DNA of 64,000 nt from Bifidobacterium sp. ESL0728 (lineage in GTDB: Bacteria > Actinomycetota > Actinomycetes > Actinomycetales > Bifidobacteriaceae). Positions 1 through 64,000 of the stretch are shown piece after piece. The position numbers and the translations under genes were made by a program. The notes beneath the pieces were generated by a model that was given only the letters and a program-made list of their open reading frames with translations, did no database searches and had not been told where the DNA came from. The stretch is from the NCBI RefSeq assembly GCF_029392015.1, contig NZ_CP113925.1, forward strand, positions 806,001 through 870,000, read 5' to 3'. Within the stretch, counting starts at the first letter, position 1; each line of letters opens with the position of its first letter.

Positions 1-15
1 GCTTGAAGGTGACTG

Positions 16-40
16 ATTTCTTACTTTATAAGTAAGAAAT
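16..40. promoter_or_regulatory. Perfect inverted repeat upstream of cydA (operator candidate)
   Basis: ATTTCTTACTT at 16-26 is followed by TAT and by its exact reverse complement at 30-40. This gives an 11-bp palindrome with a 3-bp centre that ends 21 bases before the cydA start. No T-tract follows it, so it is more likely a repressor or activator site than a terminator. The protein that binds it is unknown. Confidence 0.55.
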
Positions 41-61
41 ACATGGGAAGAAAGGATAAAA

Positions 62-1528
62 ATGACTGTTCTAGGGTTATCGCGATTCCAGTTCGCGATG
101 ACGACGGTCTTCCACTTCTTCTTCGTACCGTTGACTATCGGTTTGGCGTTTACCGTCGCCGTAATGGAAACGATATACGTAGTGAAGCGGAAATACATTT
201 ATAAGCGTATGGCGCAGTTCTGGGGAAAGATTTTCCTCTTGGGCTTCGCCGTTGGCGTAGTGACCGGCATCATTCAGGAATTCCAGTTCGGTATGAACTG
301 GTCGAACTATTCGCGTTTCATGGGCGACATCTTCGGTGCGCCGCTGGCCATTGAGGCCCTTCTGGCGTTCTTCATGGAGTCCACGTTCATCGGCGTTTGG
401 ATGTTCACTTGGAACCGCTTCAAGCCGGGCGTCCATGTCATCTTCATTTGGTTGACTTGGTTCGGTTCCACATGCTCCGCCATTTGGATTCTCGCTGCAA
501 ACAGCTTCATGCAGAATCCTGTCGGCTATGGCATCAACAAGAAGACCGGCCACGCCGAAATGACGAATTTCGCCGCAGTTATCAGTAACCCCCAGCTTTG
601 GCGTGAATTCCCGCATATCGCCACCGGCGCATTGATGCTTGGCGGCATGGTTGTGGTCGGCATGAGTGCTTTCGGCTTCATGCACAAGAATGCTGATCGG
701 GCCTTCTTCAACCGTTCGATCCGCGTCGGTGCCATCATCGCGCTGATCGGCTCTATTCTCGTCATCATCACCGGCGATCTGCAGACCCTTGAGATCATCA
801 AGGATCAGCCGATGAAGTTCGCAGCCACTGAAGGCATTTACGAGGATCTCAAGAGCCCCGCTCCGTGGATGGTCGTCGGTCTCATCAACGAAGGCGCCCA
901 CAAGTCCGCTGGCCTGGAGATTCCGGGCATGCTCTCGCTGCTCGCATTCCACAAGCTTTACGGCGGAACCATTCAAGGCATGAACACCTTGAACCAGCAG
1001 TTCCTCGGTGAGCGTGGCAAGATCATCAAGAACGGCATCGCTCATCCTGAGATCTCGAACTACTACGTGCCTACCAACGTGCTGTTCTGGAGCTTCCGCT
1101 TCATGGCCGCCGTCGGTTTCGCCGTGTTGATTCTCGCAATCTGCACGCTGTGGTTCACCCGCAAGTCCAAGAACACTCTGGCGGACAGCCGCTGGAAGCT
1201 CTGGGTCTTGGGTGTCTGCACCTATCTGCCGTTCATCGGCACCACCGGTGGCTGGCTCATTACCGAGCTCGGTCGCTATCCGTGGATCGTTTATGGTCTG
1301 CAGACCATCGCTGACGCCGTCTCGCCGACAGCTACAGTGACCAGCCTGCTGATTACCAACATTGTTTACTTCCTGCTCTTCTGCCTCATGGGCGGCGTGA
1401 TGATCTTCTACTCTCGTCGCGTGCTCCATCAGGGGCCGGAGCCGGATCCGCAAACCGCTACGCAGCCGGTTACCGAAGGTTCTCATGTCGGTGCCCACGC
1501 AGCCAATAGGAAGGTGGCGTTGGCATGA
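62..1528 (+). CDS. cydA: Cytochrome bd ubiquinol/menaquinol oxidase subunit I
   Basis: Haem-bearing subunit of the bd-type terminal oxidase, which reduces O2 to water with quinol electrons in the cytoplasmic membrane. The 488-residue protein is strongly hydrophobic with about nine membrane segments. It has the N-terminal RFQFAMTTVFHFFFVPLTIG block with the haem-ligand His at residue 18, the GxxxEFQFGMNW block, MESTF in the third helix, and REFPHIATGA with the second haem His. The quinol-binding loop is short, as is usual outside proteobacteria. The ATG start has an AAGAAAGGA ribosome site 5-6 bases upstream. Its stop overlaps cydB by 4 bases, so the two are translationally coupled. Identification is very safe. 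Being able to respire is uncommon in bifidobacteria. Confidence 0.97.
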   Translation: MTVLGLSRFQFAMTTVFHFFFVPLTIGLAFTVAVMETIYVVKRKYIYKRMAQFWGKIFLLGFAVGVVTGIIQEFQFGMNWSNYSRFMGDIFGAPLAIEALLAFFMESTFIGVWMFTWNRFKPGVHVIFIWLTWFGSTCSAIWILAANSFMQNPVGYGINKKTGHAEMTNFAAVISNPQLWREFPHIATGALMLGGMVVVGMSAFGFMHKNADRAFFNRSIRVGAIIALIGSILVIITGDLQTLEIIKDQPMKFAATEGIYEDLKSPAPWMVVGLINEGAHKSAGLEIPGMLSLLAFHKLYGGTIQGMNTLNQQFLGERGKIIKNGIAHPEISNYYVPTNVLFWSFRFMAAVGFAVLILAICTLWFTRKSKNTLADSRWKLWVLGVCTYLPFIGTTGGWLITELGRYPWIVYGLQTIADAVSPTATVTSLLITNIVYFLLFCLMGGVMIFYSRRVLHQGPEPDPQTATQPVTEGSHVGAHAANRKVALA

Positions 1529-2595
1529 CCCAGTTTCTCGCTAAGCCTTTGATCGATGGCAACAATTTCCTGCAATTGCTGTGGTTCTTTGTGATTGCAT
1601 TGGTATTCGCCATCTTCCTCTTCCTTGACGGCATCGATTTCGGTGTCGGCATGGCCACACGCGTTCTGGCCCACAACGGTGACGAACGTGCGCTCTACAT
1701 GCGTGCGATCGGCCCGCACTGGGACGCCAATGAGGTCTGGCTCATCACCGGTGGCGGCGCGATGTTCGCGTCCTTCCCGCTGTGGTATGCAAGCCTCTTC
1801 TCCGGTTATTACCTGCTGCTCTTCATCGTGCTGGTCGGCCTCATCCTGCGTGGTGTCTCCTTCGAGTTCGCCTCTCATGCGGTCACCGATCGTGAACGCA
1901 ACGTCTGGCAGTGGGCCAACTTCGCCGGCAGCGTCATCGCGCCGTTCGGCCTGGGCATGATGCTAACCAGCGTCATCCAGGGCGTCCCGATGGATGCGCA
2001 GGGCAACGTTCACGCCGGATTCTTCGATGTGGTCAACTGGCTCTCCATCGTCGGCGGCGTTGCTGTGGTGTTCTTCAGCTTCCTGCACGGCCTGCACTTC
2101 CTGAGCCTGAAGCTCGATGCGAAGACCTCCGAGAGGATGCTCAACACCTCCAAGAAGGTCTACTGGATCGCCTATCCGGCACTCGTGATCTTCGTGATCT
2201 TGGCGTTCATCTTCACTGATTTCTATCAGCGTCGCACCAAGTCCACACTGCTGATCACCGTGGTCATCCTGGCCGCGACGATTTGCGGCCATATCGCAAC
2301 GTACAAGAAGCGCGGCGGTTTCGCCTTCATCTCCACTGGCGTCACCCTTGCCGGTATCATCGCCTTCATCTTCAACGGGCTTTTCCCGAACGTGATGATC
2401 GCGACCGACCCGTCCAAGAGCCTGGCCGTGTCCGTTGCCTCGTCCTCGCAGTACACGCTGGAAATCATGACCATCGTGCTCTGCTGCCTGCTGCCGATCG
2501 TCCTGATCTACTTCATCTGGTCGTACTATATCCAGAGGAAGCGTCTGATTACCGACGATTCGCCGGCTTCAATCAAGGCGGCCTCGGTCTACTAA
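1525..2595 (+). CDS. cydB: Cytochrome bd oxidase subunit II
   Basis: Partner of CydA in the membrane-bound bd oxidase. The 356-residue protein has eight or more hydrophobic helices and the family N-terminus, LLWFFVIALVFAIFLFLDGIDFGVGM, with the conserved FxLDGxDFGVG, followed by GPHWDANEVWLITGGGAMFASFP. It starts on the ATGA shared with the cydA stop. A palindrome and then a strong hairpin terminator follow. cydD begins beyond it, so cydAB can be transcribed apart from cydDC or by read-through. Confidence 0.97.
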   Translation: MTQFLAKPLIDGNNFLQLLWFFVIALVFAIFLFLDGIDFGVGMATRVLAHNGDERALYMRAIGPHWDANEVWLITGGGAMFASFPLWYASLFSGYYLLLFIVLVGLILRGVSFEFASHAVTDRERNVWQWANFAGSVIAPFGLGMMLTSVIQGVPMDAQGNVHAGFFDVVNWLSIVGGVAVVFFSFLHGLHFLSLKLDAKTSERMLNTSKKVYWIAYPALVIFVILAFIFTDFYQRRTKSTLLITVVILAATICGHIATYKKRGGFAFISTGVTLAGIIAFIFNGLFPNVMIATDPSKSLAVSVASSSQYTLEIMTIVLCCLLPIVLIYFIWSYYIQRKRLITDDSPASIKAASVY

Positions 2596-2633
2596 CGAAC
2601 TAACGTTAGTTTTTCGATGGAAAATCATCAATT

Positions 2634-2702
2634 CCCGATGTCTTCTTCCTGCGGCAATGAATATTCGATAATGTTCGTTGCCGCAGGGAACATCGGGTTT
2701 TT
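2634..2702 (+). terminator. Two-part stem terminator after cydB
   Basis: CCCGATGT (2634-2641) pairs with ACATCGGG (2690-2697), and CCTGCGGCAA (2648-2657) pairs with TTGCCGCAGG (2678-2687). A T-rich run follows at about 2698-2703. A separate 14-bp perfect palindrome, AACTAACGTTAGTT, lies at 2598-2611 directly after the cydB stop and is itself followed by T residues. Confidence 0.75.
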
Positions 2703-2743
2703 CTTTGTCTTTTAAAATTATTTGTTAGTAGTTGGGACTGGTC

Positions 2744-4741
2744 GTGATCGATAAAAGTCTATTCAGGTTCGACGGGGTGCGTCAGCGTATGGGGCTTTTG
2801 GCCCTGCTCTCGCTGATACAGGCGCTGTGCATCGTCGGACAGGCCCACGGCTTGGCACGGGGACTGGTGGAGATATGGAAGTTGCACGCCGTCTCCACGT
2901 TGGTCGGCCCAGCTATAGAATTTCTTGTTTTTTATGCGTTGCGTCACTTGTGCGATGTGGCCAAGCAGAGAATCTCGAGCAAATACGGCAAATATGTCGC
3001 CGGCCAGATTCGCCCGCAACTGCAGGAAAAGATCTTCCGTCTCGGTCCGCAGGGACTTGCTTCGCGCGGCACCGGTTCGACGGTGACGATGCTGATTGAC
3101 GGACTTGACCAGGTCAAAAGCTATATCGAGATTCTTCTGCCGAAGATGACGGATATGATGCTCATCTCACTGGTCATCCTTGTGGCCGTATGGTGGCAGG
3201 ACTGGGTCAGCGGCCTGATTCTGCTGCTCATGTACCCGCTCATCATCTTCTTTATGGTCATTTTGGGACTTGCCGCCCGTGACCGTTCCAACAAGCAGTA
3301 TGCCCAATTCAATATCCTCAACACCAAATTCGTCGACAGCATCCTGGGCCTGCCGACCCTGAAGATGCTCGGCGTCGACAAGGAATACGAAGGTGAGATC
3401 TACAGCGTCAGCGAACGGTTCCGCAAACGGACCATCGACGTGCTCAAGGTGGCGATGACCTCGACCTTCGCTCTCGATTGGTTCACCACGCTGGGCATCG
3501 CCATCATGGCCGTATTCCTGGGCCTGCGTCTGGTCAACGGCACCATGCCGCTCTTCCCGGCCATGTTCGCCCTGATTATGGCACCTGACTACTTCCTGCC
3601 GGTCCGCCAGTTCGGAGACAACTACCATGCCACGCTCGATGGCAAGAACGCTCTGCATGACATCATGAGCTTCATCGACAGCCCTGAAACCCCGCAGGAT
3701 ACTAAGACCAAGTGGGACGGCTGGAAGGCCGACAGCGAGCTCAAGCTCAAGGATATCGATTTCGCCTATCCCGCCGGCAGCAAGCCGCAGGATGGCGATG
3801 ATACGCAGACCGTGGCCAGCCATAGTGTGGCCATGAACGCGGTGGAGCAACAGCGCGAAGGCGAAGATGATAAGACGTCCGCTGATTCCACGAATTCCAA
3901 GGCCAAAGGCCGTCGAGGGCGTAATAAGCGCGAGAGGAAAAATGCTTCCGAGACGAATCAGGCCGGGAGCACTGCCGGGATGGCTTCCGATGGCGAGAGT
4001 CCGGCCGTTGCCGCCGCGGTTCAGACGCCGGCACAACCTGATGCTTTGCATCATATCTCGATGAATTTCAAAGGTTATGGCAAAATCGCCGTCATCGGCA
4101 AGTCCGGAGCCGGCAAATCAACATTGGTCAATCTGCTCGCCGGATTCAATATCCCCCACGCAGGTTCCATCGAACTTGACGGTAAGCCCCTCAAGAATTT
4201 CAATGTCGAGGCATGGCAGCGCCATATCAGCTATATCCCGCAGACCCCGTACATTTTCAGCGGCTCCATCGCCGACAATATCCGTTTCTATGTGGGCGAC
4301 GCCAGTGATGAGGATGTCAGATCGGCCGCGCATGAAGCCGGTCTAGACGAGTGGCTGGCAGAGCTCGGTGACGGACTTGACACTCTGATAGGCGAGGGCA
4401 ACCGCGGCATCAGCGGCGGTCAGGCCCAACGCATCGCCCTTGCCCGCGTCCTGCTTGACAAGTCCCGTGAGGTGCTGCTGTTCGACGAACCGACCGCACA
4501 CCTTGACATCGAAACCGAATACGACCTTAAGAAGACGTTGCTGTCGATCATGGAGAACCATCTGGTGATCCTCGCCACACACCGTCTGCACTGGCTGGCA
4601 GACGTCGACCAGGTGCTTGTGCTCGACGAAGGCAAAGTGGTCGAATCGGGCGCACCCAAGGAACTGATAGGCGCAGGCGGTCCGCTGGACCACCTCATCG
4701 GCGAGATGGGAGGTAACCAGATTGACCAGTACCTCGACTGA
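2744..4741 (+). CDS. cydD: Heterodimeric ABC transporter CydD, required for cytochrome bd assembly
   Basis: One half of the CydDC ABC exporter, which exports thiols and/or handles haem during bd oxidase assembly. The N-terminal half (about residues 1-310) is an ABC exporter membrane domain. The C-terminal ATPase carries GKSGAGKS (about residue 450), signature ISGGQAQRIALAR and Walker B VLLFDEPTAHLD. Between the two domains is a charged, low-complexity insert of about 90 residues with a KGRRGRNKRERK basic stretch, unusual for CydD. The start is uncertain. I favour the GTG at 2744, giving MIDKSLFRF, over an in-frame TTG 12 bases upstream, because it gives the expected N-terminus. Neither has a strong ribosome site. 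The 3' end overlaps cydC by 20 bases. Confidence 0.93.
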   Translation: MIDKSLFRFDGVRQRMGLLALLSLIQALCIVGQAHGLARGLVEIWKLHAVSTLVGPAIEFLVFYALRHLCDVAKQRISSKYGKYVAGQIRPQLQEKIFRLGPQGLASRGTGSTVTMLIDGLDQVKSYIEILLPKMTDMMLISLVILVAVWWQDWVSGLILLLMYPLIIFFMVILGLAARDRSNKQYAQFNILNTKFVDSILGLPTLKMLGVDKEYEGEIYSVSERFRKRTIDVLKVAMTSTFALDWFTTLGIAIMAVFLGLRLVNGTMPLFPAMFALIMAPDYFLPVRQFGDNYHATLDGKNALHDIMSFIDSPETPQDTKTKWDGWKADSELKLKDIDFAYPAGSKPQDGDDTQTVASHSVAMNAVEQQREGEDDKTSADSTNSKAKGRRGRNKRERKNASETNQAGSTAGMASDGESPAVAAAVQTPAQPDALHHISMNFKGYGKIAVIGKSGAGKSTLVNLLAGFNIPHAGSIELDGKPLKNFNVEAWQRHISYIPQTPYIFSGSIADNIRFYVGDASDEDVRSAAHEAGLDEWLAELGDGLDTLIGEGNRGISGGQAQRIALARVLLDKSREVLLFDEPTAHLDIETEYDLKKTLLSIMENHLVILATHRLHWLADVDQVLVLDEGKVVESGAPKELIGAGGPLDHLIGEMGGNQIDQYLD

Positions 4742-6632
4742 AACACAGACGACATCAACCATGAACACCTCTCGGAAAACGGGTACGAACGGCAAGACAA
4801 TGAACAACACCGGTGAAACAGCAGCGGCTACACCTTCCGCAGCATCGCAAGGCGGCAAGACCAGATTGCGCGATTACCTCAAGATCTGGAACAACGACCA
4901 CTGGTTCTGGCCATATCTCAAAGAAAACAAGCGCACGCTCGCTCTGATCTTCTTCTTGGGGTCCATGACCTTCGTCTGCGCGGCGGCCCTCATGTTCACC
5001 GCTGGCTACCTCATCAATCGTTCTGCGCGTATGCCTTATAACATTCTGATGGTCTACGTGCCCATCGTCCTGACCCGCGCCTTCGGCATCGGCCGGCCCG
5101 TGTTCAAATACGTCGAACAGCTCAAAAGCCACGACTGGGTGCTCCACGTCATCTCCAAGCTGCGCGTGCAGCTTTACCGCACCCTCTCCAAGGACGCCGC
5201 CTTCCTCAACGAACACGAGCGTACAGGCAGCGTGTTGAGCCTTCTGGCGGACGATCTCGATCATCTCGAGAACTTCTACCTGCGCACCATTTTCCCGACG
5301 GTAGTGGCCTATATCATTTGGCTTATCGTCACCATCGCCATGGGCATCTTCTCTTGGGTCTCCTCGCTGCTGCTTTTCCTGATGCTCGCGTTGGTCTTGA
5401 TACTTATCCCGCTGGTCTCGCTGAGCTTCTCCACCGGTCATTTTGCGCTGGAAAAGCAACAGCAGGCGCAGGAATACACCAAGGTCACCGAAAGCTACCT
5501 CGGCCTGAGCGACTGGGTCATCACCCACAAGGACAAGGATTTCGTTTCCATCGGAGCCGACGAATACCAGCGGATCCAGGAGAGCAAGGACCAGCAGAAG
5601 ATCTTTGAACGCTGGCGCAACTTCGCCATCCAGGTGGTTTTCGGCGTTATCGCCATCGGTCTGATGGTCGGGGCCGGCATGACCATGACCGGTTCCAAGT
5701 CCGTCGCCGACTGGTCCGCCTCCATCGTCCTTGCCGTATTCCCGCTGGTGGACTGCTTCATCAACGTGGCCCAGGCCACCGCCGAGATACCGCTTTACAG
5801 CGATTCTTTGGAGCATCTGAACGACCTGACCAATCGTGTCGAAGGCCGTCAACAGGCCCCGGTGACGCAACAAAAGCTCAACGGCCCCATCGAAGAGATC
5901 GATTTCGACCATGTCACCTTTGCTTACGGCCCCGGCCAGCCGGTGCTGCTCGACGATTTCACACTGCATATCAAGGCGGGGGAGAAGGTCGCGCTGCTCG
6001 GCCCAAGCGGCGAAGGCAAGACCACGATTCTCCAGCTTCTGCTTGGCGACCTGGTTCCGCAACAAGGCAGCATCACCATCAACGGCATCCCCGTGGCGGC
6101 ATTGCAGGATGAGCGCGCCCGCATCTTCGGCTATCTGAATCAGCAGGCGTTCCTCTTCAATTCCACCATCGCCGAGAACGTGCGTCTGGGCGCGACGGAC
6201 GCCACAGATGAACAAGTGTGGGCGGCGCTCAAGGCCGTCCAGCTCGACGAAGTCGTCCGGGCGCTTCCCGAAGGCATCGACACTTCAGTCGACGAGGCCG
6301 GCCAGCGCTTCTCCGGAGGCCAGCGCCAGCGCATCGCTTTGGCCCGTATCGTGTTGAAGGACACCCCGGTAATCTTGCTGGACGAACCGACCATCGGCCT
6401 CGACCCGATTACCGAACGCGAACTGATGTCGATGATTTTCTCCGCTGCCGGAAGCCGCACGATGCTCTGGGTCACCCACCATCTGCAGGGTCTGGAACAG
6501 TCGGACAAGGTCATCTTCCTCGACAATGGCAAGATCGCCATGCAGGGCGCTCCCACCGAGCTTTATCGGACGAACGAGCGTTTCCGCGAGCTTTACCGTC
6601 TCGATGTCGGCGAGCTGGAAACGGCGCGTTAA
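4722..6632 (+). CDS. cydC: Heterodimeric ABC transporter CydC, required for cytochrome bd assembly
   Basis: Second half of the CydDC exporter. After a Thr/Ser/Asn-rich tail of about 45 residues come six membrane helices. The ATPase domain has Walker A GPSGEGKT (about residue 427), signature FSGGQRQRIALARI, Walker B VILLDEPTIGLD and the switch His in VTHHLQG. The TTG start at 4722 is preceded by GGGAGGT seven bases away and lies inside the 3' end of cydD, giving tight coupling and a 1:1 heterodimer. ATG codons further in (4761 and 4800) are alternatives but lack an equally good site. Confidence 0.94.
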   Translation: MTSTSTETQTTSTMNTSRKTGTNGKTMNNTGETAAATPSAASQGGKTRLRDYLKIWNNDHWFWPYLKENKRTLALIFFLGSMTFVCAAALMFTAGYLINRSARMPYNILMVYVPIVLTRAFGIGRPVFKYVEQLKSHDWVLHVISKLRVQLYRTLSKDAAFLNEHERTGSVLSLLADDLDHLENFYLRTIFPTVVAYIIWLIVTIAMGIFSWVSSLLLFLMLALVLILIPLVSLSFSTGHFALEKQQQAQEYTKVTESYLGLSDWVITHKDKDFVSIGADEYQRIQESKDQQKIFERWRNFAIQVVFGVIAIGLMVGAGMTMTGSKSVADWSASIVLAVFPLVDCFINVAQATAEIPLYSDSLEHLNDLTNRVEGRQQAPVTQQKLNGPIEEIDFDHVTFAYGPGQPVLLDDFTLHIKAGEKVALLGPSGEGKTTILQLLLGDLVPQQGSITINGIPVAALQDERARIFGYLNQQAFLFNSTIAENVRLGATDATDEQVWAALKAVQLDEVVRALPEGIDTSVDEAGQRFSGGQRQRIALARIVLKDTPVILLDEPTIGLDPITERELMSMIFSAAGSRTMLWVTHHLQGLEQSDKVIFLDNGKIAMQGAPTELYRTNERFRELYRLDVGELETAR

Positions 6633-6682
6633 ACGCGACATTGAACGACGTTGAACGGAACGTAGCGGATTAAGCCGTTGAT

Positions 6683-6732
6683 AATACAGTGAGCGGGCGG
6701 ATGTTTTCTGGCATCCGCCCGCTCACTGTATT
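6683..6732. terminator. Very stable 21-bp hairpin after cydC
   Basis: The arm at 6683-6703 pairs perfectly with 6712-6732 around an 8-base loop. There is no clear T-tract on either side. It lies between cydC (+) and the polyprenyl synthetase gene (-), so it may serve both. The rest of 6633-6889 is AT-rich non-coding sequence in which I see no gene. Confidence 0.65.
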
Positions 6733-6889
6733 AGGGTTGATGAAATTTGCGGTTCTAAATCTGAAGTTTATTGCTTGGAATTTACACTTTGAAATTTGCG
6801 GTTTGAACGTCAACTATTCATCGTCTGCCGGATACCTGTTCGGCTGCTTGGTGATCTAACCGTTCCGAGGGAATCGGAAAACCGCAGCT

Positions 6890-7861
6890 TCAGAGCGTGG
6901 CGATGTATTTGTCGATGACGTCGACCAATGCCTTGACGGTGCCGGCATTGATTGCCGGGTATTTCTTGTCGGCGATGACGTCCTTGGCGGCTTCAAGGTG
7001 CTTCAGCGCCTCATGTTTGGCGCCGTCGATGAATTGGGGATTGGCCTTGAAATAGTCGAGCACCTTGAGCGGGTCGTCGAGTTTGACGATGTCCACGAAC
7101 GAGGGGTCGGCCTCAAACGCCAGAATGACGGGCAACGTGTAAATGCCGTCGCGGATGTCTTCGAGCTTTGGCTTGCCGGTGTCGTGGGCGACGTCGAAAT
7201 CTCCGATATCATCGAGAATCTGGAAAGCGATGCCCAGATGCTCACCGAATTTCGCCCCTTGCTCAAGCGTTTGGGGTGAGGGGGAGTCTGTGGTCAGCTT
7301 GATTCCGGTAATGGCCGCCAAGCGGAAGAGGGCCGCGGTCTTGCCGGTGATGGCGCGTTCGTAGTATTCCTTGGTGGTGCTGGTATCGTGGCGGGCAGCT
7401 TCCTGCAGCAGGTCTCCCGAGACGATTTCATTGACGGTATGTGCCTGTTCGGCGATGAAAGCCGTGTCGGGGGCTATGGTGGCGATGATTTCCATATAGC
7501 GGGAGAGAATGAGGTCGCCCAGGTAAATCGCGGCCTTGTTGCCGCGCACGGTCTGGATGGTCGGCTGGTTGCGGCGTACCGAGGCGTTGTCGAGTACGTC
7601 GTCGTGCACCAAGGTCGCCAGATGAAGCATTTCGATTGCCGCTGCGCCGGTGATAATCTTTTCATCGACGTGACGGGGTTTGCCTTCCTGGACGACATAA
7701 GAGAAAAGCAGTACCAGTGAGGCGCGAATCATTTTGCCGTGGTTGTCAAGCAAATGACGGTAATCCTCGCGATAGGGGGTGACATTATCCTCTTCTGAGT
7801 GCATCGTTTGCACCACGCGCTTCAAATCATCGCGCAACAGGAGTTCCTGTTGATTTGGCAT
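6890..7861 (-). CDS. Polyprenyl diphosphate synthase (trans-isoprenyl type)
   Basis: Adds isopentenyl diphosphate units head-to-tail to an allylic diphosphate. The 323-residue protein carries the first Asp-rich motif in LATLVHDDVLDNASVRR and the second in FQILDDIGDF, plus GKMIRASLVLL near the N-terminus in place of the usual GGKRxRP. Both metal-binding DDxxD motifs are intact, so it should be active. Chain length (GGPP, heptaprenyl or longer) cannot be told from the motifs. The product could feed the undecaprenyl/carotenoid side or a quinone tail. The bd oxidase next door makes quinone supply worth asking about. The ATG start has GAGAGGTTAGG upstream. Confidence 0.9.
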   Translation of the reverse strand: MPNQQELLLRDDLKRVVQTMHSEEDNVTPYREDYRHLLDNHGKMIRASLVLLFSYVVQEGKPRHVDEKIITGAAAIEMLHLATLVHDDVLDNASVRRNQPTIQTVRGNKAAIYLGDLILSRYMEIIATIAPDTAFIAEQAHTVNEIVSGDLLQEAARHDTSTTKEYYERAITGKTAALFRLAAITGIKLTTDSPSPQTLEQGAKFGEHLGIAFQILDDIGDFDVAHDTGKPKLEDIRDGIYTLPVILAFEADPSFVDIVKLDDPLKVLDYFKANPQFIDGAKHEALKHLEAAKDVIADKKYPAINAGTVKALVDVIDKYIATL

Positions 7862-7995
7862 GCCTACCTAACCTCTCGAAAGTCTTCACTAATCAGACGA
7901 ACGTACCTAATATAGCATGTTGGCCGATATTAAACGTGAAAGAAAGACCAAAGTGATCGAATCAGCTATATAGCTAGGACTTAATTCACTCTAGG

Positions 7996-8715
7996 TCAAT
8001 CGTTATTATTGATTCTTGTGACGGAAATCACTCCGTCGATGTCGCTCAGGTCCCCGATGAGTTCCTTGCTGTCGCGTCCGCGTACTTCAAGGTCTGCGGA
8101 AACAATGTGGCCTCGGCTGCCAGGCTCCTCGTCCTCCTGGTCTTTGGATTTTCTGGTCGAAAAGCCTTCGACGGAAACCCCGTGTTGGGCGCAGACTGAA
8201 AGGATTGAACGCAGGATGCCGTGGCCGTCCCGATATTTGAGGCGCAGCATATCGTCGCTGCCGATGCCAGGTGCGATGAGCCTGGTGAGGAAGGGCAGCA
8301 GCGTCACCGCCAGGAAATAGAGGATCGTACATGCCAAAGCCGGTACGAAAAGGCCCGCCCCACATGCCGAGCCGATGGCCGCTGTCATCCAGATGGAGGC
8401 TGCCGTGGTAAGCCCGCGCACATGCGAGCGTTGGGTGAAGACGACGCCTGCGCCGATGAAGCCGATGCCGGAGACGATCTGTGCGGCCACACGTGAGGCG
8501 TCCACCCTGATGTTGGGCGAGGCCGTGAGCATATCGATGAAGCCGTACTTGCTGATGATGACGAAGAGCGCCGAGCCGACGCCTACCAAGGCATGGGTGC
8601 GTGTGCCTGCGTCCTTGTGTCTTGCTTGACGTTCAAGGCCGATGAGAGTCGAGAGAACCAACGCCTCAAAAAGATAAAGGGCCTGCCAGCCCCACACCGT
8701 CAGTTGTGTTCCCAT
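7996..8715 (-). CDS. MgtC/SapB family inner-membrane protein
   Basis: The 239-residue protein has the MgtC/SapB core: LSTLIGLERQARHKDAGTRTHALVGVGSALF, then VAAQIVSGIGFIGAGVVF and GLTTAASIWMTAAIGSACGAGLF. It has about five membrane helices. The C-terminal 90 or so residues form a soluble ACT-like domain. MgtC proteins in other bacteria modulate Mg2+ homeostasis and F-type ATPase activity. The function here is inferred from the family only. The start lies 3 bases after the stop of the upstream glycosyltransferase, so the two are co-transcribed. Confidence 0.88.
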   Translation of the reverse strand: MGTQLTVWGWQALYLFEALVLSTLIGLERQARHKDAGTRTHALVGVGSALFVIISKYGFIDMLTASPNIRVDASRVAAQIVSGIGFIGAGVVFTQRSHVRGLTTAASIWMTAAIGSACGAGLFVPALACTILYFLAVTLLPFLTRLIAPGIGSDDMLRLKYRDGHGILRSILSVCAQHGVSVEGFSTRKSKDQEDEEPGSRGHIVSADLEVRGRDSKELIGDLSDIDGVISVTRINNND

Positions 8716-8718
8716 TTT

Positions 8719-9618
8719 TTATTGTTTTTCCTTTCCGACCGCTTCCGCCGCGTCATTCGTTTCGAGGGTGCGCTGCTCCTTGCTCCATATGCGTTGGGCT
8801 GGATTGACGTTTTTGTGGACCAGGTAGTTCTGATAGACCGGGTAGACGGCCCGCAGCATCGGGTAAAGGGCGTAAAGCGTGCGTTCGGTATCGTGCGACC
8901 GCGTATGGTTGGGATGGGCGTCAAAGGTATTCTGGAAGCGTTGCATGTACTTGCGGAACGAGGAGAAGGGCGTGTCCATACGCCGGGCGGAGACCCCTGT
9001 GATCATACGCTCGCAATAGACGGTCTTAAGCCCCTGATCGAGCAGGTGCAGGGAGATATCAATGTCCTCGTGCATGATGTCGGGCTTGTCGCGGCACACC
9101 TTGTCTTTGATTTTCTCCCATGCGCTGGCGCGCAGGGCCATGTTGGAGCCGAAGAGCAGCACCTTGTCGTTGTCCGCGCGATAGGTGACTTTGCGCACCT
9201 TGTTGTCACCATGAAGCCCAAGGTGTTTGGCCGGCATATCGTAATAGACCGCCGGTCCGGTGGCGCCCATGACGCTCGGGTCGTGCCCGAAGATGCCGGT
9301 GACGACCTTGACCCAGTCTGGTTTGAGCATGCAGTCCGCGTCGATGCGTCCATATACGTCGCCTTTGGCCACGGAAAATCCGAAGTTGCGGGTGGGAACG
9401 AGACCCTGCTCGTTATTCTGATGGACTAATTTAACGCAAGAAGAATCACCATGTTGGTCAATGAATCGCTGCACGAGTTCACAGGTCCGATCGGTCGATT
9501 TGTTGTCGACGACGATGACTTCGTAAGGCGCAATGGACTGGCAGACGGCGTTCGTCAGGCAGCTGACGATACGGTCCTGTTCGTTGTATGCAGGTATTAC
9601 GATAGAAACTTTGACCAT
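8719..9618 (-). CDS. Family 2 glycosyltransferase
   Basis: GT-A fold transferase. It starts VKVSIVIPAYNEQDRIVSCLTNAVCQ, has VVDNKSTDRT, the metal-binding GRIDADCML (DxD-type) and HEDIDISLHLLDQG as the acceptor-side acidic motif. No long hydrophobic segment is evident, so it is probably peripheral. The likely product is a cell-surface glycan or glycolipid; the substrate is unknown. I chose the ATG at 9618 because it gives the canonical N-terminus. An ATG 33 bases upstream (9651) is possible, and neither has a strong ribosome site. It is divergent from the PerM-like gene at 9675 and forms a pair with the downstream MgtC-like gene. Confidence 0.87.
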   Translation of the reverse strand: MVKVSIVIPAYNEQDRIVSCLTNAVCQSIAPYEVIVVDNKSTDRTCELVQRFIDQHGDSSCVKLVHQNNEQGLVPTRNFGFSVAKGDVYGRIDADCMLKPDWVKVVTGIFGHDPSVMGATGPAVYYDMPAKHLGLHGDNKVRKVTYRADNDKVLLFGSNMALRASAWEKIKDKVCRDKPDIMHEDIDISLHLLDQGLKTVYCERMITGVSARRMDTPFSSFRKYMQRFQNTFDAHPNHTRSHDTERTLYALYPMLRAVYPVYQNYLVHKNVNPAQRIWSKEQRTLETNDAAEAVGKEKQ

Positions 9619-9674
9619 GATATACGAGGATATGCCTAGTTGCCTACACATGGGGCGGGGTAGGATTGGAAATC

Positions 9675-11279
9675 ATGAAGGAACGCGGACAAAAAGATGG
9701 CGCCATCGAGAGCCAGAAAATAGATTTCGCTTCGGTTTTTCCCCAGAAAGGGGACTCCCGCAGGCCGCCGGATTGGTGGGGGCGGGCCCTGTTGTATACC
9801 GCGATAGCGGTTTTCGTCTGCATTTTCATCTTCAGGTCGTGGAGCAAGGTATCGTTCATCGTCCTCGACATCGTCATCTCCATCTTCGTGGCGCTCGCCA
9901 TGGAGCCCCTGGTCGTTCGTCTGGTGCGGCATGGCTGGAAGCGTGGGGCGGCTGCGGCGGCCACCCTGGTCGGGCTCATTGTCATCGTGCTGGCGCTGCT
10001 TGGGCTGTTCGGCAACATGTTTGTGCAGCAAATGATTTCGATGATCAAGGGGATTCCCGACTTGTACTCACAGGCACAACACCTCGTTGCGCAATACACC
10101 GACTTCAAGCTTCCGGAAATCTCCAATCTCGGCAGCGAGATCGCCAAAAACCTGCAGACCTCGTGGGTCACCGATTTCGCGGGTCAGGCGCTGAGCACCA
10201 CCGTGGGCCTCGTGAGCGCCCTGATCAACATCCTGACCATCGTCATGGTAACGTATTACGTTTCTGCGGCAGGTCCCAAGATGCGCAGGAGCCTGTGCCA
10301 ATGGCTTGGCCCGGTCACCCAACGCCGCTTCCTTTTGGCCTGGACCGTCGTGCAGGACCAGATTTCCGGTTTCCTTTTCTCGCGTACGATCCTTGCCGCG
10401 TTCAACGCGTTCTTCACCTCGATATTCCTGATGATCATCAAGGTGCCCAATTGGCTGCCCCTGGCCCTTTTCTGCGGCATCGTTTCCCAGTTCGTCCCGA
10501 CCATCGGCACATATATCGGCGGTGCTTTGCCGGTCATCTTCGCCTGGTCCTCGCGTGGCTTCCTCTACGGAGTGGCCGTGGTCGTCTTCATCGTCATCTA
10601 CCAGCAGATTGAGAACCTCATCATTTCGCCGAAGGTCTCCCAGCGGACCATGGACTTGAACCCTGCCATCGCCTTCCTTTCGGTCTTGGTATTGGGGGCC
10701 GTCTTCGGCGCCCTTGGCGCGTTCCTCGCCCTGCCTATCACCGCAAGCCTGCAGGCCCTCTTCAAGGTGTATACCAAGCGTTATGAGCTGGTGGAATCGC
10801 CGTTGATGAGCGATCCGGTGCCGGTCAAGAAGTCCAAGGTCGTCGCCGGGGCCGAAGCGTTCAACGAACATGTGGTGCAGCCGGTCGCCCAGCGTATGCC
10901 GCGTGCCGCCAAAGGCTCGAGCGCAAGGGTCCCCGTCGACGATACGCTGCGCAACCTGCGCGACGAGGCCTATCGCATCTCCGTCGAATCGAATGCCAAG
11001 TCCACGTCTCGCGACCTCGATGAATCCGAGACCATCGCCATCCCCAAGGGCGTGCTTTCCGAAACCGAGAAGAGGGAGCGCAAGCCGCTTAAGGGAATCG
11101 CAGAGGACGGTTCCGACGATCTCGACACCCAGGAGTTGCAGCAAGACAAGGCCAAAGCCACCGGTGCCGCGGAAAGCAAAAAACCAGACGTTAAGGCGAA
11201 GGGTGCCGCCCAAGGTAGAGTGGGCAACGACAAAACGGAGAACGAGAAGACGGATAATCCGAGGAGCAGGTGGCGCTGA
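9675..11279 (+). CDS. AI-2E family (PerM-like) membrane transporter
   Basis: The 534-residue protein has about eight membrane helices in residues 40-370 in the PerM/AI-2E exporter arrangement, including FCGIVSQFVPTIGTYIGGALPVI and LGAVFGALGAFLALPITAS near the end of the domain. A charged, low-complexity cytoplasmic tail of about 150 residues follows. The family is annotated for autoinducer-2 export but includes transporters with other substrates, so the substrate is open. The ATG at 9675 is preceded by GGATTGGAA. The next gene starts one base after the stop. Confidence 0.87.
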   Translation: MKERGQKDGAIESQKIDFASVFPQKGDSRRPPDWWGRALLYTAIAVFVCIFIFRSWSKVSFIVLDIVISIFVALAMEPLVVRLVRHGWKRGAAAAATLVGLIVIVLALLGLFGNMFVQQMISMIKGIPDLYSQAQHLVAQYTDFKLPEISNLGSEIAKNLQTSWVTDFAGQALSTTVGLVSALINILTIVMVTYYVSAAGPKMRRSLCQWLGPVTQRRFLLAWTVVQDQISGFLFSRTILAAFNAFFTSIFLMIIKVPNWLPLALFCGIVSQFVPTIGTYIGGALPVIFAWSSRGFLYGVAVVVFIVIYQQIENLIISPKVSQRTMDLNPAIAFLSVLVLGAVFGALGAFLALPITASLQALFKVYTKRYELVESPLMSDPVPVKKSKVVAGAEAFNEHVVQPVAQRMPRAAKGSSARVPVDDTLRNLRDEAYRISVESNAKSTSRDLDESETIAIPKGVLSETEKRERKPLKGIAEDGSDDLDTQELQQDKAKATGAAESKKPDVKAKGAAQGRVGNDKTENEKTDNPRSRWR

Positions 11280-11280
11280 T

Positions 11281-12504
11281 ATGGTATTGCTGAATATCCT
11301 GGACATCCTGATGTTCATTCTGGGTGTCGTAAGCCTCGGCTACCAAGCGGTCTGCATTGTAGCATCGCTCTTCCATCATCGTATTACGTTTCCGGAAGCG
11401 CCGATGGACAAGCGTTATGCGGTGCTGATTTCGGCGCGTAACGAGGAAACTGTCGTTCCCAATCTCATCAATTCCATCAGGAACCAGACCTATCCTTCAC
11501 GCCTTGTCGACATCTGGCTGGTGGCCGACAATTGCACCGACAAAACCGCCGAAGAAGTGCGTAAGATGGACTGCAATGTCGTCGAACGCCATAATCTGCA
11601 GCAGATAGGCAAAGGCTACGCGCTGACCTACCTGCTCGACGCGATGATCGACAAGGGCGTGGCCAACGACTATGACGCCTTCTTCGTCTTTGATGCCGAC
11701 AACCGACTTGACAAGCACTATATCGAGGAAATGAACAAGGCCTTCCAGTCCGGCTTCAAGATACTGACGAGCTACCGCAACTCCACCAACCTTTCCGACA
11801 ACTGGGTCTCCTCGGGTTCGGCGCTCTGGTTCATCCGCGAATCTCGTTTCTTGAACAACTCGCGCATGCTTTTCGGCTCAAGCTGCCACGTCGGCGGCAC
11901 CGGCTTCATGTTCTCGCGAGAGGTGATGCAACGCAACAACGGCTGGAAATTCCACCTGTTGACCGAAGATCTCGAGTTCACGATGGATTCCGTGCTTCAC
12001 GGCGACCGCATCGGTTACTGCGGCACGGCCATCCTCTACGACGAACAGCCTGATTCCTTCGGCCAGAGCTGGCGGCAAAGGCTGCGTTGGAGCAAAGGGT
12101 TCCTGCAGGTGTTCCGTTACTACGGGCCACTGCTGATCAAACGAGCCGTGCGCGAGCGCGATTTCTCCGCCGTCGATTTCACCATGCTCATCTGCCCGTT
12201 CACCGTGCTTGGCGTTCTGCGTGTGGTATTCGGCATTCTTTTTGCGGCCTTCGGCTTCGTCTCATGGTCGAGCCAGATCGGTTCGCTGTCCGGATGGCTG
12301 GTCGGTGGCTGCATGGGCCTCTTGGGTATGATGCTTCTGGCAGCGCTCACCGTCTTTGCCGAACGCGACCAGATCGGTGCCTCCAACAAGGAGCTTTTGG
12401 CCTATGTGCTGAGCTTCCCGATCTATATGGCCAGTTACGTGCCGATTTCCTTCCAGGCCATCTTCTCGAAGGCCCAGTGGAAGCCCATCGAGCACAAGGG
12501 CTAG
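11281..12504 (+). CDS. Processive-type family 2 glycosyltransferase, membrane bound
   Basis: 407 residues. An N-terminal membrane helix leads into the GT2 catalytic domain, with ISARNEETVVPNLINSIRNQTYP, VADNCTDKT, FVFDADNRLD (DxD), the acceptor-site TEDLEF and the QxxRW-type RQRLRWSKGF. Three or four C-terminal membrane helices follow. The D, DxD, ED, QxxRW set is that of cellulose/hyaluronan/PNAG synthases, so it may build and export a polysaccharide; the polymer is not identifiable. The reading frame stays open far upstream, but the ATG at 11281 has GAGGAGCAGG upstream and gives the expected N-terminus. Confidence 0.9.
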   Translation: MVLLNILDILMFILGVVSLGYQAVCIVASLFHHRITFPEAPMDKRYAVLISARNEETVVPNLINSIRNQTYPSRLVDIWLVADNCTDKTAEEVRKMDCNVVERHNLQQIGKGYALTYLLDAMIDKGVANDYDAFFVFDADNRLDKHYIEEMNKAFQSGFKILTSYRNSTNLSDNWVSSGSALWFIRESRFLNNSRMLFGSSCHVGGTGFMFSREVMQRNNGWKFHLLTEDLEFTMDSVLHGDRIGYCGTAILYDEQPDSFGQSWRQRLRWSKGFLQVFRYYGPLLIKRAVRERDFSAVDFTMLICPFTVLGVLRVVFGILFAAFGFVSWSSQIGSLSGWLVGGCMGLLGMMLLAALTVFAERDQIGASNKELLAYVLSFPIYMASYVPISFQAIFSKAQWKPIEHKG

Positions 12505-12505
12505 G

Positions 12506-14026
12506 TTGGCTTTGAACGAGCATAGAAGAACGGTTGTAAATACAGCGGGACCATCTTATTCGTCTCATGGGGCGCATTCGCGTCAGGCCCTGCACCTCGC
12601 GCGCTATCGTGTATTGCGTATCGTCGTGTCGGCCTTGGTGACCCTGCTTGTCGCGGCCGGTTATTTCATGGCCGATATCAACGGGGTTATGCCCGGCCCG
12701 CTGACGATACTTCCCGCAGGGAAAACGACATCCTCCATTTCCGGTTCCGTCCGCGCCGCCCAATCAATCGCGGATTCGGTGGATCTCAATAAGCCGATCG
12801 ACAAAAACGCGACGGAATCCATAATCAACGCCTTTGCCGCCACCCCAGGTCTGGGCGGTGATTTTTCGCTTGCCATCGCCGACTCTGACGGCAAGATTGT
12901 CGATTCGCGCAATGCTGATACGCCTCGTGAACCGGCTTCGACGATGAAGACCCTGACTGCGTTGGCCTCCTCCTCGACGCTTGATATGGGTTCGAGCTTC
13001 CACACCGACGCCCTGCTTGACCCGGTACCTGCCGGTGCAGGCCAGAAGCAGCAGCAAACAACGTTGACGCTCAAATCAGACGGGGACATGCTCCTCGGGG
13101 CGGGCGCGAGTGACCCCAACCATATCAACGGCAGAGCTGGACTCGCCACCCTCGCCGATCAGACCGTGGCGCAGCTGAAAAGCAAGAACATCAGCCAGGT
13201 TCATCTCAAATACGATGACACGATTTTCGGCTCCGTTCGTTCCCCCGCCGCCATCGCCTCCAACAACGTGGGCAACACCAATTTCACCGGCATCTCCTCG
13301 ATGGCAGTGGATGGCGGGCGCCAATGGAAAGGCGTGGAGCACGATCCCGACCTTTACAGCGCTTATCCGGAAATGTCCACGACGCCGGCGCACGATGCGG
13401 CAGTGGTGTTCGGCTCCTTGCTGGCCCAGCGCGGCATTGGCGTGGACGGCGACGTCGCAGGCGGAAAAGCCGCGAAAAACGCCAAAACCATCGCGACGGT
13501 CACTTCCGCGACGTTGGCCGAGGTGATGGCTTTCACGCTGCGTCATTCCGACAACACGCTGATAGAGGAGTTCGGCAGGCTTCTGGCCTTGAAAACAGGT
13601 GCAGGCAACAGCCCGGAAGCCGCAACCCAGGCCGTCAAGTCTAGGCTCGACAAACTTGGCGTCGATACGGCGAACCTGCATATGGCCGATTGCTCCGGTC
13701 TTTCTGAAGGCTCCCAGCTTGAGGTCAAGACGCTGGTCGAAGTGCAGAGTCACAACCTCAAATCCGGTCCAGGTGCCGCCGCCGGTGAGGGTTTGTCTGT
13801 CCCCGGTTTTGTGGGCACTGCCAAAAACCGTCTGCAGGATTCCAGCGCGGCGGGGCTGCTGCGGGTGAAAACCGGTTCCCTGGATCAGGTGACGTCGATG
13901 GCCGGTAACGTTTCACGCAAGAATGGCGGGGTGCTGGCCTTCGCGGTCATCGTCAACAAGCCGCAGGATTATCTGGCCGCCAGGAAAGCGGTCGATGCCT
14001 TCATTTCGGCACTTGCCGGGCTGTGA
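12506..14026 (+). CDS. D-alanyl-D-alanine carboxypeptidase/endopeptidase (PBP4 type, S13 family)
   Basis: Low-molecular-weight penicillin-binding protein that trims or cleaves peptidoglycan cross-links outside the membrane. A membrane anchor (about residues 30-55) is followed by the three active-site motifs: SxxK in EPASTMKTLTAL, SxN in RHSDNTLIEEFGR and KTG in LLRVKTGSLDQV. Residues between SxxK and SxN form the extra domain typical of S13 enzymes. The start is a TTG just after the preceding stop, with AAGGGCTAGG upstream; the TTG 6 bases later is equally possible. tilS follows after 10 bases, as in other bifidobacteria. Confidence 0.9.
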   Translation: MALNEHRRTVVNTAGPSYSSHGAHSRQALHLARYRVLRIVVSALVTLLVAAGYFMADINGVMPGPLTILPAGKTTSSISGSVRAAQSIADSVDLNKPIDKNATESIINAFAATPGLGGDFSLAIADSDGKIVDSRNADTPREPASTMKTLTALASSSTLDMGSSFHTDALLDPVPAGAGQKQQQTTLTLKSDGDMLLGAGASDPNHINGRAGLATLADQTVAQLKSKNISQVHLKYDDTIFGSVRSPAAIASNNVGNTNFTGISSMAVDGGRQWKGVEHDPDLYSAYPEMSTTPAHDAAVVFGSLLAQRGIGVDGDVAGGKAAKNAKTIATVTSATLAEVMAFTLRHSDNTLIEEFGRLLALKTGAGNSPEAATQAVKSRLDKLGVDTANLHMADCSGLSEGSQLEVKTLVEVQSHNLKSGPGAAAGEGLSVPGFVGTAKNRLQDSSAAGLLRVKTGSLDQVTSMAGNVSRKNGGVLAFAVIVNKPQDYLAARKAVDAFISALAGL

Positions 14027-14036
14027 GGATCGGGAG

Positions 14037-15125
14037 ATGGCATATTCGGCGACAATAAAAAAGGCTGTGGGCGACCTGCGCAAAACCTTGGCGGAAATAG
14101 GAATCGAGCGGCAGGACGTTCGCTTCGCCGAACACGGCGAGCATGCTCCCTTGCCCGGCGCCCCAACGGTTTTGGTGGCATGTTCCGGGGGACGGGACTC
14201 GATGGCGCTCGCCGCGCTGAGCCATATCGTCTCGGGAATGCTGGGAATCCATTGTGGGGCCGTCATCGTCGATCATCGGCTTCAGGCCGGTTCCGGCGAG
14301 ATCGCGCAGGATGCGGCGTCGCGTTGCAAAGACTTGGGTCTGCAACCGGTCATCGTACGTACCATCAATGTCGGGGGAATTGGAAAAGGGCGCAGCGTTG
14401 AGGATGCGGCACGACAGGCGCGCTATGAGTCCATCATCGAAACCGCACGCGGTATCGATGCCGTTGCGGTGCTTCTGGCGCACACCCGCGACGATCAGTC
14501 GGAAACGGTTCTGATGGATGTGCTGACCCGTTCCGCCGGTATCGATGCGCTGGCCGGGATGCCCACAACGTTCGTTCGTGACGGTATCCGTTTCGTCCGA
14601 CCGTTCCTTGACCTCACCCGTTCCCAGACCACCGCGATTTGCCGGGAACTGAAAATGACCTGGTGGGATGATCCGACCAACGGCGATACTGTTCCTCTCG
14701 ACCAGCCTTTGCCGCAAAGCTATCCGCTGCGTTCGCGCGTGCGACACACCCTGATACCCTATCTTTCGCGTTTTTTCGACGGCGACGTTTCGGATCATTT
14801 GGCTCAGGCGGCACGCGTGGCGAGCGAGGACAAGGATTTTCTCGAGGCCGCGACCGAGGATTTGTATCACAATGCAGTCAAGCGGAACAGCGTTGACGCT
14901 GCGGTCGTTATGCTCGTCAAGCCGCTTGCCGATGCCCATCCTGCGATTCGCCGTCGTGTCATTGCCCGGGTGCTTGCCGAACTCGATATCCCGTTCGTTT
15001 CTTCGCACGTTCTTTCCATCGAGACGCTGGTGACCGATTGGCATGGCCAGGGTGCGCTTTCAATTCCCAGTAAATATTCAGTCAGTAGGCAGAAACACGT
15101 CATTCGCGTGTGTAAAAATGGATAA
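14037..15125 (+). CDS. tilS: tRNA(Ile)-lysidine synthase
   Basis: Converts the C34 wobble base of tRNA-Ile(CAU) to lysidine with ATP, which makes it read AUA. The PP-loop ATP-binding motif is LVACSGGRDSMALAAL (SGGxDS). Further family blocks are VIVDHRLQAGSGE, EDAARQARY, LLAHTRDDQSETVLM and RFVRPFLDLTRSQT, then the central SRVRHTLIPYL. Length 362 residues is normal for the actinobacterial form. The ATG has GAGGATCGGGAG upstream. It overlaps hpt by 8 bases. Confidence 0.94.
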   Translation: MAYSATIKKAVGDLRKTLAEIGIERQDVRFAEHGEHAPLPGAPTVLVACSGGRDSMALAALSHIVSGMLGIHCGAVIVDHRLQAGSGEIAQDAASRCKDLGLQPVIVRTINVGGIGKGRSVEDAARQARYESIIETARGIDAVAVLLAHTRDDQSETVLMDVLTRSAGIDALAGMPTTFVRDGIRFVRPFLDLTRSQTTAICRELKMTWWDDPTNGDTVPLDQPLPQSYPLRSRVRHTLIPYLSRFFDGDVSDHLAQAARVASEDKDFLEAATEDLYHNAVKRNSVDAAVVMLVKPLADAHPAIRRRVIARVLAELDIPFVSSHVLSIETLVTDWHGQGALSIPSKYSVSRQKHVIRVCKNG

Positions 15126-15690
15126 CATGCAAATCGCGGATGTACAAGACGAAATTGACCATGAACTGGTGTCAAAAGCTCAGATTGAAGGCAAAATCAA
15201 GGAAGTGGCTGCGCAGGTGAGCAAGGATTACGCAGGCAAGGATCTCTTGCTTGTAGCCGTGCTCAAAGGGGCGGTAAACACGCTTGCCGCGTTTTCGCAG
15301 GCGTTGAGCATCAATGTGCAGATGGATTTCATGAGCCTTTCCAGCTATGGGGAAGGGTTTGAAAGCAGCGGGAAGATCACCGTTCGTCAGGATCTTTCCT
15401 GTGACGTCAAGGGTCGCAACATTCTGATTGTCGAAGACATCATCGATTCCGGCTATACGCTCGATTGGCTGGTTCGTGAGCTAAAAGGGCGTGGTGCGGC
15501 AAGCGTCGAGGTGTTTGCGCTGCTGGAGAAACCATCTCGGCGGGAGGTCGAGGTGCCCCTGAAATATAAGGGTTACGAAGTACCCGATGAATTCGTGGTC
15601 GGTTTTGGGCTTGACTATAAGGAGCATTTCCGCAATCTTGATTCCATCGCGGTTTTGAAGCCGTCTGTCTATGAAGGAGCAGCAGCATGA
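15118..15690 (+). CDS. hpt: Hypoxanthine phosphoribosyltransferase
   Basis: Purine salvage: converts hypoxanthine or guanine with PRPP to IMP or GMP. The PRPP-binding loop is NILIVEDIIDSGYTLDWL. The N-terminal part has LLVAVLKGAVNTLA, and the base-binding end has DEFVVGFGLDYKEHFRNL. The start is the ATG at 15118 or the one at 15127. I use 15118, which overlaps tilS; no clear ribosome site decides. It ends on the ATGA shared with ftsH. Confidence 0.94.
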   Translation: MDNMQIADVQDEIDHELVSKAQIEGKIKEVAAQVSKDYAGKDLLLVAVLKGAVNTLAAFSQALSINVQMDFMSLSSYGEGFESSGKITVRQDLSCDVKGRNILIVEDIIDSGYTLDWLVRELKGRGAASVEVFALLEKPSRREVEVPLKYKGYEVPDEFVVGFGLDYKEHFRNLDSIAVLKPSVYEGAAA

Positions 15691-17840
15691 GCTATCCTCA
15701 GAATCCTCGCAATCCCATGGGGCCGATGGGTAACCAGAACGGATCAAACAATAACAACAACAATCCTTTCAACCCCTTCAACCGGGGCAACAACCCCAAC
15801 AACGGCAACAGGAACAATAACAACAATCGCCGCAATAACAACAGCAACAAGGGCGATCGGAACCCCAACGAGAAGCGGCCGTTCTGGCAGTCGCCGATAC
15901 TTTGGATTGTCGTATTGGTCCTGCTGGTGTTCGCAGGCTTTGAACTGTTCAATTCCAACAGCACACAGACCATCGATACCAAGGACGGCATGGAGCTCGT
16001 CCAACAGGGAAGCGCCAACCGCATCCAGGTCATCGACAACAAGCAGATGGTCAAGCTGAAACTCGATCAGAACTTCAAGAAGATCGACCCGAACACGAAG
16101 GCCGACCACGATTACGGACGTGATGTGCAGTTCTACTACACGCAGGCCGAAGGGCCGGAAGTCCTGAAAGCCGTGAAGAAGGCCGATCCTAAGAACGGCT
16201 GGACGGCGGACATGCAGTCCGATTCCATGATGGCCTACCTGATTTCCACTTTGCTGCCATTCGTGATTCTGCTGGCGCTTTGCTGGTGGTTGTTCAGCCG
16301 CATGAGCGGCGGTATGAACGGTATGCTCGGCATGGGCGGCAAGAAGGACAACGGCAAGCTTTTGGACGGGAAGACACCGACCACCAAGTTCTCCGATGTG
16401 GCCGGTGAGGAAGCCGCCGTGGCCGAAGTCGAGGAAATCAAGGACTTCCTCAAAGATCCTTCGAAGTACAAGGCTCTTGGTGCCCGCATCCCGCGTGGTG
16501 TGCTGCTTTACGGCCCTCCTGGAACCGGTAAGACGCTGCTCGCACGAGCCGTGGCAGGCGAGGCGGGCGTGCCGTTCTATTCCATGGCAGGTTCCGACTT
16601 CGTCGAGATGTTCGTCGGCCTCGGTGCCTCGCGTGTGCGGGACCTCTTCGACGAGGCCAAGAAGAACGCTCCGGCCATCATCTTCATCGATGAGATCGAC
16701 GCCGTCGGCCGCAAGCGCGGTTCCGGCATGAGCGGCGGCCATGACGAACGCGAACAGACCCTGAACCAGTTGCTGGTCGAGATGGATGGTTTCGACAACG
16801 ACACCAACCTCATCATCATCGCCGCCACGAACCGTCCTGACGTCCTGGACGAGGCATTGCTGCGTCCCGGTCGTTTCGATCGTCAGGTGGCCGTTGAGGC
16901 ACCGGATCTGGAAGGCCGCGAGGAAATTCTCAAGGTCCATGCCAAGGGCAAGCCGTTCGTCCCCGACGTCGACCTGCATACCGTCGCTGTGCGCACGCCT
17001 GGCTTCACCGGTGCTGATCTGGCCAACGTGTTGAACGAGGCCGCGTTGCTCTGCGCCCGTGTGGGAGCCCAGTTGATCGACAACCGCGCCATCGACGAGG
17101 CCATCGACCGCGTCCAGTCCGGCCCGAAGCGTCAGTCGCGCGGCATGGCTTTGGACGAGATGCGCAACACCGCCTACCATGAGGGTGGCCACGCGCTGGT
17201 CGCCGCTGCGCTTCACAACACCGACCCGGTGACCAAGGTGACGATTCTGCCGCGAGGCCGCGCCTTGGGCTATACCGCCGTCATGCCGACACAGGATCGT
17301 TACTCGCAGTCCCGCAACGAGTTGCTCGACCAAATGGCCTATGCCATGGGCGGGCGTACCGCCGAGGAGATCGTCTTCCACGACCCGACCACCGGCGCCT
17401 CCAACGATATCGAGAAGGCCACGCAGATCGCTCGTAAGATGGTCATCGAATTCGGTCTGTCCTCCAAGCTGGGAGCCGTCAAGTGGGGCGATTCCGAGCA
17501 CGGTGAGGATTCCGCCAACAACTTCATCCACGACTACTCCGAGCGCACGCAGGACGTCATCGACGAAGAAGTGCACGGCATGCTCGAAACCGCACACACC
17601 GAGGCTTGGCAGATCATCACCGAAAACCGTGATGTGCTCGATGAGCTGGTACGCCAGCTCCTGGTCAAGGAAACCTTGAACGAGAAGGAACTGAAGGTCA
17701 TCTTCGCCAACTTGAGGATGGCTCCGGAACGCAAGCTCTGGCTCTCCGATTCCTCTCGTCCCGATTCCGACATTCCGCCGGTTCCGATTCCCGAATCGCT
17801 CAAGCGTTCGGTCGGTATGAAGCCGGAAGAGTCCGAGTGA
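15687..17840 (+). CDS. ftsH: ATP-dependent membrane zinc metalloprotease FtsH
   Basis: Membrane-anchored AAA+ protease that degrades damaged membrane and short-lived cytosolic proteins. The order is an Asn/Gly-rich N-terminal tail (about residues 1-65, with long Asn runs), a membrane helix, an extracytoplasmic domain, a second helix, AAA with Walker [10 protein letters not shown], Walker [12 protein letters not shown] and the SRH region [20 protein letters not shown], then the zinc site HEGGH. The tail has no T4-like GYG pore change; the pore motif MFVG is intact. 717 residues. The start is coupled to hpt with GAAGGAGC upstream. The Asn-rich tail is encoded by AAC/AAT-rich repeats that may vary in length. 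Confidence 0.96.
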
Positions 17841-18892
17841 GCGACATGTCGAATCCATTGATTGACGATTCGCAGGAATCGAGGGGCGTGGCAGCTGATG
17901 GCACGCCCCTCGGCGTTCAGGCGCGCCTTTCGCTCTCGTTCGATGAAACGACGAGTGAGGATATCGCCGCCGGGGCCGAGGTTTGGCAGCAGTTGCTTGA
18001 GGCCGTTAAGAGCGGCAGGGCACATGCCGAAGTCACGCTGAAACTCAATGATGGGGTCGGCGCGCGAAACAATGAAGGCGAAAGTGCGGACGAAAACGCT
18101 GTAAACAGTATTACGTTTGCTGATGTTCCGGTAACGATTGGTACGGGCCAGACCGACGATGAGAACAGCATCGCATTTTCGCAGGCAGCCGGAAGTACGG
18201 TTCCCACCAAGGCTTCGCTGGCCGGTGCGACGATAGCCGAGCAGCAGCGTCGTGACGAAGCGGACAAGGAACAAGCCCGGCAGCAAAACGATGCGGAAGA
18301 TGTCTATGCCGTTCCGCGTCGTGCCATCATCGCCATGCGCAGCAAAACCAGCGATGCCGCCAAGCGGTTCCGATCAGCTATCGTCTCGCTTGACGCGGTG
18401 CCAGGCAATCAGGTCGAAGGCATTTCGCCGCTCTATCACGTCATGGGCGTCGACAGTTCCGATGCCAGCGCCGCAGTGATCCAGCTGACCACCAAGTTGA
18501 AGCCGCAGGCCATCATCTCGCTGCTTGATTCTTTGTCGGCCTCCCACGAAGGCGCTGTCACGTTGCGTTTAATTGACGTCGAGGGCGAGACCATGAACGC
18601 TCAGAACACGGCGCAAAACGCCGCTGATAATCCTTCTGACAACCTTGCTGATAGTGTTGCCGAAAATGCCTCTGAAAACGCTGCACAGGACGTTGCTCAA
18701 GATTTGGCCTACTCCATCGAACTGCCGTTGGCTGCGGCGAAAAAACAGGCCGAAATCCTCGCGCCATGGCTCGATATGGATCCCGATGCCGAGCTCGACG
18801 GCGACCCGGTCTCTTTCTTGCTTGCGATGGCACCTGATGCCGCCCGCGTCGGCAAGGTTGACGACCGCTGGATACTGGGGGATACGCAATGA
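17837..18892 (+). CDS. Degenerate FolK/FolB-like protein, probably not catalytic
   Basis: 351 residues at the place where bifidobacteria carry the folate genes (folE, folP, folB/K) after ftsH. A region from about residue 155 resembles 6-hydroxymethyl-dihydropterin pyrophosphokinase: RFRSAIVSLDAVPGNQVEGISPLYHV matches the family's A-x-x-x-L...S-P-L-Y block. The nucleotide/Mg site RxGPRxLDLDL is reduced to TLRLIDVEG, without its paired Asp residues. The N-terminal GSNLGD loop is also lost (AMRSKTSD). Two Ala/Asn/Glu-rich inserts interrupt the protein. folE and folP are absent on both sides. It overlaps ftsH and the DUF3180 gene by 4 bases each, so the reading frame is still maintained. It may have been kept for another role or for coupling. 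Confidence 0.6.
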   Translation: MSDMSNPLIDDSQESRGVAADGTPLGVQARLSLSFDETTSEDIAAGAEVWQQLLEAVKSGRAHAEVTLKLNDGVGARNNEGESADENAVNSITFADVPVTIGTGQTDDENSIAFSQAAGSTVPTKASLAGATIAEQQRRDEADKEQARQQNDAEDVYAVPRRAIIAMRSKTSDAAKRFRSAIVSLDAVPGNQVEGISPLYHVMGVDSSDASAAVIQLTTKLKPQAIISLLDSLSASHEGAVTLRLIDVEGETMNAQNTAQNAADNPSDNLADSVAENASENAAQDVAQDLAYSIELPLAAAKKQAEILAPWLDMDPDAELDGDPVSFLLAMAPDAARVGKVDDRWILGDTQ

Positions 18893-19440
18893 GTGCACGA
18901 CGGACCCCATGGTGGTATTACGTAATAGCAGCGTTGGTCGGCTTGCTGCTCGGCGCGATATTGGTCAAATCCGATGAAGTGAGCGGTCTCTCGCTGATCG
19001 GTGCCCCATGGTTCGTCGCGTTCGTCCTGATACTGCTGGGTGCCGCGGTTTTGATATTGGCTTTGCAGGTTCACCAATACGCCATCACTGACCCAAGAAG
19101 ACGCAAAAGCTGGATCGACCCGACCAAAGCCGTGTATACGCTGGTGCTATGCAAGGCGCTTGGTATTGCCGGGGCGGGTCTTGCCGGTTGGTATTTGGCG
19201 CAGGCTTTGCTATGTCTGCCTCATTGGAGCATCCCGTATTTCCAGAACGTGGTCATCCAATGCGCGGTGACCGGCGTCATCTGCATCGGCGACATGGTGG
19301 TGGGCATCGTCGGCGAATGGCTTTGCCAGCTGCCGCCGAGCGAAGGTGCCGAGAACCCGAAGATCAAGGCCGCCAAGCGTCGCGAACGCCAGCGCAAACT
19401 TGCCGCCGGAGGCTCTATGAGCAAAAGAAGCGATAGCTGA
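18889..19440 (+). CDS. DUF3180 family membrane protein
   Basis: The 183-residue protein has four membrane helices (about residues 8-26, 45-65, 85-108 and 120-140) and a basic C-terminal tail with KAAKRRERQRK. Position and topology match the actinobacterial DUF3180 proteins that follow the folate genes. No biochemical role is established. It starts on an ATGA shared with the FolK-like gene. No hairpin terminator is clear downstream. Confidence 0.8.
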   Translation: MSARRTPWWYYVIAALVGLLLGAILVKSDEVSGLSLIGAPWFVAFVLILLGAAVLILALQVHQYAITDPRRRKSWIDPTKAVYTLVLCKALGIAGAGLAGWYLAQALLCLPHWSIPYFQNVVIQCAVTGVICIGDMVVGIVGEWLCQLPPSEGAENPKIKAAKRRERQRKLAAGGSMSKRSDS

Positions 19441-19442
19441 CC

Positions 19443-19534
19443 GGTAACACTTCGAATATTTGGTCCGTAACACATCAAATATCTGACTGGTAATGTCTGA
19501 ATCTTCAGATTGGCAATGCTCCAAACGCAAGGAC
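19443..19534. repeat. Four degenerate 23-bp direct repeats
   Basis: Units begin at 19443, 19466, 19489 and 19512, each opening with GGTAACAC, CGTAACAC, GGTAATGT or GGCAATGC and followed by a TCNAAT-like block. The 23-bp period (about two helical turns) is constant. The last unit runs into a small frameshifted reading frame. They could be stacked binding sites or decayed simple repeats. Confidence 0.45.
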
Positions 19535-19799
19535 ACAGCGAAGTGCTCACACGAACGTTTGAAAAGAACGGTGAACCCTACGACCTGTTGGTTTCTGAAC
19601 CGCAACAGGGGACTCCGGGGAATTCTGGACGAAAGTCACACTGGAGCGCGACAGTGGCATCGTGTGGTCCCATCAGATCGGGGGTATCGACGGAGTTCAA
19701 TCGACGCTGCTGGCTTTGGGGCTTGCGCGTAGGTTGCTCGAAGCCGCTGGCGGTTTCACATTCCTTGACAGCCCTGACCTGATGCTTTCCTGCGACTAA
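19516..19799 (+). pseudogene. Small frameshifted hypothetical protein gene
   Basis: The ATG at 19516 opens MLQTQGHSEVLTRTFEKNG and continues to ...EPQQGTPG. After the GGGG at 19617-19620 the sensible frame shifts by -1 and reads EFWTKVTLERDSGIVW... to a TAA at 19797-19799. Joined, this makes about 94 residues with a plausible alpha/beta pattern and normal bifidobacterial codon use on both sides of the shift. Left in frame, the first part runs into unlikely sequence. The cause is either a one-base deletion in the G run, a sequencing error or ribosomal slippage. I do not recognise the family. The remaining 19800-20014 holds the repeat at 19810 and the promoter region of the next gene. Confidence 0.5.
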
Positions 19800-19809
19800 C
19801 CGGTCAATT

Positions 19810-19857
19810 CCGCTAGTTTTCGTATACTTTTGGGGCCAAAAATGTACGTTTTCTCGC
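19810..19857. repeat. Intergenic imperfect palindrome, sister of the element at 22157-22206
   Basis: The stretch begins CCGCTAGTTTTCGTAT, has a GGGGCC centre and ends GTACGTTTTCTCGC. The reverse complement of 22157-22206 starts CCGCTAGTTTTCGTATG and ends ACGTACGTTTTCTAGCGG. The two share both ends and the overall length, with the centre diverged. Confidence 0.6.
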
Positions 19858-20014
19858 AGAACTTACTGATGAACACATGGATCTGAGTCATTCCGGTTGG
19901 TTGGAACAATAAACAAATAATGGACAGGTTCAGATATTGGCGAAATTCGGGCGAAAAGTTGGGCGGCGCGGATAGACTCACATAAGCGTTAATTCGACAG
20001 AATCGAGGAGTGAC

Positions 20015-20941
20015 ATGGCGGAAGTCAAGGCAAGCGACGCAGCGCAGCAAGCGGTTGAGGCGCTCAAGCTGAAAGCCGGGCAAGAGCAAGGCGGACGGAC
20101 CGTCTTCCATGACGCCACGAACCTCTACTACCCCACCGAACGCATCTACGGTGGCCAGATGACCGCGCAGGCCATCATCGCTGCGACCGACACCGCCGAC
20201 GATGACAAGGTCGCCAACTCCATCCATGCCACGTTCATCAAGGTCGGCAAGCTAGACGAGGAGACCCGCTACGAGGTCGAATCGCTGCGTGACGGCCGCT
20301 CCTTCTCCACACGCCGCGTGGACGCCAAGCAGGACAACCAGCTGCTCTTCACCGCCACGGTGAGCCTGCAGAAGGCCGGACAGTCCGGCGTGGAGTTCAA
20401 CGACGACATGCCACGTAACCTTCCCGACCCAGAAACATTGACCAGTGCGAAGGACCTGATGGAGCCTTACGCTGAAAAGTCCGGGTTCGCCAAATACTAT
20501 TCCTCCCAGTCGCCGTTCGACATCCGTCATATCGGCTCGACCGTCATGCTCGAACCCGACAAGGAAAGTGCCGACAAGGATTCAGGTAAACAGATGGTCT
20601 GGATGCGCATGGCCAGCCCGGTCAAGGCGTCGCAAAACGTCTACCGTGCGCTGCTGGCGCTCGAGTGCGACCAGGTGATGATGGAGCCGGATTTGCGTCG
20701 CGCTGGCCTGAGCATTTCGACGCCCGGCATCTTTTATGCCTCGATCGACCACTCGATGTGGTGGTATGACAATATCGATATGAACGAATGGCATCTTTAC
20801 GTACAAGACGCTCCGGTCGCTGGCCATGGCCGCGCGTTGGGCATCGCCAAGGTCTATTCGGCCGACGGCAGGCTTCTGGCCGCGATGACGCAGGAAGCCA
20901 CCATCCGCGTGCCGGAAAAGAAGGACGATAAGGAAAAGTAA
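20015..20941 (+). CDS. tesB: Acyl-CoA thioesterase II
   Basis: Double hot-dog thioesterase that hydrolyses acyl-CoA to free acid and CoA. The 308-residue protein has the TesB hallmarks: RIYGGQMTAQAI in the first hot-dog, SLRDGRSFSTRRVDAKQ, then in the second hot-dog SIDHSMWWYDN with the conserved Asp, WHLYVQDAPVAGHGRALGIAKVY, and the catalytic Gln in MTQEATIR. The ATG is preceded by GAGGAGTGAC. It stands alone, between a long gap and a convergent gene. Confidence 0.93.
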   Translation: MAEVKASDAAQQAVEALKLKAGQEQGGRTVFHDATNLYYPTERIYGGQMTAQAIIAATDTADDDKVANSIHATFIKVGKLDEETRYEVESLRDGRSFSTRRVDAKQDNQLLFTATVSLQKAGQSGVEFNDDMPRNLPDPETLTSAKDLMEPYAEKSGFAKYYSSQSPFDIRHIGSTVMLEPDKESADKDSGKQMVWMRMASPVKASQNVYRALLALECDQVMMEPDLRRAGLSISTPGIFYASIDHSMWWYDNIDMNEWHLYVQDAPVAGHGRALGIAKVYSADGRLLAAMTQEATIRVPEKKDDKEK

Positions 20942-20989
20942 ATCTCGTCGGTTGTTAAAATCAGGATCTGGACACAATGAACAACATGT

Positions 20990-21949
20990 TCACCTGATTC
21001 TGGGAACTCCTGCGCAGACAAGGCGATGAGATAATAGATTCGGTCTGTTCACTTCCTGTGAGGAGATTCGAACGATTTCGGTGACCCCGGCACGCTTTAA
21101 TGCCGATTCCCTACGACGTTCTTCGTTGACCACCTGCCATGTGTCTTTTCCATGTGTCATCTCGGGATTGATATATTTTTGCAGACCGTCGTATTCCAGG
21201 GCAATAACCTTGCCGCCAGCCGTGTGCCAAAGAAAATCAGCGCGATAGTGAGAACCGTCTTGGGGGTCGGTAAAGTCATGTTGCAGCTCCGGAGTTGCGA
21301 ATCCCGCCTCGATGATAAGTGCCCGGCACAAGGATTCCCCGCCATTCTCACTTGCACCGTTGGCATAATGTAATAATTTCGATACCGCCAGAGTGTTCTT
21401 ATGCATTGTTGAACAGATTTTTTCGATTGCCGAAGTCTCAAGAAGCTGTTGTCTTGCAGCCGAATCGAATAACGCCAATGCTTGGGAAAACGGGAAAAGC
21501 AAGGCACAATCCACCAAAGTTCGTGAAGGGTCGGTAACCGATACGTTTTCTACTTTCCAGCGATGAACATTTGCAATGTATAGACGATGCAGGTGCCGGT
21601 CTGAAACTGCCGATTTCGAATCCTTGGTGGCGATGAAGACTGATTTGTCATGATGCATCGACCATCCGTGTTCAAGCCTCAGCATCACGGCCGAGCTTGG
21701 TCCGGCGAAGTCCCAATGGGGATGTTTCCTCGCCAAGGTGCGGATCAGATGCCGGTTTTGCTCAATCGGGTCCAAGGTGGAGACGTACTCCACACGTGCA
21801 TAGATGTTCTTATAGGGGCTGACCAGTAAGCCAGATTCTCGTTTGCGGGCCAATGCGCGTCGTTGCCCGTCATCCCTGCCATAGCAATATCTGCCTTTTG
21901 CTTCGGCTTGTGCCAGCATGCGGTTGATTTCCACCAGTTTTTGTCCCAT
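20990..21949 (-). CDS. AbiEi-like wHTH protein with C-terminal DUF559/Vsr-like nuclease fold
   Basis: 319 residues. The N-terminal half resembles AbiEi-type transcriptional regulators/antitoxins of actinobacteria (RRALARKRESGLLVSPYKNIYARVEYV, later SVTDPSRTLVDCALLFPFSQALALFDSA). The C-terminal third, about residues 205-310, has a PD-(D/E)XK layout: ESLCRALIIEAGF, then RADFLW...KVIALEYDGLQKY (D...E-x-D), then VNEERRRESALKRAGVTEIVRI, as in DUF559 proteins. Such orphans are common in bifidobacteria and have no proven role. No AbiEii partner lies beside it. The start is the ATG at 21949, without a strong ribosome site. Confidence 0.7.
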   Translation of the reverse strand: MGQKLVEINRMLAQAEAKGRYCYGRDDGQRRALARKRESGLLVSPYKNIYARVEYVSTLDPIEQNRHLIRTLARKHPHWDFAGPSSAVMLRLEHGWSMHHDKSVFIATKDSKSAVSDRHLHRLYIANVHRWKVENVSVTDPSRTLVDCALLFPFSQALALFDSAARQQLLETSAIEKICSTMHKNTLAVSKLLHYANGASENGGESLCRALIIEAGFATPELQHDFTDPQDGSHYRADFLWHTAGGKVIALEYDGLQKYINPEMTHGKDTWQVVNEERRRESALKRAGVTEIVRISSQEVNRPNLLSHRLVCAGVPRIR

Positions 21950-21992
21950 AACACCAAATTAGCGTAAAACATTGGTATACAAGGGAAAAATA

Positions 21993-22064
21993 GGGTGCTG
22001 TGGTCGAATGATCGGCATCTCGGCGTGTCTGTGGATAACTTTCAGCAATCCACATCAATCCACA
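21993..22064. other. Intergenic element: conserved 22-mer plus DnaA-box cluster
   Basis: A 22-base stretch at 21993-22014 (core CTGTGGTCG) recurs at 32478-32499 with three mismatches. It is followed by a consensus DnaA box, TGTGGATAA (22030-22038), and two AATCCACA near-boxes (22047-22054 and 22057-22064) ten bases apart. The gap has no reading frame of note. Nothing marks it as an origin. Confidence 0.5.
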
Positions 22065-22138
22065 ATACCCGATGATGGCTGTCTGACCCTTCAGACGGTT
22101 GTCAATTGTCCGTGGCACTTCTTCTCGGTCCCCATCCC

Positions 22139-22224
22139 GCTAGTAACAAGACAATCCCGCTAGAAAACGTACGTTTTGAGTATCAAAAACATACGAAAAC
22201 TAGCGGGATTGTCTTGTTACTAGC
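22139..22224. repeat. 25-bp perfect inverted repeat with a palindromic loop, after ettA
   Basis: The arm 22139-22163 is the exact reverse complement of 22200-22224. The 36-base loop contains the perfect palindrome AAAACGTACGTTTT at 22164-22177 and the motif TTTGAGTATCAAAAA, which also occurs at 32521-32535. ATCCCGCTAG also occurs just outside the left arm, as a short direct repeat. The right arm ends 13 bases from the ettA stop, so it may act as the ettA terminator, but no T-tract follows. A MITE-like origin is possible. Confidence 0.7.
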
Positions 22225-22236
22225 AGAAGATGCTGT

Positions 22237-23913
<1,677 letters not shown>

Positions 23914-24241
23914 GTATTCGTTCCTTCGTTCTGATGTGTGCTATGTCTCATTGCGTTTCAAACATTCCGCAAGGTTTGCCTTACCCGCGGATTCAAGCCA
24001 ATTTTGGCATATCGAGTAGACGTTTCGGCGAATCTTTGCGCTCGGTTTAATGACGGTTTTGTGCATTTTGTCAAGAAATGACGCTTACTTGGGAACAAAT
24101 CGACGCGGTGATATGTTGGGTCTGGTAATGTGCTCGTTTCAACCTGTATGTTGTGACGTCATACGATTATGCTGTATTTGATATGACCTCCGCGACTGGC
24201 GGATTGAGAAGTACTCGGAAACCCGTGAAGGGAGCGGCACG
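23914..24241. other. Divergent intergenic region, no gene seen
   Basis: 328 bases between ettA (-) and the barrel protein gene (+). I see no reading frame with coding character, no strong hairpin and no repeat. It must hold the two divergent promoters. GAAGGGAGC at 24226-24234 is the ribosome site of the gene at 24242. Confidence 0.6.
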
Positions 24242-25132
24242 ATGGAACAGGAACTGACCAACCTGCCGGCGAATCTGCCGGAGGCTTTGCCTATTGAAAA
24301 CCCGCTGAGCTCGGCCGATGCCCGGGTGCCGGCCGAAATCGAACAGTCTTCAGGGCTGCTTTTGCAGGGCAGACGTCTGCGTTCGTTCGCCTACACCACC
24401 GACGCTGCTGTAATACATAACACCAATGCCGACGCCATTCTCGCCGTTTACCCGTTCACTGGCCAGCCGGTCATCAATCAGGCCGTGCTTTCCGTGGCGC
24501 AGGCCCCGGTGTTCGTGGGCGTCGGGGGAGGCACCACCACCGGCACGCGCGTGCTCGAACTGGCCGTGTTTGCCGAGATGCAAGGTGTTGCTGGCGTTGT
24601 GTTGAACGCACCCAGCGAGGTCGAGATCGTGCGCGAGGTCGCCATGACCGTGCACGTACCCGTGATGGCGACGATTGTGCAATGGGACGATATGGTGCAG
24701 CGCAAGATCGAGGCCGGGGCAAAGATCATCAACGTCGCCGCCGGCAGGAACACCGCCGAAGTGGTGGCGCACGTTAAGGACCGTTACCCGGAGATTCCTG
24801 TGGTCGCCAGTTCCGGCGGTTCCGCGCAATCCATTCACGAGACCATCGAGGCCGGTGCCAACGCACTTTCGTGGACGCCTCCGAGTGCCACCGAACTGCA
24901 GAAACAGATGATGGAACGTTACCGTCGTGGCGAAACCGGCCATGCCGACGGTGTCCAAAGCGCTCCCAGCTCGCCATTCCCGAATGTCAACCCGAACGGC
25001 ACCTCCAAGAGTTTCTATACTTCCACAGCCAGCATGGGCCATCCCTATACCGATGTTCCACCGGCCAAACAGCCGAGTCCGCGCCACAAGAAGCAAACCC
25101 CGCCCAGCGATGCCGTCGTCGAATCAAACTGA
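24242..25132 (+). CDS. Beta/alpha-barrel (TIM) domain protein of unknown function
   Basis: 296 residues. Residues 60-225 show regular beta-strand/helix alternation with barrel-type phosphate-binding patterns: PVFVGVGGGTTTGTRVLELAVFAEMQGVAGVVLN, VPVMATIVQWDD, IEAGAKIINVAAG and PVVASSGGSAQSIHETIEAGANALSW. This suggests a flavin- or phosphate-binding barrel related to NanE/ThiG/PdxS-like folds. The last 65 residues are Pro/Ser/Thr-rich and disordered. Bifidobacterial homologues are often labelled only hydrolase, with no evidence I can see here. ATG with a good ribosome site; monocistronic. Confidence 0.6.
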   Translation: MEQELTNLPANLPEALPIENPLSSADARVPAEIEQSSGLLLQGRRLRSFAYTTDAAVIHNTNADAILAVYPFTGQPVINQAVLSVAQAPVFVGVGGGTTTGTRVLELAVFAEMQGVAGVVLNAPSEVEIVREVAMTVHVPVMATIVQWDDMVQRKIEAGAKIINVAAGRNTAEVVAHVKDRYPEIPVVASSGGSAQSIHETIEAGANALSWTPPSATELQKQMMERYRRGETGHADGVQSAPSSPFPNVNPNGTSKSFYTSTASMGHPYTDVPPAKQPSPRHKKQTPPSDAVVESN

Positions 25133-25168
25133 ACGAGAAAATCCGAAATTCAGGTTCTAGGCAATGTC

Positions 25169-25585
25169 TCAGATGAGCACGCCGTTGCAGTGGTCGATTT
25201 CGTGCTGGATGATTTGTGCCGTCCAACCGCTGAAATTGGCGATACGCTCCTTGAATCTCCTATCTTGGTAGCGTACCCGTATCGTTTCGAACCTTGTTGT
25301 CTTTCTGGTTGATTCCAGCGAAAGGCAGCCTTCCTCGGTTTCGTACGGACCTGTCTTTTCGATGATTTCGGGATTGAACATCGTCATTATGCGGCCGGTC
25401 AACTCGTCGTTGAATACGATAATTCGTTTGTGTTCGCCGATCATGTTCGCGGCCATGCCCACGCATCGTTCGGCATTCGCTTCGAGCGTATCCTTTAGAT
25501 CCTGTGCGCAGCTCAAGTCGTCTGGTGTCGCTTGGGAGCTGGGCTGGGCGAGAAACGCCGATGAGGTTGTGATGGGTTGCTGCAT
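25169..25585 (-). CDS. def: Short peptide deformylase
   Basis: Removes N-formyl groups from nascent chains with a metal ion. Of the three motifs, EGCLS and the zinc site HEIDH are intact. Motif I reads VGMAANMIG, where the canonical GxGxAAxQ has a Gln that helps stabilise the transition state. The same AANMIG form is known in short clostridial and other Gram-positive deformylases, so it need not be dead. 138 residues is short for the family. GAAGGACG precedes the ATG. It is convergent with the barrel gene. A second, housekeeping def would be expected elsewhere. Confidence 0.85.
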   Translation of the reverse strand: MQQPITTSSAFLAQPSSQATPDDLSCAQDLKDTLEANAERCVGMAANMIGEHKRIIVFNDELTGRIMTMFNPEIIEKTGPYETEEGCLSLESTRKTTRFETIRVRYQDRRFKERIANFSGWTAQIIQHEIDHCNGVLI

Positions 25586-25802
25586 GATGTCGTCCTTCGT
25601 ATGTCGTCCGCGTCGTTACTTGACTTCCAACGATAGTATCCGATGTCTCTAATGCCGTACGATATGCTGAATTCGTGCCGAGGAAGCAGGAATTGCCAAT
25701 ATCCTCGTTGTGGGGCGCGTCTGATATAGTGAATTGTCCATTGAGAAGCCGGGGTCCGCACATATGAGAGACAGGTCGGCTTCAATCTTTTGAAAGGCTA
25801 TT

Positions 25803-27977
25803 GTGCCGAAGCGTCGTACTCATAAAAATAATTCAGACAACTCTGCTGATTTTAGGGGCGGAGAATATGCAGGCTCACCAATGAATAATCCTGATTCCTA
25901 TAACTCGAACAAGTCCAAATCGAAACAGGCCGAAGAAGCTGCCGAAAGCGCGGCTGCCTACGCCAAGACCGGCGACCAGCCCGAGCGCAGCTTCGCCGAA
26001 CTCGGCGTGCCGGGCCCGCTGGTAAGCGTGCTGGCGCGTGACGGCAAGACCGTTGCCTTCCCGATTCAAGCCGACACCCTCGGCGACTCCCTGGCAGGCC
26101 GCGATGTACTTGGCCGAGGCGAGACCGGAAGCGGCAAAACGCTGGCATTCGCCATCCCGCTGGTCACCCGTCTTGGCGAACAGGGCGAAGGCGAGGCCGC
26201 GATGCGCGATTTCGAACGCATGGACCGCGGCGACCGCAAGGCTCAGAAGCGCGCCATGCTGCCTCATCCGCATGGGATGATTCTTGCTCCCACGCGCGAA
26301 CTGGTCAACCAGATCAACGAGGTTGTGGCTCCGCTCGCCGCTGCCTATGACATGCAGACCGCTACCATTTACGGCGGGGTCAAATACAGTCGCCAGATTT
26401 CCGAGCTCAAGGCCGGTGCCGAAATCATCGTCGCCTGCCCCGGGCGTCTCGAGGATCTGCTGCGCCAAGGCGCGCTTTCCATCGAGGACGTTGAGGTCGC
26501 AGTGCTTGACGAGGCCGATGAAATGGCCGATATGGGCTTCCTGCCTTCCGTGCAACGCCTGCTTGAGCAAGTCGATCCCAACGGCCAACGCATGCTCTTC
26601 TCCGCGACGCTTGACCACGGCGTCGATAAGGTGGTCAAGCAATTCCTGCACGACCCGAAGATCCACGAGATCGCACCCGCCGATGCTCAGGTCGACACCA
26701 TGACCCATCACGTCTTCGAGGTCTCGCAGGGCAACAAATACGAAGTCATCCGCGAACTCGCCAGCGGCAAGGGCAAGCGTATCCTCTTCACCCGCACCAA
26801 ATATCAGGCTAAAAAGATGGCCGACAAGCTCGTCAAGGAGGGCATCCCCGCCGTCGACTTGCAGGGCAACCTTTCGCAGAACCAGCGTGACCGGCATCTG
26901 GCCGCGTTCACTTCCGGGGACGTCAACGTGCTTGTGGCCACTGATGTGGCCGCGCGCGGCATCGATGTCAGCGACGTGGCGATGGTCGTGCAGACTGAGC
27001 CGCCGGAGGACCCGAAGTCCTTCCTGCACCGTTCCGGCCGTACCGCGCGCGCTGGTGAATCCGGCGACGTGGTGACGCTCGTTTTGCCGCAGCAGCGCCG
27101 CGACGCGCGTCAGATGCTGCATCGGGCCGGTATCAAGGCCAAGAGCCAGCAGATCGTTCCGGGAGCTCCTGAGCTGGAAGAGTTGGTGGGGGAGCACGCC
27201 CCGCTGGTCGAAGGCTGGACGCTTACGGTGCCCGTGGTCAATCGCAGGGCCGGGCGCACTGGCCGCGGTGGACGCAACGAAGGTCGCGGCGGGCGTGGTT
27301 ACGGACGCAAAGACCGTGGCGGGCGTCGTGATCGTAACAACCGACATGGTGATTCCGGACGTTCGTTCAACAAACGTGGCCGTGACGATTCCTTCGAAGA
27401 TGCCGGTGGCCGTGGTGGCCGTGATGGCGGTTTCAACGATTCCAGAGATTTCAATGATTCACGTTCGCATGGCGGACGCCGTGACGGGCACAAGAACCGC
27501 AATCCGCGTTACGATGACGGTCAGGGGCCAATCGATGGTCGTTCCTCGCGCGGTCGTCGTGATGATCGTCGCTCGCATAAATTCTATGATGACGATTACC
27601 GCAAGGGTAGCGGCAAGCGTTCGCGCCATTCCGATTTCGATGAACGTGGCCAGCACGGGGGCAAGAGCAAGAACCGTCATTATGAAGGCAAGCGTTCCGG
27701 CGGACGCAATGGCGGCTATTCCGAGGGTTATGGCGATTCCTACGGTTCCGGAAAGTCAAACCGTCACGGTGGCTACGGCAAGTCCGGCGGTCGTGGTCGT
27801 GGACGTGACGAAGGTTACGAAGGCCGTTCAGGTGGTCACGGACGCGATGGCAGCCGTGACCGCAACGATGGTTACCAAGGTCGTTCCGGAAACCGCAACC
27901 AGCGCTCGCGCAAGGCCGACGGTTTCCACCGTTCGCATGGTAAGCGCAACTCGACCCCGTTCCGTCGTTCACGCTGA
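25803..27977 (+). CDS. DEAD-box RNA helicase with long RGG/GRD-rich tail
   Basis: ATP-dependent RNA unwinding; probable cold-shock, ribosome-assembly or RNA-decay role. The helicase core (about residues 60-460) has the Q motif, GETGSGKT, PTRELV, GG, LDEADEMADMG (DEAD), SATLDHG, VATDVAARGID and HRSGRTARAG. From about residue 480 to 724 the tail is almost entirely Gly, Arg, Asp, Ser, Asn and His, with many RGGR/GYG patterns. It is probably disordered, RNA-binding and able to phase separate. The start is GTG 25803, with GAAAGG upstream. The tail DNA is repetitive and so a likely spot for length variation. Confidence 0.93.
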   Translation: MPKRRTHKNNSDNSADFRGGEYAGSPMNNPDSYNSNKSKSKQAEEAAESAAAYAKTGDQPERSFAELGVPGPLVSVLARDGKTVAFPIQADTLGDSLAGRDVLGRGETGSGKTLAFAIPLVTRLGEQGEGEAAMRDFERMDRGDRKAQKRAMLPHPHGMILAPTRELVNQINEVVAPLAAAYDMQTATIYGGVKYSRQISELKAGAEIIVACPGRLEDLLRQGALSIEDVEVAVLDEADEMADMGFLPSVQRLLEQVDPNGQRMLFSATLDHGVDKVVKQFLHDPKIHEIAPADAQVDTMTHHVFEVSQGNKYEVIRELASGKGKRILFTRTKYQAKKMADKLVKEGIPAVDLQGNLSQNQRDRHLAAFTSGDVNVLVATDVAARGIDVSDVAMVVQTEPPEDPKSFLHRSGRTARAGESGDVVTLVLPQQRRDARQMLHRAGIKAKSQQIVPGAPELEELVGEHAPLVEGWTLTVPVVNRRAGRTGRGGRNEGRGGRGYGRKDRGGRRDRNNRHGDSGRSFNKRGRDDSFEDAGGRGGRDGGFNDSRDFNDSRSHGGRRDGHKNRNPRYDDGQGPIDGRSSRGRRDDRRSHKFYDDDYRKGSGKRSRHSDFDERGQHGGKSKNRHYEGKRSGGRNGGYSEGYGDSYGSGKSNRHGGYGKSGGRGRGRDEGYEGRSGGHGRDGSRDRNDGYQGRSGNRNQRSRKADGFHRSHGKRNSTPFRRSR

Positions 27978-28072
27978 AAACGCAACTCGCCCCGTCTGCT
28001 GTTCGCTCTGAAAGCGTGCTGTGACAGTTCGATTCGCTGTCCGTTAGCTCAACCTATCTCATCAAAGATGTC

Positions 28073-28529
28073 ATGGATTCCCATGGCATCTTTTGCTTTG
28101 CCGTCAGAAAAGTGCATTTTGTATCACGTAAAGTGCACTTTTGTGACGTTAACGTCGAAAAGGTGCAGGTTATGGGTCGTAAAGTGCACTTTTTCAATGT
28201 TGCCGTCGAGAAAGTGCAAATTGTGGAGGGCAAGGTGCACTTTCCGTACGGTGGTGTCAAGAAGATACAATCGGGCGGTTGAGGTGCACTTTTTACACGG
28301 TGGCGTCACGAAAGTGCAGGTTATGGGTCGTAAAGTCCACTTTTTCTACGGTAGCGTCGGGAAAATGCGTGTTATCGCTGACAAGGTGCACTTTTCCATC
28401 AGTGGCGTTAGAAAAGTGCGGACTATGGAGGGCAAGGTGCACTTTTTGCACGCTGATGTCGGCAATGTGCAAGCTCCGTCGTGTAAAGTGCGCTTTTCCG
28501 GCGTAAAGGCCATGATTATGCTCCTATAA
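28073..28529 (+). pseudogene. 17-residue repeat protein gene with a 2-bp frameshift
   Basis: Reading from the ATG at 28073 gives MDSHGIFCFAVRKVHFVSR and then 17-residue units with consensus KVHFxxGGVxKVQVMGR. The third full unit (28232-28280) is 49 instead of 51 bases long, so the frame closes at 28282. Beyond it, frame +2 restores the same pattern (EVHFLHGGVTKVQVMGR and so on) to a TAA at 28527-28529. Undoing the deletion gives about 153 residues of alternating strands. No convincing ribosome site is present, so it may never have been translated, or may be a decayed remnant. I do not recognise a family. Confidence 0.4.
28079..28512. repeat. 51-bp tandem repeat array, about eight and a half units
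   Basis: Unit starts (core AARGTGCAC) are at 28130, 28181, 28232, 28281, 28332, 28383, 28434 and 28485. A leading degenerate unit lies at about 28079-28129. All spacings are 51 except one of 49. Each unit carries AAAGTGCACTTT, a perfect 12-bp palindrome in the best copies, and a second AAAGTGCA about 30 bases later, so AAGTGCA recurs at alternating 30/21 spacing. Flanking 27978-28078 and 28513-28537 show nothing else. Confidence 0.85.
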
Positions 28530-28537
28530 GACACTGG

Positions 28538-31500
28538 GTGGGTGCAGCGAATAGAGTTGACATCGTGAATGATGGCAAAGATGGGGTGCATACGATGAAC
28601 GCGACGAGTGGTGACGACAATAATCGGAAAGATCGCGCCGGAACCAATGTAGCCGGTTCTTCAATCCCGCAGGCCATCGAAGTGCGGGGCGCCCGCGTCC
28701 ACAATCTTCAGGATATCGACGTTTCCATTCCGTTGAACGAACTTGTCGGCATCGCAGGGGTTTCAGGTTCCGGCAAATCGTCGCTGGCGTTGGGCGTGCT
28801 CTATGCCGAGGGTTCGCGTCGCTATCTTGACGCGCTTTCGACCTATACCCGTCGCCGGATGACTCAGGCCGAGAAACCGCAGGTCGATTCCGTACGGTTC
28901 ATCCCGCCGGCTTTGGCGCTGCGACAGCGTCCGGACGTCGGCGGCATGCGCTCGACTTTCGGCACTTCAACGGAGACCCTGAACGTGCTGCGGTTGATGT
29001 TCTCGCGACTCGCCTCGCATCGCTGCCCGAACGGGCATTATCAGAAACCGACGCTCGATGTCGCCGCCGAAATCCCGATTCATTGCGCTGTCTGTGGCGC
29101 ACTCGTCGAACCTCCCAGCGCCGAGCAGATGGCGTTCAATTCTACCGGTGCCTGTCCGAAATGTCAGGGAACCGGAACCATTCACGAAGTCAACGATTCC
29201 GCGTTGGTTCCTGACGAAAACCTCACCATCGACGAAGGTGCCGTCGTGCCGTGGCGCACGTTCGGTTTCAACGTCCAGCCCGATATCGTCCGCGAATTCG
29301 GGGTGCGCACCGATGTTCCGTTCAAGGAACTGACCGACAAGGAACGTGACGTCGTTTTCAATGGGCCGGAGGAGAAGAAGCCGATTACCATCACTTCGAT
29401 CAAAGGCGTGCACCATATCGACTTCACGTTCCGCAACGCGAGGTTGACGGTGACCAAGGAACTCGATCGTGCCAACGACGAGAAGCGTCTGGCCAAAGTC
29501 TCGAAGTTTCTGGTCGAGAGGACTTGCCCGGATTGTGGCGGGTCGCGTTTGAATGTTGCAGCAAGAGCTCCGAAAATCGGCAAGTATAACCTTGCCGAGG
29601 TCACGGCATGGCCGTTGCGCAAGGTGCTCGAATGGGCCAAAACGGTTCCGGAATCCTTGCCGCAGGATATGCGACAGATGGCCGAAAGTCTGGTCGATAC
29701 GTTAGAGGACATGGGTCGCAGGCTCATCCAGCTTGGTTTGGGTTATTTGACACTCGATCGCGCCAGTACCACACTTTCCACCGGCGAACGGCAGCGTGCC
29801 CAGCTCTCGCGTGCAGTGCGCAACGAGACCACGGGCGTGCTATACGTGCTCGACGAGCCTTCCACCGGCTTGCATCCGGCCAATATCGAAGGACTGATTG
29901 GTGTGATGCGAGACTTGCTGGCTTCCGGCAATTCTGTGGTCTTCGTCGACCATGATGTCCACGTTCTCAACGCTGCGGATTATTTCATCGAAATGGGTCC
30001 GGGTGCCGGAAGCCGGGGTGGGCGTATACTCGCGCAAGGTGCGCCGGCTGAAATATTACATAACCCGAAGTCACGTATCGCCGGTTTTCTTGACGGTTCC
30101 CAGCCGGTAGTTGTCCGCAAACATCTCGCGCTGCCGCCGGTTTCTCCGGACTTGCGCAGGTTTATGAATATGCCAAGTCCGAATGATGAGGTCGCCAATT
30201 ATCAACGCAAAGGTGATCAACAATCGAATCATGTTCATGCAAAAGTGACTTCAGCCAAGGCTGTAACCACGCCAACGGTTGGTGATCAAGCCAATGTCTC
30301 GGCGAATGTCGCAGTGACTGATTCCCATTGGATCACCATGGCCACCGATACCATCCATACCGTGCATCCGCTGCATGTCGCCATTCCGCGCGGGCGGATG
30401 ACCGCAGTCACCGGCGTCTCAGGATCCGGTAAAACGACGATGATTCTGGAGTCGCTGATTCCCGCTTTGCAGGCGCAAGAGAACCACACGCCGCTGCCGT
30501 CACATGTTCGTTCTCTTGATGCTGCCGGCATCACACGTGTGCGCTTGGTCGATTCCACGCCCATCGGTATCAACGTTCGTTCGACGGTCGCCACCTACAC
30601 AGGCATCATGGATATGCTGCGTAAGGCATTCGCTTCTACGGCATCAGCCAAGAAGCGCAAGCTCAAGGTCTCCGCGTTTTCCTACAACACCGGAACGCTC
30701 CGTTGCCCGCAATGCGACGGTACCGGTCAGATCAGCCTCGATATCCAGTTCCTTCCTGACGTCACCATCATCTGCCCGACCTGCGAAGGACGGCGATATC
30801 GTCCGGAAGTCAACGATGTGCGGCTCGCGACGCCGACGCATCCACAAGGGTTGACGCTTCCCGAAGTGCTGGATTTGGAGGTGGACGATGCCCTCGATGT
30901 CTTTGCCCTCAATGCCGATTTTGGCTCGGCTGCGGGTTCGTCTTCTGATTCGTCTTCACGTCGTTCCTCTAACCAAAAACGGCTAACTCCGGCTGGTTCG
31001 ACTTCCGGTTTATCTTCACGTAATACATCTAATCAAAAACGGCTGTCAGCTTTGTCTGGTGCCTCAGATGCCAATGAATCTTTGAATGATTCCGATTCTG
31101 GCGATATGATCACCTTGGCCCTGCTTAAACGTATTCACAAGGCGCTGGAAACGCTTCACGACCTCGGCCTCGGCTACCTCACCTTGGGAGAAGACACCCC
31201 GAACCTTTCCGGTGGCGAAGCTCAGCGTCTCAAGCTTTCCAACGAACTCGGCAAGCGGCAGAGCACGTCGCTTTTTGTCCTTGACGAACCGACGACCGGT
31301 TTGCATCCACTGGACGTGCGTACGTTGATTGACGTCTTGCAACGCCTCATCAAAGGCGGAGCCACGGTGATCTTCATCGAGCACGACCTCGATATGATCG
31401 CCAACGCCGACTACGTCATCGACATGGGCCCAGGCGGTGGCGAGGAAGATGGTACGGTCGTCGCCACCGGCACGCCTGACGAGATTGCCGATGACCCCGC

Positions 31501-31564
31501 CAGCATCACCGGACGCTACCTGGCCCAACATCTGGCTGGTAGTGATAGCCAAGCAGCAAAGTGA
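28538..31564 (+). CDS. Class II UvrA-like ABC ATPase (UvrA2/DrrC type)
   Basis: 1008 residues with two UvrA-type ATPase halves. The first has GVSGSGKSSLALGVLYAEGSRRY and signature LSTGERQRAQLSRAV, then YVLDEPSTGLHP. The second has GVSGSGKTTMILESL and LSGGEAQRLKLSNEL, then FVLDEPTTGLHP. Zinc-finger pairs are CPQC...CPTC in the second half, and CAVC, CPKC and CPDC in the first. The UvrB-binding segment of true UvrA appears to be missing, which points to the UvrA2 group linked to DNA-damage tolerance or drug self-resistance rather than core repair. A Ser/Asn-rich linker holds a 60-bp (20-residue) duplication at 30953-31072. Start uncertain: GTG 28538, GTG 28565 or ATG 28595, none with a clear ribosome site. 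Confidence 0.85.
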   Translation: MGAANRVDIVNDGKDGVHTMNATSGDDNNRKDRAGTNVAGSSIPQAIEVRGARVHNLQDIDVSIPLNELVGIAGVSGSGKSSLALGVLYAEGSRRYLDALSTYTRRRMTQAEKPQVDSVRFIPPALALRQRPDVGGMRSTFGTSTETLNVLRLMFSRLASHRCPNGHYQKPTLDVAAEIPIHCAVCGALVEPPSAEQMAFNSTGACPKCQGTGTIHEVNDSALVPDENLTIDEGAVVPWRTFGFNVQPDIVREFGVRTDVPFKELTDKERDVVFNGPEEKKPITITSIKGVHHIDFTFRNARLTVTKELDRANDEKRLAKVSKFLVERTCPDCGGSRLNVAARAPKIGKYNLAEVTAWPLRKVLEWAKTVPESLPQDMRQMAESLVDTLEDMGRRLIQLGLGYLTLDRASTTLSTGERQRAQLSRAVRNETTGVLYVLDEPSTGLHPANIEGLIGVMRDLLASGNSVVFVDHDVHVLNAADYFIEMGPGAGSRGGRILAQGAPAEILHNPKSRIAGFLDGSQPVVVRKHLALPPVSPDLRRFMNMPSPNDEVANYQRKGDQQSNHVHAKVTSAKAVTTPTVGDQANVSANVAVTDSHWITMATDTIHTVHPLHVAIPRGRMTAVTGVSGSGKTTMILESLIPALQAQENHTPLPSHVRSLDAAGITRVRLVDSTPIGINVRSTVATYTGIMDMLRKAFASTASAKKRKLKVSAFSYNTGTLRCPQCDGTGQISLDIQFLPDVTIICPTCEGRRYRPEVNDVRLATPTHPQGLTLPEVLDLEVDDALDVFALNADFGSAAGSSSDSSSRRSSNQKRLTPAGSTSGLSSRNTSNQKRLSALSGASDANESLNDSDSGDMITLALLKRIHKALETLHDLGLGYLTLGEDTPNLSGGEAQRLKLSNELGKRQSTSLFVLDEPTTGLHPLDVRTLIDVLQRLIKGGATVIFIEHDLDMIANADYVIDMGPGGGEEDGTVVATGTPDEIADDPASITGRYLAQHLAGSDSQAAK

Positions 31565-31573
31565 AACGCTGTT

Positions 31574-32011
31574 TTATCCTTCGGTTAGTCCGTCATCGAG
31601 ATTACTGACAAACTCGTCACTGCTGATTTTGGGCACTGACGAATTGAGGAATGCCTTGGCATCGCGCGAGACAAGGCAGTCGGCCTGCCAACGCTCGGCA
31701 CATGCGCGGATAATCCCGTCTTCAAAATCTGGTTCGTCGGAATTGACTGCTGTTTTGCAAATCGCATTGTCGATTGGGAGAACTTCGAAGGCGTCGATAA
31801 ATCTGCGCATCCAATTGCGTCGTTTCGTTTCTGGCATGTCATGACGCGAGATGTAATAGGCATCTTTAAGACTTCCCGCGCAGACTGCGACATTGGGCTC
31901 GTGGCTATGGGAGACTCGCATGAAGAACGAAAATGCTGCATCCGAATTTGGGCGGTCGGTGGCCATGATATCAAGCAGAAAATTGGTATCTAGGAAAATT
32001 TTATTTTTCAC
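31574..32011 (-). CDS. PIN-domain toxin
   Basis: VapC-like ribonuclease toxin. The 145-residue protein begins VKNKIFLDTNFLLDIM with the first metal-binding Asp, has DEPDFEDGIIRACAE with the middle acidic pair, and LVSRDAKAF with the last Asp. I chose the GTG at 32011, 10 bases after AGAGGAG. It overlaps the antitoxin by 11 bases. The longer reading frame from 32038 lacks a ribosome site. RelB/DinJ-type antitoxins with a PIN partner are a known mixed arrangement. Confidence 0.85.
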   Translation of the reverse strand: MKNKIFLDTNFLLDIMATDRPNSDAAFSFFMRVSHSHEPNVAVCAGSLKDAYYISRHDMPETKRRNWMRRFIDAFEVLPIDNAICKTAVNSDEPDFEDGIIRACAERWQADCLVSRDAKAFLNSSVPKISSDEFVSNLDDGLTEG

Positions 32012-32312
32012 GGTGTGACAACTCCTCTTTGACGTCATCCGGTGTGAGTCTTCCCATATAGGAAGGCAATTTTATCGACGCCCTATCTGCCTTGGCTTCT
32101 TCAATCATTTTCTCGGGATCCATCTGATGCTTCGGGTACCCGATTTTGAACCCGGTGGGGTAGGAGGATGGCTGGAAGGGTAGCATGCCGTCGCGCACGC
32201 TCTGTTTCAGGAACATCGTGATGGCCGTGGTCATATTGAGCCCCATTTTTTCGAAAAGCTCCGCCGCGTCCTGCTTGAGTTCCGGGTCGATGTTCATCGT
32301 CAGTTTTGCCAT
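32001..32312 (-). CDS. RelB/DinJ family antitoxin
   Basis: The 103-residue protein has a ribbon-helix-helix N-terminus, AKLTMNIDPELKQDAAELFEKMGLNMTTAITMFLKQSV, which is the DinJ signature. It dimerises, binds the operon promoter and, through its C-terminal tail, neutralises the toxin. The ATG at 32312 has AGAGGACG upstream. The frame is open for 29 codons further upstream but that part has no start of quality. The tail is followed directly by the PIN gene. Confidence 0.85.
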   Translation of the reverse strand: MAKLTMNIDPELKQDAAELFEKMGLNMTTAITMFLKQSVRDGMLPFQPSSYPTGFKIGYPKHQMDPEKMIEEAKADRASIKLPSYMGRLTPDDVKEELSHREK

Positions 32313-32802
32313 GTCGTCCTCTTTGAAGTTCCGTACCGTATTTTTCGGTATCTTCAGTATAGGACGAGTAGCAGTATGTTGTATAGTCAATGTACCCATA
32401 ATAACCTTCCAATAGCCGTATCATTTCTCTTATTCATCAAGTCTATTGGTGCTATACGCCTCGATGCAAGCTGAAACGGGTACTGTGGTCGGATGCTCGA
32501 AACCCTTGGAACGAAGCCGATTTGAGTATCAAAAAGCGGTGTGGATAACTATTTTCTTATCCACACCGCCATGTACAAGCCAAAACCTCGGTTGAGCTAT
32601 ATTGAATCCAGCTCGATCTGGGTTTCGGTTCTGCGTCCCGAGTCGGGTCCAAAACCTGATTCAGTCGTTTGCAACAGACTCGGGTTCCTATTTCGCCTGA
32701 TTCAGGTTTCGGTTTTATCTCGCCTCAGCTGCGTTCACTTTGTGTAGAGACTCGGTCTTGGTTGAGTTCCATCCCCGGACTCAGCCCAGCCCCGGCTCCA
32801 GC
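32313..32802. other. 490-bp non-coding region with a dispersed intergenic element
   Basis: It lies between the antitoxin (5' end) and msrAB (3' end). It carries the 22-mer shared with 21993-22014 (here 32478-32499), TTTGAGTATCAAAAA (32521-32535, also in the loop at 22176), and the DnaA-box hairpin listed separately. Further on (32600-32790) come degenerate CTGATTCAGGTTT / AACCTGATTCAG inverted repeats and several CTCGG/GACTCGG repeats. I see no gene; the reading frame at 32541 has no coding character. Confidence 0.55.
32536..32569. repeat. Hairpin made of two inverted consensus DnaA boxes
   Basis: GCGGTGTGGATAA (32536-32548) pairs perfectly with TTATCCACACCGC (32557-32569) around an 8-base loop. 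Each arm contains the exact 9-mer TGTGGATAA/TTATCCACA. There is no T-tract, so it is not a typical terminator. Confidence 0.65.
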
Positions 32803-33855
32803 TCACTGAGCGCTGTCGAGCAGCTTCAGATACTTGCCGTACCCCTGCGTTTCCATCTGGTCGCGCGGCACGAAACGCAGCGAGGCCGAGTTCATGCAGT
32901 AGCGCAGCCCTCCGCGCTCCTGTGGTCCGTCATCGAAGACGTGGCCCAGATGAATCTGCGAGTTGGCGGTGCGGATTTCGATGCGCGGCCGGCCGGGAAG
33001 TTTGGTGTCGCGGTGCTCGGTCAGGGCAGACGCGTCGATCGGCTTCGAGAACGCCGGCCAGCCGCAGCCTGCGTCGAACTTGTCAGTGGAAAGGAACAGC
33101 GGTTCGCCGCTCACGACGTCCACGTAGATGCCGGGCTCGAAGTTCTGGTCGTATTTGTTGGTAAACGGACGCTCTGTAGCGGCCTCCTGGGTGACCGCAT
33201 ACTGCTCCGGGTCGAGATCCCAGACGCGCTCGATATAACGCTGGCGCTTGCCGACGTTCAGGAGTTTGGCCACCGGAATATGGCAGTATCCGCCGGGGTT
33301 CTTGTCAAGATAATCCTGATGGTAGGTCTCGGCGGGGTAGAAGTTGCGCAGCGGCTCGACAATCACCGCTGGTTCGCGTCCCTCACGTGCCGCAAGCTGT
33401 TGCAAAGCCTTCTCGTATATGGCCTTCTGCACTTCGTCAAGGCAAAACATGGCACTTCGGTACTGCCGTCCGGTGTCGTTGCCCTGCTGATTCACTGAGA
33501 ACGGGTCGATGACGTCCAAAAACAGCAGCGTCAGCGTCCGCAAGGTTACGCGTTTCGTGTCATAGCTCACGCGCACGGTCTCCGCTGCGTCGGTGGCCCC
33601 GGAGCAGACCTCTTCATACGTTGGGTTCGCCTTGCGAGACTGCGCGTAGCCGACCTGCGTGTCGGTGACCCCATCGACGCCTTGGAAATACCGTTCGATG
33701 CCCCAGAAACACCCGCCGGCGAAGTAAGCGGTCTGGGTCTCCGCGCTGGTCGTGTTCCCATTTTGGTTTTCGTTTTTTGCCATATTGTTATCCTTGCCCG
33801 CCTTTGTTTCCGTGGTTCCGGCCGCCATGCCCGAGAAATCGTCTGTGCTCGTCAT
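32803..33855 (-). CDS. msrAB: Fused peptide methionine sulfoxide reductase MsrA-MsrB
   Basis: Repairs both stereoisomers of oxidised methionine. The MsrA domain comes first: [14 protein letters not shown] with the catalytic Cys, [25 protein letters not shown]. MsrB follows with [45 protein letters not shown], the last Cys being catalytic. I chose the ATG at 33855, with GGAGGAG upstream, giving 350 residues, over the 5' extension of 44 codons. It adds oxidative-stress capacity, in line with the oxidase and flavin reductases elsewhere in the window. Confidence 0.93.
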
Positions 33856-34156
33856 ATCTCCTCCATATCCATTTCCTGCTGTTTCCGTTATTCGCGCATT
33901 GCTCACAGTGTGCCACAAATCTGCCCAAAAGGATATAGAACGTTCAGTCAAAGCTGAAAGGTTGCGTTTCCCGGTGTTTTCTCGCATTTTCTGTGGTTTC
34001 CCATCATATTTTGTGCTGGCTTAACTGATTCCTCAGACTGTTCTTTTGCGATATTTTTATTCTGTTTCTCCTTATTTCGTCCCTTTGAAAGAAACAGCAT
34101 TTCACCGGAATTTGAAAAGGGGTAGGATAGAACTTTGCGGTCTTTGATATTTGACG
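33856..34156. other. Divergent intergenic region, AT-rich, no gene seen
   Basis: 301 bases between msrAB (-) and the SNF2 gene (+). It must hold the two promoters. I see no strong hairpin, repeat or conserved reading frame. GGGGTAGGATAGAAC near 34120 may be part of the SNF2 gene leader. Confidence 0.5.
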
Positions 34157-37100
34157 ATGATATCTGACGATATTGAAACCAGCGAAAATCTGACATTGAA
34201 TTGGCGGCGAAAAGGGGAACGCGATTTGGATTGGCATGCGTCGGTGTACGGGTCGAGGACTGGGAGCTCGGGGGGATTCGGGCTTGGATCAGGTTCCGAC
34301 GACGATACGTTCGGCGGGATTGCTGACCCTGACGGCGGCGTGACCTTCGGTGCGGCCGAGCCGGCGGTGCCCGAAAAGGTCTTGCGACAGCGTGGAGGCA
34401 AGGCTTTCTACCGTGCCTATGAGGTCATTTCCAGCGGGCGTATGCACAATCTGACCTGCACGCCCGGCGAGGACGGTACGTTGCTGGCTGCTTCCGTGGA
34501 GCCGGCGGACGAATTCGCGGACGATTACGCGGTGAGTGCCCGCATCGATGAGAATCATGGTGAAATCATCGACTCGTATTGCACATGCCCGGCGTTCGGC
34601 CGTTTCGGAACTATTTGCAAGCATGTCATCGCATTGATTATGCAATACAATGACACGCCGCAAAAGTTCGAGGAGCGGGGCAACGGTGTCGCGGCAACGG
34701 GAGCGCGGGGCGGCGCGGGAATCGGCGCTCGCCGTCAGAAGGTTGTTCGTCGCACCTCGCGTGTGCTGCGCTCGTTCATGCAGCAGGAGGATACCCAGCT
34801 TCAAGAGCAGGCCAAAAACCGTCAGCTGGATTTGCTCAAGGAGGTCAGCAGCCGAGCCTCCGGCGACATCGGCAGCGGGGTGGCGCTGAGCCGTCACATG
34901 CCCATCGGCTCGGTCGTGCTGCGCCCGATGCTCGAAAATTCGGGCCGCGACTGGTATCTGCGCCTGCATATCGCCGTTCCGTCCAAAGGCATTTCCTACG
35001 TCGTCAAGGACGTGCGTGCGTTGGTCGAGGCCGTGCAACACCGAGAATTCGTCACGTATGGTAAAAAGCTGGCGTTTGTGCATTCCCGCGATTCGTTCGA
35101 CGAACGTTCACGCTCGATTCTGGCCATTCTCGGCCGTGCCATCGAGATTCGCAAAAGCGTTTCCGGCGATTACGAGTTTTATCAGAGCAAAGCGGAAGCC
35201 CAAGAAATGCGGCTTTCCGACGACGAGACCGCGGAACTACTGGATTTGTTCGTCGACGCCGACGCGACGTTGGACTACGTACCGCTTCACGGCAATTTCG
35301 CCTCGGCGGTTCCGGTTCGCGTTGTCGAAGGTGACCCTGATTTGGGCCTTGAGGTCGTTCGTGCCGATGACGAGGATGGTGAGACGGATGGTTCAACGTC
35401 AGCGTCGATTCAAAAATCTACGAGACAAAAAGATGATAAATCGTCGCAAAAATATGGTTATGTTATTCGTCATTCCCTGAATATTCAGAAATTCATTATT
35501 GGGCGAGGCTCGTCGTTTGTAGTCGCCGGGTCACCGGCGAGTGGTTCGTTTAATTTGGACACGCCTGAGATTCACCGTTGTTCCAGTGCCATGACCACGA
35601 ACCGCAACCTGCTGGGAGTGCTCTGCGCTTCAGACGAACGCGGCGATCTGTATTTGAGCGGCGATGATATCGAGGAATTTTCGCGCACGGTACTGCCCGC
35701 ACTCGACCCAATTCCTGCGGGGAACGCCGGTAATGCTGACGGAGCTGGTAATTCGAATAACGCCGACGACATTGACAACGCTGCCAATGATACCGATTCC
35801 GAAGGTAATTCCTTATCCGGCAAAACCAATGTGGACGATCCGTCGGCGGATAAACCGTCGCAAGATGGTATGAGCAAAGGCGATTCAGAAAATCCGTCGC
35901 AAAACGGGATGGACGTATCTGATTCCAATAATCTGGTGCAAAGCGATACTGGCAAGACTCCGTCAAATGGATTATTGCAAAACGGTGCGAGTGCGACTTC
36001 CGATACAGATTCTGCAGTAACCGACGATTTGACGCCGAACACTTCGCGGGGCACCTCACATCATGGTATCGCCGTCAAGCTGCCGCCCGAACTGATCAAA
36101 ATGCGCCGCGTGCCCTGCCATATCGAGACGTATCTCGACCGGGACAAGAACGGCATCACCTGCGACGTGCAGGCGCGTTACGGCGACGAACGTTTCCATG
36201 TCTTCTCAGGTATTGGTCCCAACGAGCCTGTTGCGCGCGACCGTGAAACCGAGCGCCTGGCCGTTGAAGCCGTGCGCCAGTATTTCCCGATGCCCGACGG
36301 TCCGATTGCGCGCATCAAGGAAGACAACGACAAGGCGATTTACAAGCTGCTGAACGAGGGGCTACCGGTCTTGCGAGGCCTCGGCGAGGTGTTCTCCACG
36401 CCGAGTTTCGACGGACTCACCTCTTCGCCGCATCCCGTTTTTAAGATCGGCCTGTCCATCAAGTCCGGCCTGGTTGAGATCTCGCCGATTGCCGACGAAA
36501 TCGACCCGTCCGAAGTGCCGGCATTACTCAACAGCTACCGCAAGCGTCGCAAGTTCCACCGCCTGCGCAACGGCGCTTTCGTCAACATGGCTGACGTCGA
36601 CACCAGCAAGCTCGACGAGGTCAGCAGTGACTTGGGGCTGAAGCCGGTCGACCTCGATTCCGGCGCCGTTTCCGTGCCCGCTTACGAGGCCTATTACCTT
36701 GACAATGAAGCTGAAGACAGCGATAAAAGCGACGAGTTCCGCAGCTATTTGAACGATTTGCGCGTCATCGACCCGAAGATTTACAAGGTGCCGAAGTCGC
36801 TCGCGCGCGTGCTGCGCCCGTATCAGGTCGAGGGATTCCGCTGGCTCAACGCCGTGGCCGACAAAGGTTTCGGCGGTATTCTTGCCGATGAGATGGGCTT
36901 GGGCAAGACTGTGCAGATGCTTTCGTATCTGGTTGCGCGGCGTGACGAACAACGCCAAATCGGCCCGAACCTCATCGTTTGCCCGGCGTCTCTGGTCTAT
37001 AACTGGGCCGCGGAATGCGCCAAATTCGCTCCCGAACTCAGCGTGCAGGTGCTTGCCGGTTCCAAGGCCGAACGCCGCGCGATGCTCAAGAATACGAAAG

Positions 37101-38836
37101 CTTGGTACGAAGGTAGAAAAGCGGCTAGTGCTGGTAGATCTGGAACGGGAATCAGTTATAACAAGTCTCGTAATTCTGGTTCGAATACCGACAAATCCGA
37201 GCGTCTGACTGTTAATCAGAATGTCTCCGGGGTGCAGCAGGCGAGTTTTGATATTTCGATGGATGATTCGGACCTTCTGAAGCGCAATCAGGTGCTCTAT
37301 GGTTCGGATGACGAGCTACTGACTTCTAATCTGTCAGTCTCGGGGAAGCGGAGTGGTAATTCTAATTCGTTGGTTTCGGGAAATCCGCAGTCTCATAATC
37401 CGTCGGTTTCCGCCGCACGCGTCGGTAGCGGTAATACTGTTGCATCCGCTGCAGTGGATGACGACGGGTGGCAAAGCGCCGATAGCCCGCAGCCGCTTGA
37501 AGATGACGAAACTGACACGCCACAATGGGTTGCGCCTGACGTGCTGATTACTTCATATGACTTGCTGCGCCGCGATATCGACGATTACGATGGCCTCCAA
37601 TGCTATTGTATGACGCTTGACGAGGCGCAATATATCAAGAACCACGCCACCAAATCCGCCCGTGCCGTGCGAACCGTGACCGCACGACACCGTTTCGCCC
37701 TGACCGGCACGCCGATCGAAAATCGGCTTTCCGAGCTGTGGAGCATCTTCGATTTCCTGATGCCTGGCATGCTCGGGGCCTACAAGCACTTCCGCGACCG
37801 CTTCGAAATGCCGATTCTCTCCGGCGACGAAAACGCGCAGGCCAAACTGCAGGCGTTCGTCGGCCCATTCATTCTGCGGCGTTTGAAGTCGCAGGTTCTG
37901 AAGGATCTGCCCGACAAGATCGAAAACGTCATCACCGTCCAGCTGGAAGGGGAACAGCGCAGGCTTTACGCCGCGCTCGAGCAGCAGCTGCGTGCGACGC
38001 TCAACAAGCAGCGCGACATCGAATACAAGACCGGCAAGATTCAGATTTTGGCCCAGCTCACCCGCCTGCGTCAGGCCTGTTGCGACCCGCGACTGCTCTT
38101 CAGCAATGTCGGCAGCAACGTCGTCAAGAAGGACGCGCACGTCTGGGGTGCACCGAGTCGTGAGGTCGAGCGTGCCGATGACGAGCCGATTGACGAGCTC
38201 AGCGAAACCGCTGATGCGTCGGCGAACGCGATTGTAGGGAATGACGGTTCAACGGCTCACAATGCTTCTGACACTTCGAAATCCGGAACGTCCGCCAAAC
38301 CTCGCAAGGTCACGTCCGCCAAGCTCGACGCCATCGAGGAACTGGTCTCCAGCTGTCAGGACGCCGGCCGCAAGATGCTGATTTTCTCACAGTTCACCAG
38401 CTTCCTCGACCTGATCGCCGAGCGTCTGCGCAAGAACGGTGTCGCCTACAACGTCATCACCGGTGCCACCCCCAAGCGCAAGCGTCTCGAGCTGGTCGAC
38501 CAGTTCAACTCCGACGACACTCCCGTTTTCCTGATTTCTCTGAAGGCCGGCAACACGGGCCTGAACCTCACGGGCGCCTGCGTGGTGGTGCATGCCGACC
38601 CGTGGTGGAACGCTGCCGCGCAGGAGCAGGCCACCGACCGCGCTCATCGCATCGGCCAGACCCAGGACGTCAACGTCTATCAGATCGTCGCCAAAGACAC
38701 CATCGAGGAGCGCATCCTCAAAATGCAGCAGTCCAAGAGCGATCTCGCCCATCGTTTCGTAGACAACGCCGGCACCGGCACTTCCGCCGGCATCTCGAAC
38801 CTCACCAAGGACGATTTGTTGCAGTTGTTGGGGTAG
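34157..38836 (+). CDS. SWIM zinc-finger SNF2-family helicase, very large
   Basis: DNA-translocating ATPase of the bacterial SNF2/RapA-like group. Order: disordered N-terminus; SWIM zinc finger (SYCTCPAFGRFGTICKHVIA, about residues 138-157); a bacterial SNF2-associated domain; helicase core from about residue 870 with ILADEMGLGKTVQM, TSYDLLRRDI, LDEAQYIKN, ALTGTPIENRLSELW; C-terminal lobe with GNTGLNLTGACVVVHADPWWNAAAQEQATDRAHRIGQ. Two long Ser/Asn/Asp-rich inserts (about 500-620 and 990-1110) with AT-richer codons break the core. 1559 residues is unusually long. The ATG 34157 is chosen over the TTG 6 bases upstream. It sits at the left edge of the defence island. Confidence 0.88.
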   Translation: MISDDIETSENLTLNWRRKGERDLDWHASVYGSRTGSSGGFGLGSGSDDDTFGGIADPDGGVTFGAAEPAVPEKVLRQRGGKAFYRAYEVISSGRMHNLTCTPGEDGTLLAASVEPADEFADDYAVSARIDENHGEIIDSYCTCPAFGRFGTICKHVIALIMQYNDTPQKFEERGNGVAATGARGGAGIGARRQKVVRRTSRVLRSFMQQEDTQLQEQAKNRQLDLLKEVSSRASGDIGSGVALSRHMPIGSVVLRPMLENSGRDWYLRLHIAVPSKGISYVVKDVRALVEAVQHREFVTYGKKLAFVHSRDSFDERSRSILAILGRAIEIRKSVSGDYEFYQSKAEAQEMRLSDDETAELLDLFVDADATLDYVPLHGNFASAVPVRVVEGDPDLGLEVVRADDEDGETDGSTSASIQKSTRQKDDKSSQKYGYVIRHSLNIQKFIIGRGSSFVVAGSPASGSFNLDTPEIHRCSSAMTTNRNLLGVLCASDERGDLYLSGDDIEEFSRTVLPALDPIPAGNAGNADGAGNSNNADDIDNAANDTDSEGNSLSGKTNVDDPSADKPSQDGMSKGDSENPSQNGMDVSDSNNLVQSDTGKTPSNGLLQNGASATSDTDSAVTDDLTPNTSRGTSHHGIAVKLPPELIKMRRVPCHIETYLDRDKNGITCDVQARYGDERFHVFSGIGPNEPVARDRETERLAVEAVRQYFPMPDGPIARIKEDNDKAIYKLLNEGLPVLRGLGEVFSTPSFDGLTSSPHPVFKIGLSIKSGLVEISPIADEIDPSEVPALLNSYRKRRKFHRLRNGAFVNMADVDTSKLDEVSSDLGLKPVDLDSGAVSVPAYEAYYLDNEAEDSDKSDEFRSYLNDLRVIDPKIYKVPKSLARVLRPYQVEGFRWLNAVADKGFGGILADEMGLGKTVQMLSYLVARRDEQRQIGPNLIVCPASLVYNWAAECAKFAPELSVQVLAGSKAERRAMLKNTKAWYEGRKAASAGRSGTGISYNKSRNSGSNTDKSERLTVNQNVSGVQQASFDISMDDSDLLKRNQVLYGSDDELLTSNLSVSGKRSGNSNSLVSGNPQSHNPSVSAARVGSGNTVASAAVDDDGWQSADSPQPLEDDETDTPQWVAPDVLITSYDLLRRDIDDYDGLQCYCMTLDEAQYIKNHATKSARAVRTVTARHRFALTGTPIENRLSELWSIFDFLMPGMLGAYKHFRDRFEMPILSGDENAQAKLQAFVGPFILRRLKSQVLKDLPDKIENVITVQLEGEQRRLYAALEQQLRATLNKQRDIEYKTGKIQILAQLTRLRQACCDPRLLFSNVGSNVVKKDAHVWGAPSREVERADDEPIDELSETADASANAIVGNDGSTAHNASDTSKSGTSAKPRKVTSAKLDAIEELVSSCQDAGRKMLIFSQFTSFLDLIAERLRKNGVAYNVITGATPKRKRLELVDQFNSDDTPVFLISLKAGNTGLNLTGACVVVHADPWWNAAAQEQATDRAHRIGQTQDVNVYQIVAKDTIEERILKMQQSKSDLAHRFVDNAGTGTSAGISNLTKDDLLQLLG

Positions 38837-38946
38837 TAAATAGCTTGATGAAGTATGGGTGTTGATTAGACACGGTAAAGTAGTATTTGTTTGATTGATG
38901 CAGAAGGAATAATGTCATTTTAGACGTTATCAGGAAGGTACTTGGC

Positions 38947-40518
38947 ATGGCGACGCAGGATAGCAAGAACCAACGCGATGAGTTGCATAAGGCGATTTGG
39001 AACATTGCTGAGAAGGAGCGCAATGCTGTTGACAGTTGGGATTTCAAGGCATATATATTTTGCTTCCTGTTCTATCGCTTCATTTCTGAAGATCTTGCTG
39101 AATATATTGATAAAGGTGAGCACGAAACCGGCAACAAAACTTTTTCATACGTTGATTTAAATGATGAAGACGCTGAGATGGCTCGTGAAGATGTGACAAA
39201 GGAGAAGGGCTTCTTTGTGTTGCCTTCTCAGCTGTTCCAGAACGTTGCGAAAAATCCCGAAAAAGACGACAAGCTCAATATAACGGTTAAAAATATCTTT
39301 TCTGACATAGAGCGCTCAAGCGTAGGTACTGCTTCTGAAGACGACTTCAAGGGGTTGTTTGATGATGTTGACGTTACCAGTACTAAGTTAGGTGCCAATC
39401 TTGCTGAACGTAATGCGAGACTTGCTGGCATAATCACTGGCATTCGAGATCTTGATTTTGGAAACATTCGAGATGCTGATATTGATTTGTTTGGTGATGC
39501 ATACGAATACCTGATGAATATGTATGCTAGCAATGCCGGTAAATCTGGAGGCGAATACTTTACGCCTCAGGAAGTTGCCGAGTTGCTTGCCCGCATCGTG
39601 ATAGGACATCGAACCTATGTCAACAAAGTCTATGATCCGGCATGTGGGTCAGGTTCATTGTTGTTGCGTTTCGCAAAAATTCTTGGACAAGAAAACGTAC
39701 GTCAGGGTTTCTTCGGACAAGAAAAGAACCCAACTACATACAATCTTGCCCGAATCAATATGTTCCTTCACCATATTAATTTTGATCGTTTCGATATTGC
39801 GCAAGGAGATACACTCATCAATCCTAAACACTGGGATGACCAGCCATTCGATGCTATTGTTTCCAATCCGCCGTATTCGACGCATTGGAAAGGTGATAGT
39901 GACCCGACACTTATTAATGATCCACGATTCTCTCCTGCCGGAGTATTGGCGCCAAAAGGTTATGCAGATTTGGCTTTTACTATGCATATGTTTTCGTGGT
40001 TGTCTACAGATGGAACCGCAGCGATTGTTGAGTTTCCCGGCGTCCTTTATCGAGGTGGAGCAGAAGAAAAGATTAGAGAATATCTGGTTCATGGAAATTA
40101 TGTCAGTGCAGTTATCCAGTTGCCGGCTAACCTTTTCTTCGGAGTTACTATCGCGACTTGCATTCTGGTGCTAAGCAAATCAAAATCTGATGACAAAGTA
40201 TTGTTCGTGGACGCTTCAGAGCAATTCGGACATGTCGGCAACAAAAACAAACTTATGCCGGAAAACATCGATAAGATTGCTTCCACTGTGGTCGAACGTA
40301 CTGAAGAACAGTACTTTTCGAAATTAGTTAGTATCGATGAAATCGGTAACAGTGTGAACCATTACAATCTTTCTGTTGGTATCTGGGTGGAGAAAAAGGA
40401 TACAACAGAGAAAGTCGATATTGTTGAGCTAAATCAGAAAATTAAAAAAATTGTGAAACGTGAGAATGAATTGCGCAAGCAGATTGACGGAATCGTTGCT
40501 GGTCTGAAGGAGGAATAA
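38947..40518 (+). CDS. hsdM: Type I restriction-modification methyltransferase subunit HsdM
   Basis: N6-adenine methyltransferase of the M2S core. 523 residues, close to the type IC EcoR124I HsdM (about 520). An N-terminal helical domain leads to SAM motif I DPACGSGSLLLRFA (about residue 230) and catalytic NPPY at residues 307-310 (VSNPPYSTHW). GGEYFTPQEVAELLARIV is the usual motif before it. The ATG has AGGAAGG upstream. Its stop overlaps the next start by one base. Confidence 0.95.
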   Translation: MATQDSKNQRDELHKAIWNIAEKERNAVDSWDFKAYIFCFLFYRFISEDLAEYIDKGEHETGNKTFSYVDLNDEDAEMAREDVTKEKGFFVLPSQLFQNVAKNPEKDDKLNITVKNIFSDIERSSVGTASEDDFKGLFDDVDVTSTKLGANLAERNARLAGIITGIRDLDFGNIRDADIDLFGDAYEYLMNMYASNAGKSGGEYFTPQEVAELLARIVIGHRTYVNKVYDPACGSGSLLLRFAKILGQENVRQGFFGQEKNPTTYNLARINMFLHHINFDRFDIAQGDTLINPKHWDDQPFDAIVSNPPYSTHWKGDSDPTLINDPRFSPAGVLAPKGYADLAFTMHMFSWLSTDGTAAIVEFPGVLYRGGAEEKIREYLVHGNYVSAVIQLPANLFFGVTIATCILVLSKSKSDDKVLFVDASEQFGHVGNKNKLMPENIDKIASTVVERTEEQYFSKLVSIDEIGNSVNHYNLSVGIWVEKKDTTEKVDIVELNQKIKKIVKRENELRKQIDGIVAGLKEE

Positions 40519-41498
40519 TGACTTTAGCTGAAAGAGCGGTTCCTTCTCCAATAGGTAAAGCGAAAACCAAAAGACAGCACTATGTTCCAAGATTTTTCTT
40601 ATCAGGCTTCACACGCGAAAAAGATGGAAAGTTTGATGTTCTACGGAGAACAGCTTCTGGAGTAACTCGTTTATACAGTCAAAGGGTTGAGAATGTGGCT
40701 GTGGAACGAAATTTATATGAGGTAAAAGTTCCGGAAGCGGAAAATGGAATGGATAATCTGTTCCCGAACGAGGTTGAAAAGCTATTATCTCAGTTTGAAA
40801 GTTCTTTTGCTGAACGTTTTCGTATAATAGTTGAAACAATTTTAGAAGTATCAGTCCGAAAACGTTGGACAGACACAGAATTACAAGACATTTGCGAAGC
40901 AATAGCTATTTTTATTGCTGAGCTTTATGTGAGAAACCCTAAAAACGTCGGAAAGATGCTTAAAAATGCTAAGAATCTCATACCCTTTTTTGAACAGGCT
41001 CAGTTGGGAACATCCGATGCGCTCGAACAGTTATATTCAGAAACGATGGGTTCGAATTGGTCTGAAAAAATTCATTTGACGCCGAAAATGGCATCGCAGG
41101 TTTTCGGACTGTCAGAGTTAGTAGCCCCCTCAAAATCAGGTATAGAAAAGGGCAATAAGTATCCGCTAATTGAATATGCAAAGTATCTAAGAAATTGTAG
41201 CTTTCAGTTTTTAACAACGGCGGTAGATCAGCCTTTTATCGGAATATCTGAGCCGCATTTTGAGGGAGTAAATGATTTTGGGCGTTCATATGGTTTGTTA
41301 TATTTTCCTCTCAGTTCCAGATTAGCCGTTCTTCTTGTTGATGATGATAAGCATACCTTTGAGAAGAAATCTTTGAACCGTAAAGATTTGCGGCTTTTCA
41401 ACCGAGCAGCATTGAGTGGGGAAGAATGGGATTGGGCTTTTTGTTGCCGTGGTCATTATCTTGATTCGTTTATTGGAGGGAAAGGTAGCCATGAGTAA
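40518..41498 (+). CDS. DUF4238 protein embedded in the type I restriction operon
   Basis: 326 residues. The N-terminal block KRQHYVPRFFLSGFTREKDGKFDVL, followed by VENVAVERNLYEV, is the DUF4238 signature. The rest is mostly helical, with a later FLTTAVDQPFIGISEPHF...YGLLYFPLSSRLAVLL block also typical of the family. No known enzymatic activity is established; I see no Walker, HNH or HEPN motif I would trust. It is AT-rich and fully integrated: GAAGGAGG before its start, one-base overlap with hsdM, 8-base overlap with hsdS. That position suggests co-regulation with the RM enzyme and a linked role such as a guard or toxin. Confidence 0.8.
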   Translation: MTLAERAVPSPIGKAKTKRQHYVPRFFLSGFTREKDGKFDVLRRTASGVTRLYSQRVENVAVERNLYEVKVPEAENGMDNLFPNEVEKLLSQFESSFAERFRIIVETILEVSVRKRWTDTELQDICEAIAIFIAELYVRNPKNVGKMLKNAKNLIPFFEQAQLGTSDALEQLYSETMGSNWSEKIHLTPKMASQVFGLSELVAPSKSGIEKGNKYPLIEYAKYLRNCSFQFLTTAVDQPFIGISEPHFEGVNDFGRSYGLLYFPLSSRLAVLLVDDDKHTFEKKSLNRKDLRLFNRAALSGEEWDWAFCCRGHYLDSFIGGKGSHE

Positions 41499-42597
41499 CA
41501 TCGAGAAATTACTTACGCAGCTTTGTCCTGATGGAGTAACGTACCTGCCTTTAAAGGATGTTGCCGATATTAAAAACGGGAAAGACTATAAGCATCTTGG
41601 TGCTGGAAATATTTCCGTTTATGGTAGTGGCGGCAAAATGGATGTAAAAGTCGACGCAGCGGCATATGACAAGCCAACAGTACTATTGCCTCGCAAAGGA
41701 TCAATTAGCAATATCTTTTACGTTGACGAACCATTTTGGAATGTTGATACTATTTTTTATACGATTATTGATACTGCACGCATGATTCCGCGGTTTTTAT
41801 ATTATGTCATGTTGAATGAGCATATTGAGAATCTGGGTACTAGCAGTGCTGCTCGACCTTCACTTACGCAAAGTGTACTTAAAGAGATTCTTGTTCCAGT
41901 ACCACCTTTAAAGGTGCAACAGGAGATTTTACGAATCTTGGATACATTTACGGAGCTTGAGTCTGAGCTTGAGTCTGAGCTTGAGTTGCGTAAGATTCAA
42001 TTCAACTTTTATAAGGGGAAGCTATTTGCTTTTATGACGAATGCTGAATGGCTGGAATTAGGCGATTTAGTTAATATTCTTGATACTCAGCGAAAGCCAG
42101 TTACGAGAGGGGACAGAGAGTCTGGGCAAATACCTTATTATGGTGCAAATGGGATTCAAGATTATGTCAAACATTTCATATTTGACGGAACTTTTTTGCT
42201 TGTCGGAGAGGATGGATCAGTACTTACAGAAGCTGGTAAACCGGTATTAAATTGGGCAACAGGAAAAATTTGGGTGAACAATCATGCCCATATTCTTGAG
42301 CAGAGGGAAAATAAGCCAATGCTCAGATATATTATGTATGCTCTCAGTTCGATTGATATCTCTGAATTGGTGCATGGTACGCCGCCTAAACTTACTCAAA
42401 AAAGCCTAAGAACTATCCGAGTGCCGGTGCCCTCACTTGCCGAGCAACAGAGGATTATAGATATTCTTGACCGATTTAATTTGCTCACGACTTCATCCAC
42501 TGATGGACTGCCCGCCGAGATTGCTGCACGGCATCAACAGTATGAGTATTATCGAAATAAGTTACTTGATTTTCCAAGAAAGAAGACTGAGGCATGA
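41491..42597 (+). CDS. hsdS: Type I restriction-modification specificity subunit HsdS
   Basis: Recognises the bipartite DNA target for methylation and cleavage. 368 residues with two target-recognition domains (about 15-140 and 195-325), each ending in a conserved helical spacer: VPVPPLKVQQEILRILDTF and VPVPSLAEQQRIIDILDRF. The central spacer holds a 12-bp tandem repeat coding ELES (41953-41988). I chose the ATG at 41491 with TTGGAGGGAAAGG upstream; the frame is open 25 codons further but within the previous gene. The stop shares ATGA with hsdR. Confidence 0.93.
   Translation: MSNIEKLLTQLCPDGVTYLPLKDVADIKNGKDYKHLGAGNISVYGSGGKMDVKVDAAAYDKPTVLLPRKGSISNIFYVDEPFWNVDTIFYTIIDTARMIPRFLYYVMLNEHIENLGTSSAARPSLTQSVLKEILVPVPPLKVQQEILRILDTFTELESELESELELRKIQFNFYKGKLFAFMTNAEWLELGDLVNILDTQRKPVTRGDRESGQIPYYGANGIQDYVKHFIFDGTFLLVGEDGSVLTEAGKPVLNWATGKIWVNNHAHILEQRENKPMLRYIMYALSSIDISELVHGTPPKLTQKSLRTIRVPVPSLAEQQRIIDILDRFNLLTTSSTDGLPAEIAARHQQYEYYRNKLLDFPRKKTEA
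41953..41988 (+). repeat. 12-bp tandem repeat in the hsdS central spacer
   Basis: GAGCTTGAGTCT occurs at 41953-41964 and 41965-41976 identically, and at 41977-41988 with one change. The repeat is in frame and codes ELES-ELES-ELEL in the helix between the two target-recognition domains. Confidence 0.9.
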
Positions 42598-45500
42598 TCG
42601 TTGATGACCAGATAACCTCTGCATCGGAGCATTTGGACAAAACGTATTCCATCTTGTTGGAGGGGCCGGAAGAAACGGTTTGTGCTAAAGCTCCGAATAT
42701 TCCGAGTGATTCTGCCGTTTATCAGTCTGAGGCGGAGCTAGAAGCACAGCTTATCAAACAGCTATGCACACAGGGATATGAGCGAGTCTTGATCCATACC
42801 CAGGAAGAGTTGATTCTTAATTTGCGTCATCAGATTGAAAATCTTAATGGTTTTACATTTACTGATGCGGATTGGGAAACATTTTTTCAAATGAAAATTG
42901 CGAATGCTTCCGATGGCATTGTAGAAAAGACGCGTCTTATCCAGCATTCGCCGGTGATTGATTTTACGACTAGCGGCGGTACGCTTCACAACGTCATGCT
43001 TCTTGACCGTAATCATATCCATCGCAATCAGTTACAGGTGCTCAATCAATATGAAGCCAATGAAGGTACCCACAAGAACCGTTATGACGTCACCATACTT
43101 GTCAACGGTTTACCTCTTGTCCATATTGAACTCAAGCGGCGTGGCGTTGACCTGCGACAGGCATTCAATCAAATTGAACGTTATCAACGTGAGAGTTTTT
43201 GGTCGCAATCAGGTCTTTTTGAATACGTTCAACTTTTCATCATTTCCAACGGCTCTCTGACCAAGTACTATTCCAACACAACGCGTTGGCAGAAGACGCA
43301 TAATGAGCGAGGTAAAAAGACGAGTGCCTCTTATCAGTTCACCAGCTGGTGGACTGATGCAAAAAATCATAGAATTATGGACCTCGTACCTTTTACTGCC
43401 TCGTTCCTTTCTCGTGGTACGTTGCTGATGATATTGACTCATTATTGTGTGCTTGATGTCGATGACAATTTGTTGGTTATGCGTCCGTATCAGATTTGTG
43501 CCACGGAACGTATTCTTAACCGAATTCTAATTTCTGAAATCAGCAAGAAACGTCTTGGAACTAGTGCTGCAGGTGGCTATATTTGGCACACCACTGGTTC
43601 AGGCAAAACGCTTACCTCGTTCAAGACCGCTATTCTTGCTTCGCAGATGGAAGGAATCAACAAGGTACTGTTTGTCGTTGATCGTAAGGATCTCGATTAT
43701 CAGACAATGAAGGAATACAACAAATTCCAGCCTGGCGCGGTCAATGGTTCAACGAATACTGCTGCATTGACAGAGAATCTTGAATCGAATGATCCCGATA
43801 AACGCATCTGCGTTACCACTATTCAGAAGCTGGCAGTGTATCTTTCACATGCTCAGAAGGATAACCCGTTATTTGCTGAGCACGTAGTTTTTATATTCGA
43901 TGAATGCCATCGTTCACAGTTTGGTAAGATGCACAAGGCTATAACTTCAGCGTTCAAGAATTATCATCTGTTCGGTTTTACAGGAACGCCCATTTTTGCA
44001 AAGAATGCTCAAGCTAGTGGGGATCCCGAACTGAAGACGACTCAGCAAGCATTCGGTGATTGTTTGCATAAATACACTGTTGTCAACGCGATAGACGATG
44101 GCAATGTTTTACCTTTTAAAGTGGACTACGTTAAGACTTTTAGCCACAAAAACGGTCGCCCAGATGAACAAGTTGAAGGTATCGATACCAATACGGCTTG
44201 GCAAAATCCGAAGCGTATCCGACTTGTTTCTGAATATATACTCGACCACTATGTCCAGAAAACCAAGAGGGATTCGGCATATCAATACAAAGATGCCTAC
44301 CACATGGGGTTCAACTCGATTCTGGCTTGCGATTCCATCTCGTCGGCTAAGGCATACTATACCGAGATTCAATCCTTGCTTCCCAACTATCCAGAGTTAA
44401 ATCTTAAAGTGGCGACGATTTTCACTTACGCTCCAAATGGTGAAGAAGATGATGCCCAGGGCATGCTTACCGAAGAGCAAATGGACACAGCTGGTATGAA
44501 ACCGGCTGATCGAGATTTTCTTGACTCGGCCATCTCAGATTACAACAGGATGTTCAAGAGCAATTATGGTACCGATGGCAAGGGCTTTGATGGCTATTAC
44601 AAAGACGTTTCTCGGCATATGAAAAACCGTGATTTGGACTTGCTCATTGTCGTTGACATGTTCCTTACCGGATTTGATGCCAAGACACTCAACACATTGT
44701 GGGTTGATAAGAATCTCAGACTTCATGGATTGATCCAGGCGTTTAGCCGAACCAATCGTATTCTTAATTCAGTCAAGACTTTCGGGAATATCGTTTGTTT
44801 TCGTGATTTGTCTGATGAGGTTGACGAAGCACTTGGACTTTTCGGCGATCCTGATGCAGCAGGTATTGTTCTGCTTAAACCGTATGAAGATTATTTCTCG
44901 AAATATGCTGAAGCTTTGGCGCACCTGCGTGATGATTTCCCATTAGATAGTGATTTCTCCGGATTGGGGGAGAAGGCAGAGAAAGACTTCATCAAGACCT
45001 TTGGCACTTTGCTCAGGCTGCGTAATATTCTTACTTGCTTTGATCAGTTTGCTGACGGTGACCCCTTGAAAGGGCATGATCGCGAATTACAGGATTATCA
45101 GAGCCATTATTTGGATCTCGCTGATAAATACAAGCGACGTGATCAAGGCGAACGTGTCAGTATTGGCGACGATTTGGTCTTTGAAATGGAACTTGTGAAG
45201 CAGGTTGAAGTCAACATCGATTACATCCTCATGTTGGTTGAGCAGTATCACGGCGAAAACACTGAGGATAAGCAAATAGCCGACACGATTCGAAGCTCTG
45301 TAGCATCTTCTCCGGAACTTCGAGACAAGGCTGACCTTATCGACGCATTCCTTCAACTGGTCGGTTTTGGTGACAAAGACCCAATCATTCTTCTTAAATC
45401 GTTGACCAGTCAGGAACGGCATGAGGTTATTTCAGACCAATGGAAGACTTTCGTTGCTGACTCCATGGAGCGAGAACTTGACGAGATAATTGCAACTCAT

Positions 45501-45734
45501 AATCTGAAGCCAACCGAAACAAAATCCTTCATGTCCGAAGCCTTCATTTCGGGTGGAGTGACCGATGAAGGTACAGCAATCCGCCGCATCATGAAGCCAA
45601 TATCCCGTTTCGCCAAGGGCAATCCCTACGCCGAGCAGCGTCAAGACGTAGTCGATTCCTTGACCGCGTTCTATAACCGGTATAAGAGTCTTACGCCGGT
45701 TTATCCAATGTTGATTGAGGGTGCGGAGGCATGA
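42594..45734 (+). CDS. hsdR: Type I restriction enzyme endonuclease/translocase subunit HsdR
   Basis: ATP-driven DNA translocation and cleavage. 1046 residues, like EcoR124I HsdR (1038). The nuclease domain has D165 (NRYDVTILV) and E179-x-K181 (HIELKRRG). The motor has HTTGSGKTLTSFKTA (about 332), VVDRKDLDYQT, FDECHRSQFGKM, FGFTGTPIF and IQAFSRTNRI. The C-terminal part is helical, for binding the methyltransferase. It overlaps hsdS and the phosphatase gene by 4 bases at each end. All key residues are intact, so the system looks active. Confidence 0.96.
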   Translation: MIVDDQITSASEHLDKTYSILLEGPEETVCAKAPNIPSDSAVYQSEAELEAQLIKQLCTQGYERVLIHTQEELILNLRHQIENLNGFTFTDADWETFFQMKIANASDGIVEKTRLIQHSPVIDFTTSGGTLHNVMLLDRNHIHRNQLQVLNQYEANEGTHKNRYDVTILVNGLPLVHIELKRRGVDLRQAFNQIERYQRESFWSQSGLFEYVQLFIISNGSLTKYYSNTTRWQKTHNERGKKTSASYQFTSWWTDAKNHRIMDLVPFTASFLSRGTLLMILTHYCVLDVDDNLLVMRPYQICATERILNRILISEISKKRLGTSAAGGYIWHTTGSGKTLTSFKTAILASQMEGINKVLFVVDRKDLDYQTMKEYNKFQPGAVNGSTNTAALTENLESNDPDKRICVTTIQKLAVYLSHAQKDNPLFAEHVVFIFDECHRSQFGKMHKAITSAFKNYHLFGFTGTPIFAKNAQASGDPELKTTQQAFGDCLHKYTVVNAIDDGNVLPFKVDYVKTFSHKNGRPDEQVEGIDTNTAWQNPKRIRLVSEYILDHYVQKTKRDSAYQYKDAYHMGFNSILACDSISSAKAYYTEIQSLLPNYPELNLKVATIFTYAPNGEEDDAQGMLTEEQMDTAGMKPADRDFLDSAISDYNRMFKSNYGTDGKGFDGYYKDVSRHMKNRDLDLLIVVDMFLTGFDAKTLNTLWVDKNLRLHGLIQAFSRTNRILNSVKTFGNIVCFRDLSDEVDEALGLFGDPDAAGIVLLKPYEDYFSKYAEALAHLRDDFPLDSDFSGLGEKAEKDFIKTFGTLLRLRNILTCFDQFADGDPLKGHDRELQDYQSHYLDLADKYKRRDQGERVSIGDDLVFEMELVKQVEVNIDYILMLVEQYHGENTEDKQIADTIRSSVASSPELRDKADLIDAFLQLVGFGDKDPIILLKSLTSQERHEVISDQWKTFVADSMERELDEIIATHNLKPTETKSFMSEAFISGGVTDEGTAIRRIMKPISRFAKGNPYAEQRQDVVDSLTAFYNRYKSLTPVYPMLIEGAEA

Positions 45735-46201
45735 AGAAGCATTGTCAACCTTGTAATATTTCTGTTAAACAGGAAATTCCTGATGCTTATATTTTTGACA
45801 TCGATGGTACGTTGGCGCATCGTTTAGATCGCAACCCTTATGATGATTTGGCTGCTGGGGATGATGTTCCTGATATTCCGGTATTAAGAACCCTGTGTCA
45901 TTTACAGGATGCAGGTTGTTTGATTGTTTTAGTGTCAGGAAGAAAAGAACGAAGTAGATCAGTACTCGTAACCTGGCTCAAAAATTATCTTGGAGATGGT
46001 CGGACCGCCAATATTGATAAATTGTTTATGAGAGCAAACGATGATAACCGCAAGGATTCGACCATTAAAGAAGAAATCTATCTTAATAGTATAAAAGATA
46101 ATTATAATGTCTGTGCGGTATTTGATGATCGTAATCAAGTAGTGGAGATGTGGAGAAGAATAGGCCTTAAGTGTTTTCAGGTTGAGTCTGGGAATTTTTA
46201 G
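45731..46201 (+). CDS. HAD-family polynucleotide 3'-phosphatase (T4 Pnkp phosphatase-like)
   Basis: 156 residues matching the C-terminal phosphatase domain of T4 polynucleotide kinase: YIFDIDGTLAHR (catalytic DxDGT), then R-NPYD, VSGRKERSRSVLVTWL, LFMRANDDNRKDSTIKEEI and FDDRNQVVEMWRRIGLKCFQVESGNF. That family removes 3' phosphates and 2',3'-cyclic phosphates from RNA or DNA ends, allowing ligation. No kinase domain is attached. The start is the ATGA shared with hsdR, so it is the last gene of the restriction operon. Its 3' end overlaps that of the convergent receiver gene by 35 bases. Confidence 0.85.
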   Translation: MKKHCQPCNISVKQEIPDAYIFDIDGTLAHRLDRNPYDDLAAGDDVPDIPVLRTLCHLQDAGCLIVLVSGRKERSRSVLVTWLKNYLGDGRTANIDKLFMRANDDNRKDSTIKEEIYLNSIKDNYNVCAVFDDRNQVVEMWRRIGLKCFQVESGNF

Positions 46202-47213
46202 AATCTTCGATCAGTTCCATCAGTTTTGTGAAAGCAGAAGTAAAATTTTGAATATCTTTTCGAACTCTGAGATGAAAATCAGAATCTAATGGCGTGCTTT
46301 TCCCCTTAAGTATGATTGTTTTGTCTTTACTGCCAACATGACCGAGTTTGTTCCTAATCTCGCCTAACTCCCCACGATAAGCTTTATTGGCTTCTTTACC
46401 AATAGCACCGATATCTAGATTACAGTACTTCTCAAGCAAGGATGGCAACTCGCAGAAAAGAATATTTGCTTTTTGACTTGAAGAAAGTCCGTATTGTGCA
46501 TTTATGGCATTATTAAAAAATGATGTTCCAGTATTGTGCCACTTCTCAATTTCTTCTTTGTCTCGTTTCGTTTGTCTCTTTAATGCTTTTTCTACGAGAT
46601 TGTCAAGTTCTACTGCATGCTCTGGTTGAAGAAGCTGTGCGCAACTCAGAATTCCGTCATTGAATTGTTCCTCAAAAGATGACATGTTTTCCATCACCAT
46701 GCCACGTAAATTGATTATATTTTCCGATCGTTTAATGAGGTTCTGTACTACAGAATGTAGTTCATTCTGGAAAAAAGAAAATTTATCATCGCGTTTTGCA
46801 TAGTAGACTCCTCCTAGTGGCGATTTTAAAAGATCTTTTTGTTCAGACGGAACATTTCGATTTTTTTCAGAATCTATTTTTGAGAGATCTTGAGAAGAAT
46901 ACAATAAAATATTTGTGTAAATTCGGTTTTTTCTAATTTCCGAAATGAGTTCTGTACCCCAGGTACCCTGGAGCAGGTTGAAATCGATTAGAATAAGATC
47001 AATATCATTGAGCTCAGGAACGTCAGCAAAGTGAGATGTTTTTCCGCCATCTTTGCCGGCTAAAAAATCATTTAATTCCGGTTCGTGTCCGTTGCTGAAA
47101 TACGGTTTTAGCTCCATTCCTTTTGCAGCAAGCCAATTACCTAGCTCTTCGCTTTCTCCTTTAGACCAATCTTCGCTGTCATCAATCCAAAAAACTGAGA
47201 ATGTATAATTCAT
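46167..47213 (-). CDS. Receiver-like protein with C-terminal RNxxxH (HEPN-type) motif
   Basis: 348 residues. Residues 5-150 look like a response-regulator receiver: acidic pocket D11-D12 (FWIDDSED), phospho-acceptor D77 in DLILIDFNLLQGTWGTELI, switch S106/S107 in NILLYSSQD, and a later Lys in GGVYYAKRDDKF. The remaining 200 residues are helical with R287-N-K-L-G-H292 in a helix (ELGEIRNKLGHVG). This is the Rx4-6H motif with a polar residue after Arg that marks active HEPN ribonucleases. No DNA-binding output domain is present. The likely reading is a phosphorylation-controlled RNase, which is inference from motifs. It overlaps the kinase gene by 4 bases. Confidence 0.7.
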   Translation of the reverse strand: MNYTFSVFWIDDSEDWSKGESEELGNWLAAKGMELKPYFSNGHEPELNDFLAGKDGGKTSHFADVPELNDIDLILIDFNLLQGTWGTELISEIRKNRIYTNILLYSSQDLSKIDSEKNRNVPSEQKDLLKSPLGGVYYAKRDDKFSFFQNELHSVVQNLIKRSENIINLRGMVMENMSSFEEQFNDGILSCAQLLQPEHAVELDNLVEKALKRQTKRDKEEIEKWHNTGTSFFNNAINAQYGLSSSQKANILFCELPSLLEKYCNLDIGAIGKEANKAYRGELGEIRNKLGHVGSKDKTIILKGKSTPLDSDFHLRVRKDIQNFTSAFTKLMELIEDSKNSQTQPENT

Positions 47214-49504
47214 TTTATAAGCTCCAGTCGTAGGCCAAACCCTTTTTTATAATCAGTAATGATACTTACATCGCCGTTCATTTCGTTGGCCAATTTTTTA
47301 ATTTGATATAGCCCGATACCGAACCCATGTGCCGATTGATTTTTGGTTAGTCCATAGTCAAAAATATCTTTTACTGATAATGCTGGATCTAGGCCAATTC
47401 CATTGTCTAGAAAATCGATAATGACTTTGTTTGAAGTTTCCGAAAATGTAATTGTGAGATGATCCGCATGTGCTTTGAAAGAGTTACTTACAATATTGTC
47501 AATAATTATACAGATATTTGCAGGTTCGAAATGACAGAGCATCTTTTTGTCATTTCTGGAAGACTCATATGTTATACCGGAATCAGAAGTGGAAGAAGTC
47601 ATATATTCATGGATAAAACTTTGAATATCTCCCGATTCGGATGGTAAGAGATTCTTATTCCCTTTGATTGCTAATTCGGCGAATTTATTAGCTTTGTCGT
47701 TAGCGTTGACAATTATGGCGAAGTATTTGTCAAGCTTTTTTGATGTTCCATCTCCTTGGTGTGCTAGGAGCCTGTTAATTTTCATCAAATAATTTCTTAC
47801 AATCTCTGTATTGGTAAAGATTGAGTGCATTCCATCAATGAGATTTTCTACTGACTGGTTGGTAAGACTTTTAAGGAAATCAGTTTGCTTTTTTCTGGCT
47901 TGATTCTCTGTTTGACTATGTTCAAGGGCTGCCTGGGTTTCATCGTTTTTTGATGAAAGTAGCTCGTTATCTGAAATAATATCGTTAGTTCCACGATTGA
48001 GCTTTTTTGTTAAACGACTTAACTCTTCATCGTTTTGTGAAGCCGCGATATTGCTGATGGAATTCAGCGTATCTTGTAAGTTATCATTATGGTTTTCAGA
48101 AGCGATAAATGCAACTGGGTTGAGATTAATGTCTGAAACATCTTTGGGATCCCATGCTTTTCCATAATCGGCTATAAGCTGTTGTTTTAGTTCTTCAGTT
48201 TGTGGGATTTTTTCTGTTTCCCTTTTTGAAATGGGTATGCCCCAATAGAACATATATTTAAGATAACGCTCGAGAACTTTAAGAACTTTTTCAGTAAAAA
48301 ATGAAGCAAGTGCATCAACTGTTGAATTGCCTATGAAACCGTGGTCACGACTTGATGTTTCTATGAAATCGTCGTTTTTCCCCTTGATGGCTATTTTCCC
48401 TAAAATGTCTCTTGTTCCAAGAAACCTTTTCCAACCCTGAGCTTTTCTTACATCAATATGAAAGAAATCTTCGCCTGGCTCTCCATAGCCGTTGATGCGA
48501 AAACCATTTTTATATACAAAAACTGACCCATAGTCTTTTGTGGGTAATCCTTGCTGCTTATGAAATCGGATTTTCGCGCCACGATCTAAGTAATACAATT
48601 GGATAGAAATATCATGTAACTTAACAAAACGTGTGTTACGTTCTTTTACAGAAAATACGGGTTGATTTTGATTAGAAAGAGTTGTGACGATTGTTTTCCC
48701 GTCTGGACTAATTATAACAGAAATTTTTGAAGTTCCCTCGTTAATGCGTTCAAAAATATCGTTACGGATAATTCCGTTAACAATATTTCTTTGCCAGCCC
48801 TTTTCTTGTTTTTGGGCGGCTTTTTGGTCTGCTTCTTCGGCTTCTTGATCAATGAGTACTATCTTGAAAGGATCACTTTGATCTTCTGCGTCTGGATTAA
48901 CAAGTTTGGTGAGAGCTTGCTTTAGATGTCTTGCACGAGGTACATCCCAGTTTTCGCGTAATGAGGAAATAATTAAGACTGTACCCGAATTTTGTTTTTG
49001 CAACTCCGAATTAAGTGGATGTTCATCTAGCCAAGCTGGAATTGAACCGAACTCTTTGCTTTCGTCAGCTTCAAAATCGTCCCAATTGATAGTCAAAGAG
49101 TGAATCTTCGTTTCGTTTTTCTTTTTTGTCTGTATTATAAGTTGAGATCCCAAGCGGTCGCAAGAAAAACGCCCAACACCTTTTGCACCAGCATATTGCC
49201 TACGAATATTGTGACGATAATTGCTTGCGTTGTTTTTTTTGTTTTTTTCTGAGTATGCAACAAAGAGCCATTTTTTAATAAGGTCTTTAATGCTCATGCC
49301 CCATCCATCGTCAGATATTATAATCTGTTGTTTACCAATGTCATCTCTTGAAATGGTAATTTTTGCATAAGTTGCATTGGCATCGAACGCATTTTTGACG
49401 AGTTCGAATACTGCTACGTATTCGTCGGTAATTAGTTCGCGGCCAATTATATTTTTCAGACCGGAACTGATTTTGAAATATTCAGGTTTGATTTGTTTGT
49501 TCAT
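47210..49504 (-). CDS. Dual-GHKL ATPase/histidine-kinase-like sensor
   Basis: 764 residues. The N-terminal GHKL domain of the HSP90/MORC/MutL type has FELVKNAFDANA (E34, N38), ISDDGWGM (D65) and the lid GAKGVGRFS (106-113). A long middle domain and a coiled-coil-like stretch (about 490-540) follow. Then come a helical pair with a candidate phospho-acceptor in DGMHSIF (H560) and a C-terminal kinase-type GHKL domain with DNIVSNSFKA (669), DNGIGL (about 700) and GFGIGLY (about 728). No membrane helix, so it is cytosolic. I chose the ATG at 49504, giving MNKQIKPEYF; it lies within the 3' end of the methyltransferase gene. It could sense DNA or unmethylated DNA and phosphorylate the downstream receiver. 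Confidence 0.75.
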   Translation of the reverse strand: MNKQIKPEYFKISSGLKNIIGRELITDEYVAVFELVKNAFDANATYAKITISRDDIGKQQIIISDDGWGMSIKDLIKKWLFVAYSEKNKKNNASNYRHNIRRQYAGAKGVGRFSCDRLGSQLIIQTKKKNETKIHSLTINWDDFEADESKEFGSIPAWLDEHPLNSELQKQNSGTVLIISSLRENWDVPRARHLKQALTKLVNPDAEDQSDPFKIVLIDQEAEEADQKAAQKQEKGWQRNIVNGIIRNDIFERINEGTSKISVIISPDGKTIVTTLSNQNQPVFSVKERNTRFVKLHDISIQLYYLDRGAKIRFHKQQGLPTKDYGSVFVYKNGFRINGYGEPGEDFFHIDVRKAQGWKRFLGTRDILGKIAIKGKNDDFIETSSRDHGFIGNSTVDALASFFTEKVLKVLERYLKYMFYWGIPISKRETEKIPQTEELKQQLIADYGKAWDPKDVSDINLNPVAFIASENHNDNLQDTLNSISNIAASQNDEELSRLTKKLNRGTNDIISDNELLSSKNDETQAALEHSQTENQARKKQTDFLKSLTNQSVENLIDGMHSIFTNTEIVRNYLMKINRLLAHQGDGTSKKLDKYFAIIVNANDKANKFAELAIKGNKNLLPSESGDIQSFIHEYMTSSTSDSGITYESSRNDKKMLCHFEPANICIIIDNIVSNSFKAHADHLTITFSETSNKVIIDFLDNGIGLDPALSVKDIFDYGLTKNQSAHGFGIGLYQIKKLANEMNGDVSIITDYKKGFGLRLELIK

Positions 49505-50723
49505 AAGCAGACGCTTTCTTGAGTGCAACACCAATTTGTTCAGCGAAAAGTGGGGGGACTGCATTACCTATTTGTGTATAGCGAGGAACTTCGATTTTTC
49601 TACGTTTCCCTCCAGTAGTATAGGGGCCTTTGAATTCGAACCAATCAGGGAAACTCTGTATGCGTGCGTATTCTCGTACAGTTAAAATGCGAGGCTCGCT
49701 GTAATGAACAAGCTCATCAGGTATAGAGGTAAGGGTCGGTGCGGGTGAATTATAATCAAGCACTGTCACCCCTCTTCGGTTCAAATTTGGTACGAAATTA
49801 TTGCTTGGGGTTAATCTTTTATTCCTTGGAGCCTTTTCCAAAAGGGCTTCATGGAGCTTAATGGTTTTTTCGGTATGGTTAACAAATCGATGGCAGTTCA
49901 CTGCTTTATTTTGCTTGATGATGATACCGTGTCTCATTAGTTTTTGATAATTACTTTGTGCCTCTCCATAGACACCTGCCATAAACCCCTTAGTATCAGG
50001 TGAAGAAACTGTGCCGTGGCTCTTCTCTAAATCGCTAATTGCTTGACCTACTGAAACGGTCGTTGACAATCCTTTTGATTTACAAAAGTCGTCACGATTT
50101 GAATAAAGTAATGACATGATATTGGAGGGGGGTATAGAAGCATCTAAAGATGCTACAAGAATAAAGCGATGCCTCTTCTCGGGAATTCCATATTCAGACA
50201 TGTCAACTATTTGATGTGCAACATGATACCCGGTACGTTCAAGTGCATGCTCGATATAACTTGAATACTTACGGGTTTTCCCATGCCGTTTAGTTTCGGT
50301 AAATCGAACTGTAAAGCCGCGTACATTTTCGAATATGATGAAGCGAGGCATAACAAGACGGATAAACTTGACATAAGCCTTGACAAGTTTATTGCGTAAA
50401 TCGTCTTGATTCCGTTCGCCTGCAAGAGAAAAACCTTGGCATGGGGGGCCTCCAGCAACTAGATCTACCTTACCTTGTAAAGCCTCTAGTTTATCGGGAT
50501 ATTTCTTTAGTATTTCATTGATGTCATGATTAGTCTTTTCAAGCCAAGAAGGCCAATCGTATTCCTCTTTATCGATTAAATTATCTTTGTATGTTTCAAA
50601 GGCTTGTGCGTTTTTTTCAATTGCAAACATAGGATGCCAGCCAGCGGCCTGTAATCCGATGGCGAGTCCGCCACAACCGGCAAAAAGGTCAATGTATGTG
50701 AGTTGTTTGTTGTTCTCAGGCAT
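49482..50723 (-). CDS. DNA (cytosine-5-)-methyltransferase
   Basis: 413 residues with the ordered C5-methyltransferase motifs: I DLFAGCGGLAIGLQ, IV GGPPCQGFSLAG with catalytic C95, VI FENVRGF, VIII YGIPEKRHRFILVA, IX RILTVREYARIQSFP and X QIGNAVPPLFAEQIG. The target-recognition region is between VIII and IX; the target sequence cannot be read. No restriction endonuclease gene is adjacent; instead the GHKL/receiver pair follows in the same operon, with a 23-base overlap. The ATG has AAAGGAGA upstream. Confidence 0.92.
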   Translation of the reverse strand: MPENNKQLTYIDLFAGCGGLAIGLQAAGWHPMFAIEKNAQAFETYKDNLIDKEEYDWPSWLEKTNHDINEILKKYPDKLEALQGKVDLVAGGPPCQGFSLAGERNQDDLRNKLVKAYVKFIRLVMPRFIIFENVRGFTVRFTETKRHGKTRKYSSYIEHALERTGYHVAHQIVDMSEYGIPEKRHRFILVASLDASIPPSNIMSLLYSNRDDFCKSKGLSTTVSVGQAISDLEKSHGTVSSPDTKGFMAGVYGEAQSNYQKLMRHGIIIKQNKAVNCHRFVNHTEKTIKLHEALLEKAPRNKRLTPSNNFVPNLNRRGVTVLDYNSPAPTLTSIPDELVHYSEPRILTVREYARIQSFPDWFEFKGPYTTGGKRRKIEVPRYTQIGNAVPPLFAEQIGVALKKASAYEQTNQT

Positions 50724-50849
50724 AGCATCTCCTTTGCCAAGTGGCTATAAATATTATAGTCATATGTTCTCGATATTTATGTTTGGCAACTAGTATTGAT
50801 GTCGGTTATTTGCAAAAAGTTTATAGATAGCATTAGGAAGGTGTCCGCT

Positions 50850-51800
50850 ATGAAAGCATGGAGATTTTACGGGACTAACAAGCCGCTGAAGCTGGAGGAG
50901 GTGCCGGAGCCGCGCGCCAAGGCGGGTGAGGTCATCGTCGACATGAAGGCAGTCGGGCTTTGCCACACGGACGTCGGGTTCCTCACCGATCCGGGCTGGA
51001 TGACTGGGCACACTGTGCCGTTCACGCTCGGCCATGAGGACGCGGGCGTCATCAGCGAGGTCGGGGAAGGTGTCGAAGGCTTCAAGGTCGGCGATAGGGT
51101 TGCGATTTGCCCGACCACCTCGGCCGGCACTCCCGGCGGTAGCTTCGATGGTGGCTATGGCGAAAAGGTCGAGATAGGGGCGCAGGCGTTGGTACCGATT
51201 CCCGATTCGGTCGATTTCGTCAGGGGAGCGGCGGCCACCGATGCGGGGATGACCTCGTACCACGCCGTTGCCACGCGCGCGGCCGTGAAGAAAGGCGAGA
51301 ACGTCTGCATCATCGGTGTCGGTGGACTGGGCCAGATTGGCGCTCGCGTCGCGTATCTGCTCGGCGCCAACCTCTACGTCGCCGAAGTCAAGGAGTCCGC
51401 ATGGCCGATGGCCAAGGATCTGGGCGCCATCGATGTGAAGAAGTCCATTGCCGATTTCGCCGCCGACGGCATCAAGTTTGACAAGGTCATCGATTTCGCG
51501 GGCTTCGGCACTACCACGGCCCAGGCCATCGAGGCGTGCAACAAGCACGGCGTCGTGGTGCTCGTGGGCATGGGCCGGCTCGAAAGCACCATCAACACCA
51601 AGGCGCTCATCATGAGCCAGGTCGACCTGCGCGGCTCGAACGGCGGCACCAAGGAAGACATCGCCGGCGTTTACGAGCTCATGGCATCCGGCAAGCTCGA
51701 CCCGGTCACCACCAAGATCCCGTTCGGCGAGATTCCCGAAGGCCTGAAGAAGCTGCAGGCCGGCGACGTCCGCGGTCGTCTCGTTGCCGTCTACGAGTGA
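50850..51800 (+). CDS. Zinc-type alcohol dehydrogenase, short form
   Basis: NAD(P)-dependent medium-chain dehydrogenase. 316 residues. Catalytic zinc ligands appear in VGLCHTDVGF (Cys) and GHEDAGVISEVGEGV (His-Glu). The Rossmann domain has CIIGVGGLGQIGARVAYLLGA. The structural-zinc lobe with four Cys is absent: that stretch reads VAICPTTSAGTPGGSFDGGYGEKV. The substrate is unknown. I chose ATG 50850 with AGGAAGG upstream over an ATG 54 bases earlier. It is the first GC-rich gene right of the island. Confidence 0.88.
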   Translation: MKAWRFYGTNKPLKLEEVPEPRAKAGEVIVDMKAVGLCHTDVGFLTDPGWMTGHTVPFTLGHEDAGVISEVGEGVEGFKVGDRVAICPTTSAGTPGGSFDGGYGEKVEIGAQALVPIPDSVDFVRGAAATDAGMTSYHAVATRAAVKKGENVCIIGVGGLGQIGARVAYLLGANLYVAEVKESAWPMAKDLGAIDVKKSIADFAADGIKFDKVIDFAGFGTTTAQAIEACNKHGVVVLVGMGRLESTINTKALIMSQVDLRGSNGGTKEDIAGVYELMASGKLDPVTTKIPFGEIPEGLKKLQAGDVRGRLVAVYE

Positions 51801-51811
51801 GCAGAGAAGCA

Positions 51812-51928
51812 ATGTCGGAATATTTTATTCAAGAAAATGTTATACATTGTGTTACTAAAGTTATAGATCTTCCCGATGGAGAGGAGGTGAAGGATGAGGG
51901 TTTCGCCATATTATTCGGCTATTCATAA
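51812..51928 (+). CDS. Small hypothetical protein, 38 residues
   Basis: The reading frame MSEYFIQENVIHCVTKVIDL... starts 9 bases after the dehydrogenase stop and ends at 51928. GAGAAGCA lies just before the ATG. Its 3' end overlaps and carries the very strong ribosome site of the next small gene, so it may act as a leader peptide for coupling. I do not recognise it. Confidence 0.45.
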   Translation: MSEYFIQENVIHCVTKVIDLPDGEEVKDEGFAILFGYS

Positions 51929-52043
51929 GCCGCCGTTCGTTTGGCATGATGATTCAAATTGTCCTACGGGTAAGCAGATAAAGCCTGAAGACAAGCGCCA
52001 TGGGCAACCTGCTGGCTATACGCACTGCAAGGATTGTCGGTAA
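51894..52043 (+). CDS. Small Cys/His-rich protein, possible zinc ribbon, 49 residues
   Basis: The ATG at 51894 is preceded by GGAGAGGAGGTGAAGG, the strongest ribosome site in the region. The product contains FVWHDDSNCPTGKQI and GYTHCKDC, that is CP...C-x2-C plus nearby His residues, resembling small zinc-binding proteins of actinobacteria and lactobacilli. No function known. A hairpin terminator follows 9 bases after the stop, so it closes the dehydrogenase transcript. Confidence 0.65.
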   Translation: MRVSPYYSAIHKPPFVWHDDSNCPTGKQIKPEDKRHGQPAGYTHCKDCR

Positions 52044-52051
52044 GCGGTTTT

Positions 52052-52088
52052 AATGAGAGGCGTCCGATACTGGTGCCTCTCATTTTAT
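52052..52088 (+). terminator. Intrinsic terminator after the small gene
   Basis: AATGAGAGGC (52052-52061) pairs with GCCTCTCATT (52075-52084), followed by TTATAT. Confidence 0.8.
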
Positions 52089-52176
52089 ATCCGTGGAATA
52101 CGGCTATTTCGGTGTTAGGTGTCACTCGATGTTTTCCTAATTTTCATGTTTGTGCTTTATGCCTTTAAGGGCTTGG

Positions 52177-52210
52177 TTTGTTGTGTCCCTCAAATGATAC
52201 AAACGAAGTA
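52177..52210. promoter_or_regulatory. AbiE operator candidate, copy 1
   Basis: TTTGTTG (52177-52183), a 12-base spacer, then GATACAA (52196-52202) and ACGAAGTA. It lies upstream of a TATAAT at 52238-52243. The same arrangement recurs at 52254-52283 and 54334-54363. Confidence 0.5.
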
Positions 52211-52253
52211 GCAAATGCAATAAAATTCTTTAAAAGTTATAATAGATACTTTA

Positions 52254-52283
52254 TTTGTTGCAATATAGGATACAATTGAAGTA
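52254..52283. promoter_or_regulatory. AbiE operator candidate, copy 2, abutting the AbiEi start
   Basis: TTTGTTG (52254-52260), 8-base spacer, GATACAA (52269-52275), TTGAAGTA ending on the A of the ATG. Binding here would cover the transcript start or leader of the gene, as expected for autoregulation by AbiEi. Confidence 0.5.
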
Positions 52284-53149
52284 TGAAAAGCGATAAGCTG
52301 GAAGTATCTTTCAAAGATTTGGTTGCCTCCCAGTGGGGGATGATTACCACTGCTCAAGCCGGTCGTGCCGGCATTTCCCGCTCAACGCTTTCTCGAATGG
52401 TCGGTAATGGCAAGTTGGAGAGAGTGTTTCGAGGCGTCTACAGAAGCACCAATGTCCCTGTTGATTCCAAAGAAGGACTTTATGCGGCCTGGCTGGCGCT
52501 GTCTCCAAGTCGTACCGGCGATGAGCGTATTTTCAGTGAGTCATACGATTCGGTGGTAAGTCTTGAAACGGCGGCGTGGCTGCATGGTCTTGGCGATTTT
52601 GTTCCGGAGCCTTATCGGTTCAGCATCACTGATCGTAAACAAGTCAATTCCAATGAGGTACGTTTGAAGATAAAAAAGTATCCTAAAGAATCGCTGACGA
52701 TATGTGCCGGGCTGCCTACAACCACTGTCGAACAAACCGTGGCTGATTTGGTGGAAGACCATACAGATTTTTCGTTGATTCAGGATATGTTTCTTAATGC
52801 TCCGATGGAGGTTATTCAGAATCTGGACTTTGACTACATGGCCAAGCTTCTTTCTCCACTCGCTAAAAGAAACGGTTTCAAAACGAATGACGGTCAAGCG
52901 TTGTGTTTGGAGATACTCCATCCGCTTCAGGATAAGTGGGCAAAGGTGATTACGGATGTCGTTGATCGGTCTCAGCAACGTGTCGCATCACTAATACAGG
53001 AAGAACTTCTTAAGAATGCCTCAATGATTGGGGAATCGCTTTTCTCTCCACATTTGTTGAAAAATATCTCAACTTTGTCTACTGATAAGATTTTTGGTAA
53101 GACGTCGTCAAAGGATGGGCATTTGCCCGAAACAAATAAAGATAAATGA
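52283..53149 (+). CDS. AbiEi-family type IV antitoxin/repressor
   Basis: 288 residues. The N-terminal winged helix WGMITTAQAGRAGISRSTLSRMVGNGKLERVFRGVYRS is the AbiEi_4 signature, followed by the antitoxin domain (SYDSVVSLETAAWLHGLGDFVPEPYRFSI, LPTTTVEQTVADLVEDHTD). In known AbiE systems AbiEi represses the operon and counters the AbiEii nucleotidyltransferase without direct binding. The toxin gene follows after 24 bases. AT-richer than neighbours, suggesting transfer. Confidence 0.88.
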   Translation: MKSDKLEVSFKDLVASQWGMITTAQAGRAGISRSTLSRMVGNGKLERVFRGVYRSTNVPVDSKEGLYAAWLALSPSRTGDERIFSESYDSVVSLETAAWLHGLGDFVPEPYRFSITDRKQVNSNEVRLKIKKYPKESLTICAGLPTTTVEQTVADLVEDHTDFSLIQDMFLNAPMEVIQNLDFDYMAKLLSPLAKRNGFKTNDGQALCLEILHPLQDKWAKVITDVVDRSQQRVASLIQEELLKNASMIGESLFSPHLLKNISTLSTDKIFGKTSSKDGHLPETNKDK

Positions 53150-53173
53150 AAGTACGCCGCGAAGGAGCCGAGT

Positions 53174-54091
53174 ATGTCAAATAAGAACGGAGTTTATTTA
53201 AGCCCTAGTGCTGTTGAATCAGCGATTAGAGAGCATGCCAAAGCCGTACATGTCCATGAACCGAACCGGAATGTTGATGATACCATTCGTCAGATTCATT
53301 ATGACCGATTTCTTTGTCGCGTTTTCAGCGAAGGTGCTGAAAGTGATTGGGTCCTTAAGGGCGGAAGTGCCATGCTGGCACGTATTCCCTCGACTCGTAG
53401 AACACTTGATATAGACATTTTCCGTAATGGCTATGATCTCGATGAATCCTTAGCTGATTTGAAAAGGTTGGCTGCTATCGATTTGCATGATTATTTCACG
53501 TTCGTCTTCGATTCTGTGAGGTCTATTTCGAATGGCGATAATCAGCCATATCTCACCGGTATCAACGTTAGTTTCAAAATGTTCTTGGGTGCGAAGCAGC
53601 TTGAAAACGTCAATATAGATTTAGTGGAGCATACTGGCAAGTTGGATATCGGGAAAGCTGTAGAACCACGTAACCGAGTGAAAGTGGGTCAACTTTCCAC
53701 TTTCCCATATCGTCTATATCCAATCGCAAATCAATTTGCGGATAAGGTTTGTGCTGTGGTTGAGCTCGTTAATGGGCGTGAGTCAACAAGGGTGAAGGAC
53801 CTTGTTGATTTGACCATTATATTGACCACTCAATCTCTGAACGCTTCTGAGCTTTATAGGGCGCTTTTCGATGAGGCCAACAAACGTAAACTTAATTGGC
53901 CCTTGGATTTTCGTATTCCCAAATCTTGGACGGATATGCAATTTAGGAAATCTTCAAAAAATACAGGCGCCGAAAACTACAGTTTAGGAGAGACCGAATC
54001 GTTGGCGCAGAAGATGCTGAATCGGCTGTATGAATTAGGTGAGTCATCTCAAGCAGAGTGGTCGCCGGAGCAACGCAAATGGTTGGGCTGA
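53174..54091 (+). CDS. AbiEii nucleotidyltransferase toxin
   Basis: 305 residues. The DNA-polymerase-beta-like nucleotidyltransferase core has WVLKGGSAMLARI (KGGS) and STRRTLDIDIF (D-x-D), then NVDLVEHTGKLD and PIANQFADKVCAVVE with the conserved Lys, VKDLVDLTIIL. Family members block growth by transferring nucleotides to tRNA acceptor ends or similar targets. The ATG has GAAGGAG upstream. All core motifs are intact. With the preceding gene it forms a type IV toxin-antitoxin/abortive infection pair. Confidence 0.88.
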   Translation: MSNKNGVYLSPSAVESAIREHAKAVHVHEPNRNVDDTIRQIHYDRFLCRVFSEGAESDWVLKGGSAMLARIPSTRRTLDIDIFRNGYDLDESLADLKRLAAIDLHDYFTFVFDSVRSISNGDNQPYLTGINVSFKMFLGAKQLENVNIDLVEHTGKLDIGKAVEPRNRVKVGQLSTFPYRLYPIANQFADKVCAVVELVNGRESTRVKDLVDLTIILTTQSLNASELYRALFDEANKRKLNWPLDFRIPKSWTDMQFRKSSKNTGAENYSLGETESLAQKMLNRLYELGESSQAEWSPEQRKWLG

Positions 54092-54140
54092 GATTATTCC
54101 AGCCTTCTTGTCTACCTGCCAGTTTTTACAGGTATAAACG

Positions 54141-54178
54141 GACCCTCGATTTGAGCACTGTTAGTAGGCTTGAGGGTC
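54141..54178 (+). terminator. Weak hairpin after AbiEii
   Basis: GACCCTC (54141-54147) pairs with GAGGGTC (54172-54178) around 24 bases, without a clear T-tract. The rest of 54092-54402 is AT-rich and non-coding apart from the operator-like site at 54334. Confidence 0.4.
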
Positions 54179-54333
54179 ACTGTTGGTTATTAGTATGACA
54201 GTTGCGCTGGATATTTTGTAACGGGTGTATTGATTGTTCGTTGTTGAACCTGCTTTTCTTGAGATTTTGAGCATGAATATTCCCATGTCGTGCAAAGTGT
54301 TAAATTCAGCGGATTTTATGCTTTCTGCTACAT

Positions 54334-54363
54334 TTGTCGCACTATACGCAACAAACGAAGCAG
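54334..54363. promoter_or_regulatory. AbiE operator-like site, copy 3, before the oxidoreductase gene
   Basis: TTTGTCG (54334-54340), 8-base spacer, GCAACAA (54349-54355), ACGAAGCA. This matches copies 1 and 2 in both arms and in the trailing GAAG, and here the arms are close to palindromic. It lies 40 bases before the ATG at 54403. Confidence 0.45.
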
Positions 54364-54402
54364 TAACGTTCAAAAATCGGCTTGCGTCCGTACAATGGAG
54401 CC

Positions 54403-55002
54403 ATGAGCAAATTCCTAGCATTTACGGCGAATCCGGATTCGGAATCGCTGACGCAATATATCGGCAAGGCGTTTCTTGAAGGCGCGGCAACCAAGGGCGC
54501 AGGCACTGAGTTCGTCGACCTGCACGCCATCGGATTCGACCCGACCTATCGCATGGCCGACCGCAAACAGTACCTCAAGGAGGGGCCGATGCCCGACGAT
54601 GTGGTCGCACTGCAGAAGAAGATCCTCGACGCCGACGTCATCGCGCTGGTCTGCCCGATCTACTGGTGCTCGATGCCCGCGATGATGAAGGGCTTCACCG
54701 AGCGCGTGCTGTGCCGCCACTTTGGCTATAACCCCGACGGCAGCAAGTCCGCGATCGCCAACAAGAAATTCCGCTTCATCATGCTCACCGGCAGTTCCGA
54801 ACAGTGGTACCACGATTCCGGCATTCACGACGCGATCTACAACCAGGTCATCTACTACATGTTCCACCATTATTGCGGAGTTGACGACGCAGAGCTGGTC
54901 TACGTCGACAACCTTGAGATGGCGGATCCGTCGCCTGAGGCCCATGCTGCCGCGGCCAAGCACATCGAGCGTATCAAGGAGCTTGGCGCGTCTATGGCGT
55001 AA
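54403..55002 (+). CDS. NAD(P)H-dependent flavodoxin-fold oxidoreductase
   Basis: 199 residues of the NQO1/MdaB-like family. FLAFTANPDSESLTQYIGKAFLEGA is the FMN-phosphate loop, VDLHAIGFDPTYRMADRKQYL the family block, and DVIALVCPIYWCSMPAMMKGFTERVL the FMN ring-binding segment, with FIMLTGSSEQWY. It probably carries out two-electron reduction of quinones or electrophiles. The ATG at 54403 has TGGAGCC upstream. A 16-bp hairpin follows. Confidence 0.85.
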   Translation: MSKFLAFTANPDSESLTQYIGKAFLEGAATKGAGTEFVDLHAIGFDPTYRMADRKQYLKEGPMPDDVVALQKKILDADVIALVCPIYWCSMPAMMKGFTERVLCRHFGYNPDGSKSAIANKKFRFIMLTGSSEQWYHDSGIHDAIYNQVIYYMFHHYCGVDDAELVYVDNLEMADPSPEAHAAAAKHIERIKELGASMA

Positions 55003-55027
55003 GGGTCCTTTAGATTTTAGATAAAGT

Positions 55028-55070
55028 AAGAGCTGCGGAAAGCTTGCCATATTTGCTTTCCGCAGCTCTT
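55028..55070. terminator. Bidirectional terminator between convergent genes
   Basis: The 16-bp arms at 55028-55043 and 55055-55070 pair perfectly around 11 bases, with AT-rich sequence on both sides. It serves the oxidoreductase (+) and the CapA-like gene (-). Confidence 0.8.
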
Positions 55071-55084
55071 ATTATTGAGACTAC

Positions 55085-56449
55085 CTACTTATGTTCGTCG
55101 GTAAGCCGCCACTCACGCACGACATTGTTATCCGCGCCCATGGAGTAGATGATGTCGTGGATGCGTTGCTCCTGTTTCGCGTCGGTGGCCGGGTCCCAAC
55201 ACACGCCGTTGGGGTGGTCGCCCGCAATCGGACACCATTGGTATTGCCCCTGCCGCTCGTTGGCTGTTGGCACCCAGTCGATGCGATTGACCCGCCAAGA
55301 ACCGGGTTTGCCGCGTTTGCCTGCGAACTGGATACGCGCGCTCACGCCCTGGTTGTTGACTTCGTGGCCGGGAATGTGCGAGGTGACGGTGATGGCATTG
55401 CCAAGCCCGTAGACAATCCACGTATTGTGATATTTCTCGATCGGTTGTGCGCAGTGGCATCCGGCCCCGTAGATGACGTCGAATGCGCCGGTGTCCGCGA
55501 GTTCGTGGGCCTCCGAGATTTGCCACGAATCGGCTTTTGTCAGGTATTCCTGCACTGAATGGATGGCCATAGCCACCACGTCTGCGCCCTGCTTTCGTGC
55601 GGCCTTGGCCTTGTCGACGGCGCGCTGGATGTCGGAATCATGATGCGGATCGCCGGACTCGCGCAACCGGTCGACGCGCCAATCCTGGTCGGGCACCTCG
55701 CCGTTGAGCGACACGGTTCCGGTCACAAGCCCGAGTTTGCCGCCGCCGGTCGGTGAGTCGATGACCAGCGGTTTGACGGAATCCTCTTCGGTTTTGTACG
55801 AGCCGGTTTGCTTGATTCCAGCGGCGTCCAAGGCATCCCAAAGCCGTGTGATACCCGCCGCACCCTGGTCCCAGGAATGGTTCGTTCCGTGGGTGCAGGC
55901 GTTGTAGCCCGCATGTTGTGCAGCGTCCACAACTTCCGGCGGAATGTTGAAAACGGGATAGGCGGCATAAGGCCCGCCGCGAGGCGCGATCGGCGTCTCG
56001 AACTCGCACACCGAAATGTCGGAAGCTTGGATATACGGTTTCATATTCGTAAAGAGCGGGTCGAAGTTGAACGCGGTGCCGTCGGTCGCGGTCGGGTTGT
56101 TCGCGAAATGCTGCCAGAGATGCTCGTGGAAAAGCAGGTCGCCGTTGACAAACAAGGCGATGCAGTCGTCGTCCGGGCAGTCGGGGGAGTTGCCGTGATG
56201 CACCACCACCGGTTTCGGCGTGTTTTTCTTGTTGACGGCAACGTTCGATGAAGTCACGGCGTCGCTTGAAGCCGTCGACGCATTGTGGTGTTTCATGCCG
56301 AAGAACAGCGCTGCACCCACAACGATGAGCAGTGCCAGCACCACGATGCCCGCTCCCAAAAGTCGAGGTAGCGTCGAGGCGCTGTGAGCCGAGGCGTTGC
56401 CGGAAGCGTTGTTTGCATGCCGTGGGCCGTGTTGGGGATTGGACTTCAT
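55085..56449 (-). CDS. CapA-family (PGA synthesis/metallophosphoesterase-like) membrane-anchored protein
   Basis: 454 residues: short basic cytoplasmic start, one membrane anchor (about 28-50), then an extracellular CapA domain with LFVNGDLLFHEHLWQHF, ICEFETPIA, ACTHGTNHSWDQGAAGITRLWDALDAAGI, ADVVAMAIHS and FDVIYGAGCHCAQPIEKY. The family includes poly-gamma-glutamate capsule proteins but most members have no known substrate. The anchored, secreted layout implies cell-wall work. ATG with AAAGAGGACG upstream; monocistronic. Confidence 0.87.
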   Translation of the reverse strand: MKSNPQHGPRHANNASGNASAHSASTLPRLLGAGIVVLALLIVVGAALFFGMKHHNASTASSDAVTSSNVAVNKKNTPKPVVVHHGNSPDCPDDDCIALFVNGDLLFHEHLWQHFANNPTATDGTAFNFDPLFTNMKPYIQASDISVCEFETPIAPRGGPYAAYPVFNIPPEVVDAAQHAGYNACTHGTNHSWDQGAAGITRLWDALDAAGIKQTGSYKTEEDSVKPLVIDSPTGGGKLGLVTGTVSLNGEVPDQDWRVDRLRESGDPHHDSDIQRAVDKAKAARKQGADVVAMAIHSVQEYLTKADSWQISEAHELADTGAFDVIYGAGCHCAQPIEKYHNTWIVYGLGNAITVTSHIPGHEVNNQGVSARIQFAGKRGKPGSWRVNRIDWVPTANERQGQYQWCPIAGDHPNGVCWDPATDAKQEQRIHDIIYSMGADNNVVREWRLTDEHK

Positions 56450-56651
56450 CGTGTCGTCCTCTTTCGTCTATTGGTCATTTCTTCATTGCCGTTTCTCTGT
56501 TTTCAAGGATACTCTTTACGTCCGTTTGGTTGAATTTCCCGTGTTTTCAGTCGCTTTGTGTCTATTTCCTACATGTTCTAATGCAATACGTTTGTTTGAA
56601 TGAAGCAATGCGTTTTTGAAGAATCGCTTTGACCGTTTTGTCAACTGTCCT

Positions 56652-57857
56652 TTAAAACCGGTCGTATCGGTGTGCGGCATGGCGAACCATCCACGGATCG
56701 GGAGCGTAGGCATCGGCCTCCATTACGCTTTGCCCGTTTCGTTTTTTGAACATGCCATCGTCGGTTTCATATATTCGACTATCTGATATCGCTTTCAGAA
56801 AGGCGTTGGCTTCCTTGGCTGTTTCAAAAGGATAAGGGGTGGTGCACCAGATTGGGTCGGCCTCGATAATCACAGGTTGCGTCGCAGCCTTTGGGTACTG
56901 GAGACTTTGCAAATTCATATTTGATGGCTCTGCGTCGCCCGCGTTATCGGCCGTTCCCCGCGATTCCCGGAATCCCACAATGATACTGGCGTTGTCAAGA
57001 TGGACTGCTTGTGCCGCTTTGGCCGCGAGAGATTCGGCGATTAAGCGGTAGGAATCATGGAATCGCGCGCCGTCGAAGACGGTGAGAATGTCATGGCTGT
57101 CTTCGTCAGCAGAACGATGAACGCAGTATCCGCTGGAAGCTACTGCTTTGTCGCCGCCTACAATGACACACCATTCTTCCGTAATGCAATCGACATGACT
57201 GCTGATTGTAATCAACGACTCGTCAGGAGCCTGCTTCAGGTCGAGTTTCAGCTGATGAAGAGTTCGCCGAGCCGCTCTGAATTCCGGCACCCGTCCGCTG
57301 CTCAATTGAGACCATGGCCGTTCGCCCAAGCCGTCCGGTAGTTCGTTCCAGGCACGAATTTGCGAAACCGGGAGGGTGATGACGCTTCGTTGCGTCAATT
57401 CTTGGGGCAGCCTGGCAAGCCAATCGGCAGCTGGTGCCTCAAAAAGCAGTGACGGCAGGTTATGTCGGGCTCGCCAGGCGTTATTGGCAATCAGCAAGTC
57501 GGGGGTGATCCAGACGGCGTTGCCGTTCTCGATTCCGCGAGCTGGTTCGAATCCGTAATCGTAAGTGGCTGTCCAATTATCGACAAGATTTTCTGATTGC
57601 GTCTGCTTCGTCGTTGATGTTTCCGGTTTTGTTTTTCTGCTAAAAGTATCCGGGAGGTCCGCTCGGTTTTCCCTATCAGGCTGCGCTTCGAACCGTGTGT
57701 GGCTAGGGTTGCGGCTCGTCTTTTGCCCGTTGTTCTCCGTCTGTGCAGAAGCGTCATGCCAATGTGAGCTATCTGTCATGTGAGCTTTGTCGAAATACTC
57801 TTTGAAAGCCTCCTGAACCCAGGAAATCGGGCTGATAATAGTCAAATCGGTGCTCAA
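56652..57857 (-). CDS. ATP-grasp domain protein, R2K-like
   Basis: 401 residues starting at a TTG with GGAGAGAAA directly upstream. After a polar low-complexity N-terminus (to about 95) come segments resembling the R2K-type ATP-grasp fold: EFRAARRTLHQLKLD, ISSHVDCITEEWCVIVGGDKAVASSGY, ASIIVGFRES and QPVIIEADPIWCTTPYPFETAKEANAFLKAI, the last matching the E-A-D-x-x-W-C-x-x-P-Y pattern. It could ligate a carboxylate to an amine or modify a protein; target unknown. A stand-alone gene. The 57858-58133 gap shows nothing else. Confidence 0.55.
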   Translation of the reverse strand: MSTDLTIISPISWVQEAFKEYFDKAHMTDSSHWHDASAQTENNGQKTSRNPSHTRFEAQPDRENRADLPDTFSRKTKPETSTTKQTQSENLVDNWTATYDYGFEPARGIENGNAVWITPDLLIANNAWRARHNLPSLLFEAPAADWLARLPQELTQRSVITLPVSQIRAWNELPDGLGERPWSQLSSGRVPEFRAARRTLHQLKLDLKQAPDESLITISSHVDCITEEWCVIVGGDKAVASSGYCVHRSADEDSHDILTVFDGARFHDSYRLIAESLAAKAAQAVHLDNASIIVGFRESRGTADNAGDAEPSNMNLQSLQYPKAATQPVIIEADPIWCTTPYPFETAKEANAFLKAISDSRIYETDDGMFKKRNGQSVMEADAYAPDPWMVRHAAHRYDRF

Positions 57858-58133
57858 TTTCTCTCCGTTTCCGATAGGTTCCTATAAATATCTCAAGTCT
57901 ACTGAACGGCTTTGAAGACCTCAGAAACGTTGCGAATACAGGTTTTGAAGGAAATTTTTTCGGAAATCGATGAAACGAAAATTAGACAGATTCAAATCCG
58001 GACGTTTATTCCCGCTTGCCTCGCAGCTAAATATGACACAAAGTCAGATCTTGTTTAGTGTTGCCTCTACAAGTTCGCTTGACGATATGAACATCGAAGC
58101 ACAAAATACACAACCTTCAAAGGAGTCAATATC

Positions 58134-58670
58134 ATGACCAAGATTGCCGTTTTCGTCGGATCGCTGCGCAAGGATTCCTATAATAAGAGCCTCGCCAAGA
58201 ACATCGAGCGTCTTTCGCCCGAAGGCGTCGAGTTCGACTATATCGACATGGACCTGCCGCTTTACAACCAGGACCTCGACGGCGACATGCCCGCCAAGGT
58301 CGTCAAGATGAAGCAGCAGATCGAGGCCGCCGACGGCGTGCTGTTCGTCACCCCCGAATACAACCGCAGCTTCTCCGGTGTCATCAAGAACGCCATCGAC
58401 TGGGCTTCCCGCCCCTGGGGCAAGAGCTCTTTCACTGGCAAGCCCGCGGCCATCGTCGGTGCTTCCATGGGTGCGCTCGGCACCACGCAGGCCCAGCAGG
58501 CGCTGCGCAACGTCGCCCTCTTCCTCGACATGAAGCTCATGGGCCAGCCCGAGCTCTACTTCAACGCCGCGTCCGGCCTGGACGAAAACGGCAAGGTCGT
58601 GGAGGCCTCTGAAGACTTCCTGCGCGGTTTCGCCGAGGCCTTCGCCAAGCACGTTGCGGCCGGCAAGTAA
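58134..58670 (+). CDS. NADPH-dependent FMN reductase
   Basis: 178 residues, flavodoxin-like: IAVFVGSLRKDSYNKSLAKNIERL (phosphate loop), PLYNQDLDGDMP, DGVLFVTPEYNRSFSGVIKNAIDWASRP (the PEYNxSxPGxLKNxIDW signature) and ASMGALGTTQAQQALR. It reduces FMN, quinones or azo compounds with NAD(P)H. AAAGGAG precedes the ATG. A degenerate 30-bp repeat follows the stop. Confidence 0.93.
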   Translation: MTKIAVFVGSLRKDSYNKSLAKNIERLSPEGVEFDYIDMDLPLYNQDLDGDMPAKVVKMKQQIEAADGVLFVTPEYNRSFSGVIKNAIDWASRPWGKSSFTGKPAAIVGASMGALGTTQAQQALRNVALFLDMKLMGQPELYFNAASGLDENGKVVEASEDFLRGFAEAFAKHVAAGK

Positions 58671-58698
58671 GCGTTATTGTTGGGTATCGTTCGATAGC

Positions 58699-58800
58699 GT
58701 TTCGTCGCGATGTTGCCATCTTCGTGGTTGTTTCGTCGCGATACCGCCATTTTTGTAGCGTTTCGTCGTGATACCACTGTCTTTTAGCGTCACGACGGAA
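58699..58800. repeat. Degenerate 30-bp tandem repeat after the FMN reductase gene
   Basis: GTTTCGTCGCGA recurs at 58699, 58730 and 58760, with a weaker copy at 58789 (spacings 31, 30 and 29). On the minus strand one unit reads as ten codons, IATKRYKNGG. The following 58801-58980 is GC-rich then AT-rich with small CCGGTACCGG palindromes. I see no gene there. Confidence 0.6.
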
Positions 58801-58980
58801 CCGGTACCGGGAACCGGATGTGGCAACCATACGCGAAGCCGTAGAATGGCACCGTTCTCCGGAACTGCCGTCCAGAACCGCTGCCAGAATAGATACGCCA
58901 AATCGTAAGCCGGATACCGAATTGCGAATGTTCGGTATTTAAAATACAAATTTTATAAAACGTTTGATGCTTTTTTGCGG

Positions 58981-59014
58981 TATAATTTATCTGTATTCGC
59001 GTAATGTGAATACA
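58981..59014 (+). promoter_or_regulatory. Promoter -10 and operator-like inverted repeat before the FMN reductase gene at 59193
   Basis: A perfect TATAAT (58981-58986) is followed by TGTATTC (58992-58998), nine bases, and its exact reverse complement GAATACA (59008-59014). The palindrome covers the expected transcript start, a usual repressor position. No good -35 was seen. A 180-base leader follows to the GTG at 59193. Confidence 0.5.
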
Positions 59015-59192
59015 ATCACGGTTTCCTTAGTGCTAGCTCAAGGTTTTGGCCTCGCGTCGGACGTATGAACGTGGTACGTTAGCAGATAGTTATCGTGTAC
59101 TTGGATTGCCGGGAGGTGCGCCCACGCGGTGCGCTTGCAAGGCTTGAAGCAGATACCCAGAATTGAAGTTGCCAGGTGTAGGGAGGAAAACT

Positions 59193-59831
59193 GTGAGTCT
59201 TGAGGAGACGACAGACATTGTGGCGCTGGCCGCCAAGGCGGAAGAGGATGTGAAGCAGTACCGCTTGACGGTGGTCAATGCAGGTATTTCGGAACCTTCC
59301 AGCACGCGTCGGCTTGCCAAGGAAATCACAAAAAAGACCGAGGCTTATCTTGAGGCCACCGGCAAGGATGTCGTTGTCGAAATGATCAATCTCAAGGAGA
59401 TGGCGGCTGAAATCGCCAAGGCTTCGGTCACATTTGAATCCAGCAACCGTCTTACAGCAGCCATTACTGCGGTTACTGCCGCCGACGGTCTTATCGCGGC
59501 CTCCCCGATTTATAAGGCTTCCTATTCCGGTCTGTTCAAGGAATTCTGGGATTTGGTTCCGCGCGATGCGATCACGAATATGCCGATGGTTTTGGCTGCG
59601 ACCGGCGGTTCGAACCGTCATGCTTTGGTGCCAGACGTGGTGATGCGTGGTCTGTTTGCGTTCTTCCGTGCTGTTCCGACTGCCACGAGCCTTATGGCCA
59701 CCAAAGAGGATTTCGATACCCCGGAACTTGAAAACCGTGAAAAGCGCGCTGCCAGTGAGCTTGGCGCTTTGATGCTTTCCGGCGTGCGCCATGAGCCCGT
59801 CGATGAGCCCAGCGAACACCTGAACTGGTGA
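59193..59831 (+). CDS. FMN reductase, CE1759-like
   Basis: 212 residues. RLTVVNAGISEPSSTRRLAKEITKKTEAYL (phosphate loop), EMINLKEMAAEIA, DGLIAASPIYKASYSGLFKEFWDLVP (the SPIYxxSYSGLFK signature) and PMVLAATGGSNRHAL match the actinobacterial CE1759-type FMN reductases that supply reduced flavin to partners. The GTG start has GGGAGGAAAACT directly upstream. The 30 bases of open frame before it are not used. The neighbouring 59832-60095 is AT-rich and holds the next promoter. Confidence 0.88.
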   Translation: MSLEETTDIVALAAKAEEDVKQYRLTVVNAGISEPSSTRRLAKEITKKTEAYLEATGKDVVVEMINLKEMAAEIAKASVTFESSNRLTAAITAVTAADGLIAASPIYKASYSGLFKEFWDLVPRDAITNMPMVLAATGGSNRHALVPDVVMRGLFAFFRAVPTATSLMATKEDFDTPELENREKRAASELGALMLSGVRHEPVDEPSEHLNW

Positions 59832-60041
59832 TTTCGAGAAGCTTTCAGGTTCTTTAGGTTCGGCCAGGAGTTTTTTCTTTTGTTATCGGCCCGTTGTCTA
59901 TGGATGACGGACCGTTAATTTGTTTGTGAAGAATTTTTCAGCCGAGTTTCCAAGTTTTTTTGATTCCCGATATTCCTTGGATTTTCGCCATTCCGATACT
60001 CGATTTTTTCAATTTATGGGACTGATTTGCTGTCGGTGCGC

Positions 60042-60090
60042 TTTTCATAGATGTAATTAAGTAGTATAATAAATTTTGCCTACAAGGAGG
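60042..60090 (+). promoter_or_regulatory. Promoter and ribosome site of the first aldehyde dehydrogenase gene
   Basis: TTTTCA (60042-60047), a 17-base spacer and a perfect TATAAT (60065-60070), then AAGGAGG at 60084-60090 five bases before the ATG at 60096. The resulting leader is very short. Confidence 0.6.
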
Positions 60091-60095
60091 TGGCT

Positions 60096-61517
60096 ATGGT
60101 TTATCAAACTGTAAATCCGTATACCAATGAATTAGTCAAGGAATATCCGTTCACCACCGATGCCGAGCTTAAGAGCACCATCGATCTGGCGGACAAGACC
60201 TATCATGAGACGCAAAGCCAGCCGATCGCCGAGCGTGCCAAGATCCTGCACAACGTCGCTGCGCTCTTCCGCAAGAAGTCGGACGAGCTCTCGAAGATCT
60301 GCACGGTCGATATGGGCAAGCTCGTCGGAGAATCGGCGGGCGAGGTGGAACTGTGCGCCATCATCGCCGATTGGTTCGCCGATCACAGCGAGGAGCTCTT
60401 GAAGCCGGACAAGCTTGATAGCATCGTCGCTGGTGACGCGCAGGTACTGCACCAGTCCGTCGGCGTCGTTGTTATGGTTGAGCCTTGGAACTTCCCGTAC
60501 TATCAGATTATGCGTGTCTTCGCTCCGAACTACATGCTCGGCAACACCATGATCTTGAAGCACGCGTCCAACACCCCGACCTCAGCCAAGCGTTTCTGCG
60601 AGATCGTCGAGGAGGCCGGTGCTCCGAAGGGTGCGCTCACCAACCTCTTCATGACCTATGACCAGGTCACCGAAGCTATTGAAGACCCGCGCGTTCAGGG
60701 CGTGGCGCTGACCGGTTCCGAGCGTGGCGGTGTCGCCGTCGCTGGTGCCGCTGGCAAGGCCCTGAAGAAGAGCACCATGGAGCTGGGCGGCATGGATCCG
60801 TTCATCGTCCTCGGCGACGCGGATATGAAGAACGTCAACGAGTGCGCATGGCGCGTCCGTCTCTACAACGCCGGCCAGGTCTGCACCTCGGCCAAGCGCT
60901 TCATCGTCATGGACAACGTCTACGACGAGTTCCTCGACGGCCTGATCGATGCCTTCTCGCGTGTCACTCCGGGCGACCCGATGGATCCGGCGACCACCAT
61001 CGCCCCGATGAATTCGAAGCGCGCCAAGGAGAAGCTGCAGAAGACGTACGACGCTACGGTCGCCGCAGGTGCCAAGGTCGCCTACCGCTTCCCGGAGATC
61101 GATTCGGAAGGCCAGTTCTTCCGTCCGACCATCCTGACTGACATCACCCCTGACAACCCCGGCTACAAGACCGAGATGTTCGGACCTGTGGCTGCGGTCT
61201 ACAAGGTCCACAGCGAAGAAGAGGCCGTGGCGCTCGCCAACGACAACCCGTACGGTTTGGGCGGCATGCTCTTCTGCGGCGACAAGAACCATGGTGCCGA
61301 GGTGGCCGCGAAGGTCTACACCGGCATGATGTTCGTCAACACCCCGCTTGCCTCGCTGCCTGACATTCCGTTCGGCGGCGTGAAGCTCTCCGGCTATGGC
61401 CGCGAGATGTCGCGCCTGGGCCAGATGGCGTTCACCAACGACAAGCTGCTCGTCACCGCGGACCGCTTCGACAAGAACAACGCCCCCGGCGCTCTCTACG
61501 CCGCACAGGATCTGTGA
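60096..61517 (+). CDS. NAD(P)-dependent aldehyde dehydrogenase, succinate-semialdehyde type (paralogue 1)
   Basis: 473 residues. ALDH family markers: EPWNFPYYQIMR, LTGSERGGVAVAGAAGK, MELGGMDPFIVL with the general-base Glu, NAGQVCTSAKRF with the catalytic Cys, and EMFGPVAAVYKV. It is nearest in layout to GabD/Sad enzymes that oxidise succinate semialdehyde or similar short aldehydes. ATG 60096 chosen because of the AAGGAGG site; an in-frame GTG two codons upstream overlaps that site. The next gene is a close paralogue in tandem. A terminator separates them. Confidence 0.93.
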   Translation: MVYQTVNPYTNELVKEYPFTTDAELKSTIDLADKTYHETQSQPIAERAKILHNVAALFRKKSDELSKICTVDMGKLVGESAGEVELCAIIADWFADHSEELLKPDKLDSIVAGDAQVLHQSVGVVVMVEPWNFPYYQIMRVFAPNYMLGNTMILKHASNTPTSAKRFCEIVEEAGAPKGALTNLFMTYDQVTEAIEDPRVQGVALTGSERGGVAVAGAAGKALKKSTMELGGMDPFIVLGDADMKNVNECAWRVRLYNAGQVCTSAKRFIVMDNVYDEFLDGLIDAFSRVTPGDPMDPATTIAPMNSKRAKEKLQKTYDATVAAGAKVAYRFPEIDSEGQFFRPTILTDITPDNPGYKTEMFGPVAAVYKVHSEEEAVALANDNPYGLGGMLFCGDKNHGAEVAAKVYTGMMFVNTPLASLPDIPFGGVKLSGYGREMSRLGQMAFTNDKLLVTADRFDKNNAPGALYAAQDL

Positions 61518-61570
61518 GTGATATTGCAGGATTATCTATAAAGTAGTCCAATTTATTGTAATCGACTAAA

Positions 61571-61605
61571 GAAGCCAGCTCTGTGATTATTGCGGAGCCG
61601 GCTTC
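61571..61605 (+). terminator. Terminator between the two aldehyde dehydrogenase genes
   Basis: GAAGCCAGCTC (61571-61581) pairs with GAGCCGGCTTC (61595-61605) with one mismatch, followed by a T-rich stretch. Confidence 0.75.
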
Positions 61606-61743
61606 TTGCTGTTTTGCGACATACCAGCCGGTTGGAAGTCTTTAATCGAGAGGGCAAACAGGTTTGTATTAATTATCACATTTCGTCGCTGGCAATTTTA
61701 ACGGTTTTCATCAGTCTGTGTAAATATGCTCGATAAGATTATA

Positions 61744-61762
61744 AGTGTTGGTCAAAAACACT
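61744..61762. promoter_or_regulatory. Short inverted repeat in the leader of the second aldehyde dehydrogenase
   Basis: AGTGTT (61744-61749), seven bases, AACACT (61757-61762), ending three bases before the ribosome site GAGGAGG. It could be an operator or a leader hairpin. No equivalent lies in front of paralogue 1. Confidence 0.35.
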
Positions 61763-61776
61763 ACGAGGAGGTAGCG

Positions 61777-63162
61777 ATGACATATCAAACAGTAAATCCA
61801 TATACCAATGAACTGGTCAAGGAATATCCATTCGCCACTGATGACGAGCTTGAAGCCACTTTGGCCCAGGCGGAAACCGCCTTCCAGAACGGCAAGAAAC
61901 AGGCGCTCGCGGAGCGTTCCAAGATTCTGCACAACATTGCGGCGACGTTCCGCAAGCACAGCGAAGAACTGGCGAAGATCTGCACGATCGATATGGGCAA
62001 GCTCATCACCGAGTCCGCCGGCGAGGTGGAACTGTGCGCGATGATCGCCGACTGGTATGCCGACCAAGCCGAGGAACTGCTGAAGCCGGACAAGCTTGAG
62101 ACCAGGTTCCCGGGCGAGGCCGAAGTACTGCATCAGCCGCGTGGCGTCATCATGATGGTTGAGCCTTGGAATTTCCCGTATTATCAGATTATGCGTGTCT
62201 TCGCTCCGAACTATATGATCGGCAACACGATGATTTTGAAGCACGCTTCCAACACCCCGACCTCGGCAAAGCGGTTCTGTGAAATGGTTGAGGAAGGTGG
62301 AGCCGCAAAGGGCTGCCTGACCAACCTGTTCCTCACCTATGATCAGGTGACCAAAGCCATTGAGAACCCCCGCGTTCAGGGTGCGGCGCTCACAGGTTCG
62401 GCTCGCGGCGGCAAGTCCGTGGCAACTGCAGCGGCTCAGTCGCTGAAGCCGAGCTCCATGGAACTTGGCGGTATGGACGCCTTCATCGTGCTCGATGATG
62501 CGAATATGGACGAAGTCGGTGCGGTCGCTTGCGGCGCAAGGCTGCAGAATTCCGGTCAGGTCTGCATTTCCTCCAAGCGTTTCATCGTCATGGACAACGT
62601 CTACGACCAGTTCCTGGCTTCGCTAATCGACAGCTTCAGCAAGGTCAAGCCTGGCGATCCACTCGACCCGTCCACGACGTTCGCGCCGATGTGCACGAAG
62701 CACGCCAAGGAGAAGTTGCAAGGTCAGTTCGATGCAGCCGTCAAAGGTGGTGCGAAGATCGAGTACCAGTATCCTGAAATCGATTCGGAAGGTCAGTTCT
62801 TCCGTCCGGTCATCCTCTCCAACGTCAGGCGCGACAACCCTGTCTACGCCGACGAGATGTTCGGCCCGGTCGCCGTGGTCTACAAGGTCCATAGCGAACA
62901 GGAAGCCATCGACCTTGCCAACGACAGCCCTTATGGGCTCGGTGGCAGCGTCTTCACCAGCGATCCGGATCGTGGCGCCCGTGTCGCCGCGCAGATTGAT
63001 ACTGGAACCGTCTATGTCAACAACCCGACCACCACGTTGCCTGAGCTTCCGTTCGGCGGCGTGAAGCTTTCGGGCTACGGCAACGAGTTGGGACGAGCCG
63101 GCATTCTCGCGTTCTCGACCGAAAAGATGGTGATGAAGTCCGCTCATCCGGCTGGGATGTGA
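61777..63162 (+). CDS. NAD(P)-dependent aldehyde dehydrogenase, succinate-semialdehyde type (paralogue 2)
   Basis: 461 residues, collinear with paralogue 1 from the first residue (TYQTVNPYTNELVKEYPF against VYQTVNPYTNELVKEYPF). It has MELGGMDAFIVL, catalytic NSGQVCISSKRF and EMFGPVAVVYKV. Differences cluster in the substrate-side loops, such as the C-terminal TVYVNNPTTTLPELPFGG against MMFVNTPLASLPDIPFGG. ATG 61777 with GAGGAGG upstream. The tandem duplication kept separate promoters and terminators, suggesting different regulation or substrates. Confidence 0.93.
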   Translation: MTYQTVNPYTNELVKEYPFATDDELEATLAQAETAFQNGKKQALAERSKILHNIAATFRKHSEELAKICTIDMGKLITESAGEVELCAMIADWYADQAEELLKPDKLETRFPGEAEVLHQPRGVIMMVEPWNFPYYQIMRVFAPNYMIGNTMILKHASNTPTSAKRFCEMVEEGGAAKGCLTNLFLTYDQVTKAIENPRVQGAALTGSARGGKSVATAAAQSLKPSSMELGGMDAFIVLDDANMDEVGAVACGARLQNSGQVCISSKRFIVMDNVYDQFLASLIDSFSKVKPGDPLDPSTTFAPMCTKHAKEKLQGQFDAAVKGGAKIEYQYPEIDSEGQFFRPVILSNVRRDNPVYADEMFGPVAVVYKVHSEQEAIDLANDSPYGLGGSVFTSDPDRGARVAAQIDTGTVYVNNPTTTLPELPFGGVKLSGYGNELGRAGILAFSTEKMVMKSAHPAGM

Positions 63163-63186
63163 TTTAGTCATAAATGACGTAAAACG

Positions 63187-63236
63187 ACGTGCTACGGAAT
63201 TGGAATAAATGCTGATTCTCGTAGCACGTTTTGTTT
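63187..63236 (+). terminator. Terminator after the second aldehyde dehydrogenase
   Basis: ACGTGCTACG-GAAT (63187-63200) pairs with ATTC-TCGTAGCACGT (63215-63229), followed by TTTTGTTTT. The convergent LacI-family gene may also use it. Confidence 0.8.
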
Positions 63237-63249
63237 TGGATAGGAAGCC

Positions 63250-64000
63250 TCAGTTCTTTTCTTCTAAGGCTGCGGTGCTGGAACGAGTAATCAGAGAAGT
63301 AGGGAATATGATGCTTTTTTCCGCATCTGCTTTTCCTTGTTTGGCGTCCAATATCATTTGCAGGGCTTGCGCTGCCATATCGCGCAATGGTTGGCGTACG
63401 GTGGTCAGTGAAGGATTCATATATGCAGCTGTCTGTACATCATCGAATCCAACCACAGAAAGGTTCTCCGGGATTTTCACGTTGAGTTGCCTTGCCGCTT
63501 CAAAGACACCCATGGCTTGACGGTCGCTTCCCGCGAAAATCGCGGTCGGAGGATTTTCCATTTGCAGAAGAGCCTTGCCTTGCGCGAGACCTTCGGTTTC
63601 ATCAAAATTACCTATTTTCACCAAAGAATCGTCAATTGGTATACCTGCTTCTTCCAACGCCGCTTGATAACCGTCGAGTCGGGCTTTCGAACACATCATG
63701 TCGGTAGGGCCGGTGATGATAGCGATTCTTTTATGCCCTAAAGATATAAGATGCCGAGTTGCAATCAGACCTCCGGTCCAATTATCCGCATGAACAGACA
63801 TGGACTCGGGAGATGGGTCACCAGATGGGTCCAAAATTGTATAAGGTATATTGCGAGAGCGAAGTTTATGCGTTTCGTTGGGCATCAAACTTGAAAAAAC
63901 AAGTATCACTCCAATAGGGTTTCTTCTGATGACGCCATCAACCCAATCCGAAGCAGGGTGCAGTTTATTGCCGTTGACAGTGACTATGACGCTTAGTCCG
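63250..64000 (-). CDS. LacI-family transcriptional regulator, N-terminus outside the window
   Basis: At least 250 residues in an open frame that runs off the right edge, so the start and the DNA-binding helix-turn-helix are not seen. The ligand-binding domain is typical: GVILVFSSLMP, YTILDPSGD, VHADNWTGGLIATRHLISLGHKRIAIITGP, RLDGYQAALEEAGI, PTAIFAGSDRQAMGVFEAARQLNVKIPENLSVVGFDDVQTAAYMNPSLTTVRQPLRDMAAQALQMIL. It probably senses a sugar or related metabolite and controls a neighbouring catabolic locus beyond 64 kb. Convergent with the dehydrogenase gene. Confidence 0.9.
   Translation of the reverse strand, partial: GLSVIVTVNGNKLHPASDWVDGVIRRNPIGVILVFSSLMPNETHKLRSRNIPYTILDPSGDPSPESMSVHADNWTGGLIATRHLISLGHKRIAIITGPTDMMCSKARLDGYQAALEEAGIPIDDSLVKIGNFDETEGLAQGKALLQMENPPTAIFAGSDRQAMGVFEAARQLNVKIPENLSVVGFDDVQTAAYMNPSLTTVRQPLRDMAAQALQMILDAKQGKADAEKSIIFPTSLITRSSTAALEEKN

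Follow-up and report, generated by a model that had tools for sequence, protein, structure and literature searches.

Within the window, the whole stretch of 64,000 nucleotides analysed here, two copies of a palindromic element, E1 and E2, bracket a tesB-like gene together with a gene for an AbiEi-like protein, E2 lying next to the end of an ettA-like ABC-F gene (Table 1). The names ettA, tesB, rplM, gatC, recO, gpm and phoU are our assumptions, assigned from sequence or taken over from an earlier note on this DNA, which had drawn attention to E2. That note missed the AbiEi-like gene between the copies, which is more informative than the hairpin itself.

Table 1. Features of the ettA-tesB interval and of a second repeat family in the window
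Feature	Position	Strand	Evidence
E1, diverged second copy, orientation opposite to E2	19791-19877	+	R1 match 64.3 bits
tesB-like gene	20015-20941	+	ORF; codirectional after ettA in relatives, inverted here
AbiEi-like gene, 319 aa, between E1 and E2	20990-21949	-	ORF; PADLOC AbiEi 6.3e-4
E2, 88 nt	22138-22225	-	R1 match 106.2 bits; exact 25-bp arms; fold
E2 outer arms, 26 nt each	22138-22163 / 22200-22225		25 bp perfect
E2 internal 4x4 block	22164-22167 / 22196-22199		
E2 inner stem, 10 bp	22168-22177 / 22186-22195		
E2 loop, 8 nt	22178-22185		
ettA-like ABC-F gene	22237-23913	-	ORF; homolog in 112/112 genomes; stop 11 bp from E2
Array of AAAGTGCA-type inverted repeats, second family	28107-28471	.	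blastn best E 1.0e-9; 3' of DEAD-box helicase-like gene

The 25-bp inverted arms described earlier (22139-22163 and 22200-22224) are indeed exact reverse complements around a 36-nt centre and are about twice as long as the longest arm found in 40 simulated 64-kb sequences (10-12 bp at most; order-2 Markov, centre up to 60 nt). Folding of the minus-strand RNA of 22130-22230 gave -63.5 kcal/mol and a z of -13.3, none of 200 shuffles being equally stable. The motif AAAACGTACGTTTT reported for the loop of E2 lies at 22164-22177, and the diverged sister in opposite orientation, previously placed at 19810-19857, is real and longer than that, with the 88-nt model covering all of E1; E1 and E2 are 78% complementary over 68 nt. 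The earlier statement that E2 is without a T-tract is correct for its outer stem but not for the minus-strand inner hairpin, which is followed by TTTT. A consensus terminator scan called this TTTT-tailed inner hairpin terminator-like, a weak call, and made two terminator-like calls in 19500-22600 against 3.3 expected by chance. Rfam gave no match within the window at gathering score.

The palindrome family in Bifidobacterium

In the genome studied here (G000, with a 2.59-Mb chromosome) the family comprises 12 sites by BLAST, and a covariance model built from 30 copies (R1) recovered the same 12 on both strands (24 matches). With E <= 0.01 as the cut-off, R1 had matches in 34 of 112 Bifidobacterium genomes. 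A second model (R2), in a scan that scored up to 23 candidates per genome and whose per-genome counts are lower bounds, gave matches at the stricter cut-off of E <= 1e-4 in 27 of the 189 Bifidobacteriaceae genomes, and six of these 27 belong to another genus. The second-genus matches that were inspected differ in stem sequence and are similar in plan, with a long outer stem, an inner stem ending in CGTTTT and an 8-nt loop, some of them carrying an internal mismatch of about 4 bases. Of 30 core-containing places listed, pairing extends to 29-35 of 40 positions in seven and to 11-19 in the other 23. A further perfect 22-bp inverted repeat with an 8-nt loop, at 6682-6733, is absent from the R1 matches of the window.

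In G000 the full outer arm comprises two boxes and the spacer that separates them (GCTAG TAACAAGACAATCCC GCTAG), with a variant in which CCGGTC replaces CAAGAC. Extra tandem 20-nt units occur at three G000 sites, and a search of G000 for the 20-nt unit gave 25 matches, all inside known elements or tandem extensions of them and none isolated. The boxes are lineage-specific (GCTAG, GCTGG, GGCAG or GCCCC), each lineage having its own arm consensus. The hairpin is thus almost certainly one member of a dispersed family of palindromes, and the earlier suggestion of a REP-like element is borne out, the family being structured, dispersed and extragenic. The contrary case considered at the time, a single copy serving only as the ettA terminator, is excluded because E2 belongs to such a family, with 12 sites in G000.

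The genomic setting was examined at 85 sites drawn from the 150 R1 matches listed, leaving out sites in G112, G142 and G108 and two in G139; genes were called with a custom script. Eighty-three of these sites are intergenic, and the neighbouring genes are codirectional at 57, convergent at 13 and divergent at 13. Ordinary terminators or mRNA-stabilising hairpins would be in keeping with the position of E2 just past ettA, where some relatives carry a short terminator-like hairpin, and with a mild excess of G-U over A-C on the sense strand (122 vs 92 at 45 codirectional sites). However, the strand of the element is random with respect to codirectional genes (27 same, 30 opposite), 13 of the 85 sites are located between divergent genes, and between gpm and phoU the element occurs besides a terminator-like hairpin, which G048, G055 and G058 carry without the element; we consider this explanation scarcely credible.

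A neighbouring gene family common to a site in another genome was found at 71 of the 85 sites, counted with neighbour-family groups that may merge paralogous neighbours. Related copies are old, their positions being mostly common to several species. At a locus at 754 kb the flanking genes are about 10 bp apart in G048, G055 and G058 vs 214 bp including the element in G000, and at a locus at 326 kb an apparent decayed form of the element is kept in G048. When G000 C1:754169 is set against the empty sites L259, L267 and L270 (G048, G058 and G055), the short repeats AAGTGA / AAGTAAGGA end the extra G000 DNA, which would fit either a duplication made on insertion or a deletion by microhomology.

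In the three complete genomes analysed, the sites listed for each lie within 0.32 (G000), 0.37 (G025) and 0.20 (G138) genome length of dnaA (P 0.005, 0.009 and 0.004 against a uniform distribution), and three further G138 sites, listed later, lie at 0.07-0.22. The listed elements of these chromosomes avoid the terminus-proximal part, to which core-gene bias may contribute. Origin-proximal sites could suggest chromosome-organising sequences that avoid the terminus and are read by some other protein; against this, copy number is low, most genomes are without elements, elements are absent at two loci in close relatives and conserved genes may simply be nearer the origin, which makes such a role very improbable.

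Conservation within the element

Orthologous copies (12 pairs) are identical at 490 of 624 outer-arm positions (79%), 94 of 96 positions of the internal block (98%) and 186 of 240 inner-stem positions (78%), and at 43 of 96 loop positions (45%), the loop being close to the flanks of orthologous copies (488/960, 51%; 16 pairs). Copies within one genome have arm similarities of 0.65-0.75 and loops near chance (0.27-0.37). Close orthologs retain a signal, the arms of G000 and G002 scoring 0.83, whereas the arms of distant orthologs are less alike than those of paralogs within a genome (0.63 for G000-G050 vs 0.71 and 0.74).

As the loops of copies in a genome are near chance similarity, no recent copying is apparent except for local duplicates. 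Whole-element gene conversion was rejected, the arms being genome-specific and yet the loops not common to the copies. Recent transposition or whole-element conversion would homogenise the loops too, and so we read the pattern in the alignments as probable selection on the arms by a lineage-specific binding factor. Left and right arms covaried within a genome in G000 (P 0.007) and in G025 (P 0.0004, with one family-B copy (225859) in the set, which may inflate the covariation), and covariation was not significant in G034 (0.20), G050 B (0.11) and G002 (0.27).

For target-site duplications we used a slightly different set of 85 sites, taken from the best 150 of 171 matches. Three duplications were found at k=2 (2.9 expected), none at k=3, two at k=4 (0.1 expected) and none at k=5-9; none is convincing, the two 4-bp cases being the only candidates. 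Many copies start with TG and end with CA. The other part of the earlier suggestion, a MITE, is not sustained by these data: there are no convincing target-site duplications, BLAST found no full-length element or autonomous relative with the same terminal repeats in G000, no Y1 transposase was matched in G000, and recent copying was seen only as local duplicates. The E-AbiEi-E arrangement could itself be the long form of the element.

AbiEi-like genes and their flanking repeats

Among the 13 closest other genomes inspected, ten have tesB directly after ettA with no AbiEi-like gene between them (G048, G055, G050, G058, G002, G004, G029, G139, G015 and G054), and the gap holds a short terminator-like hairpin or other palindromes; in G025 the stretch compared stopped short of tesB. 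The remaining two of the 13 hold the gene in this interval; the order in G034 is ettA-E-AbiEi-E-tesB, and in G138 it is ettA-palindrome-AbiEi-palindrome-tesB with AbiEi on the other strand. G050 carries E-AbiEi-E at another place, and its two elements have an identical loop on one strand. A different long palindrome (TGACGT...CTCAA) lies 3' of ettA in L203, L205, L206, L207, L208 and L210 (G058, G004, G029, G139, G015 and G025, respectively); judged by eye, its arms differ between species yet remain paired.

We compared the flanks of 49 AbiEi-like loci, 30 fetched with the homolog search and 19 chosen by hand from the listing in genomes already in use. Thirty-nine were positive, and after two positives had been discarded as artefacts of truncated loci, 37 of 47 loci had a repeat of at least 40 bits common to their left and right 900-bp flanks. 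By the same measure none of 106 controls was positive (ettA 0/30, integrase 0/4, Y1 0/12, random placements 0/60), the control loci being mostly flanked by coding DNA, unlike accessory genes with long non-coding flanks. Twenty-five of the 37 flank repeats are palindromic beyond shuffles and 12 are not; eight of the 37 are inverted. The window locus is among the 10 without a flank repeat at this threshold because tesB separates the AbiEi-like gene from E1.

Bracketing at this frequency bears on the possibility that the elements are relics of a miniature transposon now extinct, the AbiEi-like gene being a bystander. Such relics would be dispersed, extragenic and palindromic and could have the TG...CA ends; on the other hand, they would leave the contrast between homologous loci (37 of 47 bracketed) and controls (0 of 106), as well as the constrained arms, unaccounted for, and neither a convincing target duplication nor a same-ended partner was found in the genome. 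We regard this origin as unlikely.

Repeats of different loci match one another only at a protein identity of 55% or more: 55 of the 91 ordered pairs in that range match, compared with 0 of 1,540 other between-genome pairs and 0 of 71 within-genome pairs. Common flanks partly reflect position, since similar proteins often occupy the same locus. Seven of 20 flank repeats recur elsewhere in the same genome and 13 do not, within the roughly 21-164 kb searched per genome. The seven include the AAAGTGCA array of the window, whose match is to the flanks of another AbiEi-like paralog (G000 C1:119197-120132). In L238 (G144) the flank repeat of an AbiEi-like homolog holds GCGTACGTTTTCTAGC, which is almost the sequence running from inner stem to box in the E family. 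In G034, L114 5267-12273 carries DUF285 surface-protein genes in tandem as well as a DUF4143 ATPase (PADLOC PDC-S01), and several genes of L114 are closely trailed by an E element, resembling a gene-element array.

By number of element matches, the five genomes whose homologs are closest stand at ranks 1, 3, 4, 5 (tied) and 7 of 112, at a 54% identity cut chosen post hoc and among species that are not independent; one of the five genes (G008) is frame-broken and split into two reading frames. G025, with 14 sites and a best homolog at E 7.5e-54, and G002, with seven sites, both have no close cognate, which counts against a partnership. As to decay after loss of the cognate, lengths other than 88 nt occur at five of 54 sites with a cognate vs nine of 31 without (Fisher 0.03), and outer-arm pairing did not differ between the two groups (P 0.25). 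Taken together, we are confident that the palindromes are associated with AbiEi-like genes.

Other candidate partners and carriers were considered and rejected or set aside. A RAYT/IS200 partner (PF01797) occurs in seven of 112 genomes, which include neither G000 nor any of the 34 with R1 matches. A recombinase-in-trio was set aside because only two to five separate integrase matches were found in each of seven element-rich genomes, and attC or cassette arrays were set aside because most sites are single and lie between genes common to several species. For phage, plasmid or viral carriage there was no match, the viral scan using one exact pattern.

An AbiEi-like homolog is present in 94 of 112 Bifidobacterium genomes. 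PADLOC AbiEi models matched 15 of 16 aligned homologs, with a best value of 1.6e-8, whereas Pfam found AbiEi_1 in two members and AbiEi_4 in one (weak, E 0.02-0.04) and neither Pfam nor NCBIfam matched the window protein. A search for AbiEi relatives in viral contigs gave 91 pattern matches, none of them confirmed. In the C-terminal half, S200, N202-S206, R209, D238, F239, W241, E252, D254, G255, K258 and Y259 are invariant in the 16 homologs, and E205, D238, E252, D254 and K258 may be the motif residues of a PD-(D/E)XK / EDxHD nuclease, a type with an alpha-beta-beta-beta-alpha-beta core.

An AlphaFold model from two sequences was poor (mean pLDDT 44.6) and one from a single sequence was worse (39.9). 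Over residues 203-295 the low-confidence model has the order helix-strand-strand-strand-helix-helix-strand. Its best structural alignment, over residues 203-316, is with the catalytic domain of the homing endonuclease I-Bth0305I (Z 7.6, where a Z under 8 may mean merely a common arrangement; rmsd 3.3; 92 aligned), followed by a putative endonuclease-like protein and a mitoribosomal chain, most of the next ranks being nucleases. We assume that the I-Bth0305I domain belongs to what are called EDxHD or Vsr-like families. Foldseek with the model gave no match at E <= 0.001, a profile search of solved structures matched none, and four matches to solved structures by sequence (E 0.15-0.56) were taken as chance. 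The invariant residues and the low-confidence model suggest that the C-terminal half may be nuclease-like.

Proposed role of the AbiEi-like protein and comparison with known systems

Proteins of the AbiEi family recognise 23-bp inverted repeats in the promoters of their own genes, and neither of two such proteins bound the repeats of the other (PMC7319586). For REPINs, Y1 transposases have been proposed as the agents of spread (PMC3116915). Whereas the association described above is a matter of observation, binding, cutting and copying of the palindromes by the AbiEi-like protein are what we infer. We favour a reading in which the hairpin, a REP/REPIN-like palindrome, has as its partner the AbiEi-like protein encoded between the copies in the window, and we see the case for this reading as about evenly balanced. 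The AbiEi-type N-terminal part would bind the roughly 25-bp arms as dyad sites, and this binding would both autoregulate the AbiEi-like gene and mark the dispersed copies. The nuclease-like C-terminal domain might then nick or cut palindromes or empty sites, and repair or recombination might occasionally have copied, moved or inverted palindrome-bounded DNA, for example the ettA-tesB interval, copies decaying once the cognate gene is lost. That the AbiEi-like protein binds the palindromes is probable, with some reservation, whereas a nuclease-driven spread of the palindromes is a tentative suggestion.

The protein could instead be a DNA-binding regulator only, in the manner of a type IV antitoxin, with adjacent palindromes as operators and dispersed ones as regulatory or decoy sites that were never mobile. 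Constrained arms with free loops fit this, as do the 23-bp inverted repeats that AbiEi proteins bind upstream of their own genes (PMC7319586), and the fixed distance of the element from some genes, five of nine sites in the gatC-like group lying 95-99 bp before the start. Autoregulation, however, needs no repeat on both sides of a gene, the bracketed gene stands in both orientations in the ettA-tesB interval and also elsewhere in G050, and the orientation counts of the 85 sites betray no evident promoter bias. A purely regulatory role is conceivable and, in our judgement, rather doubtful.

Compared with REPIN-RAYT systems (PMC3116915, PMC8049555), the favoured reading of a palindrome with an AbiEi-like partner shares dispersed extragenic inverted-repeat doublets that form hairpins, several flavours per genome that each adjoin their own partner gene, here AbiEi-like genes and not RAYTs, and a long persistence during which partner and repeat diversify together. 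It differs in the partner, which is AbiEi-like with a nuclease-like C-terminus and not a Y1/HUH transposase, and in the element, a nested hairpin of 88 nt whose 20-nt units are sometimes in tandem. With AbiEi and the type IV antitoxin Rv2827c the protein shares its AbiEi-type similarity (PADLOC) and an expected preference for inverted repeats near its own gene. In contrast to these systems, in which a toxin gene (DUF1814) is adjacent, no second ORF of at least 90 aa was seen between the G034 elements, and the window interval holds only the tesB-like gene besides; moreover, the protein has a predicted extra nuclease-like domain, and its repeats flank the gene left and right and are also scattered through the chromosome. 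MITEs are likewise short, non-coding, palindromic and dispersed; what sets the present elements apart from them are the target-duplication and same-ended-partner results given above.

Among the papers listed by searches on bifidobacterial repeats or palindromes, recombinase-in-trio, AbiEi and DUF559, no title or abstract opening describes the elements or the bracketing, and the term bifidobact is absent from a paper on tagged palindromes (PMC3733652). The palindrome itself is of a known kind, whereas, as far as our searches reach, the partnership with an AbiEi-like protein is undescribed. We tentatively put forward an undescribed class of elements, in which a DNA-binding protein of AbiEi-like type, joined to a homing-endonuclease-like domain, might propagate and maintain private palindromes, with several independent pairs per genome, as an analogue of REPIN-RAYT built from a different enzyme and spread by cutting and repair instead of Y1 transposition.

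What maintains the dispersed palindromes of bacteria is an open question, RAYTs being the best known enzymatic partner. If the proposal is true, a second, unrelated partner would open this question to comparative testing, and the large AbiEi-like family of Bifidobacterium would gain a role, with the prediction that every protein recognises its own palindrome and leaves that of its paralog unbound. Should the nuclease prove active, it could in addition give rise to rearrangements of bifidobacterial genomes.

Follow-up and report, generated by a model that had tools for sequence, protein, structure and literature searches.

Intergenic arrays of phased palindromes in Bifidobacterium: candidate operators of a putative chromosome-level DNA-binding protein

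The intergenic region between a DEAD-box RNA helicase gene and a gene for a UvrA-like ABC protein of Bifidobacterium sp. ESL0728 harbours tandem repeats of 51 bp. Each repeat can be translated into 17 residues and carries a palindromic core as well. Is the repeat the remnant of a gene, or a DNA element in its own right? The original prediction had offered both readings. To answer this question we analyzed the window (the whole stretch of 64,000 nucleotides around the repeat), the complete home genome and congeneric Bifidobacterium genomes.

Composition of the array and its surroundings

The array and its flanks consist of the following features:

25803–27977, plus strand: upstream gene, DEAD-box RNA helicase (Pfam DEAD and Helicase_C), flank only
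28064–28093, plus strand: terminator-like hairpin of the helicase gene, just 5' of the array (fold z = -4.9)
28109–28496, plus strand: whole array, 15 palindromic cores with alternating 21/30-bp spacing
28109–28129, plus strand: 5' half unit, core B AAAGTGCATTTT and linker
28130–28180, plus strand: unit 1, 51 bp, perfect core AAAGTGCACTTT
28181–28231, plus strand: unit 2, 51 bp, perfect core
28185–28218, no strand: example of the candidate 34-bp dyad operator, TGCACTTT-N18-AAAGTGCA
28232–28280, plus strand: unit 3, 49 bp, linker with a 2-bp deletion
28281–28331, plus strand: unit 4
28332–28382, plus strand: unit 5
28383–28433, plus strand: unit 6
28434–28484, plus strand: unit 7
28485–28496, plus strand: terminal core AAAGTGCGCTTT
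28595–31564, plus strand: downstream gene, UvrA-like ABC protein, flank

The sequence bears out what the original prediction described: an array with a period of 51 bp, the AAAGTGCACTTT palindrome and one deletion of 2 bp. The bounds given there (28079–28529) had to be revised to 28109–28496; position 28079 falls within the hairpin of the upstream gene. The repeat proper begins at approximately 28097, with the first clear core at 28109, and ends near 28496. Instead of the eight units counted before, we found seven full A-B units, the half unit at 28109 and the last core at 28485. The plus strand at the array corresponds to the leading strand of the right replichore.

Each unit is composed of a TGCA-centred 12-bp palindrome, a central GACGnnnnCGTC palindrome and a second TGCA-centred palindrome, and is joined to the next unit through a 9-bp G-rich linker. 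With two cores per unit, located at +0 and +30, the underlying rhythm is 30/21 rather than plain 51 bp. In unit 3 the linker measured 19 bp instead of the usual 21 bp. Throughout the window 12 palindrome matches with up to two mismatches were detected compared to 2.4 expected, a number reached by none of 100 shuffles, and 11 of these were located inside the array. Tandem Repeats Finder reported only 2.2 copies for the array because the units are only about 70% alike.

The hairpin at 28064–28093 has a 13-bp stem followed by TTTTGCTTT and was not called by the consensus scan. On the other side, the probable ATG of the UvrA-like gene (28595) is located approximately 100 bp past the end of the array. 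Further downstream, a toxin-antitoxin-like pair was present on the minus strand (31574–32399), flanked by the UvrA-like gene and a gene for methionine sulfoxide reductase and judged by eye to be a PIN-like protein and a DinJ/RelB-like antitoxin. Additional short tandem repeats of the window at 41953–41986 (12 bp, perfect, 2.8 copies), 58690–58775 (31 bp, 2.8 copies) and 19433–19493 (23 bp, 2.7 copies) had unrelated consensus sequences.

Distribution of the family, reading frame and constraint

A search of bifidobacterial genomes, suggested along with the original prediction, revealed a dispersed family in roughly 11 of the 112 genomes of the genus; in the 100 arrays analyzed the frame was not conserved. 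Within these 112, many strong matches were found in the home genome (G000) and in G082–G086 and G088–G090, fewer in G091 and G092, only one or two weak matches each in G052, G074 and G098, and none in G087 and G093. The family is thus of narrow distribution, and as the latter two lack it, the genus can do without it. The home genome (2,590,841 bp) carries approximately 17 arrays, which are dispersed and without exception intergenic. Their neighbours have unrelated functions and are arranged in tandem, convergent as well as divergent settings.

An orthologous array was present elsewhere for 12 of 16 home arrays. At the helicase/UvrA-like locus, where the orthologue of the UvrA-like gene marks the equivalent site in other species, arrays were also found in G082, G083, G089 and G090 and weaker remnants in G085, G086 and G091. 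The same locus of G093 represents an empty site (L059), which is preceded by a similar hairpin; here the gene just starts at a shorter distance from the hairpin. The arrays of G083 were far larger than those of its relatives, reaching 908 bp with 36 cores (L089:1921-2828) by recent expansion of units.

The family had no match in plasmid or phage collections. A scan with the strict operator pattern over 84,980 species, a set that may omit close relatives of the window itself, yielded Bifidobacterium sp. ESL0682 and five other genomes. The latter were taken as chance findings: L078 and L079 matched the unit model weakly and just once each, the remaining loci not at all. The open-access literature searched yielded no description of dispersed rhythmic palindrome arrays in Bifidobacterium.

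Outside the clade of the 51-bp family, the genome G033 carries a dispersed family of its own. It follows the same plan (AAgTGCAgTTTTCCTGACCAGGCTGGTCAGGAgAGaTGCAgTTTGGGG) with a period of 53 bp, found in 199 of 229 spacings, some arrays being counted twice owing to overlapping loci. In total, 97 distinct units were obtained from approximately 11 places fetched (L045:2187-2448 and L140–L159). Of the 112 genomes searched, none of the remaining ones contained the 53-bp family. The orientation of the arrays around parB was not consistent in this draft genome. Judged from their sequences the two families appear alike in plan and may be either homologous or convergent. Their sequences differ by lineage, GACG-type in the 51-bp and CTGACC-type in the 53-bp family.

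A decayed or frameshifted gene for a beta-repeat protein of 17-residue units could account for the period of 51 (3 x 17), for sub-spacings that are both divisible by three and for the long ORF (28068–28529) spanning the array. The frame that had been described as lost and regained does exist in the ORFs 28073–28282 and 28068–28529. It is not protected, however, and its loss and regain follow from the period of 51 bp. In 296 distinct gap-free units aligned from the 100 arrays, the KVHF frame contained 95 stops compared to 97.8 after column shuffling, hence stops are not avoided. The three codon positions varied equally (1.04, 1.04 and 1.13 bits), and the third bases of the core GTG and TTT codons were nearly invariant. 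Moreover, 50 of 57 spacing changes were out of frame, only 7 being multiples of three, and the array-spanning ORFs matched neither a Pfam family nor a PDB structure. Homologous arrays with unit lengths not divisible by three had been named beforehand as an argument against a protein, and the G033 family of the same architecture has a period of 53 bp. On the evidence of stops, codon positions, indel phase, Pfam, PDB and the G033 period, we regard the recently decayed beta-repeat protein as refuted, with next to no probability left. The other suggestion, a DNA element whose period is a multiple of three by chance, is supported. The arrays caution against annotating small ORFs of the KVHF type as proteins.

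The same alignment revealed where the constraint lies. Of the core-to-core intervals in the 100 arrays, 741 of 786 were exactly 30 or 21 bp. Changes in spacing amounted to 0.0028 per bp compared to 0.31 substitutions per bp, so that indels were about 100 times rarer; in unconstrained bacterial DNA the ratio of substitutions to indels is usually about 10–20. The TGC of the core was mostly 96–99% conserved, with a mean of 69% for all columns. Taken together, the TGC, TTT/AAA and GAC/GT positions were mostly 75–99% conserved, whereas the linker columns were nearly random. Between arrays, units agreed in 88% of the core columns and in 47% of the others. From the conserved cores, the nearly random linkers and the rarity of spacing changes, selection seems to keep both the cores and the rhythm. 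We are highly confident that the arrays represent non-coding, constrained DNA.

Dyad symmetry, chromosomal placement and candidate functions

The base-frequency matrix of the units correlated with its own reverse complement about one axis (r=0.86), the next best axis reaching 0.30. Watson-Crick pairs in the paired columns were as frequent as expected (2919 vs 2930, z -0.7, 296 units), and in the G033 family covariation was not found either (z -2.6, 97 units). Selected RNA or cruciform hairpins would covary, and dyad symmetry without covariation fits the site of a dimer. The sequences are thus pointing to the operator of a dimeric DNA-binding protein rather than to an RNA hairpin. The palindrome had been considered a possible protein-binding or hairpin site; the dyad supports the former, and the lack of covariation leaves the latter unsupported.

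To analyze the chromosomal placement, origins were located from parS clusters and orthologous arrays were collapsed to 36 independent sites. The origin half held 31 of them (p=1.3e-5, KS p=1e-6, calculated without a matched control of other intergenic repeats). Array-free stretches extended from 0.98 to 1.93 Mb in the home genome and from 0.86 to 2.17 Mb in G089. Additionally, 31 of the 36 sites were in leading-strand orientation, with 22 to 1 among the clear cases. The polarity may be due in part to ordinary replication-linked C-to-T and A-to-G mutation, since third codon positions show the same direction, with leading strands of these genomes gaining T and G. The skew of the arrays (0.24) nevertheless exceeded that of intergenic DNA (0.10).

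Three other explanations have to be weighed against a binding protein with a chromosome-level role. A transcribed array of RNA hairpins, acting as regulatory RNA, mRNA stabiliser or attenuator, would agree with a unit consensus that is able to fold and with G-T oppositions that outnumber A-C oppositions on one strand (417 vs 135). This excess, however, goes with the replication strand and not with adjoining transcription, just as the polarity of the arrays tracks the replichore and not the direction of the adjoining genes. Compensatory changes were absent from both families, Watson-Crick pairs being at or below random, the array of the window begins after a terminator-like hairpin, and the window had no Rfam match, which makes RNA hairpins highly improbable. 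Covariation would likewise be expected of REP hairpins that are recognised single-stranded, and its absence speaks against an extragenic palindromic repeat of selfish or neutral nature (REP/BIME- or MITE-like), which was spread by a mobile enzyme, expanded in tandem and is now decaying, its spacing being a matter of ancestry. Such an origin would readily explain a dispersed, intergenic and clade-limited family, the differing copy numbers of orthologous arrays, the long recent expansions in G083 and the lineage-specific second family in G033. However, the Y1 transposase/RAYT (PF01797, Y1_Tnp) was found in none of the array-bearing genomes searched. Neutral decay should strike cores and linkers equally, yet the TGC has been kept while the linkers are nearly random. 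The rarity of indels, the kept orthologous placement and the origin bias do not fit either, and we consider a selfish repeat unlikely, although it deserves to be taken seriously.

If an ordinary transcription factor controlled each adjoining gene, its operators would be palindromic, intergenic and often upstream of a gene, as many of the sites are. Isolated GTGCACTTTT...AAAAGTGCAC dyads between argJ-/argB-like genes and 5' of a dipeptidase-like gene would also suit local regulation. On the other hand, the neighbours have no common function (kinase, D-Ala ligase, UvrA-like, nitroreductase, thioredoxin-like, rhomboid) and some arrays are located between convergent genes (L006, L013). As up to 36 cores per array and the origin bias are not accounted for either, control of the single neighbouring genes appears improbable.

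The gap between the argJ- and argB-like genes contains two of these dyads, approximately 73 bp apart, with variable loops and a core spacing of 27 bp. They were present at L044:2227-2330 (G089, near the terminus), in L042 near 2434 (G084) and in L017 near 2219 (G082), and are perhaps isolated sites of the putative array-binding factor. A similar pair was located upstream of a C69-type dipeptidase-like gene in G084 (L041 near 2371).

We slightly favour a family of intergenic operator arrays for a putative homodimeric protein with a chromosome-level role. Considered by themselves, the sequence features indicate that the arrays are probably bound by protein, and service on the scale of the chromosome is a tentative suggestion. 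The conserved and mostly origin-proximal addresses, the unrelated neighbours and the avoidance of the terminus make a chromosome-level job likelier than local gene control. We infer a binding protein, cooperative binding and a cellular role as follows. A sequence-specific homodimer would most likely occupy the TGCA cores and perhaps also the central GACGnnnnCGTC palindrome. As 30 + 21 = 51 bp corresponds to five turns at 10.2 bp, neighbouring dimers would share one face of the helix, could bind cooperatively and would thereby form a large nucleoprotein patch. Such patches might act in nucleoid organisation, in anchoring or in the timing or placement of division, similar to the sites of SlmA, Noc and RefZ.

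The array-bearing genomes searched revealed no ParB paralogue peculiar to them. They carried only the parS-linked ParB with the exception of the home genome, which had one extra, as did the array-less G087. The extra ParB_N-domain gene (G000:C1:1054322-1054600) has a similar copy in G087 and no counterpart in the remaining array carriers searched.

A bolder and rather doubtful proposal is a new chromosome-marking system, in which a protein with a fast-changing recognition sequence would coat long, phased and replication-polarised arrays at conserved origin-proximal sites and may link cell division to replication or segregation along a pathway distinct from those of SlmA and Noc. Should a chromosome-organising protein indeed land on the arrays, these would provide a handle on how bifidobacteria couple replication and segregation to division.

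Relation to known site families

REP/BIME elements with their RAYT share the intergenic, palindromic, clustered and dispersed nature of the arrays. The arrays differ from them by the strict 30/21 spacing, orthologous placement, origin bias and the lack of hairpin covariation. Membership in this group was rejected, since the array genomes searched lacked the Y1 transposase and the units lacked covariation. KOPS and Chi are short single motifs spread along the chromosome and not arrays of spaced palindromes. Their polarity is aligned with replication as is that of the arrays, which may in part be mutational.

The nucleoid-occlusion sites of SlmA and Noc are short palindromes that stand separately instead of forming 51-bp arrays with as many as 36 cores. 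Like the arrays, they are specific sites scattered over the chromosome; their consensus differs from that of the arrays. SlmA sites are origin-proximal (PMC4117426) and Noc sites are another known analogue (PMC4331003). The array genomes searched are, however, without a clade-specific ParB/Noc paralogue. The RefZ motifs (RBMs) of Bacillus are five near-palindromes to which a TetR-family protein binds; they lie near oriC and on both arms, and the genus has conserved their location with respect to oriC (PMC6657595). RBMs and arrays are both near-palindromic with conserved chromosomal addresses, but five motifs stand against many tandem arrays here. The arrays may thus resemble the sites of SlmA, Noc and RefZ at most by analogy. 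As in sites of this type, they are enriched towards the origin and depleted at the terminus, with 31 of 36 sites in the origin half.
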